From the NCBI RefSeq assembly GCF_008000995.1, contig NZ_CP042828.1:310001-374000 (forward strand): a stretch of 64,000 nt of DNA, given 5' to 3'. Made by a program: the position numbers and the translations under genes. Every line of letters starts with the position of its first letter. Position 1 is the stretch's first letter. Shown one piece after another: positions 1 to 64,000 of this stretch. A model generated the notes under the pieces. The model was not told the DNA's origin. It searched no databases and saw nothing but the letters and a program-made list of their open reading frames with translations. The stretch is from Ruania zhangjianzhongii. GTDB taxonomy: Bacteria; Actinomycetota; Actinomycetes; Actinomycetales; Beutenbergiaceae.

Positions 1-691
1 TATTGGTCACTGTGACCTCCACCAGCACGTACTGGCCCTGCGCCTCTTCGCTGAGGAAGCCGTCACCGATGGATTCCTGCCCGGTCTCCACTCCGTCGAC
101 GACGAACTCCAGCTCGCCGGCGCGGGCGGCGTCCCCGATGCCGAAGGTGAGCTCGGGCTCCTCTGACGGCTCCTCGGTGGGTTCCGCCGAGGCATCCTCG
201 GAGGTGTCCTCCGACGGTTGCTCGGTCGGTTCTTCCGAGGGTTCGTCCGGTGCAGCGCCGGCAGTGGGGTCGTCCGGATCCGTCGTCGACGGGGCGACAG
301 CCGCCGGGTGGTTCGGGTCGTGGGGTCCAGCGGTTGCCGAATCGTCCTGCCCGGGATTGGCCACGATGGCGACCAGCAGCACAGCGGCGATGGTCAGGCC
401 GGCCGAGAGGACCGGGTGTCGGGAGAACCACCCACGCCGAGGCGGCGGCACCGGTCGAGGCGCTCCGTACGGTGGACGAGTGCCCGCCCCGGGGTGTTGG
501 AACTGACCCTGTGGGTAGTACTGACCTCCCTGTGCCTGGGGCCGGCGGTAGCCGGGGCCGGGCTGCTGGGCGTACCCGGGGTGCGGGCCGTAGGGTGCCG
601 GCGCGCTGCCGTAGGGCGGGTAGGGGCCTGGCTGCCCGTACGGACCGGGCTGCTCCGGCGGTGTGCCGTACGGCTGGTGGTAGTCGTTCAT
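1..691 (-). CDS. DUF4352-like membrane-anchored protein, C-terminus cut off
   Basis: The gene is incomplete; its 3' end lies beyond the left edge. The start ATG at 691-689 has an AGGAG ribosome-binding site 7 nt upstream. The N-terminal 75 residues or so are rich in Pro/Gly/Tyr/Gln (PYGQPGPYPPYG-type), followed by a basic stretch, one membrane segment (about residues 90-107) and an acidic Glu/Pro/Ser linker with repeated EEP/SEEP motifs. A beta domain then begins with GIGDAARAGELEFVVDGVE and continues to the edge. The layout and the domain start match the next gene (796-1593), so this is a tandem paralogue. Such domains are extracytoplasmic immunoglobulin-like folds of unknown ligand. No function is assigned. 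Confidence 0.7.
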   Translation of the reverse strand, partial: MNDYHQPYGTPPEQPGPYGQPGPYPPYGSAPAPYGPHPGYAQQPGPGYRRPQAQGGQYYPQGQFQHPGAGTRPPYGAPRPVPPPRRGWFSRHPVLSAGLTIAAVLLVAIVANPGQDDSATAGPHDPNHPAAVAPSTTDPDDPTAGAAPDEPSEEPTEQPSEDTSEDASAEPTEEPSEEPELTFGIGDAARAGELEFVVDGVETGQESIGDGFLSEEAQGQYVLVEVTVTN

Positions 692-795
692 CGGGATCTC
701 CTGATCGAGGCAGCGATGAGGCGGCCGGTCGGGCGGTTCAATCCCCTCCCGGCCGCCAACACCGCACAGTGCGGTAAGCGCGGAAGCGGGCCGGG

Positions 796-1593
796 CTACT
801 GCAGAGTGACGCTCACTCCGCCGGAGAGCATCGAGTCGTGCAGCTCCACTGTGGCCGGCACAGCATCGGCCGGGATGTCGAAGACGAGTACGCCGGAGGC
901 GGTGTTGCCCGGGTTGATCTCGCTGATCAGCAGGGCATCGTTATCGGCGACGTAGATACCAGCCTCGGAATCTGCGGAATGCTGGCGGCCCTCGGTGTCG
1001 AGCATGGCCTGGTCAAAGTCGGAGAAGAACTGGGGCTCATCGCCGGTGTTCGTCACATCGAGGTGGACCAGCACATACTGCCCCTGCGCTTCGGCACCGA
1101 GGTACTCATCCCCCACGGCCTCCACGCCGGTCTCGACGTCACTGACCACGAACTCGAACGTGCCATCCGGCGCTGCGTCACCGATGCCGGGCGCATTGCT
1201 GGCCGGCTCTGCGTCGGTCGGCTCAGTATCAGCCGGTGCACCAGCGAGCTCGTCGGCGGCTTCCCCACCGGTGTTCGGCGCGCTCTCCTCCTGGGCAGTG
1301 CCACCAGCAGCAGTGGTGTCATCGTCACCGCCGCCGTTGAGCGCACCGATGCCCACCACCAGCGCCACCACCGCCCCCAGCCCGGTGAGGACCTTGTGCC
1401 TGGCAAACCAGCTGCGCTTCGGCGGCTGAGGGGCAGGCGGCACCGGTGCGCCGGGCTGGGGCTGCGCGGTGTACGCACCCTGCTGGGCGTACTGACCTTG
1501 CTGGGCGTACTGGTCCGGTGTGCTGTAGCTCGGCACGGGTTCGGGCTGCGGGGACTGCGGCGGCATCTGGCCACTGGGCGGCTGGGTACTCAT
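796..1593 (-). CDS. DUF4352-domain membrane-anchored protein
   Basis: Predicted 265 aa. The ATG at 1593 was chosen because AGGAGGT lies 6 nt upstream; the frame is open further 5' but that stretch overlaps the divergent kinase gene. Architecture: a Gln/Pro/Tyr-rich cytoplasmic tail (1-60), basic residues then a TM helix (VLTGLGAVVALVVGIGALNG), an acidic linker, and a C-terminal DUF4352 beta-sandwich (about 145-265) starting at FEFVVSDVETGVEAVG. It contains the family-typical YVLVHLDVTNTGDEPQFF segment. It is a paralogue of the truncated gene to its left and divergent from the kinase at 1757. Ligand and role are unknown; a surface or signalling accessory protein is possible. Confidence 0.75.
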   Translation of the reverse strand: MSTQPPSGQMPPQSPQPEPVPSYSTPDQYAQQGQYAQQGAYTAQPQPGAPVPPAPQPPKRSWFARHKVLTGLGAVVALVVGIGALNGGGDDDTTAAGGTAQEESAPNTGGEAADELAGAPADTEPTDAEPASNAPGIGDAAPDGTFEFVVSDVETGVEAVGDEYLGAEAQGQYVLVHLDVTNTGDEPQFFSDFDQAMLDTEGRQHSADSEAGIYVADNDALLISEINPGNTASGVLVFDIPADAVPATVELHDSMLSGGVSVTLQ

Positions 1594-1756
1594 CGGGAAC
1601 CTCCTGATCGGGACGAGCCCAGTACACGCTGTGCGCAGGGGTCGGCACATCGCCCGTTCGCCCAGACCTGGCTGGCCGATCGGAGGAGCCTGACCGGTGC
1701 CGTTCTGGCCGATCGAACGATGCCCGCACGCCGGTGTCGGCCCGTACGGTGTGGGC

Positions 1757-2974
1757 GTGGAGGTCATGCGCGCGCCCATCCGGCGGCCGCCGATCTGGCG
1801 GACCGCGCTGCTCATGGTGCTCTGTGCCTTCGCCTCCACCTCCACCCTCGTCTTCTCCGAGCTCGGCGCCTCCGCCGAGCCGGGAGCCGGTGTCCTGGTG
1901 TTCCTGGTGGCGATGCTCGTCGTGCTCAGCCTGGGCTGGCGGCACCGGGCACCACTGGCGGTCACCCTCGTGGCCGCAGCCGTCGCCATCGTGCTCCCGA
2001 TCGGCACGTCGACGGCGTTGGTCGCCCTGGTCTCGTTGTTCATCCGGCGTTTCGACAAGTGGCTGTGGTGGGCGACGGCGGCCGTCGCCGTGGCCACGTC
2101 CGTCACCTTCGTGCGGGACCTGGTGGCGCCGACGATGGAGTCCTCACTGCTGAAGACGCTTCTCGGGCCCCCGGAGGCTCCGGTGAGTACACCGGTGGAC
2201 CTGAACTGGTGGGTGGCGCCGATCATGGTGGCGCTCACCATGGGGACGGCGATCGCCGCTGGGCTGGTGCGCCGGGACAGTCGGCGCTCCAGCCTTGCCA
2301 ACCGGCGAGCCCGGGCCGCTGGGCGGCAGAGCGCCAAGCTGGGCGATGAGCTGGCTCGCCAGGTCGAACGGCACCGGATTGCCCGCGAGGTGCACGATGT
2401 GCTCGGCCACCGGCTCTCCCTGCTGAACCTGCATGCCGGCGCCCTGGAAGTGAACGCCAGCGACGATGCGAAGCTCGCCGAGAGCGCGGCCCTGGTCCGC
2501 GCCAGTGCAGCGCAGTCGATGAACGACCTGCGCTCGCTGCTCACCATGCTCCGAGAGGACCCGGACCAGGACCCGACCATGCGGGACCCCTCCCTGGCGG
2601 ATCTTCCGGAGATCATCGACGAGACGGTGGCGGCCGGCGCGGTGGTGAACTCCGTCGTCGTTCTCGATGATGCCGAGTCGGCAGACCCCGCGCTCGCCCG
2701 CGCCGTCTACCGGGTGGTGCAGGAGCTGCTCACCAATGCCCGCAAGCACGCACCCGGGGCGCCGATCCAGCTGCGCGTGTCCGGTGGCCCGCAGCGGGAC
2801 CTCACGATCGATGCCCGCAACGCCTACCTCGGCAGCGGTGACTCCTCCGGCTCGCGGCAGGGCCTGCAAGGGATCGCCGAACGGGTGGAGCTGCTCGAGG
2901 GGCGGCTCAGCTATGGAACGGAGAACGACGGCGCAACGTTCCGCGTCACGGTCCGGCTCCCCTGGCGGTCCTGA
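1757..2974 (+). CDS. NarL-family sensor histidine kinase
   Basis: Predicted 405 aa. The N-terminal third is a membrane domain with about five hydrophobic segments. A DHp helix of HisKA_3 type follows, with the phosphoacceptor in AREVHDVLGHRLS (His about residue 213), then a HATPase domain with N-box VVQELLTNARKHA and G-box SRQGLQGIAERVELLEG. The start is uncertain: GTG 1757 and ATG 1766 are both possible, and a TACGGT -10-like hexamer at 1745-1750 would make the mRNA nearly leaderless. The probable partner regulator (7542-8207) lies just beyond the four-gene transporter operon, so the pair probably controls or senses that uptake system (inference). Confidence 0.85.
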   Translation: MEVMRAPIRRPPIWRTALLMVLCAFASTSTLVFSELGASAEPGAGVLVFLVAMLVVLSLGWRHRAPLAVTLVAAAVAIVLPIGTSTALVALVSLFIRRFDKWLWWATAAVAVATSVTFVRDLVAPTMESSLLKTLLGPPEAPVSTPVDLNWWVAPIMVALTMGTAIAAGLVRRDSRRSSLANRRARAAGRQSAKLGDELARQVERHRIAREVHDVLGHRLSLLNLHAGALEVNASDDAKLAESAALVRASAAQSMNDLRSLLTMLREDPDQDPTMRDPSLADLPEIIDETVAAGAVVNSVVVLDDAESADPALARAVYRVVQELLTNARKHAPGAPIQLRVSGGPQRDLTIDARNAYLGSGDSSGSRQGLQGIAERVELLEGRLSYGTENDGATFRVTVRLPWRS

Positions 2975-3111
2975 TCGCCCCAGTGGGTCAGCACGGTCGC
3001 TGAGGCTCCGGTCAGGCCGGGCTGACCACTCTCCGGATGCACGACCCGGGCCGATGGTGTTTCCTGATCATCACCTGGTCATGGCAGACCGGAGCTGTGA
3101 GGAGGAGGGAC

Positions 3112-4374
3112 GTGCGACGACCGCAGGCGGCAGCCGCCGTACTGGCTCTGGGGCTGACCCTGGGGCTGGCAGCGTGCAGCGATGACTCCGGTCCACCGGT
3201 GCTCACCTGGTACATCAACCCCGATGACGGCGGGCAGGAAGCGATCGCGGCGCGCTGCACCGAGGAAGCGGGCGGCGAGTACCAGATCCAGACCTCGTTG
3301 CTGCCTCGAGATGCCTCCTCGCAGCGTGAGCAACTCGCCCGGCGGCTGGCTGCCGGCGACACCTCGATCGACATCATGAGCCTGGACCCCCCGTTCATCC
3401 CGGAGATGGCGGCAGCCGACTTCCTCGCCCCGGTGCCGGACAACCTGCAGAGCACCGACGACGTCGTGCAGGGTGCCGTGGACTCGGCCACCTGGGACGA
3501 TGAACTGGTCACGGTGCCGTTCTGGGCGAACACGCAGCTGCTCTGGTACCGGGAGTCGGTGGCCGAGGAGGCCGGGCTGGACATGGACCAGCCGGTCACC
3601 TGGGAGCAGATCATGGACGCCGCCGCCGAGACGGACACGCTGCTCGGGGTACAGGGGACCAAGGCGGAGTCCCTCACCGTCTGGATCAATGCCATGATCG
3701 CCTCCGCCGGTGGGGAGATCATCACCAACCCCGAAGCCCCCGCGGACGAGGTTCAGCTCGACCTGGACTCGGACGCCGGTCGGGCCGCGGCCGAGATCAT
3801 GTCCCGGATCGGTACCGAGGGTTTGGCCGGACCAGGGTTTCCCACTGCGGACGAGAACGCCTCGATGAACCTCTTTGCCGGGGACAGCGGCTCGTTCATG
3901 GTGAACTGGCCGTTCGTGTATCCCGCGATCTCCGGCTCGGACCCGGATCTGATCGACGACATCGGCTGGACCATCTATCCCAGCGTCGATGAAGGCACCG
4001 AAGCGGCCCCGCCCGTGGGTGGCATCAACCTAGGGGTCAGTGCCTTCTCCGAGCACGGAGACCTCGCCTATGACGCGGTGGAGTGCATCGTCCAGCCGGA
4101 GAACCAGGCCGAGTATTTCGTCACCAACGGGAACCCGCCGTCTTCGGTCAGCGCCTATGACGATCAAGCAGTGCTGGATGAGTTCCCGATGGCCGAGACC
4201 ATCCGGGAATCGCTCGACCAGGGCGCCCCTCGGCCACAGACGCCCTACTACAACGAGGTGTCCATCGGGCTGCAGGAGACCTGGCACCCACCGGGCTCGA
4301 TCGACCCGGAGACCACACCGGCCGAGTCGGCCGAGTTCATCACCGCCGTGCTGCGAGACGAGAGGCTGCTATGA
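3112..4374 (+). CDS. ABC sugar importer lipoprotein, LpqY/trehalose-maltose type
   Basis: Predicted 420 aa extracytoplasmic substrate-binding protein. The GTG at 3112 follows a GGAGGAGGGA ribosome-binding site and gives a lipoprotein signal peptide ending LGLAAC (lipid-modified Cys22). The mature protein has the cluster-B/D SBP pattern: VLTWYINPDDGG near the N-terminus, DIMSLDPPFIPEMAA, VPFWANTQLLWYRE, and Trp/Tyr-rich hinge segments. It is followed with a 4-nt overlap by two permeases and then an ATPase, the same order as mycobacterial lpqY-sugA-sugB-sugC, which recycles trehalose. Trehalose or another alpha-glucoside is therefore the best guess; the sequence does not prove the ligand. Confidence 0.82.
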   Translation: MRRPQAAAAVLALGLTLGLAACSDDSGPPVLTWYINPDDGGQEAIAARCTEEAGGEYQIQTSLLPRDASSQREQLARRLAAGDTSIDIMSLDPPFIPEMAAADFLAPVPDNLQSTDDVVQGAVDSATWDDELVTVPFWANTQLLWYRESVAEEAGLDMDQPVTWEQIMDAAAETDTLLGVQGTKAESLTVWINAMIASAGGEIITNPEAPADEVQLDLDSDAGRAAAEIMSRIGTEGLAGPGFPTADENASMNLFAGDSGSFMVNWPFVYPAISGSDPDLIDDIGWTIYPSVDEGTEAAPPVGGINLGVSAFSEHGDLAYDAVECIVQPENQAEYFVTNGNPPSSVSAYDDQAVLDEFPMAETIRESLDQGAPRPQTPYYNEVSIGLQETWHPPGSIDPETTPAESAEFITAVLRDERLL

Positions 4375-5327
4375 CCACGTCGGCATCTGCAGCCGAGAAG
4401 GCTGCCGCGAGTAGGCGGAAGAAGCGCTCGGACCGGTCGCGTTCCGAGGGGCGCCTGGGCTGGTACCTGGCCGGCCCCGCGTTCGTGATCATGCTCCTGG
4501 TGACGCTCTACCCGATCCTGCAGGCGCTGTGGGACTCGTTGTTCAGCCTCCGGCTCACCGCACCGGACGAGACCGAGTTGATCTGGTTCCGCAACTACCA
4601 GGTAGTCCTCGGTGACCCGACGTTCTGGCAGTCGCTGTGGGTGACGGTGCTGATCACCGCGATCACCGTGGCGATCGAGCTCGTGCTCGGCTTCATCCTC
4701 GCGATGGTGATGCACCGGGCCGCCACCAAGCTGCGCGGGATCGTGCGGACGGCGATCCTCGTGCCATACGGAATCGTCACCGTGGTCTCGGCATTCGCGT
4801 GGTTCTACGCCTTCGACATCAACTCCGGCGGCTACATCAACAACTGGTTCGACTGGCTGCCCGGGATCACCGAGGACCTCAACTGGTTCGCCGGGCAGGG
4901 CACGTCGCTGTTCGTGATCATCGCTTCCGAGATCTGGAAGACGACGCCGTTCATCTCCTTGCTGCTGCTGTCCGGGCTGGCGCAGGTACCGGGTGAGCTT
5001 GAGGAAGCCGCCCGGGTGGACGGCGCCACCGGCAGCCAGGTGCTCCGCCGGGTGATCCTGCCGAACATGAAGGCGGCGATCATGGTGGCGGTGCTGTTCC
5101 GGGCGCTGGAGGCGTTCCGGATCTTCGACAACGTCTACATCATGACCAACGGCGCCAACAACACCGAGGTGCTCTCGCTGCTCGCGTACAACACCTCGAT
5201 CGGCCGGCTGGAGATCGGGCTCGGCTCAGCGATCTCCGTGCTGCTGTTCCTGTGCGTGCTGATCATCGCTTTCATCGCGATCAAGGGCTTCAAGGTGGAC
5301 CTGGCGGGGACGAGGGGTGAGCGCTGA
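4371..5327 (+). CDS. ABC sugar importer permease (SugA/MalF type)
   Basis: Predicted 318 aa with six TM helices after a basic, Ser/Arg-rich cytoplasmic tail (residues 1-25). The binding-protein-dependent-transport EAA loop is clear: EEAARVDGATGSQVLRRVILP (about residues 205-225). It lacks the long periplasmic P2 loop of enteric MalF, as usual for Gram-positive SugA/MsmF homologues. Its ATG overlaps the SBP stop (ATGA), so translation is probably coupled. It forms the transmembrane pore with the next gene product. Confidence 0.88.
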   Translation: MTTSASAAEKAAASRRKKRSDRSRSEGRLGWYLAGPAFVIMLLVTLYPILQALWDSLFSLRLTAPDETELIWFRNYQVVLGDPTFWQSLWVTVLITAITVAIELVLGFILAMVMHRAATKLRGIVRTAILVPYGIVTVVSAFAWFYAFDINSGGYINNWFDWLPGITEDLNWFAGQGTSLFVIIASEIWKTTPFISLLLLSGLAQVPGELEEAARVDGATGSQVLRRVILPNMKAAIMVAVLFRALEAFRIFDNVYIMTNGANNTEVLSLLAYNTSIGRLEIGLGSAISVLLFLCVLIIAFIAIKGFKVDLAGTRGER

Positions 5328-6175
5328 TGGGTGCCATGTCGACGAAACAGAAGATCGGCTGGATAGCGATCACCGTCGTGGTCCTGCTCTGGTCGCTGTT
5401 CCCCGTGGTCTCGATTCTGATGACCTCGTTCAAGACCCAGGCGGGCCTGTTCTCCGGTCGGTTCCTGCCGCCGGAGTGGACGCTGGAGAACTACGAGACC
5501 ATCCTCGCTCCGGGCGGCAGCGCCCAGGACCTGTTCCTGCCGGCGCTGCGCAACTCGATCGGCATCTCGCTGATCTCCACGTTCGTGGCCGTCGTGCTCG
5601 CGATGTTCTGCGCCTACGCGATCGCGCGGCTGGACTTCCGCGGGAAGAAGCTGATTCTCACCACCGCGCTCGCGGTCTCGGTGTTCCCGGTGGTCTCGAT
5701 CGTGACCCCGCTGTTCAACCTGTGGCGCACGATCGGGCTGTACGACACCTGGATCGGCTTGATCATCCCCTACCTCTCGCTCACCCTGCCGATCTCCATC
5801 TGGACCATGACCGCGTTCTTCCGGCAGATCCCGTGGGAGCTGGAGCAGGCGGCGCAGGTGGACGGTGCCACCCCGTTCCAGGCGTTCCGCAAGGCGGTGG
5901 TGCCGCTGGCCGCACCCGGGGTGTTCACCACCGCGATCATCGCGTTCTTTATCGCCTGGAACGACTTCGTCTACGGCATCTCGCTCACCTCCACCGAGGC
6001 GGCCCGGCCGGTGCCGGCAGCATTGTCGTTCTTCACCGGCGCATCCCAGTTCGAGGAACCGACCGGAGCGATCTCCGCCGCCGCGATCGTGGTGACGGTA
6101 CCGATCGTGATCGTCGTCCTCATCTTCCAACGCCGGATCGTCTCCGGTCTCACCCAGGGCGCAGTCAAGGGCTGA
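5327..6175 (+). CDS. ABC sugar importer permease (SugB/MalG type)
   Basis: Predicted 282 aa, six TM helices, with EAA loop EQAAQVDGATPFQAFRKAVVP and the conserved MalG-family C-terminus QRRIVSGLTQGAVKG. The upstream permease stop overlaps this ATG by one base (TGATG). A second in-frame ATG nine bases downstream (MSTKQK) is an alternative start. It pairs with the 4371-5327 product. Confidence 0.88.
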   Translation: MGAMSTKQKIGWIAITVVVLLWSLFPVVSILMTSFKTQAGLFSGRFLPPEWTLENYETILAPGGSAQDLFLPALRNSIGISLISTFVAVVLAMFCAYAIARLDFRGKKLILTTALAVSVFPVVSIVTPLFNLWRTIGLYDTWIGLIIPYLSLTLPISIWTMTAFFRQIPWELEQAAQVDGATPFQAFRKAVVPLAAPGVFTTAIIAFFIAWNDFVYGISLTSTEAARPVPAALSFFTGASQFEEPTGAISAAAIVVTVPIVIVVLIFQRRIVSGLTQGAVKG

Positions 6176-6202
6176 GGCACGCAACGGATCGAAGGAGTCC
6201 CC

Positions 6203-7498
6203 ATGGCATCGATCAACTTGGACAACGTCGTCAAGACCTACCCGGACGGGTTCACCGCCGTGAAAGGTGTGAGCCTGGACATCGCCGACGGCGAGTTCGT
6301 GATCCTCGTGGGTCCGTCCGGCTGCGGGAAGTCGACGCTGCTGCGGATGATCGTCGGGCTGGAGGACATCACCGACGGTGAGCTCCGGATCGGCGACAAG
6401 GTGGTCAACGACCTCGCCCCCCGGGACCGCGACCTGGCGATGGTGTTCCAGAACTACGCGCTCTACCCGCACCTGACCGTGTACGAGAACATCGCGTTCC
6501 CGTTGCGGCTGGCGAAGGGTCAGTTCAGCGAGGAGGACGTCGACGAACGGGTGCGGCGGGCCTCGGCACTGCTCGAGCTGGACGAGCACCTCGAGCGCAA
6601 GCCGGCGAACCTCTCCGGTGGTCAGCGTCAGCGGGTGGCGATGGGCCGGGCGATCGTGCGTCAGGCGAAGGCGTTCCTGTTCGACGAGCCGCTGTCCAAC
6701 CTGGATGCCAAGCTGCGCGGGCAGATGCGCACCGAGATCTCCCGACTGCAGCGCAGCCTGGCGACCACCACCGTCTACGTCACGCACGACCAGACCGAGG
6801 CGATGACGCTCGGTGACCGGGTGGCTGTCCTGCGCCGCGGCGAGCTGCAGCAGGTGGCCAGCCCCCGCGCGCTCTATGACCAGCCGGTGAACCTGTTCGT
6901 CGCCGGCTTCATCGGCTCGCCACCGATGAACTTCCTCCCCGGGATCGTCGAGGGGGACCAGCTGAAGCTCCCGATGGTGGACGTACCACTGGACGAGCGG
7001 TTGCGGGCGGCCGTGGGTGAGCACGAGCTGGTGATCGTCGGCATCCGGCCGGACGCGTTCGAGGACCGCGACACCCTCGACGAGGAGAAGGTCAGCGGCG
7101 GTCTCACTTTCGAGGCCGATGTGGACGTCACCGAGTGGCTCGGTGAGGTGCTCTATGCCTACGTACCGTTCGAGACCCATGACGCGGTCCGCGGCCAGCT
7201 GGAGGAGTTGGACCGTGATCTAGACGGTGAGGGTATGCGCACCCAGCTGATCGTCACCCTCGATGCGCTGAGTGGCGTCCGGGCGGGCGACAGTGCTGAG
7301 CTCTGGTTCAACCCGGCCTCGATGCACGTGTTCGACCCGGAGACCGGCGATAACCTCACCCGGGACGACCAGCGTGCCGCCGAGCTCGACGAGGAGGCCA
7401 AGCAGCAGCGCCAGCGTGCGCTGGACCGGGCGAAGAGGCGGGCCGCGCGGGACGCGGAGCGCTCCGGTGGCGGTGCGCAGGAGCGGGCGACCGCCTGA
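6203..7498 (+). CDS. ABC importer ATPase, SugC/MsmK/UgpC type
   Basis: Predicted 431 aa. Walker [10 protein letters not shown] (about residues 37-45), Q-loop [16 protein letters not shown], signature [14 protein letters not shown], Walker [16 protein letters not shown] and switch His in VTHDQTEA are all present. A MOI/TOBE-type regulatory domain follows to about residue 385. The last 45 residues form an unusual highly charged Arg/Glu/Ala tail, probably a helix. AAGGAG precedes the ATG. It energises the upstream permease pair. ATPases of this family commonly serve several importers, which matters because two other importers here (28743-32801 and 51461-54625) lack an ATPase. Confidence 0.9.
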
Positions 7499-7541
7499 AC
7501 GAACGCCTGCAGGTGTCAGTGCCCGCCCCTAGCATGGGCCC

Positions 7542-8207
7542 ATGTCCAGGCCTCACCGCGTACTGCTCGTCGATGATGACGCGATGGTGCGCACCGGTCT
7601 ACGCATGATCTTGCAGTCCGCCGACGACGTCGAGGTGGTGGCCGAGGCCAGCGACGGCGACGAGGTAGTCCCCGCCGTGCAGGCGCATGCCCCCGACGTG
7701 GTGCTGATGGACCTGCGGATGGCCCGGATGGATGGCGTGGCGGCCACCCAGGCGGTACGTGCTCTGGTGGACCCGCCCCAGGTCGTGGTGCTCACCTCCT
7801 GGGACGTCGACGATGCGGTGCTGCGCAGCCTGGTCGCCGGCGCTGCCGGGTTCCTGCTGAAGTCCGCAGGTCCGACCGAGATCGTCGATGCGGTGCGTGC
7901 GGTGGCCGCGGGGGACGCCGTGCTCTCCCCGCAGAGCACCCGCCGGGTGCTCGACCACATCGCCCAGGAGTCCTGCGCGACCGAGCGGCGACAGGCCGAA
8001 GACCTGGCGGTAGCGCTCAGCGGCCGCGAGCGAGACGTGACCGTGGCCGTCGGCCAAGGTCTGGGCAACGCGGAGATCGCCCGACGCCTCTACGTCTCCG
8101 AGGCGACGGTGAAGACCCACCTTGCGGCAGCGCAGCACAAACTCGGCGCACGCAACCGGGTGGAGGTGGCGGTGCTCGCCGAGCGTGCCGGGCTGCTGCG
8201 GGCTTAG
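7542..8207 (+). CDS. NarL/FixJ-type response regulator
   Basis: Predicted 221 aa. Receiver domain (1-120) with acidic pocket DDD at 11-13, phospho-acceptor Asp57 in VLMDLRMARMDG, and the switch Thr/Ser and Lys (VVLTSWD, FLLKSAG). The C-terminal LuxR helix-turn-helix (about 155-215) has LSGRERDVTVAVGQGLGNAEIARRLYVSEATVKTHL. A TAGCAT -10-like hexamer ends 6 nt before the ATG, so the transcript is probably leaderless. It is presumed to be the partner of the kinase at 1757-2974, although the importer operon separates them. Confidence 0.87.
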   Translation: MSRPHRVLLVDDDAMVRTGLRMILQSADDVEVVAEASDGDEVVPAVQAHAPDVVLMDLRMARMDGVAATQAVRALVDPPQVVVLTSWDVDDAVLRSLVAGAAGFLLKSAGPTEIVDAVRAVAAGDAVLSPQSTRRVLDHIAQESCATERRQAEDLAVALSGRERDVTVAVGQGLGNAEIARRLYVSEATVKTHLAAAQHKLGARNRVEVAVLAERAGLLRA

Positions 8208-8250
8208 TCCAACGAAAGGGATCCGGGTACCGGGTACCGGGTTTGGCGCC

Positions 8251-8289
8251 CCTTTGAGAGTTGTGACACAATGTCAGAACTCTCAAAGG
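8251..8289 (+). promoter_or_regulatory. Large palindrome overlapping promoter and SD of the AlbA_2 gene
   Basis: Arms CCTTTGAGAGTT (8251-8262) and AACTCTCAAAGG (8278-8289) are perfect inverted repeats. After one G/G mismatch the symmetry resumes with TGACA (8264-8268) and TGTCA (8272-8276) around a 3-nt centre. That makes 17 of 18 possible pairs. The right arm runs into the AGGAGG ribosome-binding site (8287-8292) of the gene starting at 8299. Such symmetry suits a dimeric repressor operator, or an RNA hairpin hiding the SD. Autoregulation by the downstream winged-helix protein is inferred. Confidence 0.7.
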
Positions 8290-8298
8290 AGGCTCAAA

Positions 8299-10065
8299 GT
8301 GACGCAACACGATGCCGTGCTCCGGGAGATTGAACGCGGGAGGACCTCAGCGTCAAAGTCAGAGACGGTCTCGCTCGACTTCAAGACTCAGAAACCTACT
8401 GCGAAGGAGGCATTTCAAGACCTCGCGGAAGCTGCCGTCTGCTTCGCCAACGCTGGTGGTGGCACGATCGTGGTTGGAGTTTCGGATACTGGCACTGGGA
8501 GCGCGGCTTTCGTTGGCACGACGCTCGACGCCCACCAAGTGCGTGCTCGGATCCATGAGCTTACTCAACCATCGCTGACAGTCGCAGCCGCTGAGGTGAC
8601 GTGGGCAGGAGCGCGTCTGTTGGTCCTGGACGTGCCGGAAGGGCTGGATGTGTACTCCACGGGGAAGGGCATCTTCACCCAGCGTTGGAACGACCAATGT
8701 CTTCCTATGCGACCAGCCGATGTTGTCCGTCTCAGCGATGAGCGCAGTGGGGTCGACTGGAGCGCGCAGCCAACTGAGCGCGAGGTCGACGATGTTAACA
8801 GTCAGGCGATGCAAGTCATGCGTAGCCTGCTCAGGAGCAGTGGTGACCCAGCCAAGGAGCGGTTCGCCCGGCTGGACGATCGTGGGCTGCTTCAGGAACT
8901 CAACCTCCTGAGCAAGACAGCGCACCTCACCAGGGCAGCCGATTACCTCCTGTGCTCACCGGGTGAACAGACGGGGCACGAGGTGCTCGTCTATCAGCAT
9001 CGACAGACGCGATCGGGGGAGGCGGATCAGGTGCGTCGCTGGCAGCCGCCCCTGCTGAGCGCCTTTTCTGAAGCGCTCCCGGTCATCTCAGCGCGAATCG
9101 GTTCAACTCCAGTCACCACGGCTCAAGGCCAACAGCTGGCCGTCGAGGACTACCCGCTGGTTGCCGTTCGTGAAGCACTCGCCAACGCGATGATTCATGG
9201 GGACTTGCGGGAGCGGCGCCCTGTCCAGATCGAGCACTCACCGGAATCTCTGTCGGTGAGGTCGCCTGGACCACTAGTTACTGGAATTACTCCGAGCAAC
9301 ATCCTTACCCACGGCTCGCGCCCGCGGTTTCCGTTATTAGCAAGCACGATGCGCGTGCTTGGCCTCGCGGAGGAATTGGGGCAGGGAGTAGACCGGATGT
9401 TCCGAGAGATGGTTCGCAGTGGGCGGTCTATCCCTATTGTGCAGGTCATTGGGGGTGAAGTTGCGGAAACTGGTGTCGACTTCGAAGGGGGGCCCGCCAA
9501 CATCCGCCTCGCGAAGTTCGTCGCTGAACTGCCCGAAGCAGAACGGAGCGACACGGACACGCTGCTCATTGCGCATCTGCTGTGTCAGAAGAAGAGTCTG
9601 ACCTCGAAGGAGATCGCACCGGTGATACAGCGCCCAGCCGCTGAAGCCGAGACGGTACTGCGCCGCCTGGCGCATGGCGAAGCCGGGATAATTGAGCCAA
9701 CGGCTGGTACGGCCAACCGTTTGCATCCGAACTATCGCTTCACGGGTGCATCACTTGCGTCACTCGGCCCCGCCGTCGCTTACAGTCGACGGACTGGCAC
9801 CGAGGTTGACCGCAAGGTCATCGAGTACGTCGCGGAGTACGGCACGATCAACAACGCGGCGCTTCAGCGGCTGTTCGATGTGGACGTGTATCAAGCGCGC
9901 GACCTCCTACGTGACCTCGTGGGTCGGGAGATCCTCGTGCGTGTCTCCGAACAGACGCGGGGAGTTGCCGTGAAGTATGGGCAGGGCCCGAAATTTCCCG
10001 TGAAGAAGCGCCGTAGGCGGTCATCTGTCGAGATGCGTCAGCAGGACTACGGCGCACTGTGGTGA
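8299..10065 (+). CDS. AlbA_2 (Schlafen-like) and HATPase_c_4 regulator
   Basis: Predicted 588 aa from GTG 8299, behind AGGAGG. The N-terminal AlbA_2/divergent-AAA4 domain (about 20-140) has SVSLDFK-like and FANAGGGTIVVGVSD motifs. An ATPase-like region has AVREALANAMIHGDL (N-box-like, about 295) and GLAEELGQGVDRMFREM. Two winged-helix segments lie near the C-terminus, which ends in a basic tail (KKRRRRS). Family members are annotated as putative transcriptional regulators or helicase-like proteins; some are linked to phage defence or stress. Base usage is visibly less GC-rich at third positions than its neighbours, suggesting acquisition by transfer. It stands alone, with no partner gene. Confidence 0.72.
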   Translation: MTQHDAVLREIERGRTSASKSETVSLDFKTQKPTAKEAFQDLAEAAVCFANAGGGTIVVGVSDTGTGSAAFVGTTLDAHQVRARIHELTQPSLTVAAAEVTWAGARLLVLDVPEGLDVYSTGKGIFTQRWNDQCLPMRPADVVRLSDERSGVDWSAQPTEREVDDVNSQAMQVMRSLLRSSGDPAKERFARLDDRGLLQELNLLSKTAHLTRAADYLLCSPGEQTGHEVLVYQHRQTRSGEADQVRRWQPPLLSAFSEALPVISARIGSTPVTTAQGQQLAVEDYPLVAVREALANAMIHGDLRERRPVQIEHSPESLSVRSPGPLVTGITPSNILTHGSRPRFPLLASTMRVLGLAEELGQGVDRMFREMVRSGRSIPIVQVIGGEVAETGVDFEGGPANIRLAKFVAELPEAERSDTDTLLIAHLLCQKKSLTSKEIAPVIQRPAAEAETVLRRLAHGEAGIIEPTAGTANRLHPNYRFTGASLASLGPAVAYSRRTGTEVDRKVIEYVAEYGTINNAALQRLFDVDVYQARDLLRDLVGREILVRVSEQTRGVAVKYGQGPKFPVKKRRRRSSVEMRQQDYGALW

Positions 10066-10089
10066 TGCCGCATTTGAGCGTCGATTACC

Positions 10090-10968
10090 TCAGCGCTCCG
10101 CGACGAACTTCCGGGTCACCGCGATGTCCTCGTCACCGAGTCCGCGCTCGGTCAGCTCACCGAACGCCGCGGACAGCGCGGGGAGCAGGGCCGGGTTCGT
10201 CTGCGTAGCGGTAGCGACGTCGGTGGCGAAGCTGAGGTCCTTGACCATGTACTTCGCCATCCCGGAGGCCGAGTAGTCCGCGTCCACCACCTTCCGGTGC
10301 CGCGAGCGGAGCAGCGTGCTGCCGGCATAGCCGCCACCGAGCAGGGTCCACATCTGCTCTAGGTCCAGCCCGGACCGCTCGGCCAGGACGCTCGCCTCGC
10401 CGATCGCCAGGATGGTGGCCGCGACCACCATCTGGTTGCACGCCTTCGCGACCTCGCCGGCGCCCAGCGGGCCCAGGTGCACCGGGTTGCCGCACGGCGC
10501 GAGTAGGTCGGTCGCCAGTGCCGCGTCCTCCTCGCTGCCACCGAGCATGATCGACAGCGTGCCGGCCTCTGCGCCGTCGACACCACCGGAGACCGGGCAG
10601 TCCAGCACCCGCACCCGGCCGCCGGTCTCTGTGTCCAGCCGCTCGGCCAGGGTGCGTACCGCGGTTGCCGAGGACGTCGACCCGATCATCAGCAGGAGGT
10701 CACCGGCATCGGCGAGCAGCCCATCGTCCCCGGCGAGCACCTGCTCCACCTCGGGTAGGTCGGGCAGCATGAGCAGCACGGCGTCCGCTGCCGCGCCGAC
10801 CTCGCGGGCGGTGTCCACCCAGATCGCCCCCGCTGCGACCAGCTCCGGCTGCTCCCGCCGGGAGGTGATCACGACGGCGGTCCCCGCCTCGAGCAGGCGC
10901 CGCGCCATCGGCGCTCCCATGGCGCCGAGTCCGATGATCCCGACAGTGGTCTGCTGGCTGGCGTTCAT
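10090..10968 (-). CDS. NAD(P)-dependent beta-hydroxyacid dehydrogenase (HIBADH/GarR family)
   Basis: Predicted 292 aa. The Rossmann start is VGIIGLGAMGAPMARRLLEAG (residues about 8-28), followed by the family substrate motif DCPVSGGVDGAEAGTL and the catalytic-lysine motif GAGEVAKACNQM (Lys about 174). This family includes 3-hydroxyisobutyrate dehydrogenase, tartronate-semialdehyde reductase and 6-phosphogluconate-like enzymes. The substrate is not readable from sequence. The sugar-acid and polyol context (2-hydroxyacid dehydrogenase, IclR, TIM-barrel epimerase) favours a sugar-derived semialdehyde. The gene is divergent from 11139. Confidence 0.85.
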   Translation of the reverse strand: MNASQQTTVGIIGLGAMGAPMARRLLEAGTAVVITSRREQPELVAAGAIWVDTAREVGAAADAVLLMLPDLPEVEQVLAGDDGLLADAGDLLLMIGSTSSATAVRTLAERLDTETGGRVRVLDCPVSGGVDGAEAGTLSIMLGGSEEDAALATDLLAPCGNPVHLGPLGAGEVAKACNQMVVAATILAIGEASVLAERSGLDLEQMWTLLGGGYAGSTLLRSRHRKVVDADYSASGMAKYMVKDLSFATDVATATQTNPALLPALSAAFGELTERGLGDEDIAVTRKFVAER

Positions 10969-11035
10969 GGCGTCTCCTGGGCGATCCGAGTGCGGCGGCA
11001 AGTATCCGGCCAGCCTACCCGGTGGCCAGTATTCA

Positions 11036-11070
11036 GGACAGTGTCCAACTGGTTGGAAGGCGGTTACACT
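11036..11070 (+). promoter_or_regulatory. Overlapping palindromes and -10 element between divergent dehydrogenase genes
   Basis: GGACAGTGTCC (11036-11046) and the perfect 14-mer TCCAACTGGTTGGA (11044-11057) sit just upstream of a TACACT -10-like hexamer (11065-11070) facing the 11139 gene. They cover the expected -35 region, a repressor-like position. The IclR-family regulator at 12200 is the likeliest binder (inference). Confidence 0.5.
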
Positions 11071-11138
11071 CGGGCACAGTGCCGATCGAGGGGCGCGGTG
11101 TCTGAGTCGCGGCGTAGCGCCCGACCGAAGGAGGAGCA

Positions 11139-12188
11139 GTGTCAGAGAAGCTTCGCGTCGTGGTGGCGCTGGACCTGTCCGAAGAGCTCTGCGCCCGGAT
11201 CGCCGAGCTGGAGCCGCGGTGCGAGGTGATCCGTGACCATCGGCTCTATCACCCACAACGGGTGGTCGCCGACTGGAGCGGCGACCCCGCGCACCAGCGC
11301 ACCGAGGCTGAGCAGCAGGCGTTCGAGGAGATGGTCGACTCCGCGGACGCGCTGTTCGGAGTCCCGGACGTCGACTCCGCCGCACTCGCGCGGACGGTAG
11401 CGGCGAATCCGAAGTTGCGCTGGGTGCACGCCACGGCGGCTGGGGGTGGTGGTCAGGTCCGGGCTGCCGACCTCGACGACGACGCGCTGCAGCGGATCAT
11501 CTTCACCACCAGCGCAGGGGTGCACGGTGGGCCACTGGCCGAGTTCGCCCTGTTCGGTGTGCTCGCCGGCGCCAAGCACTTGCCGCGGCTCGAGCAGCAG
11601 CAGGCCGAGCGAATCTGGACCGGCCGCTGGGAGATGCGCCAGCTGGACGAGCTCACCGTGCTGGTGGTGGGCCTGGGCGGCATCGGCCGCGCCGCGGCCG
11701 CCAAGTTCTCCGCTCTCGGCGCGACCGTCTGGGGCACCACGCGCAGCGGGGAGGCGGTCGACGGCGTTTCTCGCCTCGTCCCGATCGAGGACCTGGTCTC
11801 GGTGATGGGGGAGGTGGACGCGGTCGTGGTGACCCTGCCCGGCACTGACCACACCGAGGGGTTGATCGATGATGCGGTCTTCGCGGCGGCCAAGCCCGGC
11901 CTGATCGTGACCAACGTCGGCCGGGGCAGCGTGATCGACGAACCGGCGCTGGTGCGCGCGCTGGACAGCGGCCAGGTCGGCTTCGCCGCGCTGGACGTGT
12001 TCGCCGTCGAGCCGCTGCCCTCCGACAGCCCCCTGTGGAGCCACCCGAACGTCCTGGTGAGCCCGCACACCGCCGCGCTGAACCACAGCGAGCCGGAACG
12101 GATCGCCCGGCTGTTCGCCGAGAACGCCACCCGGCTGCTGGACGGACGCCCGCTGCGCAACGTGGTGGACACCGTCGAGTTCTACTGA
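11139..12188 (+). CDS. D-isomer-specific 2-hydroxyacid dehydrogenase
   Basis: Predicted 349 aa from GTG 11139 with AGGAGGA upstream. The NAD-binding motif VVGLGGIGRAAAAKFSALGA lies at about 173-192. The catalytic triad region is recognisable: Arg in TNVGRGSVIDE, Glu in DVFAVEPLP, His in LVSPHTAALNH. It would reduce or oxidise a 2-keto/2-hydroxy acid (glyoxylate, hydroxypyruvate or a sugar acid) with NAD(P)H in the cytosol. It is co-directional with the IclR gene 11 nt downstream, so the two probably share a transcript. Confidence 0.87.
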   Translation: MSEKLRVVVALDLSEELCARIAELEPRCEVIRDHRLYHPQRVVADWSGDPAHQRTEAEQQAFEEMVDSADALFGVPDVDSAALARTVAANPKLRWVHATAAGGGGQVRAADLDDDALQRIIFTTSAGVHGGPLAEFALFGVLAGAKHLPRLEQQQAERIWTGRWEMRQLDELTVLVVGLGGIGRAAAAKFSALGATVWGTTRSGEAVDGVSRLVPIEDLVSVMGEVDAVVVTLPGTDHTEGLIDDAVFAAAKPGLIVTNVGRGSVIDEPALVRALDSGQVGFAALDVFAVEPLPSDSPLWSHPNVLVSPHTAALNHSEPERIARLFAENATRLLDGRPLRNVVDTVEFY

Positions 12189-12199
12189 CCTCCCCCGCG

Positions 12200-13009
12200 A
12201 TGACTGAGGACCAGGCTCGAGAACCGGGCCCGGCGCGCGAACCCGGTGCCGGGCGCGACCCTGCCCCGGCCGTGACGCGCAGCCTGCGCATCCTCACCCT
12301 CCTTGCCGAGTCCGGTGGCCGCGCGCAGACGCTCAGCGACATCGCCCGCACGCTGGACCTCGCCAAGTCCTCCACCGCGAATCTGTGCCTCGCCCTGGAG
12401 GAGGGGGACATGATCCAGCGCACTGCCGAGGGGTACCGGCTCGGACGCCGGACCGCCGAGCTCGGTGGCGCCTACGCCCTCCGGTTCAACCAGGTGCGGG
12501 AGTTCTTCGACGTCTGTGCCGCCTCGCCGGAGCTTGCTGGTGAGGTGGTCCAGATCGCCATGCTCGACGGCACCGACGTGCTCTACCTTGCCCGGCACGA
12601 GGGCCGGGCGCCCTACAGCCTGGGTACGCCCATCGGCTCCCGGCTCCCGGCTGCGCTGAGCGCTACCGGGGCCGCGATCCTGGCCACGATGGCCGAGGCC
12701 GAGGTTCGTGACCTGCTCGCCGAGGTGCAGGTCCAGGCGGTGACCGAGACCGGCCCACGCAGCCGTGCGGAGCTGCTCGCCCGGATCGCCGACGTACGCC
12801 GGCGAGGCTACGCCGTCGACCGGGAGGAGTCCTTTGCCGGGGTGACCGGAGTGGCGGTGGCGCTGCCCCCGGGGGCGCCGAGCGACCCGCTGCTCGCGAT
12901 GGGGGCAGCGCTGCCCGCGGATACCGGTGAGGCGGACGTGGGCCGGATCGCGGCCGCGCTGACCGAAGCTGCCCGCCAGCTCACCAACCCGCTCGCCGTC
13001 CAGTCCTGA
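12200..13009 (+). CDS. IclR-family transcriptional regulator
   Basis: Predicted 269 aa. ATG 12200 was chosen because the open frame further upstream overlaps the dehydrogenase. The winged helix-turn-helix (about 22-80) includes QTLSDIARTLDLAKSSTANLC. The IclR effector domain (about 95-260) has AIATM-like ATGAAILATMAEAEV and the conserved REESFAGVTGVAVALPPG. IclR proteins bind small carboxylates or sugar-acid intermediates. It sits in the middle of the dehydrogenase/epimerase/RbsABC block and probably controls it. Confidence 0.88.
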   Translation: MTEDQAREPGPAREPGAGRDPAPAVTRSLRILTLLAESGGRAQTLSDIARTLDLAKSSTANLCLALEEGDMIQRTAEGYRLGRRTAELGGAYALRFNQVREFFDVCAASPELAGEVVQIAMLDGTDVLYLARHEGRAPYSLGTPIGSRLPAALSATGAAILATMAEAEVRDLLAEVQVQAVTETGPRSRAELLARIADVRRRGYAVDREESFAGVTGVAVALPPGAPSDPLLAMGAALPADTGEADVGRIAAALTEAARQLTNPLAVQS

Positions 13010-13049
13010 CGTTCGCGAGCGCTCTACCGCGCGGCCGGCCCCGTCGCGC

Positions 13050-13099
13050 GGGTGAGGTTTCCGTCGCCGAAGGCCGGTCTGGCGACGGAAACCTCACCC
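13050..13099. terminator. Bidirectional terminator hairpin with 19-bp perfect arms
   Basis: Arm GGGTGAGGTTTCCGTCGCC (13050-13068) is exactly complementary to 13081-13099, with a 12-nt loop. It lies between the convergent IclR gene (ends 13009) and the epimerase gene (ends 13144), so it can stop transcription from both sides. No T-tract follows, as is common in GC-rich actinobacteria. Confidence 0.75.
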
Positions 13100-13143
13100 C
13101 CGGTCGCCAGCTCCGGTCAGCGGCGCGCGTGGATGGTGGCGGC

Positions 13144-14013
13144 TCAGTGCAGGGCGATGGTCTCCACCCCACGGATGTGATCGCGGACGAAGCGGTTCGC
13201 GTGCGCGGCCAGGTCCGCCGAGTCATCCCACAGGTTGCGCCAGATGCCGAGCGTGTTCGAGAGTGCCTCGCTGACCACTGCGCTGGAGAAGGACTCGAAC
13301 ACCACCGGACCGTCGTACCCGAGCCGCGCCAGCGCCCGGAACGTCCCGTCGAAGTCCACCGTGCCGGTGCCCAGGTAGCCGCGGTGGCTCTCTCCGATGT
13401 GGAAGTAGCGCAGCCGGTCTCCGGAGTCGAGGATCGGCTCGATCATCCCGGACTCCTCGATGTTCATGTGGTACGTGTCCAGGTGCAGGTGCACATTGTC
13501 GTGCCCGATCTCGTCCAGGAACGTGAGCCCGGCGCGGGCCGTGTTGGCGATGTTGGTCTCGTACCTGTTCACGATCTCCAGGGACAGCTCCACCCCGGCC
13601 TGGCGGGCATGGTCACCCAGTCGGCGCAGGGCGGCCGCCGAGGTCGCCCTGGCCTGGTCGCTGGCGGGCACGAGGTACTTGGTCAGGGCGGAGTAGATCA
13701 CCCCGCACAGGGCGGTGCCCCCGGCCTCGGCGACGACGTCGATCGCCTGGCGAACCAGGTCCTCACCCCGTTGGGAGGTCGCCTCGTCCGCACTGGACAG
13801 GTCCGTGGCCGGAGACAGCCCGAGCGAGGCGGACATCGCCAGACCGTGGTCGTCCAGGATGCGCTTGGTCTCGGCGCCGTCGATGCCGTAAGGGTCCATC
13901 AGCGGGACCTCGAGCAGGTCGAAACCGGCAGCCTGCGCGCCGGAGGCGGCCGTGACCAAGCCTTCGGTGTCAAAGGTGCCGGTGAAGACCAGTCCGTGAA
14001 CGCCGATCTGCAT
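13144..14013 (-). CDS. Sugar (phosphate) epimerase/isomerase, D-tagatose 3-epimerase-like
   Basis: Predicted 289 aa TIM barrel. The four metal ligands typical of D-tagatose/D-psicose 3-epimerases can be placed: Glu146 (LSLEIVNRYE), Asp179 (HLHLDTYHMN), His205 (RYFHIGESHRG) and Glu240 (PVVFESF). Length is normal for the family (about 290). It would epimerise C3 of a ketose or isomerise a related sugar. It follows the RbsABC-type transporter in the same direction, with 48 nt between, and is probably the first catabolic step for the imported sugar. EryC-type erythrulose-phosphate epimerases also belong to this fold. Confidence 0.83.
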   Translation of the reverse strand: MQIGVHGLVFTGTFDTEGLVTAASGAQAAGFDLLEVPLMDPYGIDGAETKRILDDHGLAMSASLGLSPATDLSSADEATSQRGEDLVRQAIDVVAEAGGTALCGVIYSALTKYLVPASDQARATSAAALRRLGDHARQAGVELSLEIVNRYETNIANTARAGLTFLDEIGHDNVHLHLDTYHMNIEESGMIEPILDSGDRLRYFHIGESHRGYLGTGTVDFDGTFRALARLGYDGPVVFESFSSAVVSEALSNTLGIWRNLWDDSADLAAHANRFVRDHIRGVETIALH

Positions 14014-14061
14014 GCTGTCCTCCTCTGGTGTAGCGCTCGCCGACCGAGCGCGGCGGGTGTC

Positions 14062-15186
14062 CTACTGGGGTTTCGTGGTGACCGGCACCGGGAGCTCCGG
14101 GGCGCCCGGATCCTTCCCCGGTCGGGCCCGCCGGGTGGGCAGCGCATCCACCAGCGAGGCACCGAGCAGCACCACAGCCAGAGCCAGGTACTGCAGCTGG
14201 GTGCCGGCGTTGCCGGGGACGACGATGAGGATCGAGGCGTTCAGCCAGACGATCAGCAGTGCCGCCAGCAGTACTCCGCTGAGCCGGCCGATGCCACCGG
14301 TGATCGCCACGCCGCCGAGCACGGCGATGGTGATCGCCGGCAGCGCCATCCCGGCGCCGCTGGTTCCGGCGTCCGGCCGGGCAGAGGCGAACTGGGCCAC
14401 CGTGTAGATCGCGACCAGTCCACTGATCAGCCCGGAGGCCACGAACGCGAGCAGCTGGGTACGGCGGGTATCGATCCCCGCCCACTGTGCGGCAACGGCG
14501 TTCGTGCCGATGGCGTACAACGACCGTCCGTACGTGGTGCGGTTCAGCAGCAGCCACGCGATCACCGCCACCGGCAGGACGAACGTAAACATCCCGAGCG
14601 GTACCAGCGGCAGGTACGCCCCGATCAGCGGTAGCTCGATCGAGTCGGCAGCCGAGTACAGGCCGGCGATGTTCGCACCGGAGATCGGGCTCGCCCCGGT
14701 GATCACCAGCGCGATCGACTGGAAGGCGTAGTAGGTCGCCAGCGTGGTGATCAGCGCGGGATAGCCGAAGTACGCCGTCAGTACCCCGTTGACCGCGCCG
14801 AGCAGTGCGCTGACGATCAGGGCCGCCACCACCGCCTGCACCAGCGGCCATCCGGCGTTCACGTACAGCAGCCCGAACACCATCCCGACCACGGAGACGA
14901 TCGACCCGACGGACAGGTCGATGCTGCCCCGGCCGGTGGTGATCACGAACAGCTGCGCCAGCGCCAGCAGGGCCAACGGTACGTAGTTGATCAGCGATCC
15001 GACCAGGTAGTCGGAGTTGAACCGGCCGGTGGTGATCCCGGCTGCGTCCAGGGCCGTCATCGCGACCACGAGCAGCAGGATCAGCCCGAGCAGCAGCACA
15101 TTCCGGTCACGAAGACCACCGGAGTCCACCCAGGTGCGGGCGCGGGCCACCAGGCCGCCGCGCGCACGGTCACTCTGCGCCGTCAT
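14062..15186 (-). CDS. ABC permease, ribose/rhamnose type (RbsC/RhaQ-like)
   Basis: Predicted 374 aa, 8-10 TM helices of the BPD_transp_2 (RbsC) family. It has the family motif GRGSIDLSVGSIVSVVGM and the C-terminal VLGGVAITGGIGRLSGVLLAALLI. It overlaps the upstream permease by 4 nt (ATGA). The C-terminal 40 residues are a hydrophilic Pro/Lys-rich tail. It is one of two half-transporters of the 14062-18826 system. Confidence 0.88.
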   Translation of the reverse strand: MTAQSDRARGGLVARARTWVDSGGLRDRNVLLLGLILLLVVAMTALDAAGITTGRFNSDYLVGSLINYVPLALLALAQLFVITTGRGSIDLSVGSIVSVVGMVFGLLYVNAGWPLVQAVVAALIVSALLGAVNGVLTAYFGYPALITTLATYYAFQSIALVITGASPISGANIAGLYSAADSIELPLIGAYLPLVPLGMFTFVLPVAVIAWLLLNRTTYGRSLYAIGTNAVAAQWAGIDTRRTQLLAFVASGLISGLVAIYTVAQFASARPDAGTSGAGMALPAITIAVLGGVAITGGIGRLSGVLLAALLIVWLNASILIVVPGNAGTQLQYLALAVVLLGASLVDALPTRRARPGKDPGAPELPVPVTTKPQ

Positions 15187-16190
15187 GCTGCCCTCCTTGC
15201 CCGCTCGCGGAGTAGGTCGGTGCCCACTGCCACGATGATGAACACGCCGACGAACAGGAACGCCAGCTGGGAGGGCCAGCCGAGCTGGGTCACCCCGGTG
15301 CGCACGGTCTGCACCAGCAGCGCGCCGAGCAGGGTGCCCACCACCGAACCCCTGCCGCCCATGATCGAGGTGCCTCCGATCACGACGGCGGCGATCACCT
15401 CGAGCTCTTTGCCGTTGCCCACCGACTGGTCCAGCGTGGCGGTGCCGGTCGCGATCGTCATGCAGGCCGCCAGACCCACCATCAGCCCGGTGATCAGGTA
15501 CACCGAGACCAGCCGCGGCCGGACCGAGATGCCGGCCAGCCGGGCCGTCTCCTGGTCACCGCCGATCGCGTACAGGTTCCGGCCCGCGCGGGTGTAGCGC
15601 AGGAACCACCAGGCGGCGATCACGAGGACCACGGCGATCACGAACGAGTGCGGGACACCGCCGGTATTACCGGCTGCTCCTCGGCCGAACACGGCCATCG
15701 TGCCGGGGATGGCGTTCACCGTGCTGGAGTCGAACACCCGGTAGCCGATGTACAGGAACAGGTTCCAGGTGCCGAAGGTGATGATGATCGGGTGCACCCG
15801 GCCGTAGGCCACCAGCAGCCCGTTCACGGCCCCGAGCACACCGCCGATGGCCATCGCGATCAGCACAGCGGGGGCGAGCGGGAGGTTGAGGTTCACCAGC
15901 AGCTTGGCGGTGATCACCGAACAGACCATGATCATCCCGGCGATCGACACATCGATCCCGGCGGTGATGATCACGAACGTCATCCCGATCCCCATCAGGG
16001 CCACCGGCGCCACGCTCACCAGCAACGGGCCGATCGAGCCCACGCTGAGGAAGGAGGGGGTGAACAGGCCGAGCAGCACCCAGAGCACCGCGATCACGGC
16101 CAGCAGCACGACCTCCTGGCCGGTGACCACCGGGGGGAGGATTCGCCCGATCGCCTGCCGGCCGGCCGGGGCGGTTGCCTCGGTCGTCAT
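15183..16190 (-). CDS. ABC permease, ribose/rhamnose type (RbsC/RhaP-like)
   Basis: Predicted 335 aa of the RbsC family. AGIDVSIAGMIMVCSVITAK and VIGGTSIMGGRGSVVGTLLGAL correspond to the conserved family signatures. It overlaps the ATPase gene by 4 nt upstream and the second permease by 4 nt downstream. Two different permeases in one operon match the RhaSTPQ/LsrACDB layout rather than RbsABC, which has one. Confidence 0.88.
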   Translation of the reverse strand: MTTEATAPAGRQAIGRILPPVVTGQEVVLLAVIAVLWVLLGLFTPSFLSVGSIGPLLVSVAPVALMGIGMTFVIITAGIDVSIAGMIMVCSVITAKLLVNLNLPLAPAVLIAMAIGGVLGAVNGLLVAYGRVHPIIITFGTWNLFLYIGYRVFDSSTVNAIPGTMAVFGRGAAGNTGGVPHSFVIAVVLVIAAWWFLRYTRAGRNLYAIGGDQETARLAGISVRPRLVSVYLITGLMVGLAACMTIATGTATLDQSVGNGKELEVIAAVVIGGTSIMGGRGSVVGTLLGALLVQTVRTGVTQLGWPSQLAFLFVGVFIIVAVGTDLLRERARRAA

Positions 16191-17689
16191 GACGTCTCCT
16201 CTCCCACCTGTCCCGCGGCGAGCGAGAGCACTTCGGCCTGGCCCGCTGTGGGTGGCAGTTCCGCGGCGACGGCACCGGCCCGGAACACCAGGATCCGGTC
16301 CGAGATCCGGAGCACCTCGCCGAGGTCGGTGGTGATCACCAGGACCGCAGTGCCCTGGTCGGCGAGCTCGGAGATGATCCGGTGGATCTCCTCCTTCGCC
16401 CCGACGTCCACCCCCTGGGTGGGTTCGGCCAGCACCAGCACCTCCGGCCGCTCGACCAGCTGGCGGGCCAGCACCACCTTCTGTGCGTTGCCACCAGACA
16501 TCGACCGCACCGGAACACGTTCGTTCGGGGTCTTGATCGAGAGCCGGTCGATCAGCTTCCGGGCGATCCCGCGCTCGGTGCGCGGGCTGACCCAGCCAGC
16601 CACGGAGGACAGCAGGGGAAGGGACCCGATACCGATGTTGAACGCGATCGACTGGAAGGAGAAGGTGCCCTGCTGCGACCGGTTGGACGGCACCATCCGT
16701 ACCCCGCGGCGTTTGGCCTGGGCCGGGGATGCCGCCGGCTGGGTGTGCTCTCCGATCCGGATCGTGCCACTGGAGGTCTGCCGGATGCCGTAGACCACGT
16801 CCCCCACCTCGGCGGCCCCGGAGCCGACCAGCCCGTACAGGCCGACGATCTCGCCCCGGTGCACGGTGAGGCTGACGTCGTCGAACGCTCCCTCCAGGGT
16901 GAGGCCGTCCAGGACCAGCATCGGCTCGCCGGCATGGCTGGCGGTGCGCACTCCTTCGGCAAGCTCACCGCCGACCATCCGTTCGGCGATGACCCGGACG
17001 CTGAGGTCCTCGATCGGATCGGAGGAGACGGTCTTGCCGTCCCGCATCACGGTGACCGTGTCTGCGATCTGGAACAGCTCGTCCAGGCGATGGGAGATGT
17101 ACACGATCGAGACGCCGTCGGCGGCAAGACGGCGGATCACGCCGAAGAGCACGTCGATCTCGTTCTGGGTGAGGATCGCGCTCGGCTCATCCAGGATCAG
17201 GACGCGGGCATCCTCGAGCAGCGCCTTGGCGATGGAGACCAGCTGCTGCTGAGCGATGGACAGATGCCGCATCGGCAGCGCGGCGACCCGTCGGTCCAGG
17301 CCGACCAGGTCGAAGAGCTCGAACATCCGCGGCGCCTGGGCTTTCCAGTCGATCACCAGGCCGGAGGTCATCTCTCGGCCGACGAAGAAGTTCTCCGCCA
17401 CGGACAGGTCCTGGAACAGGTGAGGTTCTTGGTAGACGGTTTGCACACCGAGTGCGATCGCCTCTCCGGTACCGGCGATCTGCACGGGTGCGCCGTCCAT
17501 GCTGATCGTGCCGGTATCGGCCTGCTCGGCACCGGCGAGGATCTTGATCAGGGTGGATTTACCGGCGCCGTTCTCCCCGACGAGGGCATGGACGGAACCG
17601 GGCGGAATCACCAGGTCGGCGTGCCGAATCGCTCGGACGCCGCCGTACCGCTTGGCGATGTCGTGCATCTCCAGTCGTGGCTGGGTCAT
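16187..17689 (-). CDS. ABC ATPase with two nucleotide-binding domains (RbsA/RhaT type)
   Basis: Predicted 500 aa. The first NBD has Walker A GENGAGKST and Walker B LILDEPSAIL with signature LSIAQQQLVSIAKALL. The second NBD is degenerate at Walker A (GLVGSGAAEVG) but retains MSGGNAQKVVLARQL and a VLAEPTQGVDVGAKEEI Walker B. That asymmetry is normal for carbohydrate-uptake-transporter-2 ATPases. It serves the two downstream permeases. Confidence 0.9.
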   Translation of the reverse strand: MTQPRLEMHDIAKRYGGVRAIRHADLVIPPGSVHALVGENGAGKSTLIKILAGAEQADTGTISMDGAPVQIAGTGEAIALGVQTVYQEPHLFQDLSVAENFFVGREMTSGLVIDWKAQAPRMFELFDLVGLDRRVAALPMRHLSIAQQQLVSIAKALLEDARVLILDEPSAILTQNEIDVLFGVIRRLAADGVSIVYISHRLDELFQIADTVTVMRDGKTVSSDPIEDLSVRVIAERMVGGELAEGVRTASHAGEPMLVLDGLTLEGAFDDVSLTVHRGEIVGLYGLVGSGAAEVGDVVYGIRQTSSGTIRIGEHTQPAASPAQAKRRGVRMVPSNRSQQGTFSFQSIAFNIGIGSLPLLSSVAGWVSPRTERGIARKLIDRLSIKTPNERVPVRSMSGGNAQKVVLARQLVERPEVLVLAEPTQGVDVGAKEEIHRIISELADQGTAVLVITTDLGEVLRISDRILVFRAGAVAAELPPTAGQAEVLSLAAGQVGEETS

Positions 17690-17733
17690 CGGGATCCTTG
17701 GTGCGTCTCGTACTCCCGCAGAGGAGGGGAGCG

Positions 17734-17775
17734 CCGCCGTCGCGAGGCGGTCGGGATGCCACCTCGCGACGGCGG
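17734..17775 (-). terminator. Intra-operon hairpin between SBP and ATPase genes
   Basis: CCGCCGTCGCGAGG (17734-17747) and its exact complement at 17762-17775 enclose a 14-nt loop. The hairpin lies in the 96-nt gap downstream of the SBP stop and upstream of the ATPase start. It probably acts as a partial terminator or RNA-stabilising element that yields more binding protein than ATPase, a common arrangement (inference). Confidence 0.6.
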
Positions 17776-17785
17776 AGGGCCGGGG

Positions 17786-18826
17786 TCAGTAGTCGTAGTC
17801 GCCGGCGTTGTCGGCGGTGATGATCAGCGGTGGGCCGAGCAGCAGCACACCGGTGTCAGCGTCGTAGGTGACGCCGTCGATGCCTTCCACGGACGGCTCG
17901 GCGGGGATCTCCTCACCATTGGCGAGCTGTACGCCGGCCCAGCCGGTCAGGTAGCCGAGGGCTTCCACATCCCACAGCACTGAGGCGCTGGAGGCACCGG
18001 ACTCCAGGTAGGGCGCCATCGCCTGTGGTGTGCCCAGTCCGACGGTGAAGACCTCCCCGATCCGGCCGGCGTCGGTGACCGCCTGGGCCACACCAGGTGC
18101 GGAGGAGGTGCACTCGCCGATCAGCCCGGTCAGGTCCGGGTTGGCGTTCATCAGGTTGGTCGCCATCTGGGTGGCCTGCGCCTGGTCCTCACCGGCGTAG
18201 ACGATGTCGACGATCTCGGCGTCCGGGTAGTCGCTGGCGGTGTACTCCTCCTGCACTGCGATCCAGGAGTTGAGGTTGGCGGCGGTCTCTCCGCAGGAGA
18301 CGATCGCGTACTGGCCGCTGCCACCCATCGCGGTCATCATCTCGTCGGTCAGCGCGGTGCCGATGCCTTCGGCGTCAGCCTGGTTGACGAACAACTCCCG
18401 GACCGAGTCGGGGGCGTCGGTGTCGGTGGTCGCCACCGCGATGCCCGCCTCCTGAGCCTCCTCCAGCACCGGTGCCATCGAGTTCGGGTCGTTCGGGGCC
18501 ACGAACAGCACGTCCACGTCCTGTTGGATGAAGGACCGGACGATCTCCGCCTGGGCGGCGGCGTCGGCATCGGTCGGCCCCTGGTAGAGCCACTCGAAGC
18601 CGAGCTCCTCGGCGGCCTGCTGGCCGCCGGTGTTCATCGCCTCGAAGTACGGGATGCCCTGCAGCTTCGGGACGAACGCGACAGAGATGTCACCGCCCCC
18701 TCCGCCGCCTTCTTCGGAGCCGTTGCCGCTCGGGTCCTCGCTGTTCCGCTGGGTGCAGCCGGTGACCGCGAGGGCAGCTGTCGCGGTCATCGCCGCGACC
18801 ATCGCTAGCTTGCGGGAGGTCTTCAT
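17786..18826 (-). CDS. Sugar ABC importer lipoprotein, RhaS/LsrB-like
   Basis: Predicted 346 aa periplasmic-binding-protein-1 fold. The start ATG 18826 overlaps the DeoR stop (ATGA) with GAAGGAG upstream. The lipoprotein signal ends LAVTGC (Cys24). VAFVPKLQGIPYFEAMNTGGQQAAEELG and DVLFVAPNDPNSMAPVLEEAQEAGIAVATTD-type segments are characteristic of the rhamnose/autoinducer-2 branch (shown only as short motifs: PKLQGIPYFEAM, VAPNDPNSM). The substrate is probably a deoxy sugar, pentose or polyol; not proven. Confidence 0.85.
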   Translation of the reverse strand: MKTSRKLAMVAAMTATAALAVTGCTQRNSEDPSGNGSEEGGGGGGDISVAFVPKLQGIPYFEAMNTGGQQAAEELGFEWLYQGPTDADAAAQAEIVRSFIQQDVDVLFVAPNDPNSMAPVLEEAQEAGIAVATTDTDAPDSVRELFVNQADAEGIGTALTDEMMTAMGGSGQYAIVSCGETAANLNSWIAVQEEYTASDYPDAEIVDIVYAGEDQAQATQMATNLMNANPDLTGLIGECTSSAPGVAQAVTDAGRIGEVFTVGLGTPQAMAPYLESGASSASVLWDVEALGYLTGWAGVQLANGEEIPAEPSVEGIDGVTYDADTGVLLLGPPLIITADNAGDYDY

Positions 18827-19662
18827 CTCGGGACTCCTTCGCTGTTCGTCGTGCTTGTCGATGCCCCGGTGGTTCGGCCCCCCGGGGTGGGATCGTGCGG
18901 GTGATCGAGCGGAGCCCGGGTGACCGGCACCCCGACGGCGGCCCACTCGTGGACGAACTCCTCTCCGGCAGCACTGTCGGTGATGAGCTCGGTGAGTTCG
19001 CTCGGCTGGGCGAACGGATACAGTCCGAAGCCGGTGATCTTGGTGGCGGCGAACACGCCGATCACCGCCGCGGCAGCCCGGATGAGGATCTTCTTCGCTT
19101 CGGCCTCCTCCGGGGACAGCTCCATCAGGCCAGCAGTGGGGGAGAGGCCGAAGGTGCCGACGAACGTGGTCATGATCCGGCCCCGGTCGGCCAGGACGTT
19201 GTCCATCGACCCGACCAGGCCGGCGCTCTCCCGCCGGAGGACGCCGCCGGGCATGACCACGCGCGCGTCACTGCGAGTGTGGAAGAGCATCGCGGTCGGC
19301 AGGGAGGAGGTGACCACCACCAGCCCTCGGCGCCCGAGCAGCTGGGTGGCGAGGTGGTGGGTGGTGGTCGAGGTGTCCAGCGCGATGACGTCCCCATCGC
19401 TGACCCGGCCGGCGGCCTCGACCGCGATCGCGCGCTTGGCGCGGGCGTCCACATGCATCCGCTCGGTGAAAGCACCCTCACCCTTGCGCCGGGGAGGGCG
19501 TGCCCCGCCGCGGGTCCGGTGCAGCAGGCGGCGCTGCTCCAGCTCACGGAGATCTTTGCGGATGGTCACCGAGGAGACGCCGAGCTCTTCAGCGAGGATG
19601 TTCACCTGGACGGAGCCGCGCGCAGCCAAAGCATCGAGGATGCGTTGGTCACGGGCCGTCAT
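18823..19662 (-). CDS. DeoR-family sugar regulator
   Basis: Predicted 279 aa. The start ATG 19662 puts the DeoR winged helix (SVQVNILAEELGVSSVTIRKD) at residues 17-37. The DeoRC sensor domain follows, with DGDVIALDTSTTTHHLA and MPGGVLRRESAGLVG, the sugar-phosphate-binding pattern. The last 30 residues are low-complexity Thr/Ser/Gly. It is the first gene of the transporter operon, translationally coupled to the SBP, and almost certainly controls that operon through the ACGAAA boxes upstream. Confidence 0.88.
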   Translation of the reverse strand: MTARDQRILDALAARGSVQVNILAEELGVSSVTIRKDLRELEQRRLLHRTRGGARPPRRKGEGAFTERMHVDARAKRAIAVEAAGRVSDGDVIALDTSTTTHHLATQLLGRRGLVVVTSSLPTAMLFHTRSDARVVMPGGVLRRESAGLVGSMDNVLADRGRIMTTFVGTFGLSPTAGLMELSPEEAEAKKILIRAAAAVIGVFAATKITGFGLYPFAQPSELTELITDSAAGEEFVHEWAAVGVPVTRAPLDHPHDPTPGGRTTGASTSTTNSEGVPR

Positions 19663-19702
19663 CGTCCACTCCGTCGTTGGAGACCTTATGGACACGATAG
19701 CG

Positions 19703-19742
19703 AACGAAAGTCCAATGTGAAGGTTACGAAACCATAACGAAA
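19703..19742 (-). promoter_or_regulatory. Three helically phased DeoR-type operator boxes
   Basis: AACGAAA (19703-19709), TACGAAA (19725-19731) and AACGAAA (19736-19742) read TTTCGTW on the coding strand of the DeoR gene. Their starts are 22 and 11 bp apart, so all lie on one face of the helix, 40-80 nt before the DeoR start. TTTCG-type repeats are typical DeoR-family targets; autoregulation is inferred. Confidence 0.55.
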
Positions 19743-19787
19743 GCGCGGTGAGTGTCGCGTGCGCCGGGTACTTGTGCCGATGCCGCA

Positions 19788-19817
19788 CGCATTCGAACAC
19801 CCCTAGCGCATTCGAAC
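19788..19817. repeat. Direct repeat of CGCATTCGAAC, 19 bp apart
   Basis: The 11-mer CGCATTCGAAC occurs at 19788-19798 and again at 19807-19817, each containing the palindrome TTCGAA. The pair lies upstream of the DeoR operators in the gap between the GlpD-like and DeoR genes. Two-turn spacing suggests a protein-binding site; the binder is unknown. Confidence 0.4.
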
Positions 19818-19860
19818 CACGCGAGAAGCGGGCTCCCATGGGCTAAGGGTGTTCCAATGG

Positions 19861-19905
19861 GCGGGCGAGGCGGGCGAGGCGGGCGAGGCGGGCGCGGCGG
19901 GCGCG
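19861..19905. repeat. Five-unit GC-rich 9-bp tandem repeat
   Basis: Three exact GCGGGCGAG units are followed by two GCGGGCGCG units. The array lies just beyond the 3' end of the GlpD-like gene. It looks like a slippage-prone microsatellite. It may also form structure in the transcript end, but no clean terminator hairpin is visible. Confidence 0.6.
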
Positions 19906-19943
19906 GGCGAGTGGTGCGCGCTGGGCGACGGCCAGGGCTTGCC

Positions 19944-21680
19944 TCAGTCGTCGTCGAGCGGCACCAGCGGCACCAGGTCTTCCACCACCAGGCGCGCCGC
20001 TTCGGCCTCAGCGTCGGTGAGCGTCCCGAGGGCGGCCTCCTCGGCGGCGGCCAGCTGCGTGTAGGAGTCGATCTCCGTGCGCGTGGTGGCCTCGTCCCAG
20101 CCGAGCAGCGGAGCGATGATCGCGGCGATCTCCTCGAGGGCGGCGAGCCCCCGGTCGCGGGACTCGTAGAACAGGCGGAGCCGGCGCATCACCACGTCCT
20201 CCAGGTGCAGAGCACCCTCGTGCGTCACGGCCATCACCACCTCCGCTCGCAGGTACGCCGAGGCGGACTCGAGCGGCTCAGCCATCTCCGGGTCGCCGGC
20301 CACGATGTCGGTGATCGCCGAGATGTCCGCGCCGTACCGGCCGAGCAGGTGCTCCAGCCGCCCGCGGTTCCAGCCGTACCGCGCGGCGATCTGCGGGGCC
20401 TGCCGGGTGACGGCCTTCAGTCGGGGCGCGCCGACCAGCGGTGTGTCCGGGGTGACCGACGGGTTCGCCTTCGCCCGGGCCGGGCCGAGCGCATGGTCCA
20501 CGGCGTGCTCGGCCATCAGCCGGTAGCTGGTCAGCTTCCCCCCGGAGATCACGGTCAGCCCGGGGGAGGGCTCGACCACCGTGTGATCGCGGGAGACCTT
20601 CGTGGAGGAGCCGGCGTCGCTGCCGGGCTGGACCAGCGGGCGCAGTCCCGCGTAGACGCCGATCAGGTCGTCGAAGGTGAGGTCCGAGGAGAGCACGTCG
20701 TTGGCGTGATCGAGGATGTAGTCCACATCCGCTCGGGTGGCCACCGGGTGCAGCCGCTCCTGCTCCCAGGGAGTGTCGGTGGTGCCGATGATCCAGTACC
20801 GCTGCCACGGAATGATGAACAGTACGGACTTCTCCGTGCGCAGGAACAGGCCGGTCTCACCCTTGATCCGCTCCTTCGGGACCACCACGTGGATGCCCTT
20901 CGAGGCGAGCACCTGCAGACCGCCGTCCCCCTCGGCCAGGCCCTGGGTGTCCTCGGTCCAGACCCCGGTCGCATTGATCACGTGCCGGGCGTGGATCATG
21001 TGCCGCTCACCGGTCTCCAGGTCCACCACCTCGGCCCCGGTCACCCGGCCGCCCGGCCCGGTGAGGTAGTCCACCACCTGGGTGCGGGCAGCGGCCTGGG
21101 CGCCGAACGACTGCGCGGTGCGCACCAGGGTCATCACCAAGCGAGCGTCATCGACGCGAGCGTCGTAGAACTTGATCCCGCCGACCATCTTGTCCGCGCG
21201 CACGTCCGGGAACAGCTTGCGCACGCCGTCGCGCGAGTAGTGCTTCTGCGTGGGCACGACCTTGCCCCGCATACCGATGACCGCCATCGCGTCGTAGAGG
21301 CCGATACCCAGGGCGCTGTAGATCCGCTCGATCACCGGCTGCTTCAGCGGCCAGATGAACGGCTGCGCCTTCACCAGGTGCGGGGCGGTCTTGGTGAGCA
21401 AGATGCCGCGCTCGCGCAGGCCCTCGGCCACCAGCTTCAAGTCCAGCTGGTAGAGGTAGCGCACGCCGCCGTGCACCAGCTTGGAGGAGTACGACGACGT
21501 ACCGCCGGCCCAGTCCTGCATGTCCACGATGCCAGTGCGCAGGCCGCGCGTGGCGGCGTCCAGGACGATGCCGGCGCCGGTCACTCCACCGCCGACCACG
21601 AGGACGTCCAGCGGCTCCCCACCGCTCATCGCGGCCAGGGCCTCGGTGCGGGATTGGGCTGTCAACGCTGAGCTGGACAC
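19944..21680 (-). CDS. FAD-dependent glycerol-3-phosphate dehydrogenase family (GlpD or EryB-like)
   Basis: Predicted 578 aa from GTG 21680 with AGGAGAG upstream, a normal GlpD length. Dinucleotide-binding motif DVLVVGGGVTGAGIVLDAATRG (about 25-46), then GTSSYSSKLVHGGVRYL, the GlpD FAD-contact motif, and a C-terminal DAO_C domain. It oxidises a polyol phosphate to a ketose phosphate at the membrane, passing electrons to quinone. Glycerol 3-phosphate is the default substrate. EryB, the erythritol-phosphate dehydrogenase, is in the same family and cannot be excluded given the SorC, RbsABC-type and EryI-like genes nearby. Two GCAC-N4-GTGC palindromes lie upstream. Confidence 0.87.
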   Translation of the reverse strand: MSSSALTAQSRTEALAAMSGGEPLDVLVVGGGVTGAGIVLDAATRGLRTGIVDMQDWAGGTSSYSSKLVHGGVRYLYQLDLKLVAEGLRERGILLTKTAPHLVKAQPFIWPLKQPVIERIYSALGIGLYDAMAVIGMRGKVVPTQKHYSRDGVRKLFPDVRADKMVGGIKFYDARVDDARLVMTLVRTAQSFGAQAAARTQVVDYLTGPGGRVTGAEVVDLETGERHMIHARHVINATGVWTEDTQGLAEGDGGLQVLASKGIHVVVPKERIKGETGLFLRTEKSVLFIIPWQRYWIIGTTDTPWEQERLHPVATRADVDYILDHANDVLSSDLTFDDLIGVYAGLRPLVQPGSDAGSSTKVSRDHTVVEPSPGLTVISGGKLTSYRLMAEHAVDHALGPARAKANPSVTPDTPLVGAPRLKAVTRQAPQIAARYGWNRGRLEHLLGRYGADISAITDIVAGDPEMAEPLESASAYLRAEVVMAVTHEGALHLEDVVMRRLRLFYESRDRGLAALEEIAAIIAPLLGWDEATTRTEIDSYTQLAAAEEAALGTLTDAEAEAARLVVEDLVPLVPLDDD

Positions 21681-21742
21681 ATTCTCTCCTGTGCAATTTC
21701 CCGACGGCGATTCTCGGCTTGGCCTCGATGGTCCCGCGGTGC

Positions 21743-21775
21743 GCACTGACGTGCAATCACATCGCACGAACGTGC
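21743..21775 (-). promoter_or_regulatory. Two GCAC-N4-GTGC operators upstream of the GlpD-like gene
   Basis: GCACTGACGTGC (21743-21754) and GCACGAACGTGC (21764-21775) are near-identical palindromes whose starts are 21 bp (two helical turns) apart. They lie 60-100 nt before the GTG start of the flavoprotein gene. An additional half-site GTGCAAT begins at 21691. This arrangement implies a dedicated regulator and a separate promoter for this gene; the identity of the regulator is unknown. Confidence 0.55.
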
Positions 21776-21839
21776 ATCGGCGTGACCAGGCGATGGCCGA
21801 GTGGTCACCGCGGGCCGACTGGCCGGCCCGCGGTGAGGT

Positions 21840-23099
21840 CTAGGCGACGCCGTGCGAGGAGCGGGAGCGGCGGGCCACCGAGTCGAGGATGACGGCGATC
21901 AGTAGGACTACACCGGTGACCATGAACCGGATCGAGGAGTCGAGGTTCAGCAGGACCAGACCGTTGGAGATCGACTGGATCACCGCCACTCCCAGCAGAG
22001 CGGCAAAGGCCCCGCCGCGCCCGCCGAACAGGCTGCACCCACCGATGACTGCCGCGGCGATCGCGTTGAGGTTCACATCACCAGTGCCGGTCGTCGCGCT
22101 GGCCGAGGTCAACCGTGCCGCGGCGAGCACTCCGCCCACAGCGGCCAGGCCGGAGCAGAGCACGAAGCAGGACCGGTAGACGGCCTTGACCTTGATTCCT
22201 GCCCGTCGCGCCGCCTCCACGTTGCCGCCGACCGCATAGACGGACCGGCCCCAGCGAGTCCGGGTCAGGGCGTAGTGCCCGATCAACACGAGGGCGATGA
22301 AGAAGGCGAACATGTAACCCACTCCGCGCCCTTGGTTGAGCAGCACTGCACCGATCGCCAGGCCCACGCCGAGCAGCACCGCGCGCACCACGATCGCCGG
22401 TGTGCCCGCTGCGGACAGGTTCGCCGCCCGCCGCTCGCGGGCGCGGGCGAAACCGGTGAGGAAGTAGCCGAGAGCCGCTGCCACCACCAGCAGATAGGAC
22501 AGCCAGGCTGGGAGGAAGAGCCCGGAGGCGAACTGCACCAGGAAGGAGTCGAAGGGCAGGTTCACCGCACGGCCGTACGGCGAGAGCACATACAGCTGCA
22601 GGCCTTGGAAGCCGAGCAGTCCGGCCAGGGAGATCACGAAGCTCGGCACACCGAACCGGTTGAAGATCAACGAGTAGAACCCGCCGATGAGGCAACCGGT
22701 GAGCGTGGCGCCCAGAACGGCGAGGGCGAGCGGTAGTCCGAGACCGACGTAGAAGATCGCGGTGACCGAGGCGGCGACGCCGCTGACCGATCCCACGGAG
22801 AGGTCGATCTGCCCGACGAGGAGCACGAAGACCACGCCGAGGGCGATGACGCCGGTGGTCGACGCCTGCAGGGTGAGGTTCACCAGGTTGCGTGCGGAGA
22901 GGAAGTTGTCGTTGAGCACGAACATCACGCAGAAGATGATCACCAGGCCGGCGACGACCGGCAGGCTGCCGAGGTCACCGCGCCGGATCCGGTTGGCGAA
23001 ACCTCGCCAGTGGCCGGTCAGTCCGACCTGTGCGGTCAACCGTTCGTCGATCAGGTCGCTCGGCGTTCCTGCGGGCTGGCGTGGAGCTGAGCGGTTCAT
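21840..23099 (-). CDS. ABC permease, xylose/ribose type (XylH-like)
   Basis: Predicted 419 aa, longer than RbsC and matching XylH, with about 10-12 TM helices. GQIDLSVGSVSGVAASVTAIFY and the C-terminal VIGGCSLFGGRGGAFAALLG are family signatures. The start overlaps the ATPase stop by one base (TGATG). It forms a homodimeric pore in the 21840-25028 system. Confidence 0.87.
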   Translation of the reverse strand: MNRSAPRQPAGTPSDLIDERLTAQVGLTGHWRGFANRIRRGDLGSLPVVAGLVIIFCVMFVLNDNFLSARNLVNLTLQASTTGVIALGVVFVLLVGQIDLSVGSVSGVAASVTAIFYVGLGLPLALAVLGATLTGCLIGGFYSLIFNRFGVPSFVISLAGLLGFQGLQLYVLSPYGRAVNLPFDSFLVQFASGLFLPAWLSYLLVVAAALGYFLTGFARARERRAANLSAAGTPAIVVRAVLLGVGLAIGAVLLNQGRGVGYMFAFFIALVLIGHYALTRTRWGRSVYAVGGNVEAARRAGIKVKAVYRSCFVLCSGLAAVGGVLAAARLTSASATTGTGDVNLNAIAAAVIGGCSLFGGRGGAFAALLGVAVIQSISNGLVLLNLDSSIRFMVTGVVLLIAVILDSVARRSRSSHGVA

Positions 23100-23917
23100 C
23101 AGGACTCCTTCTCGTCGCCGGTCCGGTCGGTCCGGTTCGTCGTGCGAGTGGCCCGTTGGGTGACGACGTTGTCAGTGGCTCCGGTGATCGCCGCCACGAT
23201 CTCCTCCGACGTGACCGCCTGGGCGTCGAAGACCCCGTTGTTCCGGCCGAGCCGGAGCACGGCGACTCGATCGGCCACGGCCTTCACGTCCACCATGTTG
23301 TGGCTGACCATGATCACCGCCAGACCGCGCTCGCGGAGGCGTTCTACCAGGTTCAGGACCTCAGCGGTCTGCTCGACGCCGAGCGCAGCAGTCGGTTCAT
23401 CGAGGATGATCAGCTGCGGGTCGCCGAGTAGGGAGCGGGCGATGGCCACGGTCTGTCGCTGTCCGCCGGAGAGCGAGGCGACCGGAATCCGGACGGTGGG
23501 AATCTTTGCCGAGAGCTGGCGGAGGAGCTGCCAGGACCGCGTCTCCATCGCGGTCTCGTCCAGTCGGAGGGGCCGCAGCTCCTGACCGAGGAACAGGTTC
23601 TCGACGACGGTCAGGTTCTCGCACAGGGCCAAGTCCTGGAAGACCGTGGCGATCCCGAGCTGCTGTGCCTCGGCCGGGTTGGTGATGCGCGCCTCCCGGC
23701 CGAGGAACGTGAACGACCCCGAGTCGGCCCGGTGCACCCCGGAGAGCATCTTCACCAGGGTCGACTTGCCGGCGCCGTTGTCCCCGACGATCGCGAGCAC
23801 CTCTCCGGCGGCGACGTCGAGGTCGACATCGGCCAGGGCCGCCACTGCACCGAAGGACTTGCTCACGCCGCGCAACGTGAGTACCGGTGAGCCGGGGGTG
23901 GGTGAGGTTGCAGTCAT
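23099..23917 (-). CDS. ABC ATPase, single-domain sugar type (XylG/FrcA-like)
   Basis: Predicted 272 aa with a single NBD: Walker A GDNGAGKST, Q-loop VFQDLALCENLTVVEN, signature LSGGQRQTVAIARSLL, Walker B LIILDEPTAAL, switch VSHNM. Most sugar ATPases of this class have two NBDs; single-domain FrcA-type versions are known, so this is not a truncation. The C-terminal 25 residues are Thr/Arg/Asp-rich. It powers the XylH-like permease. Confidence 0.87.
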   Translation of the reverse strand: MTATSPTPGSPVLTLRGVSKSFGAVAALADVDLDVAAGEVLAIVGDNGAGKSTLVKMLSGVHRADSGSFTFLGREARITNPAEAQQLGIATVFQDLALCENLTVVENLFLGQELRPLRLDETAMETRSWQLLRQLSAKIPTVRIPVASLSGGQRQTVAIARSLLGDPQLIILDEPTAALGVEQTAEVLNLVERLRERGLAVIMVSHNMVDVKAVADRVAVLRLGRNNGVFDAQAVTSEEIVAAITGATDNVVTQRATRTTNRTDRTGDEKES

Positions 23918-23948
23918 GCGGCCCCTCGAGAGCTGCCGTTCCGGTCGA

Positions 23949-25028
23949 TCACTCGATGCCCAGCTCGGTACAGTCGTCGGCGAAGTCATCGGTGCACACC
24001 TCGTCGACCGTGTACACGCCGCCGTCGAAGATGATCTCCTGGACGTTCTCCTGGGTGACCACCGTGGGTTCGAACAGCTGGCTCGGAGTGTCGAACAGGG
24101 TGGTCTGCGGCTCCGGGGTCTCGCCCTGGATAAAGGTGTACGCGACCTCGGCGGCCGCCTCGCCGACCACGACCGACGGCTTGGAGATGGTGTTGTACTG
24201 CGTCCCGGCGATGATCCGCTGGATCGCAGCGACCTCGGCGTCGTTGCCGGTCACCGGTGGCAGCGGATCCATTCCCGCTGACTGCAGCGCGGCGATCGCG
24301 GCCCCGCCGGTACCGTCGTTCGCAGCGACCACGCCGATGATCTCGTCGCCGAACTGGGAGATGGCGCCGTCGGTGAACTCCTGAGCCTGGGGCGGCTGCC
24401 AGTTCGGGGTGTCGAACTCGGCCAGCTCTTCGTACGGGCCGTCGTCGACGACGGAGTCCACCCCATCGCGGATCAGCCCGGCGGCGGCATCGGTGGGCGA
24501 GCCGTTGATCTGCAGCACCCCGCCTTCGGCGCCGGTCTCTTCCAGGTGGTCGTACAGCGACTGAGCGATCGAGGCTCCGATCGCCTCGTTGTCGTAGGAG
24601 ATGTAGTAGTCCGCCGGTAGGTCGGGGATCGGGCGGTCATAGGCGATTACCGCGACGCCCTGGTTCTGGGCGTTCTGGACGAGTCCGGCGGCAGCGGCGG
24701 TGTCGACCGGGTCCAGGACGATCACTTCCGCACCGTTGGCCAGCGCTGCCTCGAACTGTGCCTGCTGCTGATCGACGTCAGCGTCGGCGTTCTGGTAGTC
24801 GACCTCACAGTCGGGGCAGAGCTCGGCCATCTTGTCGATGAACGCCGGTGCATCCTGCTCGTCGTAGCGGGTCGAGTTCTGGTCCGGCATCAGGAATGCC
24901 ACGTGGGCGCTCTCGCCACCACCGCCGCCTCCGGCGCCGTCACTCTCGCCGTCAGAGCTGCACCCGGCGAGCAGCAGTGCCGCTGCTGCCGCCGCCGTGA
25001 TGACGTACTTCGCTCGCTTGCCGTTCAT
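23949..25028 (-). CDS. Sugar ABC importer lipoprotein (XylF/ChvE-like)
   Basis: Predicted 359 aa with lipoprotein signal ending ALLLAGC (Cys23) and a Gly-rich linker. The periplasmic-binding-protein-1 fold has VAFLMPDQNSTRYDEQDAPAF, VIVLDPVDTAAAAGLVQNAQ and VAVIAYDRPI, closest in pattern to xylose-binding proteins. Ligand is unproven. It is the first gene of the importer operon, with a 157-nt divergent promoter region shared with the SorC gene. Confidence 0.86.
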   Translation of the reverse strand: MNGKRAKYVITAAAAAALLLAGCSSDGESDGAGGGGGGESAHVAFLMPDQNSTRYDEQDAPAFIDKMAELCPDCEVDYQNADADVDQQQAQFEAALANGAEVIVLDPVDTAAAAGLVQNAQNQGVAVIAYDRPIPDLPADYYISYDNEAIGASIAQSLYDHLEETGAEGGVLQINGSPTDAAAGLIRDGVDSVVDDGPYEELAEFDTPNWQPPQAQEFTDGAISQFGDEIIGVVAANDGTGGAAIAALQSAGMDPLPPVTGNDAEVAAIQRIIAGTQYNTISKPSVVVGEAAAEVAYTFIQGETPEPQTTLFDTPSQLFEPTVVTQENVQEIIFDGGVYTVDEVCTDDFADDCTELGIE

Positions 25029-25186
25029 CGTCGAACTTCCTTCCGCAGTGGTGACGCCAGTGCGCGCCTGCGCGGCCTCCTCGGTGAGACGTCGGAGCTT
25101 CTGGCGATGGCCGACATGCTAGAGCCGCGGAGAACGGATGTCCAGCACGATCCTTCACGGGGCGGGATTGCCCTGTACAGTCGGCC

Positions 25187-26206
25187 GTGACCGACCGGCC
25201 CGGAACTCAAGGTGGAGTGCATGTGACGTCAACATCCGCCCGACCCGCACGTGCGGGGACCTCAGCGCAGCCGAGCCAGCACGATCCCTCGGTGGTGCTG
25301 CACGCGGCGCAGCTCTACTACCGGGACGAGCTCACCCAGGACGTCGTCGCGCAGCGGCTGAGCGTCAGCCGTGCCACGGTCAGCCGCCTCCTGGCCGAGG
25401 CCCGGCGGCTCGGTATCGTCCGCATCGAGGTGGTCCCGCCGGAGCAGGCCGATGACGCCGACCTGGGCGAGCAGGTGGCCCGCCATCTCGGCCTGCAGCG
25501 GGTCTGGGTGGCGCGCAGCGTTCGCGGGATCAGTACGGGCGCCTCGCTCGCGCCGCAACTCTCCGACGCGCTGGCCACGGCCAACCTCCGCCCCGGTGAC
25601 GTGTTGCTGCTCGCTGCCGGGCAGACCCTGCACGAGGCGGCGCACACTCAGCTTCCGTCCATGCCGGGAGTGCTCACCGTGCCAGCGGTCGGTGGGATGG
25701 AAGAGCCGGACGCCTGGTATCAGAGCAACGAGATCGCACGGCATGTGGCCGAACGCATCGGCGGCCGGGTGAAGCTGCTCAATGCCCCGGCGCTGCCGAG
25801 CGCGCAGCTGCACCAGCGACTGCTCGACGAACCGAGCATCCGGCGGGTGACCGAGCTGTGGAGCCAGGCCCGGTGCGCCGTCGTCGGCGTCGGCGCACCG
25901 CCGGCGGTCCGCCGGTCCATCGCTTCCTCCGTCCCGCTGGCTTCGGAGGCGTTGCGGTCGGCAGTGGGTGACCTGTGCCTGCGCTTCTTCGACCGCGCGG
26001 GTGCGCCGGTCGTCTTTCCCGGGGGTGAGTACGTGTTCTCCGCGGACCTCGAGCTGCTCCGCCGGATTCCGATCACGATTGCCGTGGCGGCCGGGCGGGA
26101 GAAGATCGAGGGGATCGTCGCCGCCGCCCGAGCCGGCTACATCGACGAGCTGGTCACCGATCGCCAGAGCGCGTCGGACCTCCTGGAACAGGCGCCGCCA
26201 GCCTGA
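25187..26206 (+). CDS. SorC-family sugar-binding transcriptional regulator
   Basis: Predicted 339 aa. The N-terminal HTH (LTQDVVAQRLSVSRATVSRLLAEARR) is followed by a sugar-binding/SugarIsomerase-like effector domain with GDVLLLAAGQTLHE and VGVGAPPAVRRS. Two starts are plausible: GTG 25187, leaderless after TACAGT (25176-25181), or GTG 25223, preceded by AAGGTGGAG. It is divergent from the XylFGH-like operon and probably regulates it. Rhizobial EryD, the erythritol regulator, belongs to the same family. Confidence 0.86.
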   Translation: MTDRPGTQGGVHVTSTSARPARAGTSAQPSQHDPSVVLHAAQLYYRDELTQDVVAQRLSVSRATVSRLLAEARRLGIVRIEVVPPEQADDADLGEQVARHLGLQRVWVARSVRGISTGASLAPQLSDALATANLRPGDVLLLAAGQTLHEAAHTQLPSMPGVLTVPAVGGMEEPDAWYQSNEIARHVAERIGGRVKLLNAPALPSAQLHQRLLDEPSIRRVTELWSQARCAVVGVGAPPAVRRSIASSVPLASEALRSAVGDLCLRFFDRAGAPVVFPGGEYVFSADLELLRRIPITIAVAAGREKIEGIVAAARAGYIDELVTDRQSASDLLEQAPPA

Positions 26207-26280
26207 CCTGATCGCCGCCGCCCGGCCGGGGCTGCGCTACCGTGGGACCCCGGAGAATCGCAGGACGAGAGGACGCCTGG

Positions 26281-27102
26281 ATGGCCTCGGCAAGTGCTGG
26301 CCGGCAGATCTCAGCGCGTAATCGAGCGCGCACGGAGCGCCAGCAGACCATCGCCGACTACGTGCTCGCCAAGGGGGTGGCCACACCCAACGAGCTGACC
26401 GAGGTGGCCGGTGCGAGCCTGATGACCGTGCACCGCGATCTTGATGAGCTCGCCCGCAAGGGGTTGCTGCGCAAGTTTCACGGCGGGGTGTCCGCCCAGC
26501 CGTCCTCGGTGTTCGAGAGCAGCTCGGCGTACCGTCTCAACGTCCAGTCCGAGCACAAGGAAGCGCTCGCCGCAGAGGCGCTCCGGCGGATCGACGCGGG
26601 GATGTCGATCATGCTGGATACCTCGTCCACGAACGTCTTCCTGGCCCGTCTGATCGCTCGCCGGGAACCGATGCAGCTGACGGTGATCACCAACTATCTG
26701 CCGATCCAGCAGACCCTGCGTGGCTGCGAGGGTATCGACCTGATCGTGATCGGCGGTAGGTACAACGCGAACCATGATGCGTTCTTCGGAATGGACGCTG
26801 TCGCGATGGCGGACTCCCTCCGGGTGAACCTCGCTGTGCTCAGTACCTCCGCGATGACCGCGGAGGAGACCTACCACCAGGACCAGGACATCGTCACGAT
26901 GAAGCGGGCGATGATGTCGGCTGCGGACAGCCGCATCCTGTTGATGGATCCGACCAAGATCGAGCGCACTGCCCTGCACCGGCTGGCGCCCGCCGAGGCG
27001 TTCGACGAGCTGCTCCTCACCGATCCCGGCGAGACCGAGTTCGTCCAGGCAGTGAGCGAGCGGGTGGCCACGACGGTGGTTCCACTGACAGGCACGCTGT
27101 GA
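26281..27102 (+). CDS. DeoR-family transcriptional regulator
   Basis: Predicted 273 aa from ATG 26281; an in-frame GTG at 26242 is possible but directly overlaps a TACCGT -10-like hexamer. The DeoR HTH (VATPNELTEVAGASLMTVHRDL) is followed by a DeoRC domain with GMSIMLDTSSTNVFLARL and LIVIGGRYNANHDAFFG. It is co-directional with the SorC gene (75 nt apart), so the XylFGH/GlpD region seems under dual control. Confidence 0.86.
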   Translation: MASASAGRQISARNRARTERQQTIADYVLAKGVATPNELTEVAGASLMTVHRDLDELARKGLLRKFHGGVSAQPSSVFESSSAYRLNVQSEHKEALAAEALRRIDAGMSIMLDTSSTNVFLARLIARREPMQLTVITNYLPIQQTLRGCEGIDLIVIGGRYNANHDAFFGMDAVAMADSLRVNLAVLSTSAMTAEETYHQDQDIVTMKRAMMSAADSRILLMDPTKIERTALHRLAPAEAFDELLLTDPGETEFVQAVSERVATTVVPLTGTL

Positions 27103-27556
27103 CGATGCGGTCGCCCCTGCGGTGCGTCAGAACGCCTGGATGATCTGCTGCGTCAGGTGATTGAATTATCCCACTGATGGGAGCTCATCGTCGTGTCCGG
27201 ATTGATGGTCGGGCTCGCGGCCGATCAGGTACTGCGAGCTCAATCTTGTGCGGATACCGCAGTCCTGGCCGGATTCTTCGCACTTTTCCTGTGAGAGAAC
27301 TATCTGATTTCCGAGGCAGTGGTGGTATAGGCTCACCGTGACGGTGCCGCGCCGGCACCGCTACCCACGATGGAGAACACTGGCGTTGGCTCCTCAGGAC
27401 GTGACCCCCGCCGCGGTCGGCACCGCCCGCCGTCAGGCGTCGAATCACGCGAGCGCAGATCGGGGCAACGTCGACTCCGCACAAGGGCGGTGGCCGTCGG
27501 CGCACTCCGTGCACGAGGCGCCTGATCCAGGCGCACCCACGAGGGAGAGGATGGAA
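27103..27556 (+). other. 454-nt gap, probably leader of the TagC-like gene
   Basis: No supported gene. An open frame runs in from GTG 27338, which follows a TATAGG hexamer, but its product is Arg/Pro-rich with no recognisable domain and would place 73 residues before a Tat signal. I read it as untranslated leader. The stretch 27160-27310 is noticeably less GC-rich than its surroundings and probably carries the promoter. Confidence 0.45.
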
Positions 27557-28669
27557 ATGACGCAACGTTCGACAGGGATGAATCGTCGACAGTTCCTGCG
27601 TGCCGGGAGCGCGGTCCCGCTCGCTGCGGCGGGAGTCGGGGCAGGACAGTCGATGGCCGCCGGGGCCACCTCCCGGCACCCCCGCGGTCCACGCCCCATC
27701 GACGGCGTGATCGATCACTCGTCGCCAGGGACCGCGTTGTTCACCAATCAGTACCTCGCGTCCGTGCGCACCGTGATGCAGTCCTTCGCCGTCGATCCCC
27801 AGGCGGGCCACGTCTACGTCCTGCAGATCGTGCAGGCGAACACCCCGCTCCCCGGCGACGAGCCAGGCGATGAGGCGTACGCACGGCGAACCGAACGGGG
27901 TGACCTGGCGCTGACCAAGCTGGACAGTGCCGGCAACCGGCTGGGCCAGATGTACCTCAAGTTCTTCGGCCATGGCGTGTCGATGGGCTTGGAGCGCGAC
28001 GGCGACCAGGTCCACCTGTGGACCGAGATCGACACCCTCCCGAACGCCGCCGGCGACGGCCGTGGATCCCGGCTCACCCGGTTCCAGTTCTCCGATGGCA
28101 GCGTGCTGGACGCCGAGCGGGATTCGAGCCTGTACCGCCGGGAGCTGATCGCCGGCGCGACCGAGACCACCTGCAATATCGACCCGGTCAACGACCGCCT
28201 GGTGATGCGCTACCTCAAGGACGGAGAGTTTCGGTACGCGCTCTTCGACCTGGACCACGTCAAAGAGGAACGGTCGAGCTACCAGGCCCTGTTCGACGTC
28301 GGAACTCCAGCAGAGGTCGATGGCACCTTCCAGGGCTACGCGAGCCTGGGAGACCACCTCTACATGCTGGTGGGCAACGGCTACAACGACGACAACCCGC
28401 GCCCGCCCGAGGGAACCGGGAACGCCGCGCTGACCACGCTGCGGTGGAGCACCGATGAGGTCGAGGCGCAATCCGATGAGCTCTCCGGACTCGAGCTGTA
28501 CCGACGTGAGCCGGAAGGGCTCACCGTGGCGATCGTGACGCCCGGCCACTCCGGGAACGAGCGCCGGGGTACCGCACGGCTGTACTCCGGCTTCGCGACC
28601 AGCGCGCACGAGAGCTATGACGCAGACCGGCTCTGCAGCATCTTCTATCGAAGCGGCCGCCGGCGCTGA
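27557..28669 (+). CDS. Tat-exported TagC/P68 receptor-binding-like beta-propeller protein
   Basis: Predicted 370 aa. ATG 27557 has AGGGAGAGG upstream and directly precedes a twin-arginine signal peptide (NRRQFLRAG, then a weakly hydrophobic Ala/Gly core). The mature part resembles the P68 RBP/TagC-like beta-propeller family common in streptomycetes: VRTVMQSFAVD, HVYVLQIVQ, GDLALTKLDSAGNRLGQMYL, FFGHGVSMGLE and LWTEID. The family has been linked by name to teichoic-acid biosynthesis (B. subtilis TagC/DinC) and phage receptor binding, but no reaction is established. Location next to glycerophosphodiester uptake hints at a polyol-phosphate wall-polymer connection. Confidence 0.7.
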   Translation: MTQRSTGMNRRQFLRAGSAVPLAAAGVGAGQSMAAGATSRHPRGPRPIDGVIDHSSPGTALFTNQYLASVRTVMQSFAVDPQAGHVYVLQIVQANTPLPGDEPGDEAYARRTERGDLALTKLDSAGNRLGQMYLKFFGHGVSMGLERDGDQVHLWTEIDTLPNAAGDGRGSRLTRFQFSDGSVLDAERDSSLYRRELIAGATETTCNIDPVNDRLVMRYLKDGEFRYALFDLDHVKEERSSYQALFDVGTPAEVDGTFQGYASLGDHLYMLVGNGYNDDNPRPPEGTGNAALTTLRWSTDEVEAQSDELSGLELYRREPEGLTVAIVTPGHSGNERRGTARLYSGFATSAHESYDADRLCSIFYRSGRRR

Positions 28670-28689
28670 GCTGTGACCGCACCGCTGTC

Positions 28690-28732
28690 GGATGCCTCGA
28701 GCTCGCGTCAGTCTGGCGAGCCCGAGGCATCC
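28690..28732. terminator. Bidirectional terminator hairpin
   Basis: GGATGCCTCGAGCTCGC (28690-28706) pairs with 28716-28732 at 16 of 17 positions around a 9-nt loop. It lies between the convergent TagC-like and GDPD genes. Confidence 0.75.
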
Positions 28733-28742
28733 AACAGGTGGG

Positions 28743-29456
28743 TCAGTTCGTCGGGACGAGGCCCTCAGCGGTCACCCGGAACCCTGCCGCACCGACGATC
28801 CGGGGATCGTCGGCGGTGAACCCGTCGGCGCCGAGCTCGACCGCCCGGCGCACCTGATCGGGAGTATCGATCGGCCACACGTCCACGCGGAATCCGCGCT
28901 CGTGTGCGGTCTGCACGAACTCCGGATCCACTCCGGCGATCCCGACCAGCACTCGACGGGCACCGAGCCCAGCCGCGCGGTCCAGCAGCTCGACCGACGA
29001 CTCCTTGCTGATCAGCCCGACGCACACCTCGGGAAGCAGCGTGGCCAACCGGGCGACGTTCTCAGTGTCGAACGAGGTCGGTGCCAGTCGCGCGACGTCC
29101 TCCGGACGGTCCCGAAGGATGTCCATCATCGGGTCGATCGCCTTCGGGTCCTTGATCTCGACCTGCAGCGAGCCGGTGGTGGCCTCGAGCACCTCGGCGA
29201 ATGTCGGGATACGCGCCCCGTCTCCGGCGTCCAGCGCCCGGATCTGCTCGAGGGTGAACTCGCCGACCGCGCCGGTGCCGTTCGTCGTCCGGTCGACAGT
29301 GGCGTCGTGGATCACCACGACCTGCCCGTCGCTGGTCGCGCGCAGATCCAGCTCCAACTCGTTGACGCCGATCTCCAGGGCCCGAAGGAACGAGCCGATG
29401 GTGTTCTCCGCGACCAGATCGCTTGCGCCACGATGGCCCGCGACGTAGGTGTTCAC
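28743..29456 (-). CDS. Glycerophosphodiester phosphodiesterase (GDPD/UgpQ-like)
   Basis: Predicted 237 aa from GTG 29456 (GGAG five bases upstream); an alternative GTG at 29516 would overlap the SBP stop. Catalytic GDPD motifs are intact: AGHRGASDLVAENT, ELELDLRATSDGQVVVIHD and EIKDP. No signal peptide, so it acts in the cytosol like UgpQ, splitting imported glycerophosphodiesters into glycerol 3-phosphate and an alcohol. It is the last gene of the Ugp-type operon; the GlpD-like enzyme at 19944 would use the product. Confidence 0.87.
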   Translation of the reverse strand: MNTYVAGHRGASDLVAENTIGSFLRALEIGVNELELDLRATSDGQVVVIHDATVDRTTNGTGAVGEFTLEQIRALDAGDGARIPTFAEVLEATTGSLQVEIKDPKAIDPMMDILRDRPEDVARLAPTSFDTENVARLATLLPEVCVGLISKESSVELLDRAAGLGARRVLVGIAGVDPEFVQTAHERGFRVDVWPIDTPDQVRRAVELGADGFTADDPRIVGAAGFRVTAEGLVPTN

Positions 29457-29503
29457 ATGTACTCCGGTAGGTAGGGGTGGATCTCCGGCGGTGTAGGCCA
29501 GGC

Positions 29504-30874
29504 TCAGCCGTACCACTCCTCGTAGCTGTCCTGGATCTGCTCGGCGCCGTCGCGCAGTTCATCGGCGACCCCGCTGAAGACGGTCTCCACGTCCTTGCTC
29601 CGGTCGGACAGGATCTCCTGGATGCCACCGATGATCGTGCCTGTGCTGTTCGGCACGAAGGTGCGCACCGCGTCAGTCGGCTCAGCCAGCTCGAGCTGGT
29701 CGGCGGCAGCGGAGAAGTTCGGGTCCTCGGCGAGGACCTCGGCGAGCTCGGGTTCATCGGCCGCCGCTGTGATCACCGGCAGGTACCCGGTGCCAAGGGT
29801 CCACGCGGCAGCGTTCTCCGGGCTGCCGAGGAACTTCAGCACCTGGAATGCGGCGTCCTTGCGCTCCTGCGGGACACCCTTGAGCATCGACCAGCCGTTC
29901 CCGCCGGTCGGCACTCCGGTGGTGACCTGCTCGGGCAGGTAGGCGGCGCCCACCTCGAAGTCGGACGCTTCGTAGAGGCCGCGCAGGGACGCGGTCGATC
30001 CCACCGTGGTAGCGACCACGCCGGCACTGAAGTCGGTGGTCGGGCTCTGCGCCAGATAACCGAACTCGTCCTCGAAGATGAACTCCTGCGCCCAGGTACC
30101 GGCATCGATAGCGCCCTGCTGGTCGATCTGGATATCCAGACCGTCGGAGATCCGTCCGCCGAACTGCCAGACCATCGCCATGAACTGCCAGTCGTCGCCG
30201 GGGTTGAACGCGTGCGCGGACATCGGTTTGCCCGATACCTGCAGCTTCTTGATCTCCGGAGCCCACTCCTTCAGCTCGTCCCAGGTCTCCGGGCCACGGT
30301 CGGGCAGGCCCGCCTCGGCGAAAGCGTCCTTGTTGTAGTACATCAACGGTGTGGACCGGCCGTAGGAGAGCCAGTAGGTGCTGTCGTTCACGACGCCCTC
30401 GCTGTACAGCTGCTGCTGGTACATCGAGCCGTTGAACTCGTCGTCGAAGTAGTCGTCCAGCGGCTCGAGCACGTCGTTGAGGAGGAACCGACCCCACCAG
30501 GTGTCGGCGAACATCACGATGTCCGGCACGCTCTTCGCCTGCAGAGCAGCGGTCAGCTTCGGGCCGGACTCCTCATAGCTCCCCTGGTACTGGACTTCGG
30601 CGTAGATGTCTTCCTGCGAGTCGTTGAACTTGGTGATCAGTTCCTGGATCAGTTCGCCGTTCCCGCCGCCCATCGCGCTCCACATGACGACGTTCTGCTC
30701 GCGGCCGGCGTACTTCGAGGGCGCGTTGAAGTCGACCTGGCCGAGTTCGGCGTTCTCGCTGGTCGCACCGCCGGCGCAGGAGGCGAGGAACGGCAGGGTC
30801 AGGCCGGCGGCGCCGAGGCCGAGGAAGGCCCGTCGGCTGGGCACGAGCAGCTGTCGTGAGTTCGGGGAGTTCAT
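29504..30874 (-). CDS. Glycerol-3-phosphate/glycerophosphodiester-binding lipoprotein (UgpB-like)
   Basis: Predicted 456 aa. The signal is an unusual twin-arginine/lipoprotein hybrid, PSRRAFLGLGAAGLTLPFLASC, with lipid-modified Cys33. The extracellular solute-binding family 1 body includes VVMWSAMGGGNGELIQELI, PDIVMFADTWWGRFLL and YGRSTPLMYYNKDAF, patterns seen in UgpB. GDPD downstream and UgpE/A-like permeases upstream support that substrate class. Sugar-binding relatives share the fold, so ligand assignment is context-based. Confidence 0.82.
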   Translation of the reverse strand: MNSPNSRQLLVPSRRAFLGLGAAGLTLPFLASCAGGATSENAELGQVDFNAPSKYAGREQNVVMWSAMGGGNGELIQELITKFNDSQEDIYAEVQYQGSYEESGPKLTAALQAKSVPDIVMFADTWWGRFLLNDVLEPLDDYFDDEFNGSMYQQQLYSEGVVNDSTYWLSYGRSTPLMYYNKDAFAEAGLPDRGPETWDELKEWAPEIKKLQVSGKPMSAHAFNPGDDWQFMAMVWQFGGRISDGLDIQIDQQGAIDAGTWAQEFIFEDEFGYLAQSPTTDFSAGVVATTVGSTASLRGLYEASDFEVGAAYLPEQVTTGVPTGGNGWSMLKGVPQERKDAAFQVLKFLGSPENAAAWTLGTGYLPVITAAADEPELAEVLAEDPNFSAAADQLELAEPTDAVRTFVPNSTGTIIGGIQEILSDRSKDVETVFSGVADELRDGAEQIQDSYEEWYG

Positions 30875-30927
30875 GGGTGATCCTTTCGGGGCGGGGGTGA
30901 AGGGACTGCGAGTGGATTCCGGTGCGG

Positions 30928-31845
30928 TCAGCCTTTGACCGCTCCGGCGGTCAGGCCACGGGCGATGTGGCGTTGGGTGAAGAGGAACAGGACGAGCATC
31001 GGAACGGCGACGATCACCGTGCCGGCCATGATGGCGCCCCAGCTCTGGTAGCCCTCGGTGGAGCGCAGGTAGAGCAGACCGATCGGCAGGGTGCGCATCT
31101 CCACGGTGTTGGTGACGATCAGCGGCCAGATGAAGTCGTTCCACATGTCCACCACGGCGATGACGCCGACGGTGACCAGCATCGGCTTGCACATCGGCAG
31201 GACCACCTGGAAGAGCATGCGGAGGTGACCTGCGCCGTCGACCTTGGCTGCCTCGTTGATCTCCTTGGGCAAGGTCATCATGTACTGCCGGAGCAGGAAC
31301 ATCCCGAAGATGGAACCGGCACTGGGCAGGATCAGACCCATATAGGTGTTGATCCAGCCGAGGTTGGCGACGGTGATGTAGTTGACGATCAGGGTCACGT
31401 TGTTCGGCACCATCAGCGAACCCAGCATGAACAGGAAGAGCAGGTTCTTCAGCGGGAACCGCAGGTGGGTGAACGCGTAGGCGGTAAACGTCGCGTTCAG
31501 CAGCTTCAAGGTGGCGCCCACGGCGGTCACGATCAGTGAGTTCACCAGGAAGTGGTCGAACGGCGCCGCCTGCCAGGCGTCACGGAAGTTCTCCAGGATC
31601 ATCGGCCAGGGGAACCAGTCCGGGGGGTACTGGTAGATCGAACCGTTGTCCTTGACCGCGGAGGAGAACAGCCAGTAGATCGGCACCAGGAAGGTGGCGG
31701 CGGCGACGGTGAGAGCGACGTAGAGCAGGATCTTGCGCAGCGTCGAGTCGCGCATCGGCCCACCCTTTTTGCGCCGCGGGGCCGGTGTCGAGCCACCAGT
31801 GGCCGAGGACTTCGCATCGGTATGCGTCTGGGTGTCTGCGCTCAT
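30928..31845 (-). CDS. ABC permease, UgpE/MalG type
   Basis: Predicted 305 aa with six TM helices after a Lys/Arg-rich tail. EAA loop NEAAKVDGAGHLRMLFQVVLP and C-terminus TQRHIARGLTAGAVKG are canonical. ATG 31845 overlaps the preceding permease stop (ATGA). It functions with the 31842-32801 product; no ATPase gene accompanies them. Confidence 0.87.
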   Translation of the reverse strand: MSADTQTHTDAKSSATGGSTPAPRRKKGGPMRDSTLRKILLYVALTVAAATFLVPIYWLFSSAVKDNGSIYQYPPDWFPWPMILENFRDAWQAAPFDHFLVNSLIVTAVGATLKLLNATFTAYAFTHLRFPLKNLLFLFMLGSLMVPNNVTLIVNYITVANLGWINTYMGLILPSAGSIFGMFLLRQYMMTLPKEINEAAKVDGAGHLRMLFQVVLPMCKPMLVTVGVIAVVDMWNDFIWPLIVTNTVEMRTLPIGLLYLRSTEGYQSWGAIMAGTVIVAVPMLVLFLFTQRHIARGLTAGAVKG

Positions 31846-32801
31846 TGGTAGTGCACCTTGCGTTGTGAGTAGAAGTTCTGCACAGCGGTGAGGGCTAGCA
31901 GGATGAAGAAGAGGAGTACTGCAGCAGCCGCAGCGCCACCCGCGTCGCCGCCCTTGAACGCCCGCTCGTAGACGAACCAGGAGAGCGTGGTGGTGGCGTT
32001 TCCGGGACCGCCGTTGGTCATCACCGCGATCAGGTCGTAGGCCTGGAAGGTGCCGATGATGGTGATCACCATGACGAAGAACGTCACCGGCGAGAGCAGC
32101 GGGAGGGTGATCCTGCGGAAGATCGTCCACCGGCCGGCGCCGTCGATCCGGGCAGCCTCCTCGTACTCCTCTGGCAGACCCTGGAGGCCGGCGAGGTAGA
32201 CGATGGCGACAAATCCGCACCCCTTCCACAGGTAGGCGATGATCAGCGCGGGCATCGCCCATTCGGCGCTGGTGGTCCAGCTCGGTGAGGTGGCGCCGAA
32301 GAGCGAGAAGACCACCCGGGACAGGCCGTAGTTCGGGTCGAAGATGAACAGCCACAGTGTGGCGACCGCAGCACCGCTGATCACGTACGGGGCGAAGGCT
32401 GCCGTGCGCACGATGCCGCGTAGCCTCAGCTTCTGGTTGACCAGCACGGCCAGTGCCAGGCCGATGGTGACACTACCGATCACCACCGAACCGCCGAACA
32501 CCAGGGTGTTCAGCAGGACAGTGTGGAAGCCCGGGCTGGTGAACAGGTCGATGTAGTTCTGCAGGCCGATGAACACCGGGGATCCGGAGATCATGTTCCA
32601 CCGGGTCAGGGACAGCCAGGCGTTGTACAGCACTGGCCAGTACTCGAACGTCAGCACCAGGGCGATGTTCGGCAGGATCAGCAGTGCGAACAGTCCGTAC
32701 TCGCGCAGGTTCCGTTTCCTGCGTCCGCGGCGCCGGCTGAGGGAGTCCGGGGCTGCCCGCTCCGGTGGTCGGGGCGCGGAGATCACGTCTTGGTGAGCCA
32801 A
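31842..32801 (-). CDS. ABC permease, UgpA/MalF type
   Basis: Predicted 319 aa, six TM helices. EAA loop EEAARIDGAGRWTIFRRITLP at about residues 215-235. AAGGAAGG precedes the ATG. First gene of the operon ugpA-like, ugpE-like, ugpB-like, GDPD. A 17-bp-spaced promoter lies about 60-100 nt upstream. Confidence 0.87.
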   Translation of the reverse strand: MAHQDVISAPRPPERAAPDSLSRRRGRRKRNLREYGLFALLILPNIALVLTFEYWPVLYNAWLSLTRWNMISGSPVFIGLQNYIDLFTSPGFHTVLLNTLVFGGSVVIGSVTIGLALAVLVNQKLRLRGIVRTAAFAPYVISGAAVATLWLFIFDPNYGLSRVVFSLFGATSPSWTTSAEWAMPALIIAYLWKGCGFVAIVYLAGLQGLPEEYEEAARIDGAGRWTIFRRITLPLLSPVTFFVMVITIIGTFQAYDLIAVMTNGGPGNATTTLSWFVYERAFKGGDAGGAAAAAVLLFFILLALTAVQNFYSQRKVHYQ

Positions 32802-33203
32802 CGAATCTGCCTTCCTTGCAGCGATCGATTCCGTCGTCGTCAGTGGGGACGGTTGGTGAACTCTATCTACGGAGAGTGATCAATACAAGATATCTATCAC
32901 AGACTTGAGGGGGCTGTCGACACCGGATCGATGGCTGAAATATTAAGGAATGAGAGGGGCTCTGGGTACCCGCCCGGGGCGTCGTTGCCGATGGGCGGAG
33001 ACGGCGGTCTTGCGTCCATCCTGTTCAAGTGATAGAAAATTCGCACACTGTCAGACGGTGTAGGTACTGACCCGCTGCGGAGGCTCCGGCCCTGCTGCCG
33101 AGCTCCCGGCGAGGGGAGGGCGCATGGCACGGCCGCGGTGGCGCACCGTGCCGGCACCGCCGGCGTCTTGACACCTGCATTTCTTGGTCGAGGAGGAACG
33201 GAC
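32802..33203. other. 402-nt divergent regulatory region between Ugp-like and EryI-like operons
   Basis: No gene is supported. The region is AT-richer than its surroundings, especially 32855-32905 and 33015-33045. It carries the Ugp-side promoter and two inverted copies of the octamer GTGATAGA: at 33029-33036 on the top strand, and at 32893-32900 on the bottom strand. These could bind one regulator for both operons. Confidence 0.5.
32860..32900 (-). promoter_or_regulatory. Promoter of the Ugp-like operon with flanking GTGAT/ATCAC arms
   Basis: On the bottom strand, -35 TTGTAT (32888-32883) and -10 TAGAGT (32865-32860) are separated by exactly 17 bp. GTGAT (32876-32880) and ATCAC (32896-32900) form an inverted pair bracketing the -35 box, a repressor-like placement. 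Confidence 0.5.
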
Positions 33204-33671
33204 ATGGGCTGGAACCTGCTGGTCGGGTCGGACGGCGCCGGATTCGGATACAAGGAAGCGATCAAGCGCGACCTGGAGGCCCATCCGCTCGTCGACTCCG
33301 TGGTGGACGTCGGCGTCGGCGATGTCGATGAGGCGACCAACTATCCCTCGGTCGCGATCGAGGCCGGCGAGCGCATCGCAGCGGGGAAGGCCGATCGGGC
33401 GATCCTCATCTGTGGCACCGGTCTCGGCGTGGCGATCTCTGCGAACAAGGTCAAGGGCATCCGTGCCGTCACGGCACATGACATCTACTCGGTGCGGCGA
33501 TCGATTCTCTCCAACGACGCGCAGGTCCTCTGCCTCGGTGAGCGGGTGATCGGCCTCGAGCACGCCCGGATGCTCGTCGACGAGTGGATCCCACTGACCT
33601 TCGACCCGAGCTCCACCTCCGCGCCGAAGGTGGCCGAGATCCGCGCGCACGAGGAGCAGAACTCTGCCTAG
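33204..33671 (+). CDS. RpiB-family isomerase, EryI (tetrulose-4-phosphate) type
   Basis: Predicted 155 aa; ATG 33204 follows GAGGAGGAA. LacAB_rpiB fold with active-site Cys70 in ILICGTGLGVAISANKV. The following segment HDIYSVRRSILSNDAQVLCLG resembles EryI/D-erythrulose-4-phosphate isomerases (TYSxxRxxLSNxAQ) more than classical ribose-5-phosphate isomerase B (EPYSAQLSRxHNDTN). The enzyme would interconvert a ketotetrose/pentose phosphate and its aldose. It starts a run of five co-directional phosphate-metabolising genes. Confidence 0.8.
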   Translation: MGWNLLVGSDGAGFGYKEAIKRDLEAHPLVDSVVDVGVGDVDEATNYPSVAIEAGERIAAGKADRAILICGTGLGVAISANKVKGIRAVTAHDIYSVRRSILSNDAQVLCLGERVIGLEHARMLVDEWIPLTFDPSSTSAPKVAEIRAHEEQNSA

Positions 33672-33722
33672 GAGCCGGTGCGGGGGAGATGCTCGGACGA
33701 GGCATGGCGAAGGTAGAGGAAC

Positions 33723-34553
33723 GTGGAGTACCTGACGGATACGGCACCGGCGTTGGACCGCACGCAGATCAGTGCGCTGCTAGAGCTGGCAGTGGACACC
33801 GCCCAGCGTGCTGGCTCGATCGCCGAGCAGAGTCGCCGCCGCGGGGTGGACGTCGCAGCGACGAAGGCTAACGACCTGGACATCGTGACCCGGGCCGACC
33901 TCGACGCCGAGACGCTGATCAAGGAGACGATCCTGGCCCAGCGTCCTGAGGACGGCTTCCTCGGTGAGGAAACCGACGAGGTTCTCGGCAGCGACGGTCT
34001 CACCTGGCTCGTCGACCCGATCGACGGCACGGTGAACTACCTGTACGCCGAGCCCAGCTACGCCGTGTCGATCGCCGCCTACCTGGGCAGCGTGCCGGTG
34101 GTGGGCGTGGTGTACAGCCCGGCTCTGGACGAGCTCTGGTCGGCCAGCCATGGTGGTGGCGCCAGCCTGAACGGGGTCGGATTCCGGACTCGCCGGTCAG
34201 CTTCTCCTGCTCAGCCGTTGCTGGGCACGGTCTTCGACTACACCCCCGAACTGCGCGGCCGGCAGCTGCAACGCCTCGCGGACGCTGCGCAGGTGATCCG
34301 GGACGTACGGGTGTCCGGATCGACCGCGCTGGACCTGTGCCGGGTAGCAGCCGGGCGTCTCGACGTGTTCTGCACCGACAGCGTGCACTGGTGGGATGTT
34401 GCTGCCGGGGTACTGATCGCCCGAGAGGCCGGTTGCCGGACCTGGGCCCGCCAAGATCCCGAGAGCGGACGGGTGCACTGCGTGGTCAGCAACCCCGCGG
34501 TGTCGGAGCAGCTGGTCTCTTCTTTAGGCTACGCAGTAGTGCCGGCGCACTAG
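33723..34553 (+). CDS. Inositol-monophosphatase-family phosphatase
   Basis: Predicted 276 aa from GTG 33723 (AGAGGAA upstream). Metal-binding motifs are complete: FLGEETDEV, WLVDPIDGTVNYLY and HWWDVAAGVLIAREAGC. The family dephosphorylates inositol phosphates, histidinol phosphate, PAP or sugar phosphates with Mg2+. The exact substrate is open; the polyol-phosphate setting favours a sugar or polyol phosphate. Confidence 0.85.
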   Translation: MEYLTDTAPALDRTQISALLELAVDTAQRAGSIAEQSRRRGVDVAATKANDLDIVTRADLDAETLIKETILAQRPEDGFLGEETDEVLGSDGLTWLVDPIDGTVNYLYAEPSYAVSIAAYLGSVPVVGVVYSPALDELWSASHGGGASLNGVGFRTRRSASPAQPLLGTVFDYTPELRGRQLQRLADAAQVIRDVRVSGSTALDLCRVAAGRLDVFCTDSVHWWDVAAGVLIAREAGCRTWARQDPESGRVHCVVSNPAVSEQLVSSLGYAVVPAH

Positions 34554-34587
34554 CAGGCGCTGGGTCCAGCTACACGGGAGCGAAGAG

Positions 34588-35394
34588 ATGAAGATCCTGT
34601 TTATCGGTGACATCGTCGGGCAGCCGGGTGTCGACCTGGTCGTCGCCCAGGTGCAGGCGCTCCGGGACCGGTACGGCGCCGACGCTGTGGTGGCCAACGG
34701 GGAGAACATGAACCTGTCCGGACCGCATCCGCCCACCGGTTTCGGCATGCTGCCGGCCCAGATCGAGGCGCTGCTGGGGGCGGGGGTGGACGTGATCACC
34801 TCGGGCAACCACGCCTGGGACGGTCCGGAGTGCGCAGAGGCGTTGATGCACCCCCGGGTGCTGCGCCCGCTGAACGCGCCCGACCGCTGGTACGGGCGCG
34901 GGGTGATCAGTATCCCGGTGGCCGGGCAGACGGTGACGGTGGTCAACGTGGCCGACGAGTCGGCGATCCCCGAAGTCTCCCCGGCTTATGCCGCGTTCGC
35001 CGCACTGGACCTCCCCGCCGGTCCGGTGATCGTGGACTACCACGGGGACCTCGTCGGCCGGAAGTTCGGTTTCGCCTTCGCCGTGGACGGCAAGGCGTCG
35101 GCGGTGTTGGGCACCCATACGCACGAGCCCACCGTGCAGGCGCACCGGCTGCCGCAGGGCACCGGGTTCGTGGCCGAGGTGGGCATGACCGGTCCGCTCG
35201 GAGGTGTGCTCGGCAGCGAGCCGGGGTACTTCGCCGCCCTGGCCAGGGGTCATGACCAGGCGGACCTGCCGTCCGCCGGACTCGCTGACGGCCCGGTGGT
35301 CCTCGGTGCCGTCCTGCTCGATCTCGACGACGCCGGCTCGGCGCGCGAGATTCGCCGGATCGGTGTGGAGCACGACTACGCGATGACCATCTGA
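34588..35394 (+). CDS. YmdB-family metallophosphoesterase
   Basis: Predicted 268 aa. Family motifs: MKILFIGDIVGQPG, NGENMNLSGPHPPTGFG, SGNHAWDG, and the C-terminal GTHTHEPTVQAHRLPQGTGF-VAEVGMTGP. B. subtilis YmdB is a dinuclear-metal cyclic-nucleotide phosphodiesterase that affects biofilm choice. Motor ligands Asp/Glu/Asn/His of the family are retained. In this operon it might hydrolyse a cyclic or diester phosphate of the imported compounds (inference). Confidence 0.83.
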   Translation: MKILFIGDIVGQPGVDLVVAQVQALRDRYGADAVVANGENMNLSGPHPPTGFGMLPAQIEALLGAGVDVITSGNHAWDGPECAEALMHPRVLRPLNAPDRWYGRGVISIPVAGQTVTVVNVADESAIPEVSPAYAAFAALDLPAGPVIVDYHGDLVGRKFGFAFAVDGKASAVLGTHTHEPTVQAHRLPQGTGFVAEVGMTGPLGGVLGSEPGYFAALARGHDQADLPSAGLADGPVVLGAVLLDLDDAGSAREIRRIGVEHDYAMTI

Positions 35395-35530
35395 GGGTCG
35401 TGCTCGGCTGAGGTTCGCGCTGCACGGACGTCTGCGGCGCGAATCGGTATCTGCAGCCCGAGATCCCGTCGTTCAGGTACCGTTCTGCGCTGCAGGCGAT
35501 CGTCTGGCGCCGCGTGGCGGGCGCGGCGGG

Positions 35531-35570
35531 CGAGGCGCGGCGTGGTGCGGCGAGGCGCGGCGTGGTGCGG
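35531..35570. repeat. Perfect 2 x 20-bp GC-rich tandem repeat
   Basis: The unit CGAGGCGCGGCGTGGTGCGG occurs exactly twice (35531-35550, 35551-35570) in the 281-nt gap between the YmdB-like and HAD genes. A weak hairpin, TTCGCGC (35414-35420) with GCGCGAA (35437-35443), precedes it and may end the YmdB transcript. The rest of the gap shows nothing else. Confidence 0.6.
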
Positions 35571-35675
35571 CGGGCGCGGGCCGGGTCACCGGGTGCACAT
35601 TTGCGCGGGCTACCAGCAGTCTCTGCCGGGTGCGGCACGATGGTCCGGTCGGCGCTACTGAAGGAGAACCCCACG

Positions 35676-36497
35676 ATGACGCTCAGCCCCCGCGGGAGCG
35701 AGCTCTACGATGCCTACGTCTTCGACCTGGACGGCACGATCTACCTGGGGGAGCACCTCCTCCCCGGTGCGGCCGACCTCCTCGGTGAGCTCCGCCGTCG
35801 GGACCTGCCGGTGCGGTTCGTCTCGAACAACCCGACCAAGTCCTTGGATCAGTACGTGGACAAGCTCACCGGCCTCGGGTTGGCCGCCGATCCGGGCGAG
35901 GTCACCAACACGGTGGTGGCGATGGTGCGCTGGCTGCAGGCGGAGCATCCCGGCGCGGTGGTGTTCCCGATCTCCGAGCAGCCGCTGATCGACGCGCTCA
36001 CCGCTGCCGGGATCGAGATCAGCGACGACCCCGCCCGGATCGACATCGTGATCGCTTCCTACGACCGCACCCTCGCTTACGCCAAGCTGCAGATCGCCTT
36101 CGACGCGATCTGGTTCCACAAGCGCGCCATCCTGGTGACCACCAACCCGGACCGGTACTGCCCGTTCCCGGGCGGGCGCGGAGAGCCGGACGCCGCTGCT
36201 GTGGTGGCCGCGATCGAAGCCTGCACCTCCACCACGCTGACCAAGAACGTCGGCAAACCGGATCCGGCGATGGTGCGCGCCGCGCTCGCCGGACTGGATC
36301 TGGACCTGAGCCGGTGCGTGATGGTCGGCGACCGGCTCGGCACCGACATCCGGATGGCCACCGACGCCGGCATGGTCAGTGCGATGGTGCTCACCGGCGA
36401 CTCCACCCGTGCTGAGGCGGAAGCGTTGCCCGCCGCGCAGCAGCCGACCTACCTGCTGGACCGGATCGACCACCTGCTACCCACGGAGCTGCCCTGA
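35676..36497 (+). CDS. HAD-IIA phosphatase, AraL/NagD/glycerol-phosphatase type
   Basis: Predicted 273 aa. ATG 35676 has AAGGAGAA upstream. Motif I VFDLDGTIYLG (nucleophile Asp and acid/base Asp), motif II RFVSNNPTKS, motif III Lys in NVGKPDPAMV, and motif IV MVGDRLGTDIRMA. Length matches B. subtilis AraL, a promiscuous sugar phosphatase, and mycobacterial glycerol-3-phosphate phosphatase. It overlaps the AraM-like gene by one base, reproducing the araL-araM adjacency of Bacillus. Confidence 0.86.
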   Translation: MTLSPRGSELYDAYVFDLDGTIYLGEHLLPGAADLLGELRRRDLPVRFVSNNPTKSLDQYVDKLTGLGLAADPGEVTNTVVAMVRWLQAEHPGAVVFPISEQPLIDALTAAGIEISDDPARIDIVIASYDRTLAYAKLQIAFDAIWFHKRAILVTTNPDRYCPFPGGRGEPDAAAVVAAIEACTSTTLTKNVGKPDPAMVRAALAGLDLDLSRCVMVGDRLGTDIRMATDAGMVSAMVLTGDSTRAEAEALPAAQQPTYLLDRIDHLLPTELP

Positions 36498-37879
36498 TGG
36501 ACACCGCACCCGAGAGCGCGCTCCAGGCTGCGCTGCCGGCCGCCACCGATACCCGCGTGCTCGTCACCGGCACCGATGTACTGGATCGCACCGGGGCGGC
36601 GTTCGCCGAAGCCTTCGGGGCAGCAGGCTCGCTGCCGGTCGCTCAGCTGGTGGCCGACGGCAACACCTGGGCGCTGGCCGGGGAGCAGGTGAGCACTGCG
36701 CTCCGGGCCGCCGGCGTGGAGCTGGCCGAGCCGTTGGTGCTGCCCGCAGTGCCGACCGTGTACGCCTCCTACGAGAACGTCGAGCGCATCCGCAGCCACC
36801 TCGGCGGGAGCGACGGCGTAGCGGTGGTGATCGGCTCCGGTACCTTGAACGATCTGGTCAAGCTGGCGTCGGCGGAGCTGGACCGGGAGTACCTGGTGGT
36901 CGCCACCGCCGCCTCGATGGACGGCTACGCCGCTTACGGCGCCTCGATCACCAAGGACGGGTTCAAGATCACCCGGTACTGCCCGGCGCCCGCCGCGATC
37001 GTGGCCGATATGCGCCTCCTCGCCGAGGCTCCGGGACGGCTGACCGCCACCGGAGTGGGTGACCTGATCGAGAAGATCCCCGCCGGCGCGGACTGGATGC
37101 TCGCCGACGCCCTCGGGGTGGAGCCGATCGCCGAGCACGTCTGGCACCTGGTGCAGGACCCGTTGCGGGCCTCGATCGCCGAGCCGGAGCAACTGGCTGC
37201 CGGCGATCCGGGTGCGATCAGCCGGCTCGCCGAGGGGCTGCTGATGTCCGGGGTGGCGATGCAGGCGCACCAGTCCTCCCGGCCTGCTTCCGGTGCCGGC
37301 CACCAGTTCTCCCACCTCTGGGAGATGGAGGGGCTGGGCCTGGACTGGGAGCCACCGCTCTCGCACGGGATGAAGGTCGGCCTGGGCACCATCTCGCTGT
37401 GTGCCCTGTACGAGGTGGCGCTGCGACGCGATCTGACCACGCTCGACGTCGACGCCGCTGTGGCCGCCTGGCCCAGCTGGCAGGAGACCGAGGCGAAGGT
37501 GCGCGCTGCGGAGCTGCCCCCCGAGGTTGCCGAGGCCGCTGTGGCCCAGTGCCGGGAGAAATACGTTCCGGCCGAGGAGTTGCGAGGACGGCTGGAGCGG
37601 CTGCGCGAGCTGTGGCCCGAGCTACTGCCGCGGCTGCGGGACCAGTTACTGCCCGCAGAGGAGATCGAGCACAAGCTCCAGGTGGTCGGCGCGATCACCC
37701 ACCCGGCGCAGATCGGTATCGACGAAGCGCGCTTCCGCGCCACCTACACCCGGTCGCAGATGATCCGCAGCCGGTACACACTGCTGGATGTGCTGTTGGA
37801 GACGAACCTCCTCAATGACTGTGTGGCCGAGCTGTTCGCCCCGGAGGGGTTCTGGGGGCGCCGGGCCGACCAGTGGTGA
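36497..37879 (+). CDS. Glycerol-1-phosphate dehydrogenase family (AraM/EgsA-like)
   Basis: Predicted 460 aa, longer than B. subtilis AraM (about 394). Fe-ADH_2 fold: NAD(P) motif VVIGSGTLNDLVK (about 110-122), SMDGYAAYGASIT, metal ligands Asp189 (TGVGDLIEK), His269/273 (GAGHQFSHLWEME) and His290 (PLSHGMKVGLG). The reaction would be sn-glycerol 1-phosphate with DHAP, the archaeal-lipid stereochemistry. In bacteria this enzyme occurs sporadically; here a catabolic role beside glycerophosphodiester uptake is equally plausible. Start overlaps the HAD stop (TGATG). Confidence 0.83.
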   Translation: MDTAPESALQAALPAATDTRVLVTGTDVLDRTGAAFAEAFGAAGSLPVAQLVADGNTWALAGEQVSTALRAAGVELAEPLVLPAVPTVYASYENVERIRSHLGGSDGVAVVIGSGTLNDLVKLASAELDREYLVVATAASMDGYAAYGASITKDGFKITRYCPAPAAIVADMRLLAEAPGRLTATGVGDLIEKIPAGADWMLADALGVEPIAEHVWHLVQDPLRASIAEPEQLAAGDPGAISRLAEGLLMSGVAMQAHQSSRPASGAGHQFSHLWEMEGLGLDWEPPLSHGMKVGLGTISLCALYEVALRRDLTTLDVDAAVAAWPSWQETEAKVRAAELPPEVAEAAVAQCREKYVPAEELRGRLERLRELWPELLPRLRDQLLPAEEIEHKLQVVGAITHPAQIGIDEARFRATYTRSQMIRSRYTLLDVLLETNLLNDCVAELFAPEGFWGRRADQW

Positions 37880-37888
37880 GCCGCGCCG

Positions 37889-38497
37889 TCACGGCACTGC
37901 GTCGGCGGCGCGCAGGAACAGCAGCCCCAGCCATACCCAGCTGACGATGATGGCCAGGCGCTGCACCAGCCCGGTGCGCGGGTGGTCGCGTTCCCACGCC
38001 TGCCCGAAGGCCAGGAAGGCCACGGTGCCCACAGCGGCGGTCAGCCCCGAGTAGATCCGCCAGCCGGTTCCGGGCACCGCCCAGGCGGCGATGAGCGCGG
38101 CGAGCGGCGCCAGGGCGAAGACGAACATCCCCGCCCAGTCGTGCAGCGTGTGCCGGAGGGAGAACTCGCGTGGGTCGCCGTCCGGCGTGCCGGGTGGGTA
38201 GCCGCGGATCGGATCCATCGGGAAGGCGCCCGAGGCCATCAGCGACAGCCCGAACCCGCCGATCACCAGTGCCAGCAGCACCGAGTCCAGGGCTGGCACC
38301 AGCGCGATCCCAGCGGTAGCGATCGCCGCGCCGCAGAGCAGGAAGTTCGCGGTCTGGATCCATCCCCGTGGCCCCAGGGCGAGCGCGCTCACCGGATGGT
38401 ACGCCGGGCGGTACCCCGGCCGGGTCCACCCGTCCAGCAGGAAGATCACCGGGAACAGGAGGGCGCCGGCAGCACCGACCCAGAGGATGAAGGTCAT
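37889..38497 (-). CDS. DUF998-type multipass membrane protein
   Basis: Predicted 202 aa with about six TM helices. Family traits: HPVSALALGPRGWIQTANF, FPMDPIRGYPPGTP and the histidine in RHTLHDWAGMFVF. ATG 38497 follows TAGCGT by 7 nt, suggesting a leaderless mRNA. Function of the family is unknown. It converges with the AraM-like gene (9 nt between stops). Confidence 0.78.
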   Translation of the reverse strand: MTFILWVGAAGALLFPVIFLLDGWTRPGYRPAYHPVSALALGPRGWIQTANFLLCGAAIATAGIALVPALDSVLLALVIGGFGLSLMASGAFPMDPIRGYPPGTPDGDPREFSLRHTLHDWAGMFVFALAPLAALIAAWAVPGTGWRIYSGLTAAVGTVAFLAFGQAWERDHPRTGLVQRLAIIVSWVWLGLLFLRAADAVP

Positions 38498-38718
38498 GGC
38501 GGTGACGCTAGGACAGAGCGGCAGTGTTGCGGACCTGCCAAAGGTCATGACTGTGCCCGGCCGGCGCGTCCCAGCAGCAGGGGCGGCTCGGTAGCGGCCC
38601 GCCGGGAATCTTCCCCCGCGCGACGGCGTTGCTCGGGTGGTGGGCGCACTCGCCTGCCGCTGTACGTGGGTAGGTGTACTCGACCTCCCGTCGCCGTTTC
38701 GAGAGGAAACCCCAGACC

Positions 38719-39693
38719 ATGACGCCCGTGCTCTCCCTGCTGGACCTCGCCGTCGTCGGCCGCAACGAGACCGTGCAGGAAGGGCTGAACGGGACCGTGA
38801 CACTGGCGCGTGCCGCCGAGGCGAACGGCTTTGAACGGGTCTGGTACGCCGAGCACCACAACACCCCCGCGATCGCCTCCTCGGCCACGAGTGTGCTGAT
38901 CGCGCACGTGGCCGCGCACACCGAGCGCATCCGGCTCGGCGCCGGCGGGGTGATGCTGCCCAACCATGCGCCGCTGATGATCGCCGAGCAGTACGGCACG
39001 CTGGCGAGCCTGCACCCGGGCCGGATCGACCTCGGGCTGGGCCGCGCGCCGGGCACCGACCAGACCACCATGCGGGCGCTGCGCCGGGATGCCCGCGCCG
39101 CCGACACCTTCCCCGACGATGTGCTCGAGCTGCAGGCCTTCCTGCGCGGCGAGTCGTTGCTCCCGGGGGTGAACGCCTATCCGGGCAAGGGCACCGATGT
39201 GCCGCTGTACATCCTCGGCTCCTCGCTGTTCGGGGCGAAGCTGGCTGCCGCGATGGGGCTGCCGTACGCCTTCGCCTCACACTTCGCTCCCGCGGCGCTG
39301 GAGGCTGCGGTGGCCGCTTACCGTGGCGAGTTCCAGCCCTCGGCGCAGTTGGCCGAGCCGTACGTGATCGCCGGCGTGGGCGCGATCGCCACGGATACCG
39401 GCGAGCAGGCTGCGGACCAGTTCCTGGCTGCGCAGCGCCGCCGGGTACAGCTGCTCCTGCCGCCCGGTCGCACCCTCACCGATGAGGAGGCGGATGCGGT
39501 GCTCGCATCGCCGCAGGGCCGGCAGATGATGGACATGATGCGGTACACCGCGGTCGGGACCAAGGAGGAGGTGGGCACGTACCTGCGAGAGTTCGCCGAG
39601 CACGCCCGGGCCGACGAGCTGATCATCGCCCTGCACGCCGACCACGTGGCCGACCGGGTCCGGGCCACAGAGATCATCGCCGAAGCGATCTGA
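38719..39693 (+). CDS. LLM-class (luciferase-like) flavin-dependent oxidoreductase
   Basis: Predicted 324 aa, ATG 38719 after GAGAGGAA. TIM-barrel bacterial-luciferase fold with [42 protein letters not shown] and [13 protein letters not shown], the pattern of the alkanal-monooxygenase-like YhbW/LuxA subfamily. Uses reduced FMN; substrate unknown. The 221-nt gap to the divergent DUF998 gene carries both promoters. Confidence 0.87.
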
Positions 39694-39805
39694 CTCGGTG
39701 CAGCCCGGTCCGGAGCGACCTCGTCCGGAGTGATCTGGCCCCCGGCGGCCGGGACCGGGGCGCTCTGCTCCGGGGCGCTCGGCTCCGGCAAGGCACAATG
39801 GCGGG

Positions 39806-40627
39806 GTGACTGGCACGGACACACTGACCGAGACCCCCCGGCTGTCCTGGGGCACGGCGCTGCCGGCGATCGGCGTCTCGCTGAGTGCGTTCCTGCTGTT
39901 CGCCCTGATGCTGCCCGGCTGGGGGCACGGCCTTCTGGTGGTGAGCCTCGCCGCGGCCTGGTGGCGAGACCGCGAGCTCGGTAAGGACCTGACCCTGATC
40001 GGGCTCGGGGTGGCGATCGTGTCCACCACGTCGGTGGAGGCGGACGTGCACTGGGACCGGTTCTTCACCATCGGGATCGTGCTCGCGCTGGCCGTGGCCA
40101 CGCCACTGCTGGTGGACCGGTTCGTCTACCGCCGGCGGGCGATCCGGTTCCCGTGGCGGACCGGGAAGAAGTGGTCCCCGATCGAGCGCAGCTACCTGGT
40201 GCTGGTGCCACTGCTGGGCTGGCTGATCCTGCCGTTCTACTTCATCACCTCCGGTGCTTACCTGAACTGGCCGTACATCACCGACGGCAGCATGCTCGCC
40301 CGGTTCTTCGTCGGGGTGAACTTCGTGGGCACCTGGGACGAACTGTTCTTCATCTGCACCTGCTTCGCGCTGCTGCGCCGGCACTTCCCGGTGTGGGCCG
40401 CGAACCTGCTGCAGGCCACGATCTTCGTCTCGTTCCTGTGGGAGCTCGGCTACCGGGAGTGGGGGCCGTTCCTCACCGCACCGTTCGCGCTGCTGCAGGG
40501 CTGGATCTTCACCAAGACCGGGTCGCTGACCTACGTGCTGATCGTGCACCTGCTCTTCGACGTGATGGTGTTCCTGGCGATCGTGCACGCCCACAATCCC
40601 GGCTGGATCCCGATCTTCCTGGTGTGA
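39806..40627 (+). CDS. CPBP-like (CAAX-protease-related) membrane protein
   Basis: Predicted 273 aa, seven or eight TM helices. GTG 39806 follows a CACAAT hexamer by 8 nt. A divergent CPBP/Abi region is suggested by GTWDELFFICTCFALLRR in place of EExxxR, FLWELGYREWGPF, and HLLFDVMVF near the C-terminus. The first glutamate of the catalytic pair is Asp here, so activity is uncertain. No partner genes. Confidence 0.62.
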   Translation: MTGTDTLTETPRLSWGTALPAIGVSLSAFLLFALMLPGWGHGLLVVSLAAAWWRDRELGKDLTLIGLGVAIVSTTSVEADVHWDRFFTIGIVLALAVATPLLVDRFVYRRRAIRFPWRTGKKWSPIERSYLVLVPLLGWLILPFYFITSGAYLNWPYITDGSMLARFFVGVNFVGTWDELFFICTCFALLRRHFPVWAANLLQATIFVSFLWELGYREWGPFLTAPFALLQGWIFTKTGSLTYVLIVHLLFDVMVFLAIVHAHNPGWIPIFLV

Positions 40628-40644
40628 CTCCCGGTTTCGGGCTC

Positions 40645-40691
40645 GCGAGTGGGTTAACTGGGGCCATAACCCCAGTGAACGCACACACGAG
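40645..40691 (+). repeat. Hairpin repeat, copy 1 (downstream of the DUF559 gene)
   Basis: Begins GCGAGTGGG and ends CACACACGAG. The centre is a stem of 11 bp (40653-40663 with 40670-40680, one mismatch) around loop CCATAA, with core ACTGGGG/CCCCAGT. Copy 2 at 41732-41786 has the same ends, orientation and CTGGGG...CCCCAG core. The two copies flank the DUF559 gene. Confidence 0.7.
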
Positions 40692-40720
40692 CGCAGGGAC
40701 CGGGTGTGGGCACCCACTTC

Positions 40721-41668
40721 TCAGGCCGATCGGCGCAGAGATCTTGCCGCCTCGCAGCCGGGACCACAGGGCCAGAGCTCGCCGCGATAACCACGGCCAC
40801 GAGCGGTCGCGAAGATCTCCGCCGCGAGCTGGCAGGCCGCGTAGTAGACGTCCACCCACTCCGCGCGGAGGGTGACGACGTCCCGCGCTGCGGTCGCCCG
40901 GTCACGGCGGATGTCTGCACCCCGGCTACCTTCGTGCGCCGCGCGACCATCGACCTCGACGACGAGCCGGTGGGCCGCATCGACGAAGTCGCGGCGGATG
41001 GTCCGCCCTGCGGCCCGATCGGCGACCGCCATCCGCATCTCGGGAAGCCCATGGGCTTGCACCACGCGGATGACGAAGTCGACCTCGAGCACGCTCTCGG
41101 CGCCTTCGGCCACGATGCCGAGGGAGAGTTCGAGCGCGCGCCGATGACGATGGCTGCGCCGCTGCTCGAGCTCGGCCATGAGCTCCTCGGCGGTGGTCCT
41201 GTGCCGCTGCACGGCCCGTGCTGCTGTGGCGATCGCGTCTTCCCGGGAAGCCGTGGGGGTATCGCCAAGGTCGATCACGGTGAAGGCCGGCGCGGTGACC
41301 AGGAGGCCCCTGCGGCTGACGGTCAACAGCCGATGCCGGCGCCGCACCCGCGTGGCCGGTCGCCGCTGCCGCCCCGCGTTGGCCGGGACGTCCACGTGCA
41401 CGAGCTGGGGCTGCCGGGACGCCAGCCCGAGTATGAAGGCTGCGGACTCCAGCGACAGGGCGGCATCGTCGCCGTAGTAGAGCAGCGCGGCGCTGGCCCG
41501 GGCGAACCAGCCGAGAGGCTGATCGTGCACCGCGTAGACACCGGGATGCACGCGCTGCCACGACCCACGAGCCAGCTTCCACCGGACCGCCTCTGCGCTT
41601 CGTTCCGCCAGGGCCTGTGCGCGGGAGACGATCCCGAACTGCGCTGCCGCCAGTCGGGAGAGGTCCAT
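40721..41668 (-). CDS. DUF559 (Vsr-fold) protein with AbiEi-like N-terminus
   Basis: Predicted 315 aa. The N-terminus has a winged-helix/AbiEi-antitoxin-type start (AAAQFGIVSRAQALAERSA, RVHPGVYAVHD). The C-terminal third has a DUF559/Vsr-endonuclease-like core: RRDFVDAAHRLVVEVDGRAAHE, with an Asp...Glu-x-Asp pattern expected for a restriction-endonuclease fold. Such proteins are multicopy in many actinobacteria and have no proven function. The gene is bracketed by two related hairpin repeats (40645-40691 and 41732-41786), beside a decayed ABC permease. Confidence 0.75.
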   Translation of the reverse strand: MDLSRLAAAQFGIVSRAQALAERSAEAVRWKLARGSWQRVHPGVYAVHDQPLGWFARASAALLYYGDDAALSLESAAFILGLASRQPQLVHVDVPANAGRQRRPATRVRRRHRLLTVSRRGLLVTAPAFTVIDLGDTPTASREDAIATAARAVQRHRTTAEELMAELEQRRSHRHRRALELSLGIVAEGAESVLEVDFVIRVVQAHGLPEMRMAVADRAAGRTIRRDFVDAAHRLVVEVDGRAAHEGSRGADIRRDRATAARDVVTLRAEWVDVYYAACQLAAEIFATARGRGYRGELWPCGPGCEAARSLRRSA

Positions 41669-41731
41669 GTATCCACCCTGCCGTGCCGGCGGCGCTGCGG
41701 TGCCGGCTATCCACAGGCTCGGTGCGACCCA

Positions 41732-41786
41732 GCGAGTTGGCGGGTGGGATTGCTGGGGTCATTGCCCCAGCAATCCCACACACGAG
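41732..41786 (+). repeat. Hairpin repeat, copy 2 (upstream of the DUF559 gene)
   Basis: Begins GCGAGTTGG and ends CACACACGAG. Contains a perfect 15-bp stem (GTGGGATTGCTGGGG, 41744-41758, with 41765-41779) and loop TCATTG. Same orientation as copy 1. It ends 14 bp before the remnant permease. Confidence 0.75.
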
Positions 41787-41800
41787 GCAGAGCGCCGTGA

Positions 41801-41962
41801 TCACCCCTTCAGCCCGGTGCTCGCCAACCCCTGGATGAACTGCCGCTGGGCGGCGATGAACACGATCAGCACCGGGATCACGGTGAGTGTGGTGGCGGCG
41901 AGCTGCACGTTCCAGATCGGCCCGCCGTAGGCGTCCACGTACTGGGTGAGTGCCTGCGGCAG
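41801..41962 (-). pseudogene. Remnant of a MalG/UgpE-type ABC permease (last ~53 codons)
   Basis: Reading leftward, the stretch encodes LPQALTQYVDAYGG, then WNVQLAATTLTVIPVLIVFI and QRQFIQGLASTGLKG-stop, the hallmark C-terminus of sugar ABC permeases. Nothing permease-like precedes it: the next gene (SRPBCC, ends 41964) abuts it directly. This is a truncated relic, with a breakpoint at about 41963. The other MalG-type permeases in the window have a similar but not identical end, so it comes from a lost operon or a partial duplication. Confidence 0.8.
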
Positions 41963-41963
41963 A

Positions 41964-42443
41964 TCAGTCCCGGTCGGCAACCGTCGCCAGCACCACCGGG
42001 TCAGCGCACCCCGCCGCGAACCCGTCGATCCGCCGCTGGATCTCCCGGCCGAGTACCCAGGTGCCGATCTTCTCGGCGAGCGGGGCCAGCCAGTTGGGCC
42101 GGCAGGAGAAGTTGTACTTCCACACTGCCCGCGCCTGCCCTGGGCCGGCTTCCTCGAAGCGCCAGCCTCCGGCCATCTTCGCGAAGAACCACGGCCCGGT
42201 GACCATTCGCATCCCGACGTTGCGGGGCGGCGCGTAGGACACGTACTCGCTGACCATGCGCGCTCCCCACCGGTGCACGGTCAAGGTGCGCACGCCCTTG
42301 CCCGGGTGTGTGGCGCCGTCGAGGAAATGCTGACGGCGGACGAACCGGTCCCAGCGCAGCCGCACCTCGCCGGTGGTCTGGGAGAGGGCGAACGCGGTCT
42401 GCGCATCCACGGGAACTGTCACCTCTGCACTCACCACCGGCAT
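41964..42443 (-). CDS. SRPBCC (polyketide-cyclase/START-like) protein
   Basis: Predicted 159 aa. Small ligand-cavity fold: VSAEVTVPVDAQTAFALSQTTG at the start, WDRFVRRQHFLDGATHPGKG, and WRFEEAGPGQARAVWKYNF. Ligand unknown. Its stop abuts the permease relic, so it may have been placed there by the same rearrangement. Confidence 0.8.
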   Translation of the reverse strand: MPVVSAEVTVPVDAQTAFALSQTTGEVRLRWDRFVRRQHFLDGATHPGKGVRTLTVHRWGARMVSEYVSYAPPRNVGMRMVTGPWFFAKMAGGWRFEEAGPGQARAVWKYNFSCRPNWLAPLAEKIGTWVLGREIQRRIDGFAAGCADPVVLATVADRD

Positions 42444-42716
42444 GGGGAAGATGGTGCCACGCGCGCCCCCGCGGTCACCAGCCGCACCGTGCCACCCTCG
42501 GCTCCGCGGTCACCACCCGCTCCCGCGCCGAGCAGCCGGTCCCACCCGCCGAATGAGGACTACCCTCGTTCCGGCGTGTGCGCGCGAGCCGATCGCGGCC
42601 GGCGCCCAGGTGGCCGAGCCGGCCGCGGTGCTGTTCGTGGTGCTGCCTACGCTCCGCGCTGTCCACGGCCCGCCCGCACCTGACGACGCCGTACCCGGAG
42701 ACTGAGGAGAGGAACG

Positions 42717-43259
42717 ATGGGAGAACTGCTGGGGGTCACCCCGCTCGAGGCCCTGGCCGTGGTGCTCGGTACCGCCGGGATGTACGTGACCATGGTGATC
42801 ATCATCAAGCTGGTCGGGCAGCGGATGCTGTCCAGCATGTCCAGCTTCGACGTGGCGGCGGTGATCGCGTTCGGCTCGATCCTCGGCCGCGCAGCGCTCG
42901 GTGAAGCACCGCGACTGGCCGCAGGCATCCTCTCCCTGGCCACCCTGGTGGCGATGCAAGCGGTCGCCGGACTGGTCCGGAGCGTGCGCCGCGGCGGTCG
43001 GCTGATCGTGTCCGAGCCCGTGCTGCTGATGGCTGGATCCGCGGTGGTCGAGGAGAACATGCGGCATTGCCACGTGGTGCTCGCCGAATTGCAGTCCCGG
43101 CTCCGGCAGGCGGGTATCCGGCACCGCGGCGAGGTGGCCGCCGTCGTGTTCGAGCCCTCCGGCGCGATCAGTGTGCTGCGCCGCGGCGACGGGATCGAGG
43201 AGAACCTGCTCGACGGCGTCCGCGGCGGCGAGCTGGTGCCCCGCGAACTGCTGCGCTGA
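42717..43259 (+). CDS. DUF421 (YetF-like) membrane protein
   Basis: Predicted 180 aa, ATG 42717 after GAGGAGAGGA. Three TM helices, with KLVGQRMLSSMSSFDVAAVIAFGSILGRA, then a cytoplasmic DUF421 domain (VLAELQSRLRQAGIRHRGEVAAVVFEPSGAISV). Quoted in parts the motifs are GQRMLSSMSSFD and LRQAGI. Function of the family is unknown. The 273-nt gap to the left shows no convincing gene. Confidence 0.82.
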   Translation: MGELLGVTPLEALAVVLGTAGMYVTMVIIIKLVGQRMLSSMSSFDVAAVIAFGSILGRAALGEAPRLAAGILSLATLVAMQAVAGLVRSVRRGGRLIVSEPVLLMAGSAVVEENMRHCHVVLAELQSRLRQAGIRHRGEVAAVVFEPSGAISVLRRGDGIEENLLDGVRGGELVPRELLR

Positions 43260-43346
43260 GCGTCGGACCGCCCCGACCCCGGTGCGCGAGACTGCCCTGC
43301 CACCGGCGCTCTCACGCACCAGGGCGGCCCCGATAGTGTGTGCTGT

Positions 43347-44204
43347 ATGGGTCGAAAGCTGGGACAGCTGAGGGCGCGGGCGCGCATCGTCGGCGCCGGC
43401 GTGGCGGCCGCGCTGGTGGCCACCACCCTCGCGGGCTGCTCGCTGTTCGGCCTGGATGAGGAGCCGGCGCTGGAGTGCCCGGGTGAGTCTGCGCCCACAT
43501 CCGCCCCGGGCGAGGCGCGGGTGATGCTCACGATCGCAGAGGGAGCCAGCGCCTGGGATCTGACCTGGGTGGTCTACGACGACGGCTCAGTGGCGCTGCT
43601 GGACGGGCAGCAGCAGGCGGAGACCGGCACGAACGCACTGGCTGCGGCTGGACCACTGCCCCAGTACGCGGGCGGTCCCTACACTGAACAGCCCGGCTCC
43701 TGGAGTAGCGGGTACCTGCTGCCGTGTGCGCTGGCCGAGCTGCGCCAGCGCGCCGACGACGCCCTGTTCGGGTCACCGGAGTACGGCAGAGTGTCGATCA
43801 CCGATAACCCCTGGACCTACGTCAGCTACGACAACGGTGCCTCCCGCGCTTCCGTGGAGGTCTACGCCTTCGACACCGGCTACACCGAGGGCCTGGAGTG
43901 GTCCGAACGGCGCGCGCGGGAGCGGCTGGCCGCGGTGACCCACTTCCTCGAAGCCAACCTGGTCCGCACCGGTGAGACGATCCCGGTCTCCCGCGTGCAG
44001 GTGGACGGCGCCGGCGAGGTCGGTGAGGGCTTCGAATGGCCTGGGCCGGCTCCCGCCGAGCTACTCGGCGAGCAGGGCTGCGGTGTGCTTACCGAGGATC
44101 CGGCGACGGCGGTGTACGAGTTCGCGCAGGAGCCCGGGTTGGGCGAGGCGAGCTCAGAGCTGACAGTTCGCGCGTTGCCACCCGGGGTGTCCGGCTGTCG
44201 GTAG
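43347..44204 (+). CDS. Predicted lipoprotein, first of three paralogues
   Basis: Predicted 285 aa. ATG 43347 follows TAGTGT by 7 nt (leaderless pattern). The lipoprotein signal ends TLAGC (Cys31). The mature part shares with 45242-46066 and 46141-46932: a CPG/DCxD segment, WVVYDDGS-like core, SGYLLPCALAEL in place of QPAYLGSCQLEAV, and a C-terminal PAELLGEQGCGVLTEDPATAVYEF. No known domain. More diverged than the other two. Confidence 0.68.
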   Translation: MGRKLGQLRARARIVGAGVAAALVATTLAGCSLFGLDEEPALECPGESAPTSAPGEARVMLTIAEGASAWDLTWVVYDDGSVALLDGQQQAETGTNALAAAGPLPQYAGGPYTEQPGSWSSGYLLPCALAELRQRADDALFGSPEYGRVSITDNPWTYVSYDNGASRASVEVYAFDTGYTEGLEWSERRARERLAAVTHFLEANLVRTGETIPVSRVQVDGAGEVGEGFEWPGPAPAELLGEQGCGVLTEDPATAVYEFAQEPGLGEASSELTVRALPPGVSGCR

Positions 44205-44255
44205 GTGAGGCTCGCCAGGGAGCCGGCTGCCCTGGGCAGGCAGGCCTCGGCGAGA

Positions 44256-44660
44256 TCAGACGACCGCGGTGATGATGCTCGGCGCGATCAGGGCCATCAG
44301 CACGCTGAGGACTGCGGTCACGCCTAGAGCGAGGCCGGCGCCGGCGGCCGCCTTGGGCTTGCCGGTGCCACTGAGCCCGATGCCACCGGCGATCAGGGCC
44401 ACCAGAGCGAAGACGGTGGTGACGATTCCACCGATCAGGTTGAACCGGAGCGAGACCGCGCTGGCGCTCAGGTCGTACCTGTGCATCAGATAGGGCAGCA
44501 GCAGGGCGAGCACCTGCTGGACCAGTCCGATCAGCACCACGAGGATCCCGGCCACCAGCGCCAGCCGACCGGCGGGATTCCTGCCCCTCCCGGCGCCGGG
44601 CTGGTACGCCGTCGCTGCATAGCCGGTGTGGTGTGGATCGGGTCCGAAGCCTGTGCTCAT
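44256..44660 (-). CDS. Small DUF4190-like membrane protein
   Basis: Predicted 134 aa. Gly/Pro/Tyr-rich cytoplasmic N-terminus (1-30), then three hydrophobic segments (LALVAGILVVLIGLVQQVLALLL region, TVFALVALIAGGIGLSG, GLALGVTAVLSVLMALIA). It resembles the next gene (44698) in layout. Function unknown. Confidence 0.65.
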   Translation of the reverse strand: MSTGFGPDPHHTGYAATAYQPGAGRGRNPAGRLALVAGILVVLIGLVQQVLALLLPYLMHRYDLSASAVSLRFNLIGGIVTTVFALVALIAGGIGLSGTGKPKAAAGAGLALGVTAVLSVLMALIAPSIITAVV

Positions 44661-44697
44661 AGCCGCTCATCGTGCCAGCACCGGGCACCGAGCGTCA

Positions 44698-45081
44698 TCA
44701 CTGGTAGATCAAGGGCATGGTCACATTCAGAAGCAGGAACAGCAGGGTGGAGGTTCCGAGTGCCAGACCGGCTGCCGCAGCCCCGCGCGGTCGCGGCCGG
44801 CCAGCGAGGCCCACGGCGCCGGTGATCACCGCCAGCACAGCCAGCACGGCCTCGCCGACGGTGAAACCGAGGTCCACGGCCCGCCACAGTCCGTCGGACC
44901 CACCGCCCACATCCATCGGCATCGACCAGATGACTAGGATCCGCGCCAGCTGGAGCAGCGTCAGCGCCACACCGACGATCAGTGCGATCCGCCCGGGCAC
45001 GTTGGTGCTTCGGTTCCCGCCTCCGGGCGGCGGAGCGACGAAGGCATTCGGGTTGTAGGACGGCGGGTCGTAGGAAGACAT
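44698..45081 (-). CDS. Small DUF4190-like membrane protein, paralogue
   Basis: Predicted 127 aa. Ser/Pro/Asn N-terminus (YDPPSYNPNAFVAPPPGGG), then three or four TM helices including IALIVGVALTLLQLARILVIW and AVLAVLAVITGAVGLAGR. Same layout as 44256-44660, with a 37-nt gap between. Divergent from the lipoprotein at 45242. Confidence 0.65.
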   Translation of the reverse strand: MSSYDPPSYNPNAFVAPPPGGGNRSTNVPGRIALIVGVALTLLQLARILVIWSMPMDVGGGSDGLWRAVDLGFTVGEAVLAVLAVITGAVGLAGRPRPRGAAAAGLALGTSTLLFLLLNVTMPLIYQ

Positions 45082-45241
45082 GGGCAGTCACCCTGCCAGG
45101 GCGGACACTGGTCCGGGCGGGCATTGACGGGGAGAACTCCCCACCGCGTGGGCCGGAATCGGACAGAACTGCCCACCGTCGCCGATGCTCCGCGGCGATC
45201 AGCACCCTTACGCTGACCGGACCATGACGAAGGGAGTGGCC

Positions 45242-46066
45242 GTGCGCCGTCGATCGACACTGCAGGGGGACCGTTCGAGGAGGAGACACGGGAGGTCGAG
45301 ACTGGGCCGCGCGGTCGCGCTCGGGGCGGCAGCAGTGACGGTGCTCGCCGGGATGACCGCGTGCAGTCCGTCCCCGATCGACCCGACCGAGGACTGTACC
45401 GATGCGGGCAGCCAGCCGGCCGGTGAACCCGGCTCGGCGGAGGTGCTGCTGACCTCCAGCGGGTACGTCCTCTACGCCGACGGCTGGATGGTCATCACCG
45501 CCGAGGACGAGGCGAGCGCGGCGAACGCGATGCGGGTGCCGTTGATGGCACCGGCCCCGCCAGCCGGCGATCGCTGGCAGCCCGCCTACCTGGGCAGCTG
45601 CCAGCTGGAGGCGGTGGACGCGCTGGCCGCAGAGGAGCTCGTCGAGGGAGACCTGGGGGACCCGATCGTCACCGATGCCAGCACGACCACGATCACCTAC
45701 TACGGCGGTGAGGAGCCGGTGAGTAGCAGCGCCTACGCGCTCGGGAGCGAAAGTTCCGATCTGAGCCGGGCGGACCAGCAGGGCCGCGAGGTGCTCAAGG
45801 CCTTGATCGCCGCCCTGGACGAGGCGACGGTCACCGGCGACGTCCTGCCGGTGGAGACCGTGCGGGTCAACGGCGAAGTAGGCGAGCCCGAACCCGAAGG
45901 GTGGCCCGGACCGCCGCTGGCCGAGCTTCTCGGCGACGACGGCTGCGGTGAGCTCACCGGCCAGCAAGCCCTGGACGTGTACGAGTACCTGGGCGAGCGC
46001 ACCCACGCCGACGTCGGCTGGTTGCGTGTCACAGTGGTCGCACCGGGGCAGTCCGCGTGCGACTGA
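45242..46066 (+). CDS. Predicted lipoprotein, second of three paralogues
   Basis: Predicted 274 aa from GTG 45242 (GAAGGGAG upstream); ATG 45224 is an alternative. A long Arg-rich n-region precedes the lipobox VLAGMTAC (Cys41). Features shared with 46141-46932: DPTEDCTDAGS, GEPGSAEVLLT, YADGW, QPAYLGSCQLEAVDALAAEE, TYYGG, AYALG, SDLSRADQQGREVLKALIAA and GCGELTGQQALDVYEYLG. No recognised domain. Confidence 0.7.
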   Translation: MRRRSTLQGDRSRRRHGRSRLGRAVALGAAAVTVLAGMTACSPSPIDPTEDCTDAGSQPAGEPGSAEVLLTSSGYVLYADGWMVITAEDEASAANAMRVPLMAPAPPAGDRWQPAYLGSCQLEAVDALAAEELVEGDLGDPIVTDASTTTITYYGGEEPVSSSAYALGSESSDLSRADQQGREVLKALIAALDEATVTGDVLPVETVRVNGEVGEPEPEGWPGPPLAELLGDDGCGELTGQQALDVYEYLGERTHADVGWLRVTVVAPGQSACD

Positions 46067-46140
46067 CCCAGCGTCGCGAGGGAAGAACTGCCCACCGCGG
46101 AGCAAGCGGCGTGGTGCCCGGGCTGTCTAGCATCATCGGC

Positions 46141-46932
46141 ATGCGACGATCTGCTGCTGCCGTGCTGACCGGGGCGCTCCTGGCTCTCGGTCTGAGTGCG
46201 TGCAGCCCCGGGCCCGTGGACCCGACCGCCGACTGCAGCGACAACGGTTCCCCACCACCGGGGGAGCCGGGCTCGGCGGAGGTGCTGCTCACCGCGGGTA
46301 ATGCCACCGGCACCAGTCTGCTCACCACGGTGCTGTACGCCGACGGCTGGGTGCTCACGCTGGCCGGTGAGGAGGAGAGCGGGCTGAACGCGCTGGCCCC
46401 GCCGATGATGGCACCGACGCCGCCGGCGGCACGGCAGTGGCAGCCGGCGTACCTGGGTTCCTGCCAGTTGGAGGCGGTCGCCGGGCTGGCCGCCGAGGAG
46501 CTGGACGAGGACCAGCGCCTGGGCAGTCCGCAGATCACCGACCGCGCGAGCACGATCGTGACCTACTACGGCGGCGACCGGCCCACGACCGCCACGGCGT
46601 ACGCGCTCGGTCAGGAGGAAGGCAGCGACCTCAGCCGGTCCGACGAAGCCGGCCGCGAGGTGCTCAAAGGGGTCATCGCGGCACTGGACGAGGCACCGGC
46701 AGAAGGTGACCTGCTCGCCGTGGAGACGGTGCAGGTGATCATCTCCGGCCCGGAGGCGGACTTGCCGACCGACTGGCCCGGCCCGTCGCGCGCGGACATG
46801 ATCCCAGCCGGGGAACGGTGCGGAGAGCTCACCGGGCAGGACGCCCGGGACGTGTTCGACTACGTCGCCGGCGACGATATCGACGCACTACGCCTCGAGG
46901 TGATGCCGCCCGGGCTGCCCACCTGCACCTGA
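46141..46932 (+). CDS. Predicted lipoprotein, third of three paralogues
   Basis: Predicted 263 aa. ATG 46141 follows TAGCAT by 7 nt, so the open frame further 5' (overlapping the previous gene) is not used. Lipobox LALGLSAC (Cys21). Closely similar to 45242-46066 along the whole length, so this is a recent tandem duplication. Ligand and role unknown. Confidence 0.72.
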   Translation: MRRSAAAVLTGALLALGLSACSPGPVDPTADCSDNGSPPPGEPGSAEVLLTAGNATGTSLLTTVLYADGWVLTLAGEEESGLNALAPPMMAPTPPAARQWQPAYLGSCQLEAVAGLAAEELDEDQRLGSPQITDRASTIVTYYGGDRPTTATAYALGQEEGSDLSRSDEAGREVLKGVIAALDEAPAEGDLLAVETVQVIISGPEADLPTDWPGPSRADMIPAGERCGELTGQDARDVFDYVAGDDIDALRLEVMPPGLPTCT

Positions 46933-46998
46933 GCACCCCAGCGCCAGGGGCCGTGCCCGGGCCCGGTGCGCTCCGCCGTCGGGCGGGTGTGTTGACCG

Positions 46999-49419
46999 CT
47001 AGGCCTGCGGCACCCGCCGCACCGGTGCCCGCCCGGCGGGCTGGTGCACCGGCTCCACCTCGGGAACCGCCGGCACCGCCATCCGGACCGGCTCACCGGA
47101 ACGCACCTGCACGGGCTCGCCGTGGTGGGTAGTGGTCAGCTCCTCGCCCTGGACCAGCTCATAGCCGGCCGTGACCTGCCCCTCGGTGCGGGTGATGTCG
47201 ACCGCGAGCACTGCCTCGCCGATCCGGACATGGAACCGGAGCCGGTTCAGCTCGGCCGGCAGCCGCGGAGCGAACGTGAGGGTGCCACCGTGATCGCGCA
47301 TCCCGCCGAATCCGGCCACCGCCACCAGCCAGGCACCACCCATCGCCGCGATGTGCAGGCCGTCGTCCACGTTCCCGTGCAGATCGCCCAGGTCCACCAG
47401 CGCGCCTTCGGCCCAGTAGTCGTACGCCAGCTGCAGGTGCCCGGTCTCTGCCGCGAGGATCGCCTGGGTGGTGGCCGACAGTGAGGAGTCCCGCACGGTG
47501 CGGGCCTCGTAGTAGGCGAAGTTCTTGGCCTTCTGCTCATCGGTGAACACGTCACCACGCAGGTGCATCGCCATCACCAGGTCGGCCTGCTTGATCACCT
47601 GCTTGCGGTAGATCTGGAAGTACGGGTAGTTCAGCAGCAGCGGGTAGTGCTCGGCCGCGGTGCGTGCGAAGTCCCACTCGTCCTGGGCGGTGAAGTCCTC
47701 GGACTGTGCGTGCACGCCGAGGTACTCGTCGAACGGGAGGATCATCGCATCGGCCGCGTCCCGCCAGGCCGACCGTTCCTCAGCGGTGACGCCGAGCCTG
47801 ACCTCCTTCGCCGGATAGCGCCCGCAGGCCGCATCCGCCGCGCGCAGGTTGGCCTGAGCCATCGCGTTCGTGTACACGTTGTCGTCCACGATCGCGGTGT
47901 ACTCGTCCGGTCCGGTGACGCCGTCGATGTGGAAGGACCCGTCGTCGTAGTGGCCCAGGCTGATCCACAGCCGCGCGGTCTCCACCAGGATCTCGGTACC
48001 GACCTCGGTGTCGAACTGGGCGTCCCCGCTGGCGGCCACGTATCGGGAGACCGCGTCGGCGATCGCCGAGTTCACATGGAACGCCGCCGTACCTGCGGGC
48101 CAGTACCCGGAGCACTCCTTGCCGGTGATCGTCCGCCACGGGAACGCCGCCCCCGCCAGGCCGAGCTCGGTGGCCCGGTCGCGCGCCTGCGGCAAAGTGT
48201 CCATCCGCCACGCCAGGTGGTCCCGGGCCGCGGAGGGGGCGGTGTAGGTGAGCATCGGCAGCGCGAACGCCTCGGCGTCCCAGAAGGTGTGTCCGTCATA
48301 GCCCACACCGCTGAGGCCCTTGGCAGCGATGCCCTGACCCTCGGAACGGGCCGCGCACTGCAGCACGTGGAACATGGACACCCGCAGCGCCTGCTGCATC
48401 CCCGGGTCGCCCTCGATCTGCACGTCAGCGCTGGACCAGAACTCGTCCAGGTAGGCACGCTGCTGCTCGAGCAGCTCGTCCCAGCCGATCAGCTTGCCGA
48501 CGGCGAGGGCGGCCTCCACCTGGTCCCGCAGCGCGGGGGAGGAGCGCCGGTGGGACCAGCCGTAGGCGAGGTACTTCACCAGCCGCAGCTTCTGTCCCCG
48601 CGGGATCTGCGCGGTCACGGTGAACCGGGCCAGGTCCCCGTTCGACTCGATCGTGGTGTTCGCCCCCGGCGGCACCTCGAGCACGTGGTCCATCCCGGCA
48701 GCCATCCGCAGCTTGGACCGGCGGGTGCGGTGCATCAGCACCGCCTGCTGTCCGCGGGCCGCCGAGGCCTCCGACTTCAGCGGCCGCTCCAGCACGGCGG
48801 CATCGCGCGGGTCCGAGGACGGGCTGCCGGCCTGCTCGTTGGCGAGCAGGTCCGAGTACAGCGCCACGTAGACATCGTCCTCGAGCGGTTCCACCTCGTA
48901 GCTGATCGCGGCCAGCGACCGGTGCACCAGGGAGACCAGCCGGCGGGAGGTGACCCGGACCGGGGTGCCGCTCGGGGAGACCCACTCGGTGTACCGGTCC
49001 AGGGTGCCGCTGCGCAGGTCCAGGGTGCGCTCGTGCTCGAGCGTGTGCCCGTAGCGCAGGTCGAACGGGGAGTCGCCGACGAACAGTCGGATGATCTTCC
49101 CGTCGGTCACGTTCACCACGGTCTCGCCGGACTCCGGGAAGCCGTAACCGGCCTCGGCGTGCGGGAGCGGACGCTGCTCGTAGAACCCGTTGATGTAGGT
49201 GCCGGGCACCGCCCGGGGTTCACCCTCCTCGAGAGTGCCGCGCAGGCCGATGTGCCCGTTCGCGAGGGTGAACAGCGACTCGCTCGCTGCCAGCTCGCCC
49301 AGCGACAAGCCGTTCCGGACGAGCTTCCAGGGGTGGATCTCGTAGCCGCGGCGGTGATCGGCGTACTCGGTGGTATCGCCGCTCTCGCCGCTGGTGTGCT
49401 GACCGTGACCGTTGCTCAC
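46999..49419 (-). CDS. Glycoside hydrolase family 65 disaccharide phosphorylase
   Basis: Predicted 806 aa. GH65 N-terminal beta-sandwich, (alpha/alpha)6 barrel and C-terminal domains in order. The catalytic acid is the Glu of VTGPDEYTAIVDDNVYTNAM; GHTFWDAEAFALPML and GVGYDG are family motifs. It phosphorolyses trehalose, maltose, kojibiose or nigerose to glucose plus beta-glucose 1-phosphate. The next enzyme (49416-50258) would convert that product. Which disaccharide is used cannot be read directly; a trehalose-type importer at 3112-7498 suggests trehalose. Confidence 0.88.
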   Translation of the reverse strand: MSNGHGQHTSGESGDTTEYADHRRGYEIHPWKLVRNGLSLGELAASESLFTLANGHIGLRGTLEEGEPRAVPGTYINGFYEQRPLPHAEAGYGFPESGETVVNVTDGKIIRLFVGDSPFDLRYGHTLEHERTLDLRSGTLDRYTEWVSPSGTPVRVTSRRLVSLVHRSLAAISYEVEPLEDDVYVALYSDLLANEQAGSPSSDPRDAAVLERPLKSEASAARGQQAVLMHRTRRSKLRMAAGMDHVLEVPPGANTTIESNGDLARFTVTAQIPRGQKLRLVKYLAYGWSHRRSSPALRDQVEAALAVGKLIGWDELLEQQRAYLDEFWSSADVQIEGDPGMQQALRVSMFHVLQCAARSEGQGIAAKGLSGVGYDGHTFWDAEAFALPMLTYTAPSAARDHLAWRMDTLPQARDRATELGLAGAAFPWRTITGKECSGYWPAGTAAFHVNSAIADAVSRYVAASGDAQFDTEVGTEILVETARLWISLGHYDDGSFHIDGVTGPDEYTAIVDDNVYTNAMAQANLRAADAACGRYPAKEVRLGVTAEERSAWRDAADAMILPFDEYLGVHAQSEDFTAQDEWDFARTAAEHYPLLLNYPYFQIYRKQVIKQADLVMAMHLRGDVFTDEQKAKNFAYYEARTVRDSSLSATTQAILAAETGHLQLAYDYWAEGALVDLGDLHGNVDDGLHIAAMGGAWLVAVAGFGGMRDHGGTLTFAPRLPAELNRLRFHVRIGEAVLAVDITRTEGQVTAGYELVQGEELTTTHHGEPVQVRSGEPVRMAVPAVPEVEPVHQPAGRAPVRRVPQA

Positions 49420-50258
49420 TGGTCCTCCTCGGGGTTGGCGGCGGGTTCGTCGTGGTCTGCCGGAGGTCCGGGCACGCCGGTCGGTGGGCGGGAGAGCGTG
49501 GAACCGACCTGGTCGCTGAGCAGGTCGGCGAGGTCGGTCACCACGACGTCCGCGCCGGCCGCCGCCAGCGCCTCGGCATGGTCGAGCCGGTCCACGCCGA
49601 TCACGTACCCGAACGCTCCGGCGTGGCCGGCCTGCACCCCGGCGATCGCGTCCTCGATCACCACGGCCGCGCTCGGGTCCACACCGAGCTCTGCCGCGCC
49701 GGCCAAGAAGGTGTCCGGCGCGGGCTTACCGGGCAGGTTGTGCTCAGCGGCGACGACGCCGTCGATCCGAGCGTCGAACTCCGCCGCCAGGCCCGCGGAC
49801 TCGACCACGGCCTGGCCGTTGGCGGAGGCGGTGACGATCGCCGTGGCCAGGCCCGCTTCCCGGACTGCGGCCAGGTAACGCACCGTGCCGGGGAACGTCT
49901 CCACCCCGTCCTCGGCGAGGATTCGCTGCACGTCGGCGTTCTTCCGGTTCCCGATCCCACAGATCGTGTCCGCTTCCGGCGGGTCCTGGGGGGTGCCCTC
50001 CGGGCGGCTGATCCCCCGGGACTGCAGGAAGGTGCGGACGCCGTCGTAGCGGCGGCGGCCGTCCACGTGCGCCGCGTAGTCGGCGCTGGTGAACGCGGCT
50101 TGGCCGAGGTCGGCCAGGATCGCATCGAAGGTGTGCTTCCACGCGGCGAAGTGCAGCGAGGCGGTCTGGGTGATCACGCCGTCGAGGTCGAACAGGCAAG
50201 CCCGGATCGACGGCGGAAGGCCGAGAGCGCGCAGGGCGTTCGGGGTGGGCGAGATCAT
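49416..50258 (-). CDS. Beta-phosphoglucomutase-type HAD
   Basis: Predicted 280 aa. ATG 50258 follows TAGCGT by 7 nt. Motif I CLFDLDGVITQTASLHFAAW, motif II TASANGQAVVESAG, motif III Lys in HNLPGKPAPDTFLAGA, motif IV VVIEDAIAGVQAG. It isomerises beta-glucose 1-phosphate to glucose 6-phosphate. It overlaps the GH65 gene by 4 nt (ATGA). The last 30 residues are Pro/Glu/Asp-rich and nonconserved. Confidence 0.87.
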   Translation of the reverse strand: MISPTPNALRALGLPPSIRACLFDLDGVITQTASLHFAAWKHTFDAILADLGQAAFTSADYAAHVDGRRRYDGVRTFLQSRGISRPEGTPQDPPEADTICGIGNRKNADVQRILAEDGVETFPGTVRYLAAVREAGLATAIVTASANGQAVVESAGLAAEFDARIDGVVAAEHNLPGKPAPDTFLAGAAELGVDPSAAVVIEDAIAGVQAGHAGAFGYVIGVDRLDHAEALAAAGADVVVTDLADLLSDQVGSTLSRPPTGVPGPPADHDEPAANPEEDQ

Positions 50259-50321
50259 GGGCACGACGCTAGTCCCCCAGGGGTGTGGGCAGTCAAAAGC
50301 GGTGCGCGCGTCGTCGATCGG

Positions 50322-50370
50322 TGTTGAGAGACACGATCAACACGTGTAGCATATGGTCAACACGAGTTGA
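50322..50370 (+). promoter_or_regulatory. Promoter and palindromic operators of the nucleoside operon
   Basis: -35 TTGAGA (50324-50329) and -10 TAGCAT (50347-50352) are 17 bp apart. TGTTGA (50322-50327) is inverted against TCAACA (50337-50342), and a second TCAAC (50357-50361) against GTTGA (50366-50370). The TCAACACG octamer recurs 20 bp apart. This is a classic two-operator repressor layout, matching the LacI-family gene at the operon end. Confidence 0.62.
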
Positions 50371-50387
50371 ACGAAGGGGTTTGGCCG

Positions 50388-51338
50388 ATGCGAGTCATTC
50401 TGGACACCGATATGGCGATGGGCGCTCCGGGATCGGAGATCGACGACGGTTTCGCGCTCGCGCTGCTGCTTGCCGACGACGTCTTCCAGGTGGAGCTGGT
50501 CACCAGCGTGAACGGCAATATCGACGTCGAGTCCGGTACCTACCTGAGCCTGGAGCTGCTGCAGCGGCTGGGGCGGTCGGACATCCCGGTGGTGCGAGGA
50601 GCGGCTGCGCCGATGCTGGAACCAGAGAAGAGGCGCGGTGCGCCCGAAGCGGTGCGTACCGCCTTCGGACACCACCAGGCCACGCCGGGCTTCGCCGCGG
50701 CGGAGATCGCCCGGCGCGTGCTGGACGCCCCGGGTGAGATCACGATCGTGGCGATCGGACCGTTGACCAACGTGGCGCTGGCGATCGCGATGGAGCCTGC
50801 TGTGGCCCGGGCGGTCAAGGAGATCGTGGTGATGGGCGGGGTCTTCCTCGGTCACACCCAGGTCGCTGACATGCCGGGTGAGTTCAACTGGTGGGTCGAC
50901 CCGCACGCGGCCCGTGCCGTGCTGCACAGCGGTGCGCCGGTCCGGCTGATCGGTCTGGATGTCACCACGCGGGTGCGGCTGACCCGTGAGCATGCCAGGC
51001 GGATGGCCGCGAGCGGGCGAGCCTTCGGGGCGTTCGCCGGTGACTGCACGATCGCGTGGTTGGACCGGTTGAGCCGGGATCGCCCGGCCGAGGTGGAAGG
51101 GGGCGACTCCTGCGCGATGCACGATCCGCTCGCCGTCGCCGCGCTCTCCCGGCCCGAGCTGCTGACCTGGCAGGACGCGCACGTCGACGTCCTCACTGCT
51201 GAACCCGCCGGCCGAGGGGTGGCCATCGCCGACCTGCAGTCCCGGACCGACGCCCCGGCCCCGAATGCCCAGATCGCCGTCGACGTCCAGGTCGAGGCCT
51301 TCATGGACTACTTCCTCGACCACATCGCCGCCTACTGA
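50388..51338 (+). CDS. Nucleoside hydrolase (IunH/RihB family)
   Basis: Predicted 316 aa from ATG 50388 (GAAGGGG upstream). The calcium/ribose motif is LDTDMAMGAPGSEIDDGFALALLL; DDGFAL and AIGPLTNVALAI are standard. The later DxD is MHDPLAVAAL. It splits ribonucleosides to base and ribose in the cytosol. Motif I reads DTDMAMGAPGSEIDD rather than DTDPGxDD, an insertion typical of one nucleoside-hydrolase branch. First gene of a six-gene operon with importer, ribokinase and LacI regulator. Confidence 0.87.
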   Translation: MRVILDTDMAMGAPGSEIDDGFALALLLADDVFQVELVTSVNGNIDVESGTYLSLELLQRLGRSDIPVVRGAAAPMLEPEKRRGAPEAVRTAFGHHQATPGFAAAEIARRVLDAPGEITIVAIGPLTNVALAIAMEPAVARAVKEIVVMGGVFLGHTQVADMPGEFNWWVDPHAARAVLHSGAPVRLIGLDVTTRVRLTREHARRMAASGRAFGAFAGDCTIAWLDRLSRDRPAEVEGGDSCAMHDPLAVAALSRPELLTWQDAHVDVLTAEPAGRGVAIADLQSRTDAPAPNAQIAVDVQVEAFMDYFLDHIAAY

Positions 51339-51460
51339 ACGCCTGGCCACGCCCTGGCGGCCTCGCCCGGTCCTGACCGCCGTCGGGCTCGCGCCCTATT
51401 CCCGCCGACCCGTTCTACCCCAGCGGAACCCCCGCAATGACAGAGAAGTCAGGAAAGGAC

Positions 51461-52783
51461 ATGACCATGCGCCACCTACGCCCCGCAGCCGCCCTGATCG
51501 GCGTGGCTGCCCTCGCCCTCACCGCCGCCTGCTCCGGATCGGAGAGCTCCGGCGGGTCCGCTGAAGGCGGTGACTGGAGCATCCCCGACGAGGACCCCAC
51601 GGCGACCGTGCAGGTGCTCGGCCACCAGGACACGGAGATCGTCCAGCCCGTCATCGACGCCTTCCACGAGGCCCATCCGGACATCACGATCGCCTACGAG
51701 TCGGTGCCGTTCGACCAGCTCAACTCGGTGCTGGACGCGCGGATCGGCAACCAGGACGGTAACCCGGACGTCTACTGGGCGGATCAGCCGCGGATCGCCG
51801 CGCTGTCCTCGCGTGGCTACACGGAGGACCTCACCGACCAGTTCGCCGAGCTCACCGACGCCTTCGACAGCGCTCCGCTGGAGTCGAGCTCGTTCGAGGA
51901 CCGGCTCTGGTCGCTGCCGATCGCCAACTCCACCCAGCTGCTCTACTACAACGTGGACCTGCTCGAGCAGACCGGTGCCGAGCTGCCCTCTGCGAATCCG
52001 GAGGAGCGGATGACCTGGGAGGAGTTGCACGACCGCGCCCAGGAGGCCGTCGACGGTGGGGCCGAGAACGGATTCATGTTCGGTCAGATGCACCGGTACT
52101 ACCAGCTCGAACCGCTGCCGGTGTCGATGGGTGGCTCCGCCGGAGGGACCGGGGAGGGCAACCTGACCCCGGACATCACCTCTGACGCCTGGGTGGACTC
52201 GATGGCCTTCTACCAGTCTCTGTTCACCGACGGGCTGCACCCCACGGGCGTCACCCCGGAGCAGTCCAGCGACGAGTTCCTCACCGGCAGCACCGCCTAC
52301 ATGGTGCAGGGCAACTGGCTGGTGCCCAGCCTCGCCGAAGCCGACTTCGAGTGGGGCGTGGCCGCTCATCCCTCCTTCGACGGTGGTGACCCCGTGACCC
52401 CGACCGGATCCTGGTCGCTGGCGATGAGCCCGTTCAGCGATGACAAGGAGGCAGCCGCCGTCTTCATGCGCTGGATGGCGATCGATGACGGCGGCGGTTA
52501 CGCCCTGTTCCTCGAGGCACCCGAGCTGCCGGCCACCCCGGAGGGCAAGGAAGCGTACTTCGCCCGGGACATCTTCAGCTCGGATGCCGGTCAGGACGCC
52601 GCAGCGATCATCGACTACGAGACGGCGAACACCGGTGTGCCGCGGTTGCAGACCGTCGGCTATGTGGAGTTCGAGGAGATCCTCGGGCGGGCCTTCTCCG
52701 ACATCGCCAACGGTGCCGATCCGGCGACCGCGCTGGCCTCGGCCACCGATGAACTGACCACCGCCTGGGCCAAGTACCAGTAG
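51461..52783 (+). CDS. ABC importer lipoprotein, nucleoside operon
   Basis: Predicted 440 aa. ATG 51461 or ATG 51467 (AGGAAAGG upstream favours the latter slightly). Lipobox ALTAAC (Cys24). Extracellular solute-binding family 1 with PDVYWADQPRIAALSSRGY, LPIANSTQLLYYNVDLLEQ and TAYMVQGNWLVPSL. Family sequences usually bind sugars; operon context suggests nucleosides or a ribose-containing ligand. Confidence 0.82.
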   Translation: MTMRHLRPAAALIGVAALALTAACSGSESSGGSAEGGDWSIPDEDPTATVQVLGHQDTEIVQPVIDAFHEAHPDITIAYESVPFDQLNSVLDARIGNQDGNPDVYWADQPRIAALSSRGYTEDLTDQFAELTDAFDSAPLESSSFEDRLWSLPIANSTQLLYYNVDLLEQTGAELPSANPEERMTWEELHDRAQEAVDGGAENGFMFGQMHRYYQLEPLPVSMGGSAGGTGEGNLTPDITSDAWVDSMAFYQSLFTDGLHPTGVTPEQSSDEFLTGSTAYMVQGNWLVPSLAEADFEWGVAAHPSFDGGDPVTPTGSWSLAMSPFSDDKEAAAVFMRWMAIDDGGGYALFLEAPELPATPEGKEAYFARDIFSSDAGQDAAAIIDYETANTGVPRLQTVGYVEFEEILGRAFSDIANGADPATALASATDELTTAWAKYQ

Positions 52784-52799
52784 AACGAAGGCGAGCACT

Positions 52800-53768
52800 A
52801 TGAGCGTGCAGGCTCGCGCCGCTGCCCGCACCCCGGCCACTCAGCGCCGGGGTGCGGGTGGCGGGCTCGGCCGGAGACGATCCCGGCGGCGCACCAAGGA
52901 GCTGTTCTGGGCGGCGGTGTTCCTCCTCCCGGCGCTGATCGCGATCGTCTCGATGCGGATCGCCCCGACGGTCAGCGCAGCCGTCTCGAGTCTCCACCAG
53001 GGGTTTCCTGGTGGTGTGCTGGCCGCCGAGTTCAGCGGTCTGGCGAACTACTCCGAGCTCTTCGGCAACGACATGTTCCGGGACACGGTCATCCGCACGA
53101 TCGTCTTCAACGTGATCATCAACCCGTTGCAGGTAGCGATCGCGCTGATCATCTCCGTACTGCTGACCCGCAAGATCGTCGCCCCCAACCTGTGGCGGAT
53201 GCTGGTGTTCGTGCCGGCCACGGTGCCGATCGTCGGCTCGTCGATCGTCTGGGGTATCGCCTTCCGCCAGGACGGCCCGATCAACGCGATCCTCGCTGCA
53301 CTGGGCGGCAACCCGCAGCCGTTCCTCACCTCTCCGTCCCAGGCGATGGCCTCGATCATGGTGGTGATCTCCTGGATCGGGATCGGCTACTGGATGCTGT
53401 TCCTGGTCTCCGGGCTGCAGTCCATCCCGGACGAGTACCTGGAGGCAGCCAAGCTGGACCGTGCCGGTACGATCCGCACGTTCTTCTCCATCACCATCCC
53501 GCTGTTGAAGCGACCGCTGCTGTTCGTGCTGGTCGCCGACACGGTGGCGAACTTCGTCCTCTTCGTGCCGATCCAGATGCTCACCAACGGCGGACCGCAG
53601 AACAGCACCACGATGCAGATGTTCAACGCCTACCGGACCACCTACACCTACTCCAGCAAGAACCTCGGAGCGGCCGAGGTGATGATCCTGACGGTGATCA
53701 TGCTGGCGTTCGTCGCGCTGCAGTTCCGCCTGCTCCGCGAGGACCGACCGACGAGGAGGAAGCGATGA
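52800..53768 (+). CDS. ABC permease, nucleoside operon (MalF type)
   Basis: Predicted 322 aa, six TM helices after an Arg-rich N-terminus. EAA loop LEAAKLDRAGTIRTFFSITIP: the usual DGA is replaced by DRA, which is uncommon. It is followed with a 4-nt ATGA overlap by its partner permease. Confidence 0.85.
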   Translation: MSVQARAAARTPATQRRGAGGGLGRRRSRRRTKELFWAAVFLLPALIAIVSMRIAPTVSAAVSSLHQGFPGGVLAAEFSGLANYSELFGNDMFRDTVIRTIVFNVIINPLQVAIALIISVLLTRKIVAPNLWRMLVFVPATVPIVGSSIVWGIAFRQDGPINAILAALGGNPQPFLTSPSQAMASIMVVISWIGIGYWMLFLVSGLQSIPDEYLEAAKLDRAGTIRTFFSITIPLLKRPLLFVLVADTVANFVLFVPIQMLTNGGPQNSTTMQMFNAYRTTYTYSSKNLGAAEVMILTVIMLAFVALQFRLLREDRPTRRKR

Positions 53769-54625
53769 GCGCCCCCGCATCACTGCGGCGCCGCAGCCGA
53801 CTGGAGCGGCGCTCCCCGCTGCTGACCATCGGCGCGGTCCTCGTCGCGATGATCTTCATCCTGCCGGCGGTGTGGCTCCTGGTCGGTTCGCTGCGCCCCA
53901 GCGCGGAGATCTTCAGCTCGATCTCACCGCTGAGCTGGCGGATCCTCATCCCCAGCTCGGTGAGCCTGGACAACTACATCGCGTTGCTGACCGGGCCGTT
54001 CGGGCGAGCGATGGGGGTCTCGTTGCTGGTCTGCTTCCTCACCGTCGCCCTCGGACTGGTGATGAGTGCCACGGCTGCCTATGCGTTGGCGGTGCTGCAG
54101 TTTCCCGGTCGCTCGGTGGTGTTCGCGTTCGTGGTGATCAGCTTCATGGTGCCCTTCGACGCGATCGCGATCCCGCTGTCCCAGCTGTTCACCGGGTGGG
54201 GGCTGACGAACACCATCATGGGTCTGGTGCTGCCCGGGATCGGCAACGGTCTGGCGATCTTCAACCTGCGGCAGTACTTCCTGTCCATCCCGACCTCCTA
54301 CCGGGAGGCGGCCACGATCGACGGGGCCTCGGAGCCTCGGGTGCTGGCCTCGGTGTACACCCCGCTGGGCGGCACCGCACTGGCGAACTCGGCGCTGCTG
54401 ATCTTCCTCGGTCAGTGGACGGCCTACCTGTGGCCGCTCCTGGTGGTCTCCGAAGCGCGGCTCCAGGTGGCGCCCGTCGCACTCGCGCGCACGTTCGGGG
54501 AGCACGAGTTCAACTTCGGGGAGAACTTTGCCGGCGCAGTGCTCCTCTCACTGGTGCCGGCACTGACCATGTTCATCCTGCAGCGGTCGTTCGGCGGCCT
54601 GGCTCTGGCGACGGGAGAGAAGTGA
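53765..54625 (+). CDS. ABC permease, nucleoside operon (MalG type)
   Basis: Predicted 286 aa from ATG 53765; the frame is open much further 5' but overlaps the previous permease. EAA loop REAATIDGASEPRVLASVYTP; C-terminus ends LQRSFGGLALATGEK. Stop overlaps the ribokinase GTG (GTGA). No ATPase gene follows. Confidence 0.85.
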   Translation: MSAPASLRRRSRLERRSPLLTIGAVLVAMIFILPAVWLLVGSLRPSAEIFSSISPLSWRILIPSSVSLDNYIALLTGPFGRAMGVSLLVCFLTVALGLVMSATAAYALAVLQFPGRSVVFAFVVISFMVPFDAIAIPLSQLFTGWGLTNTIMGLVLPGIGNGLAIFNLRQYFLSIPTSYREAATIDGASEPRVLASVYTPLGGTALANSALLIFLGQWTAYLWPLLVVSEARLQVAPVALARTFGEHEFNFGENFAGAVLLSLVPALTMFILQRSFGGLALATGEK

Positions 54626-55572
54626 CGCGACGGTCGGGCAAGAGGGCGGCACCGGTGACGGTGATCGGCTCCGCCAATATCGACTATCTGGTGCGGGTGG
54701 AGAGTGCACCGGCACCCGGGCAGACCGTGCTCGCTGGCGGTCTGCGCAAGGCTCCGGGAGGGAAGGGCGCGAACCAGGCTGTGGCCGCGGCTCGACTCGG
54801 CGGCACCGTCGCGTTCGTCGGTTGCGTGGGCGACGATGACGACGGCGCGATGCTGCTGCGCGAGCTTCGCGCTGAAGGGGTGGACAGTGCCGACGTGGAG
54901 ATCATCAGCAGGCAGAACACCGGTCTGGCGATCGTGGCGGTGGACCGGTTCGGCGAGAACTCCATCATCGTCGTGCCCGGGGCGAACTTCGCGCTCACCG
55001 AGACCCGGGTAGCGCGCGTGGTGCGGCGGGCCGAGCCGGAGTCGCTCGTGGTGCTGCAAGCAGAGATCGACCCCCGGATCATCAGGACGGCGGTGCGTAC
55101 CGCTGGCCAGATCGGTGCGCGTGCGGTGCTGAACCTCGCCCCGTTCGTCCGGCTCCCGAGCGAGGTGCTCGCAGTGTGCGACCCGCTCGTGGTCAACGAG
55201 TCGGAGGCGAGCGCACTGCTCGAGGCGCCGGTGGACTCGGTGGACGCTGCCCGGAAGGGCGCGGAGAAGCTGCGTCGTGCGGTGCGGTCCGTGGTGATCA
55301 CGTTGGGTGCACAGGGTGCGGTGTGGGCAGATGCCGACGGCGGAGGAACCGTGGTTGCACCCGTTCCAGCCGAGGTGGTGGACACCACGGGTGCGGGAGA
55401 CGCCTTCGTGGGGGCGCTCGCCGTCCGTCTCGCCCAGGGCGCCGCACTCGCCGACGCGGTGGAGCTCGGGGTGGCGGCTGGTACGTTCGCCGTCACCCGC
55501 GAGGGGGCCCAGTCCTCCTATGCCATGGCCGCCGATCTGACCGCGGTGGGAGCCCCTCGCCTATCCGGGTGA
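54622..55572 (+). CDS. rbsK: Ribokinase (PfkB family)
   Basis: Predicted 316 aa from GTG 54622. Substrate motif APGGKGANQAVAAARLGG and anion-hole/catalytic motif VDTTGAGDAFVGALAVRL (Asp base) are exact for ribokinase; SANIDYLVRV starts the fold and NESEASALL is conserved. It phosphorylates the ribose released by the nucleoside hydrolase to ribose 5-phosphate. Overlaps the permease by 4 nt. Confidence 0.88.
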   Translation: MTRRSGKRAAPVTVIGSANIDYLVRVESAPAPGQTVLAGGLRKAPGGKGANQAVAAARLGGTVAFVGCVGDDDDGAMLLRELRAEGVDSADVEIISRQNTGLAIVAVDRFGENSIIVVPGANFALTETRVARVVRRAEPESLVVLQAEIDPRIIRTAVRTAGQIGARAVLNLAPFVRLPSEVLAVCDPLVVNESEASALLEAPVDSVDAARKGAEKLRRAVRSVVITLGAQGAVWADADGGGTVVAPVPAEVVDTTGAGDAFVGALAVRLAQGAALADAVELGVAAGTFAVTREGAQSSYAMAADLTAVGAPRLSG

Positions 55573-55636
55573 CGGCCACCGGGGGCATTGGTACGTTCAG
55601 GCCACGGGTGAGCGGGCGCGGCACGAGGGAGATGCG

Positions 55637-56680
55637 ATGGCGGTGACACGTGCCGAGGTCGCGACCCTGGCCGGGGTGTCCCCGGCCGTGGTCTCGTACG
55701 TGATCAACGGCGGGCCGCGACCGGTGGCCGCCCAGACCCGGTTGCGGGTGGAAGCGGCGATCGACGAGCTGGGCTATCGGCCGAATCGTATTGCGGCTGC
55801 CCTGCGCGGTGGGATGACCCGGTCGATCGGGCTACTCACCCCCAGCCCGGGCAACCCGTTCTTCGCGGAGCTTTCCGAGGCGCTGGTGCGCGAGCTGTTC
55901 AACCGCGGCAACACGCTGTCCGTGGGCATCACCGACGACGACATCTCGCGGGAGCGGCTGTACCTGCGCTCCTTCGTCGACCGGCGGGTGGACGGGATCA
56001 TCCTCACCTCCGCGCAGGCGGTCACCACCCTCAGGGAGCTGCAGGCACCAGAGCTCCCGGTGCTGGTGATGGACCGGGTGGGTCAGGACGATACGCCCAC
56101 GTTCTCGCGGGTCCATGTGGACAATGCCCACGGCGCACGGCTGGCCACCGAACACCTGCAGGGACACGGGCATCGCGTGATCGGCTGCATCGCCGGTCCG
56201 TGGCCGGTGCCGCTGTCCGACGAGCGTGTACGCGGGTGGCGGGAGCAGCAGGAGCGTCACGGCGGAGATCATCGACCAGCGTTGGTGGAGCATGCGGAGT
56301 TCTCCGAATCCGGTGGGTACGCGGCCGCCTGGGCACTGCTGGGTCCGGACTCGCGGCGCGGTGCCTCCGGGGTGCCGATGCCGACCGCCCTGTTCGTCGC
56401 CTCCGACTCCCAGGCGCTCGGGGTGATCCTCGCCTGCCGGGACCGCGGTCTGCGAGTGCCGGAAGACATCGCGATCGTGAGCTTCGACGGCACTGCTTCC
56501 GGTCGGTACGCCAACCCACCGCTGACCAGTCTTCGCCAGCCGGTCGTGGACATGGCGCTGCTCGCCGTCGGGGCTTTGCTGGAGCGGATCCACGACCCGA
56601 CGCTCGCGCCGATGCACGAGGCGCTGAAGGGAAACCTGGTGATCGGGCAGAGCTGCGGCTGTTCCACGCCGGTCGGCTAG
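55637..56680 (+). CDS. LacI-family repressor
   Basis: Predicted 347 aa, GAGGGAGA upstream of ATG. N-terminal HTH VTRAEVATLAGVSPAVVSYVINGG and a PBP-1 effector domain (GLLTPSPGNPFFAELSEALV, DGIILTSAQAVTTLREL, VSFDGTASGRYANPPLTS). Effector probably ribose or a nucleoside. A TACGTT hexamer (55592-55597) could be its own -10 element. Likely controls the operon through the TCAACA/TGTTGA palindromes at 50322-50370. Confidence 0.88.
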   Translation: MAVTRAEVATLAGVSPAVVSYVINGGPRPVAAQTRLRVEAAIDELGYRPNRIAAALRGGMTRSIGLLTPSPGNPFFAELSEALVRELFNRGNTLSVGITDDDISRERLYLRSFVDRRVDGIILTSAQAVTTLRELQAPELPVLVMDRVGQDDTPTFSRVHVDNAHGARLATEHLQGHGHRVIGCIAGPWPVPLSDERVRGWREQQERHGGDHRPALVEHAEFSESGGYAAAWALLGPDSRRGASGVPMPTALFVASDSQALGVILACRDRGLRVPEDIAIVSFDGTASGRYANPPLTSLRQPVVDMALLAVGALLERIHDPTLAPMHEALKGNLVIGQSCGCSTPVG

Positions 56681-56764
56681 CAGCATTCAGGATCGCCTGC
56701 CGGCCGCCGCCTGTCGATACCAACCACCCCACCGCCTCAGGCTGTGCGTGGGAGACTGAGACCG

Positions 56765-59700
56765 ATGAGCGCGAGCAGGACCTCCGCAACCGGGGCGGAA
56801 CCGGACTCGTTCGCTGACGTACGCGGCCGCTTCCCGGCGGTCGGGGAGCCGCCGCCTTCGGCGAACACGGTGCCACCTCGGGTGACCGGCCTGCACCGTG
56901 AACCGGTCCTGCGGCGTCTGGACCCGGTGGCGCAGGGCCACCTCGGACTGGTTGTCGCCCCGGCCGGTAGCGGTAAGACCACCCTGATGGCGCAGTGGGC
57001 GCGGGCCAGTGGTCTGCCGGTGGCCTGGTGCCGACTGGACTCGACCGCTGTGGCCGGGCGGCTGGTGGACTGGCTGTGGCCCGCGCTGAGCGTGCACCTG
57101 CGCGGCGACGTGGAACGACCGGCGAGCGTCGACGCGCTGGTGCGGGTGTTGCACGAGCGCTCTGGCGAGTTGCTCCTGGTGATCGACGATCTGCATGTCA
57201 TCGCTGAGACGCCAGCGGCCCGGGAGCTGGAGCGGTTCGTCCTGCTCGGCCCCGGAGCCGTGAAGCTTCTCCTCGGCTCGCGCACGATGCCCGCGGTGAA
57301 CTTGACCCGTTCCGAGCTGCCGCCGCTGGTGGTGCTCACCGGTGAGGACCTCCGGTTCCGCACGTGGGAGGTGGAGAAGCTCTTCCGCAACGTCTACCGT
57401 GCCCCACTACCGCCCTACGACGTTGCCGCGCTGACCCGGTACACGCAGGGGTGGGCGGCGGGTCTGCAGCTGTTCCATCTGTCCACAGTGGGGCACCAGG
57501 GCACCGCTCGGCGGCGTGCGGTGGACGCACTTGCCGGCCACTCCCGCTTCGCCCAGCACTACCTGTCCGCGCAGGTGCTCGCCACTCTGCCGGAGGCGAC
57601 CCAGGACTTCCTGGTGCAGACCAGTGTGTTCGACGACCTCACCGCAGCCCGCTGCGACGAGCTGCTGGGGATCACCGGTTCGCAACGCATCCTGCGGGAC
57701 CTGGTGGACCGGCAGGCACTGACCACCACGCTCGACGGCGGGGTGAGCTTTCACTACCACGACGTGCTCCGCCGTCACCTGGAGAGCGTGCTCCGCGAGG
57801 AGCTCGGTGCCCAGGCGACGCACGAGTGGTACCGCCGGGCCGCTGCCGTGCTGGAGGCGGAGCACGCGACGGTGGAGGCCCTGCGTGCCCGCGCCCGCGC
57901 CGAGGACTGGGAGGGTGTGCAGCGACTCCTGCGCGAGCACGGGCACCGGATCATGGCTGGGCCGACCTCGGCACACGGCGCAGGTACCTGGACCACCCTG
58001 CTCCCGGCCTGGCTGACCGAGACCGACCCCTGGTGTGCCCTCGCCGAGGCTCGCCGTCTGCTGAACGACGGGCAGCTGCGCGCCGCGGAGACTGTCGCCC
58101 GCCGAGCGCGGGAGCAGTTCACCGACGATGTCGGTCTGCGGGTCTGTGACCAGGTGATCGCGGATGTCTCCGTCTGGGTGGACACCACCCCACCGCCGCG
58201 GCCCACCTGGGTGCATCTGCTCCGGGCGGCGCTGCGCCGGGACCCGCTCGCTGCGGCGCGCCAGGCCCGCCGTCTCGACGGGCCGGGGGCGCGCCTCACC
58301 GAAGGGCTGGCGCTGTGGGTGGCCGGTAACCGGCGGCAGGCCTGGACGGTGCTGCGCTCGCTGGCCGCGTACGGTGACCCGGACGAACCGGCCCAGCTGG
58401 CCGCCCAGCTCGCTCTCGCCACGATCAGCGGAGTGGGCACCCGCCCGGTGGAGGACACGGTCGCCAACGTCGACGACATCGCGGCCGAAGCGAGCAGGCG
58501 TGGCTGGACCTGGATCGCGCGGATCGCCACCGGGCTGACCCTGGCGGTGGGCCCGCCCCGATCCCGGCAGGCGCTGGCCGAGGTGCTGGCCGAGCACGAG
58601 GCGCGCAGCGACCGGGTCGCCGCGGCGTTCATCTCGATGGCCGGTGCGATCGCCCAGGTGCGCGGGGACAGTGCGCGGGTGAGTGATCTGACCGCGGTGG
58701 CGCTGCGGCTGCGCGAGCTCGACTGCGGTTCGCTGGCGGTCTGGTGCGACGCGATCGCCTCGCTGAAGGCGGCGGCGCACGACCTTCCGGATGCGGAGCA
58801 GATGGCGCGGGCAGCTGAGGGCCAGGCTCGACGGGCGGCGGTGCCGGGGGCCGCCTGCTTCGCCTACTCCGCGCTCGTGCTCGTGGATACCGAGAATAGT
58901 GCGGAGGAGCTGACGCTCGCCCGGTCCACGGCGATCGAGATCGGGCTGGCGATCCGCCCCTGGGAGTGGTTCCCGGCCCACCAGTCCGCGCGCAGCAGGC
59001 CGGCCGAGCGCCCGGCGGCGGGGCTCGCGGCGGCCGAGCGCCCGCCAGCTGCCAGCGCGGCGCCCCCGTCGCCGCCGGAGCACCCACCAGCCCCGAGCAC
59101 AGCCGCAGCCGCCACCACCCCGTCATCCGCCACCCCGGGTGCGGATACCCCGGGTGCGGCCACCCCGTCATCGGCCACCCCGGGTGCGGACACTCCGATG
59201 ACCGACACGCCTCCGGCCGGGATCCCGGCCGCCCCCAGCCCATCATCACCGGGCACCGGCGTTCGGGTGGACCTGCGCTGCTTCGGCGGATTCGAGCTGC
59301 GCGTGCACGGCCGGTCGGTGGACCTGTCCGGGGTCCGGCCGCGGGTGCGGGCCCTGCTGAAGTTCCTCGGCATCCACGCCGGCCACCCCGTGCACCGTGA
59401 GCTGATCACCGATGCGCTCTGGGGCGAGCTGGACGCCGAGGCGGGGATGCGGTCGTTCCAGGTGAGCCTGTCCCAGTTGCGCGCCGTGCTGGAACCGGGC
59501 GTTCCGGGCCGGCGCAGCCGGATCATCCAACGGGTCGGTGAGGCCTACCGGCTCAACCTCTCCCCGGACTCCCGCAGCGATGTGTTCGAGTTCGAGGTCG
59601 CACTGGGCGAGGCGAAGGTTGCGCGCCTGGACCGGGATCAGGATCGGGTGCGGCAGGCGCTCACCCGCGCGCTCGACGCCTACCAGGGGGACCTGTTCTC

Positions 59701-59992
59701 GGAGGAAGGGGCCCCGGCCTGGGTGCTCACCCCACGGGAACGGCTGCGGGCTGGTGCCGCCGAGGCGGCCGCACAGCTGGCCGAGCTGGAGTTCCGCGCC
59801 GAGCGCTGGACTGCCGCGGTCTCCGCCGCCCAGCGCAGCATCGACATCGACCCCTACCGGGACGACGCGTGGCGCGCGCAGGTCGCGGCGTTGCGGCGAG
59901 CCGGTGAGCCCGCCGCCGCGCAGCGGGCGCTGCGCGCTTACCGTGCGGTGCTCGCCGAGCTCGGGGTGGACTCGGAGCTCACCGGCCTCTGA
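56765..59992 (+). CDS. STAND-ATPase/SARP (BTAD) transcriptional regulator
   Basis: Predicted 1075 aa; ATG 56765 is chosen over GTG 56744. MalT-like NTPase domain: Walker A VVAPAGSGKTTLMAQWA (about 65-80), Walker B LLLVIDDLH. A TPR-like middle (about 330-730) leads to a Pro/Ala/Thr/Ser linker with 15-residue repeats. The C-terminal winged-helix OmpR-type DNA-binding domain (CFGGFELRVHG... LWGELDAEAGMRSFQVSLSQLRAVLE) and a BTAD domain follow. This inverted order, STAND domain first and SARP domain last, recurs beside actinobacterial contractile injection loci. Its 3' end overlaps the convergent Zn-ribbon gene by 14 bp. Confidence 0.83.
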   Translation: MSASRTSATGAEPDSFADVRGRFPAVGEPPPSANTVPPRVTGLHREPVLRRLDPVAQGHLGLVVAPAGSGKTTLMAQWARASGLPVAWCRLDSTAVAGRLVDWLWPALSVHLRGDVERPASVDALVRVLHERSGELLLVIDDLHVIAETPAARELERFVLLGPGAVKLLLGSRTMPAVNLTRSELPPLVVLTGEDLRFRTWEVEKLFRNVYRAPLPPYDVAALTRYTQGWAAGLQLFHLSTVGHQGTARRRAVDALAGHSRFAQHYLSAQVLATLPEATQDFLVQTSVFDDLTAARCDELLGITGSQRILRDLVDRQALTTTLDGGVSFHYHDVLRRHLESVLREELGAQATHEWYRRAAAVLEAEHATVEALRARARAEDWEGVQRLLREHGHRIMAGPTSAHGAGTWTTLLPAWLTETDPWCALAEARRLLNDGQLRAAETVARRAREQFTDDVGLRVCDQVIADVSVWVDTTPPPRPTWVHLLRAALRRDPLAAARQARRLDGPGARLTEGLALWVAGNRRQAWTVLRSLAAYGDPDEPAQLAAQLALATISGVGTRPVEDTVANVDDIAAEASRRGWTWIARIATGLTLAVGPPRSRQALAEVLAEHEARSDRVAAAFISMAGAIAQVRGDSARVSDLTAVALRLRELDCGSLAVWCDAIASLKAAAHDLPDAEQMARAAEGQARRAAVPGAACFAYSALVLVDTENSAEELTLARSTAIEIGLAIRPWEWFPAHQSARSRPAERPAAGLAAAERPPAASAAPPSPPEHPPAPSTAAAATTPSSATPGADTPGAATPSSATPGADTPMTDTPPAGIPAAPSPSSPGTGVRVDLRCFGGFELRVHGRSVDLSGVRPRVRALLKFLGIHAGHPVHRELITDALWGELDAEAGMRSFQVSLSQLRAVLEPGVPGRRSRIIQRVGEAYRLNLSPDSRSDVFEFEVALGEAKVARLDRDQDRVRQALTRALDAYQGDLFSEEGAPAWVLTPRERLRAGAAEAAAQLAELEFRAERWTAAVSAAQRSIDIDPYRDDAWRAQVAALRRAGEPAAAQRALRAYRAVLAELGVDSELTGL
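59116..59193 (+). repeat. In-frame 45-bp tandem repeat in the SARP linker
   Basis: Copy starts at 59116 and 59161, period 45 bp (15 residues), encoding TPSSATPGADTPGAA and a near-identical partial copy. It extends a disordered linker between the TPR-like and DNA-binding domains, and its length may vary between strains. Confidence 0.7.
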
Positions 59993-61322
59993 ACTCCACC
60001 TCGGCGACCGCCACATGGACATCGTCGGTCGCGCCGTAGGCGCTCAAGATCGTCATCCGCACCGAGACCACGTCACTGGTCGGTAGGGAGATCGGCTGCG
60101 GTTCGCCGGTGTCCACCACGTCGACATCGTGGATCTGCTCCGCGCCGTCGGCAGTGGTCACGGTCAACCGCACCCGGCTCGGCCGTGCTTCCAGCAGCCG
60201 CGTCTCATCCGCGGTGGACGCTCCGGCGGTGAGCAGCACTGTGACCAGGCGGAACGGTTCGTCGAACTCGAACTGCAACCACTCGCCGGCACCGTCGCCG
60301 GTGGCCTCCGGGGCCCAGGACCGGTCCGAGATGCCGTCGCGCGCCAGGTCCGGGCCGCGGTCGCTCGCCGAGCTGGACGCGGTCACCTCTGCCGGGTTCA
60401 CCGGATCGTTGCCGGCCACCCGGTCCAGCACCGCGTGGTACCCGGTGCCCAGCTCGTCCCGGAAGTAGTAGCCGCCACCACCGAGCAGGGCCAGGACCAC
60501 TAGGAGGACCACCGTCTTCGTGGGGAACCGGCGCCGTCGCCGCCGCTTCGGCCGCGTGCCCGCCTTCGGGCCGTCCCGGCGTGCTCGACGCCGATCGCGC
60601 CAGCGGCGCCACCAGCCTCCGCGGCCCTGAGTGGGCGCATCGGCCAGGCTCGCCCCGCAGCGGCGGCAGAAGTTGCGGTGCGGTGCGTTGCCGGCACCGC
60701 AGGCCCCGCAGATCAGATCGCCGGGGGCGGGCGAAGGTTCGTCCTTCTCGGCCGGGGGGACGTGCCGGCGTGGTCGGGCGGCGGCCGGCTGAACCGGGCC
60801 GGGCACTGCCGCCGCGGGCTTGATCGCTGCCGGCTTCACGGGTTTCACCGACGGCTTCACCGGCCCAACCCCCGCCGGTGTCTCGGCGGTGGCTGCGGCG
60901 GTTGGGGGCGGTGTTCCGGTCGTCGGGGGGTGGTCGACGGCGGTTCTCGCCCGGGTCGCCCGGGTCGCCCGGGTGGCCCGGGTCGGCGGCACACTCTCGA
61001 CGGCGGTGGGCGCCTCAGGGGTGTTTCGCACCTCGGTCGCCGGCTCGCCCGCCTCCTGCACCGCTGCCTGTGGCGCGGGTTCGGCCGCTTGGGCCGCCGC
61101 CGGTCGCGGCGGGGGTTCGGCCCCTTGCTCCACCGCCTGCGGCGCCGGCTCGACCACACGCTCAGGTGCGGGCTCGGCCTGGGTGAGCTCCGCCGTCGTG
61201 CTGGAGCTGGAGCTGGACGCGGCCTCGACCCCGTGCTCCTCCCACTCCAGGTAGGTGCCGCAGGCACCACAGAACAGTTCACCGTCCTCGTTCCGGACGC
61301 CGCAGTCCGGGCAGGTCTGCAT
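59979..61322 (-). CDS. Zn-ribbon, TM and galactose-binding-like protein of the injection locus (CisA-like)
   Basis: Predicted 447 aa. First zinc ribbon Cys4/7/18/21, a long disordered Ala/Pro/Thr/Glu linker (TRATRATRATRA repeat near 115-126), a second zinc ribbon Cys205/208/219/222, a polybasic stretch (236-266), one TM helix (about 269-287), then a beta-sandwich of discoidin/galactose-binding type (about 310-447: WAPEATGDGAGEWLQFEFDEPFRLVTV). The positive-inside rule places the N-terminus in the cytosol and the sandwich outside. The layout fits the membrane protein CisA that tethers Streptomyces contractile injection particles. It is the last gene of the tail operon, overlapping the tail-I gene stop by one base. 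Confidence 0.72.
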   Translation of the reverse strand: MQTCPDCGVRNEDGELFCGACGTYLEWEEHGVEAASSSSSSTTAELTQAEPAPERVVEPAPQAVEQGAEPPPRPAAAQAAEPAPQAAVQEAGEPATEVRNTPEAPTAVESVPPTRATRATRATRARTAVDHPPTTGTPPPTAAATAETPAGVGPVKPSVKPVKPAAIKPAAAVPGPVQPAAARPRRHVPPAEKDEPSPAPGDLICGACGAGNAPHRNFCRRCGASLADAPTQGRGGWWRRWRDRRRARRDGPKAGTRPKRRRRRRFPTKTVVLLVVLALLGGGGYYFRDELGTGYHAVLDRVAGNDPVNPAEVTASSSASDRGPDLARDGISDRSWAPEATGDGAGEWLQFEFDEPFRLVTVLLTAGASTADETRLLEARPSRVRLTVTTADGAEQIHDVDVVDTGEPQPISLPTSDVVSVRMTILSAYGATDDVHVAVAEVEFRGR

Positions 61323-61864
61323 CAGTCGTTCACCACCCTGATCCGGTGGGTCACATGTGCCGGCTTCACCGCGGTCACCACAGCGTCCAACCGGGCTTCG
61401 TCCACGCTCGTCCCGGGCCTCGGGCGCACCCGCACGGTCACTCGCGGCCGGGCCCGGCCCGGCAGGGCACCGCCGGGCTCCGCCGACCAGGCGTCTCCGC
61501 CGTTATCGGTCACCTCGACCTCGCCGTCGACGATGAGCCGCACTGCCCCGGCGATCCCGGCCGTCGTACCCCGCCGGGCATGCACCGCCACCGCACCGGC
61601 CACGATCTCCCGGCGCTGGGCCACCGTCCACGCCTCATCCACCTCGATACCCACCCACTGTGCGAGCCAGTCGAGAAAGTCCGTTGGCGCGAGCTGAGGG
61701 TCCACATAGGCGCCCAACCCGTCCAGGCTGAGGAAGAGCGGCGCCAACGCTTCGTCGAAGGCACCCAGGAACCTGCCCAGGAATTCGTCCTCCTGGAGCA
61801 CACCCGGTAACCGGTGCGCCACCGGGAACGGGCTCGGCTGCCCGGCGATCACGCCTCGCATCAT
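61322..61864 (-). CDS. Phage-tail-protein-I-like baseplate component
   Basis: Predicted 180 aa of the phage-tail TIGR02242/gpI type: LPGVLQEDEFLGRFLGAFDEALAPLFLSLDGLGAYVDPQLAPTDFLDWLAQWVG (quoted as motifs LPGVLQ, LGAYVDPQLAP and FLDWLAQWVGIEVDE). A C-terminal beta part follows (THRIRVVND end). It would close the baseplate wedge. Its ATG overlaps the J-gene stop by 4 nt. Confidence 0.8.
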   Translation of the reverse strand: MMRGVIAGQPSPFPVAHRLPGVLQEDEFLGRFLGAFDEALAPLFLSLDGLGAYVDPQLAPTDFLDWLAQWVGIEVDEAWTVAQRREIVAGAVAVHARRGTTAGIAGAVRLIVDGEVEVTDNGGDAWSAEPGGALPGRARPRVTVRVRPRPGTSVDEARLDAVVTAVKPAHVTHRIRVVND

Positions 61865-63807
61865 CGGCCCCCACTCGCGCGCACCTGGTGCTGGTAGGAG
61901 AACACCAGCCCGCTCGCATCCAGATCGATCCGGGTGGTCGGCTCGCCGCGTTTGCCGGTGATCGGGTCGGCGCCGAACAGCTTCACGTCCTCGATCAGCT
62001 CCAGACCGGTCAGTTGCTGCAGCACGGCATAGACCTCACCGGCCTGCACCGGCCGGCCGAACGGCCACCCGGCGTGATCCGGCCCGCCAGTGATCGGGTC
62101 GAAGTAGGCGTTCAGCGCCTCCAGTGCCTGCCGTTCCAGCCGCTCCGCATTCGCGCGCGGGCGGGCCGCGATCCGGGCCACCACGGTCACTCCTTGGTAG
62201 AACGGTGGCTCCACCAGCAGCCGGGCACCCACCGGGCGGCGCTCGCCCAAGTAGTCGGTGATCCGCTGCAGCGCCCGCTCCGAGGGCAGCAGGTCCTCCA
62301 GCCGCAGCCGGCCCTGGGCATCCGGCACCGCCGCCGGCACTACCAGCAGTCGCACCCCGCCAGCGTCCTCAGCGGACTCGGCCACCACGCACCGGACCCG
62401 GGCGATCCCGGGCGCCGCCCGGCGGGCGAGCACCTCGTAGTCCTCGGCGGTGACCGCCCGATCCAGTGTGCGCAGCGAGATCGGCCCACGCACCATTGCC
62501 TGCTGCACCGTCTCCGGGGCGCGCCCGCCCAGACCGGCCCGTCGGTTCACCACCCGGTCCACCAACGGCACCAGGTCGCGCATCACCGTCACCGCCCGCG
62601 GTGCCACGTTTCCCGCCGGGCCACCGCCGGTGCGGTAGGAGCGCACCCGCAGGGGCGCGCCCTTGGCCGGGACGGCGCCGTAGTGACGCAGCGTGCCGTC
62701 GGCCTCTCGTACCGCCGGCGGCAGGATGAGCTGCCCGATGGCCCGGTCCAGCCGGAACACCGTGGACTCCGGCAGGCTGCCGGCGAACGTCTCCACCTCC
62801 GCCCACTCCTGCCAGCCGTCACCGGCGGCCACCTCCAGCACCACCCCGCCGCCGGCGGTCACCGGGGCGTGCGCCAGCGTGAACACCTGCCCCGGGATGC
62901 CCTCGGAGAGGCCGAGCACCTCCTCGGTCACCGTGCGGGCGTGCCCGGCGGGCACTGTGCCGCCCATGGTCACCGCGCTGGCCGCACTGATCGTGGGGGA
63001 GACGCTGTAGAACGGGAACCCGGGGTCCGGCTCGATCACCCGGCAGCGCAACCAACCGGCCCGCTCGCCGCCGATCACCGAGGTCTCATGCTCGGCCGGC
63101 ACGTGCAGCAGCACGTCCCCGGACCGGTTCAGCCCACCGGTGCCGTCATGGTCCACCTCACAACTGCGCCAGCCACCCTCGCACCACGCCTCCCAGCGCA
63201 GTGGGGGGAACCGTGGGTCCACGCCCTTGCCCTCCACCTGGGCATCCACGTGCACCGAGACGATGCAGCCCGGTGCGGCATCGTCCAGCCCCACCAGGAG
63301 GACGTCTCCGGGGACCGGTGGGCTGGTGAACACCGAGAACCGGTCGCCATCGCGGAGCTCGCTGCTGCGGTTGGTGGGCTCGCCGTCGTTCGGTTGGGTG
63401 GCGGTGTGCAGGAGCTCACGTGGCGGCACCACCAGATCCCGGAGCGTGGCAAAGACCACCGGGTCCTCATCCTCCTGCCGCGGTGTGCACGCCTGCGAGG
63501 CGGCAGGTACCCGCACGTCCTCGGTCTGCGGGGCGGACAGCCAGTAGGTCAGGTCCACCGTGGCGGCAGCCGGCGGGTGCAACTGCACCCCGATCAGGTC
63601 GAGGAAGGTGAGGTAGAGCCGGTCCGGTACCCGGTTCAGCCGGTAGGACAGCTCGTCCACCATGTGCGCGAACGTCTCCACCAAGGTCACCCCCGGGTCG
63701 GAGACGTTGTGGTCGCTCCATTCCGGGCAGGACACCTGGATGTAGCGCTTGGCGTCATCCACCAGGTCCTGGAAGCGCCGGTCGTCGAGGTCGGGGGCGG
63801 GCAGCAT
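61861..63807 (-). CDS. Baseplate J-like protein of a contractile injection system
   Basis: Predicted 648 aa. Starts LPAPDLDDRRFQDLVDDAKRY and FAHMVDELSYRLNRVPDRLYL, then a Baseplate_J core (RTLDRAVTAEDYEVLARRAAPGIARVRCV) and a C-terminal wedge domain (GRPVQAGEVYAVLQQLTGLELIEDVKLF). It matches large Afp11/Pvc11-type J proteins of eCIS rather than small P2 gpJ. Overlaps the tail-I gene by 4 nt and lies 2 nt after the gp25 stop. Confidence 0.85.
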   Translation of the reverse strand: MLPAPDLDDRRFQDLVDDAKRYIQVSCPEWSDHNVSDPGVTLVETFAHMVDELSYRLNRVPDRLYLTFLDLIGVQLHPPAAATVDLTYWLSAPQTEDVRVPAASQACTPRQEDEDPVVFATLRDLVVPPRELLHTATQPNDGEPTNRSSELRDGDRFSVFTSPPVPGDVLLVGLDDAAPGCIVSVHVDAQVEGKGVDPRFPPLRWEAWCEGGWRSCEVDHDGTGGLNRSGDVLLHVPAEHETSVIGGERAGWLRCRVIEPDPGFPFYSVSPTISAASAVTMGGTVPAGHARTVTEEVLGLSEGIPGQVFTLAHAPVTAGGGVVLEVAAGDGWQEWAEVETFAGSLPESTVFRLDRAIGQLILPPAVREADGTLRHYGAVPAKGAPLRVRSYRTGGGPAGNVAPRAVTVMRDLVPLVDRVVNRRAGLGGRAPETVQQAMVRGPISLRTLDRAVTAEDYEVLARRAAPGIARVRCVVAESAEDAGGVRLLVVPAAVPDAQGRLRLEDLLPSERALQRITDYLGERRPVGARLLVEPPFYQGVTVVARIAARPRANAERLERQALEALNAYFDPITGGPDHAGWPFGRPVQAGEVYAVLQQLTGLELIEDVKLFGADPITGKRGEPTTRIDLDASGLVFSYQHQVRASGGR

Positions 63808-63809
63808 CG

Positions 63810-64000
63810 TCAGGCGCCTTCCTCATGGTCGGGGATCACGTAGAACGGGAAGACGAGGTTGCGCGGGTCGTTGGTGCCGCGCACCGCGTAGGCGATGTCG
63901 ATGTAGAGCAGACCGGAGTCCACCTCGTCGAAGCGCACGGTGACTGACGCGAGCTCGATCCGTGGCTCCCAGCGCTCCAGGGCCACCCGTACCGCGTAGG
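63810..64000 (-). CDS. gp25/GPW-type baseplate wedge protein, 5' end beyond the window
   Basis: Only the last 63 residues are present: AVRVALERWEPRIELASVTV, then LLYIDIAYAVRG and VFPFYVIPDHEEGA-stop. This is the T4 gp25/GPW lysozyme-like baseplate family. The start and the remaining upstream tail genes (sheath, tube, spike, AAA ATPase) must lie to the right. Confidence 0.8.
   Translation of the reverse strand, partial: YAVRVALERWEPRIELASVTVRFDEVDSGLLYIDIAYAVRGTNDPRNLVFPFYVIPDHEEGA

What the first reader, a model, noticed from the sequence alone, without database searches (positions are those of the whole stretch)
59979..64000. Window opens onto a contractile injection system (eCIS) locus
gp25-, J- and tail-I-type genes run head-to-tail with 1-4 nt overlaps and no capsid, portal or terminase gene in view. 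They are followed by a zinc-ribbon membrane protein instead of a tail fibre or holin. That matches actinobacterial extracellular/cytoplasmic contractile injection loci rather than a prophage. The locus is truncated by the window end.
Basis: partly seen in the sequence, partly recalled or inferred. Interest (0 to 1): 0.85.

Follow-up and report, generated by a model that had tools for sequence, protein, structure and literature searches.

The report
Complete Streptomyces-type cytoplasmic injection system
This is the end of a complete set of genes for a microscopic, phage-tail-like syringe of the kind that Streptomyces uses from inside its own cells, found here in another actinobacterium, and comparing it with its relatives points to an overlooked gene that may set the syringe's length.

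Summary
Beyond the window the gp25, J and tail-I genes continue into a full class IId contractile injection system: sheath, two tubes, LysM tube protein, VgrG, PAAR, AAA+ ATPase, Pvc16-type cap and an eCIS_core protein. The genome has one sheath and no portal match. J, tail-I and Cis1b match chains of PDB entry 9gtp, which I take to be the S. coelicolor baseplate. The "zinc-ribbon membrane protein" is CisA, which S. coelicolor needs for firing; it follows cis12 in 57 of 59 relatives. A divergent operon holds PAAR and a Sco4256-type effector. So the finding is a new member of a known kind.

The novel part: 54 of 58 loci hold, between a tail-assembly-chaperone-like pair and Cis1b, a long ORF; 52 could be scored (560-1357 aa, Pro/Ala/Gly/Ser/Thr-rich, conserved C-terminus). 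That is the phage tape-measure position. Three papers say Streptomyces lacks a typical tape-measure gene. I propose this protein as the missing ruler (about 0.4). Length tests were inconclusive, and published empty-lumen data count against it.

The parts
63810..64000 (-). cis9 (gp25-like baseplate wedge), C-terminal part; the gene runs on to base 64217 in extended numbering
   Evidence: GPW_gp25 E 8e-9 for the fragment, 1.2e-27 for the whole protein
61861..63807 (-). cis11 (baseplate J, 648 aa)
   Evidence: Baseplate_J 4.5e-13; PDB 9gtp chain 1K E 2e-234 over residues 2-646; in an alignment used to find 80 named relatives
61322..61864 (-). cis12 (tail-I-type wedge, 180 aa)
   Evidence: Tail_P2_I 1e-17; PDB 9gtp chain E, E 2e-37
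59979..61322 (-). cisA homologue (447 aa): N-terminal zinc ribbon, low-complexity linker, second zinc ribbon, poly-Arg, one TM helix, C-terminal F5/8-type C-like domain
   Evidence: Pfam; next gene after cis12 in 57 of 59 loci; first zinc-ribbon motif in 63 of 63, second in 62 of 63, hydrophobic segment above 1.6 in 59 of 63 complete homologues; CTD profile matches F5/8C structures, best 7ji1 E 6.8e-13
56744..59992 (+). BTAD (SARP-like) regulator with AAA-type N-terminal part, 1082 aa, convergent with cisA and overlapping it by 14 nt; candidate cluster regulator (inferred)
   Evidence: BTAD 1.1e-15, Trans_reg_C 2.8e-6; convergent homologue within 1.5 kb of cisA in 20 of 49 loci that reach far enough

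Best explanation
The region is the downstream end of a complete chromosomal class IId contractile injection cluster of the Streptomyces CISSc/SLP type. Shown by sequence: the full set of structural genes, no portal gene, a CisA homologue in place of a tail fibre, and a Sco4256-type effector gene beside PAAR. Inferred from the S. coelicolor work: the particle assembles in the cytoplasm, loads the effector into its tube, and is recruited to the inner face of the cell membrane by the zinc-ribbon cytosolic part of CisA. CisA's outer F5/8C-like domain faces outside. Firing delivers effectors into the cell's own envelope and leads to regulated death or stress responses. Further inference: the 1121-aa disordered protein in the tape-measure position, with its chaperone-like neighbours, sets tail length.
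For: Structural set. Match to chains of PDB 9gtp (J 12 chains, tail-I 6, Cis1b 6; this fits the published 2:1 Cis11:Cis12 wedge): and PMC12237407 section 6. CisA; PMC12237407 section 7. Effector: the first 254 aa of the 460-aa protein are 37% identical (E 2e-52) to two tandem genes upstream of the sheath in S. coelicoflavus; homologues occur in 12 of 14 sheath-positive (4 of the 12 weak and partial, E 1e-17 to 1e-20) and 0 of 10 sheath-negative genomes of the family. No portal match, single sheath. Shared neighbours in named relatives: (table partly cut).
Against: No expression, particle or localisation data exist for this organism in anything I saw. The host family appears to include Occultella (NCBI Ruaniaceae, Micrococcales), not a group I know as filamentous, so the cell-death role shown in Streptomyces may not carry over. 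The CTD match is to a general sugar-binding or adhesive fold, not to a tested function.
Confidence: 0.88

Rival explanations
1. A released eCIS of the AFP/PVC kind that acts on other cells, with CisA serving as a membrane-anchored or cell-surface receptor-binding fibre.
For: Same structural core; Vladimirov et al. (PMC10020575 section 11) proposed the Sco4242 product as a fibre, and found it in all three of their particle purifications (section 6).
Against: No tail-fibre gene recognised in the cluster; the CisA homologue has a TM helix preceded by basic residues. In S. coelicolor sheath and tube proteins stay in the cell (PMC10066040 section 6) and CisA is not in the cryoEM particle (PMC12237407 section 6).
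Confidence: 0.07
2. A defective prophage tail or R-type tailocin.
For: The parts are phage-tail-like.
Against: Pvc16_N cap, AAA+ ATPase, eCIS_core and CIS_tube/LysM proteins; no portal match in the genome; the same neighbours recur in relatives from many genera.
Confidence: 0.02
3. For the 1121-aa slot protein: a tube-lumen cargo or effector scaffold, not a length ruler (a relative in kind of Tme of S. davawensis).
For: In the 5 Chloroflexota and Deinococcus slot proteins scanned (of 13), eCIS_core lies about 165-200 aa before the C-terminus. Tme lies upstream of the baseplate genes, is about 70% disordered and is an effector (PMC11126660 section 10 and passages).
Against: The G000 slot protein has no Pfam or PHROG match, and eCIS_core was the only domain in the 5 scanned. 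An effector would not be expected so regularly beside a tail assembly chaperone.
Confidence: 0.35
4. For the slot protein: a cytoplasmic assembly or condensate factor that never enters the particle.
For: Not named among the proteins detected in purified particles in the text of PMC10020575 section 6; effector-deletion particles look mostly empty (PMC10066040 section 11).
Against: Its C-terminus is conserved like an anchor and lies just upstream of the tube initiator gene wherever the profile hits at iE below 1e-3. The mass-spectrometry argument is weak, because BW3 was also missed yet (as Cis12) is in the cryoEM model.
Confidence: 0.2

Closest known systems
CISSc / SLP of Streptomyces coelicolor and S. 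lividans (class IId; PMC10066040, PMC10020575, PMC12237407, PMC10286715)
   Same: J, tail-I and Cis1b match PDB 9gtp with E 2e-234 to 8.5e-45. Same order from sheath to CisA as in the Streptomyces loci visible, such as S. scabiei L118. In S. coelicoflavus, which stands in for S. coelicolor, also LuxR (51%), AAA (45%), eCIS_core (40%) and the Sco4256-type effector genes (37%) upstream of the sheath
   Different: PAAR present (absent in S. coelicolor, present in S. venezuelae per PMC10066040) and placed with the effector on the opposite strand; convergent BTAD regulator beside cisA (20 of 49 loci); different host group; a DUF11/PD40 protein upstream of the cap gene that has no significant match in the S. 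coelicoflavus stretch L178
Roseiflexus / Calidithermus / Deinococcus cytoplasmic CIS (PMC12998442)
   Same: Class IId core and a slot protein with a similar C-terminal motif (Roseiflexus-like and Deinococcus loci; Calidithermus not reached)
   Different: Slot protein carries eCIS_core in the 5 scanned; gene order rearranged in Deinococcus; [quoted passage not shown]
Phage tape measure proteins / Afp14
   Same: Large, fast-diverging protein encoded right after a tail assembly chaperone-like gene and next to the tube-initiator/hub genes
   Different: Not helical or coiled-coil in composition: about 65% P+A+G+S+T on average in 52 sequences; no match to any PHROG or Pfam family for the G000 protein. 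Not compared directly with Afp14
Tme of S. davawensis and Sle1 of S. lividans (PMC11126660, PMC13277306)
   Same: Large proteins linked to tape measures and to DUF4157 in actinobacterial CIS loci
   Different: Those are effectors with C-terminal functional domains; no such domain was found in the G000 slot protein, and Sle1 lies upstream of the sheath, not between DUF6760 and Cis1b

Membership tests
eCIS/CIS (non-phage contractile injection system) | AAA+ ATPase and Pvc16_N (PF14065) cap in the same cluster (the distinction given in a passage of the PMC10020575 introduction) | tested here: met
   AAA 1.6e-22; PF14065 1.8e-38 at G000:C2:388138-388638
eCIS/CIS (non-phage contractile injection system) | Sheath, two tube types, LysM/CIS_tube, VgrG, gp25, J, tail-I | tested here: met
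eCIS/CIS (non-phage contractile injection system) | No head genes | tested here: met
   No Phage_portal match in the genome (positive in 4 of 14 control genomes). Only portal was tested genome-wide; terminase and capsid models were not.
Class IId cytoplasmic CIS | Sequence kinship with CISSc | tested here: met
   no tree of sheath proteins was built
Class IId cytoplasmic CIS | Particles kept free in the cytoplasm | not testable with these tools
   needs imaging of the organism
CisA | Gene just downstream of cis12; cytosolic N-terminus, one TM, conserved C-terminal domain | tested here: met
   topology is inferred from basic residues before the TM
CisA | Required for firing | not testable with these tools
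   shown only in S. coelicolor (PMC12237407)
Prophage / tailocin | Portal and other head genes or phage-type cluster | tested here: not met
Tape measure protein (slot protein) | Gene follows tail assembly chaperone and precedes hub genes | tested here: met
   149-aa neighbour matches phrog_508 tail assembly chaperone in 19 of 19 scanned; adjacent to DUF6760 in 47 of 47. In 4 family loci of the distant type the order differs.
Tape measure protein (slot protein) | Length tracks tail length | tested here: inconclusive
   Rank order agrees in 3 clades with proxy species, but 0.17-0.22 nm per residue is not one constant (papers); length is not more conserved than the CisA linker over all 24 pairs (p 0.42-0.44)
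Tape measure protein (slot protein) | Mostly alpha-helical / coiled coil | tested here: not met
   judged from composition only; structure prediction unavailable
Tape measure protein (slot protein) | Resides in the tube lumen | not testable with these tools
   published lumen looks mostly empty without Sco4256-4258 (PMC10066040 section 11)

The most novel reading that the evidence does not exclude
Class IId contractile injection systems do have a tape measure: an intrinsically disordered, Pro/Ala-rich protein of about 560-2000 residues. In the actinobacterial clusters it is anchored at the tube initiator by a conserved C-terminal helix and handled by a tail assembly chaperone-like protein plus DUF6760. 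By gene count, the S. coelicolor versions would be SCO4249, SCO4251 and SCO4250. In the Chloroflexota and Deinococcus versions scanned, the same protein also carries eCIS_core, so ruler and cargo adaptor are one chain; in Actinobacteria they have split. A disordered polypeptide as ruler would differ from the coiled-coil tape measures of phages.
Probability: 0.4. Interest if true: 0.72.

Novelty: new member of a known kind. Interest (0 to 1): 0.48.

Why it matters
The cluster places the full CISSc-type machine, CisA and a Sco4256-type effector in an actinobacterium whose family appears to include Occultella; J relatives occur in Georgenia, Arthrobacter, Cellulomonas, Leifsonia and Agromyces. 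This makes it possible to ask what a self-directed injection system does outside filamentous development. The comparison also supplies one concrete candidate gene for an open point of the field: why S. coelicolor class IId particles have uniform length although a tape-measure gene is reported absent.

Tried and rejected
(1) Prophage or tailocin: rejected. (2) Missing cap: my first gene calling missed it, because its frame overlaps the AAA gene; a family search found it. (3) Length proportional to particle size: looked tidy at first (0.198 and 0.199 nm per residue, using 268 nm and 365 nm), but the in-situ S. coelicolor length is 233 nm and Roseiflexus gives 0.22, so I call it inconclusive. (4) Compensated indels as a sign of a ruler: large gap counts with small net length change in some of 12 chosen pairs looked striking, but against the CisA linker in 24 disjoint pairs there was no difference (Wilcoxon p 0.42 and 0.44). 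Of the two measures on the 18 closer pairs one gave p 0.64 and the other p 0.043, which I do not count. (5) tblastn of the chaperone-like protein against phage genomes found nothing; only profiles link it to phage chaperones. (6) A profile of that protein found no solved structure below E 0.69. (7) The REase-like gene between the AAA and eCIS_core genes as a cargo: no tblastn match in the other seven type-A loci of the family, so probably incidental. (8) No genome among the 41 could be taken for S. coelicolor (next best J identity 86%), so S. coelicoflavus stands in. (9) R. castenholzii, C. chliarophilus and D. aquatilis genomes were not reached; a Roseiflexus-like genome and other Deinococcus species were used, and C. 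chliarophilus has no proxy.
Full report
Observation. The minus strand from 64000 down to 59979 encodes the end of gp25, then J, tail-I and a 447-aa zinc-ribbon membrane protein, tightly packed. Junctions are a 2-nt gap, a 4-nt overlap and a 1-nt overlap. A BTAD-type regulator (56744-59992, plus strand) converges on the zinc-ribbon gene and overlaps it by 14 nt.

Extension. The window is G000:C2:310001-374000. Regions to 408000 were read. In extended window numbering (L002 position + 58000), all minus strand: gp25 63810-64217; VgrG 64228-66045 (Phage_base_V 1e-23); CIS_tube/LysM 66032-66811 (5.6e-23); Cis1b tube 66823-67260 (1.7e-28); a 1121-aa low-complexity protein 67264-70629 (no Pfam family); DUF6760 70629-70787 (5.9e-15); a 149-aa protein 70784-71233; Cis1a tube 71233-71682 (1e-21); sheath 71716-73260 (3.6e-26); eCIS_core protein 73490-74461 or up to 74581 (1.3e-33); REase-like 74593-75507 (7e-6, below cut-off); AAA+ 75697-77937 (1.6e-22); Pvc16_N cap about 77934-78650 (1.8e-38); a DUF11/PD40/CARDB protein 78652-82488; LuxR 82628-83254. 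Plus strand: a 460-aa protein 83439-84821 and PAAR 84827-85141 (6e-14), then a DctPQM TRAP transporter. The genome has one sheath and no portal match.

Kinship. J, tail-I and Cis1b match chains of PDB entry 9gtp with E 2e-234, 2e-37 and 8.5e-45. The search output gives no entry title; the chain numbers (12 J, 6 tail-I) fit the published S. coelicolor wedge of two Cis11 and one Cis12 (PMC12237407, section 6), and I take it to be that structure. In the window's family, 14 of 24 genomes held, its own included, have a sheath match. They fall in two types: 72-88% sheath identity with similar gene content for seven other genomes (eCIS_core lies elsewhere in two of them, G007 and G022), and 35-45% for the remaining six (tblastn). 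Three of seven congeners have the distant type and none the near type, so this genome's cluster is unlike that of its congeners. Many of these loci are cut by contig ends.

CisA. Of 59 loci with a cis12 match and at least 1.2 kb downstream, 57 have the CisA homologue next. Of 63 complete homologues (from 87 loci examined; incomplete ones dropped), 63 have an N-terminal C-x2-C...C-x2-C motif, 62 a second one before the TM, and 59 a hydrophobic segment above 1.6. The C-terminal domain profile matches F5/8-type C structures, best 7ji1 at 6.8e-13. PMC12237407 (abstract, sections 6 and 7, passages; whole-text word search for 'zinc': 0) calls the N-terminal region largely unstructured. PMC10020575 (section 11) had noted a Cys-rich domain just before the TM as possibly Zn-binding, which is the second one here. 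The invariant first ribbon therefore looks like an added detail; a library search for CIS + Streptomyces + 'zinc ribbon' found 0 papers.

Effector. The first 254 aa of the 460-aa protein are 37% identical (E 2e-52 and 1e-51) to two tandem genes between the AAA gene and the sheath of S. coelicoflavus. I take these for the counterparts of Sco4257/4258; PMC10066040 (section 11) describes Sco4256-4258 as toxic to E. coli, single-TM and needed for lumen filling. The protein has one TM at about residue 225. In the family, 12 of 24 genomes match, all 12 being sheath-positive; 0 of 10 sheath-negative genomes match. Four of the 12, the distant-type loci, are weak and partial (E 1e-17 to 1e-20).

The slot protein. 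Of 58 loci with both DUF6760 and Cis1b (47 named, 11 of the family), 54 have a long ORF in the interval. The 4 others are the distant type, with Cis1b directly after DUF6760; in 3 of these 4 an 812-894 aa ORF with 56-57% P+A+G+S+T follows Cis1b, and the fourth (G013) is unclear. The ORF picked for 2 of the 54 (L085, L093) does not end in the motif, and both were dropped from the composition and profile sets. In the remaining 52: 560-1357 aa, mean 65% P+A+G+S+T against 38-42% for six other proteins of the G000 cluster. A profile of the last 45 aa was built from those 52, so its match to them is circular. In six-frame translations of all loci it found 26 further hits (iE below 1e-3), all 26 within about 300 nt upstream of Cis1b, and none elsewhere. 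In 12 chosen pairs the C-terminal 45 aa are 64-98% identical while the middle is 36-74%. In 13 Chloroflexota and Deinococcus loci the slot ORF (614-1973 aa; in D. grandis it is continuous with Cis1b) ends in a similar motif by eye; the profile gives only weak hits there, at the slot C-terminus in 4 of 13 (E 0.08-1.5), and in the short ORF before Cis1b in 4. All 5 of these slot proteins that were scanned contain eCIS_core near the C-terminus.

Why a tape measure. In phages (recalled) the order is tube, tail assembly chaperone, tape measure, hub. Here the 149-aa protein before DUF6760 matches phrog_508 'tail assembly chaperone' in 19 of 19 scanned homologues, best 2e-6, this genome's 5.8e-4 (the 19 were my selection), and stands next to DUF6760 in 47 of 47 loci. 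PMC10066040 (section 6; 'a typical tape measure protein'), PMC12237407 (section 6) and PMC10286715 (passage) state that such a gene is absent from the Streptomyces clusters. By counting the seven genes between sco4245 (gp25) and sco4253 (sheath), the slot gene would be SCO4249 and the chaperone-like gene SCO4251; this is inferred, not looked up. PMC10020575 reports the sco4251 product in at least one particle preparation. Searches for CIS + 'tape measure' + Streptomyces (10 papers listed), CIS + 'tail assembly chaperone' (9 listed), CIS + 'tape measure' + 'disordered' (11 listed) and SCO4249/SCO4250/DUF6760 and two SLIV tags (1 paper, passage unrelated to CIS) showed no earlier proposal of this in titles, abstract starts or the passages read. 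Most of the listed papers were not opened.

Against it. Particles of the effector triple mutant look WT-like but with mostly empty lumens (about 85%, n = 73; PMC10066040 section 11), so a lumen-filling ruler is not visible, though one thin disordered chain might not be. The text of PMC10020575 section 6 does not list the slot protein among detected proteins, though BW3 was missed too. Supplementary tables could not be read. Length test: published extended lengths are 217 nm (R. castenholzii; Roseiflexus-like cells of the mat 251), 238 (C. chliarophilus) and 365 (D. aquatilis) (PMC12998442, passages and section 23), and for S. coelicolor 233 in situ (passage of section 5) and 268 in the model (section 6) in PMC12237407, and 295 by stain in PMC10020575 section 6. 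With proxy species (974 aa Roseiflexus-like, 1354 aa S. coelicoflavus, 1831 aa D. psychrotolerans) the rank agrees but the ratio runs 0.22, 0.17, 0.20 nm per residue; other members of the same groups differ (872 aa in a genome of the same genus as the Roseiflexus-like one, 1506-1973 aa in other Deinococcus), so the proxies carry wide error. Length is not conserved better than the CisA linker over 24 pairs. I therefore hold the ruler at about 0.4.

Verdict. The finding is a correct reading of a known kind of system; the ruler candidate is the part worth a bench test.

Noticed in passing
L002:16593-17507 (-), extended window 74593-75507: REase_MTES_1575-like gene (E 7e-6, below cut-off) between the AAA and eCIS_core genes; no match in the other seven near-type loci of the family. 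G002 carries other ORFs in the same interval, so it looks like a variable slot.
   Followed up: partly
G000 against G015, G017, G020: This genome's sheath is 88% identical to one in another genus, while its sheath-bearing congeners have a different CIS type at 46-48%: exchange or differential loss of clusters within the genus.
   Followed up: no
L003:652-4488 (-), extended window 78652-82488: 1278-aa DUF11/PD40/CARDB repeat protein directly upstream of the cap gene, with weaker homologues (28-38%) at the same place in near relatives.
   Followed up: no
L165, L167, L168, L169 and Deinococcus L125, L130, L131: The N-terminal domain of the effector-type 460-aa protein also matches inside large ORFs of Chloroflexota and Deinococcus CIS loci; several begin with a kinase-like sequence (by eye) or, in Deinococcus taeanensis, are annotated as a Ser/Thr kinase.
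   Followed up: no
L165:7022-7225 (+) and equivalents in L167, L168, L172 and Deinococcus loci: In these loci a short ORF before Cis1b carries a motif like the C-terminus of the slot protein, in the place where others have DUF6760.
   Followed up: partly
L125:3219-6998 (-), Deinococcus grandis plasmid: Cis1b and the slot protein form one continuous reading frame in this record; real fusion or assembly error is not known.
   Followed up: no
window 56744-59992 (+): BTAD regulator convergent with cisA in 20 of 49 loci that reach far enough; possibly a cluster-specific regulator different from the SlpR gene of Streptomyces (not compared).
   Followed up: partly
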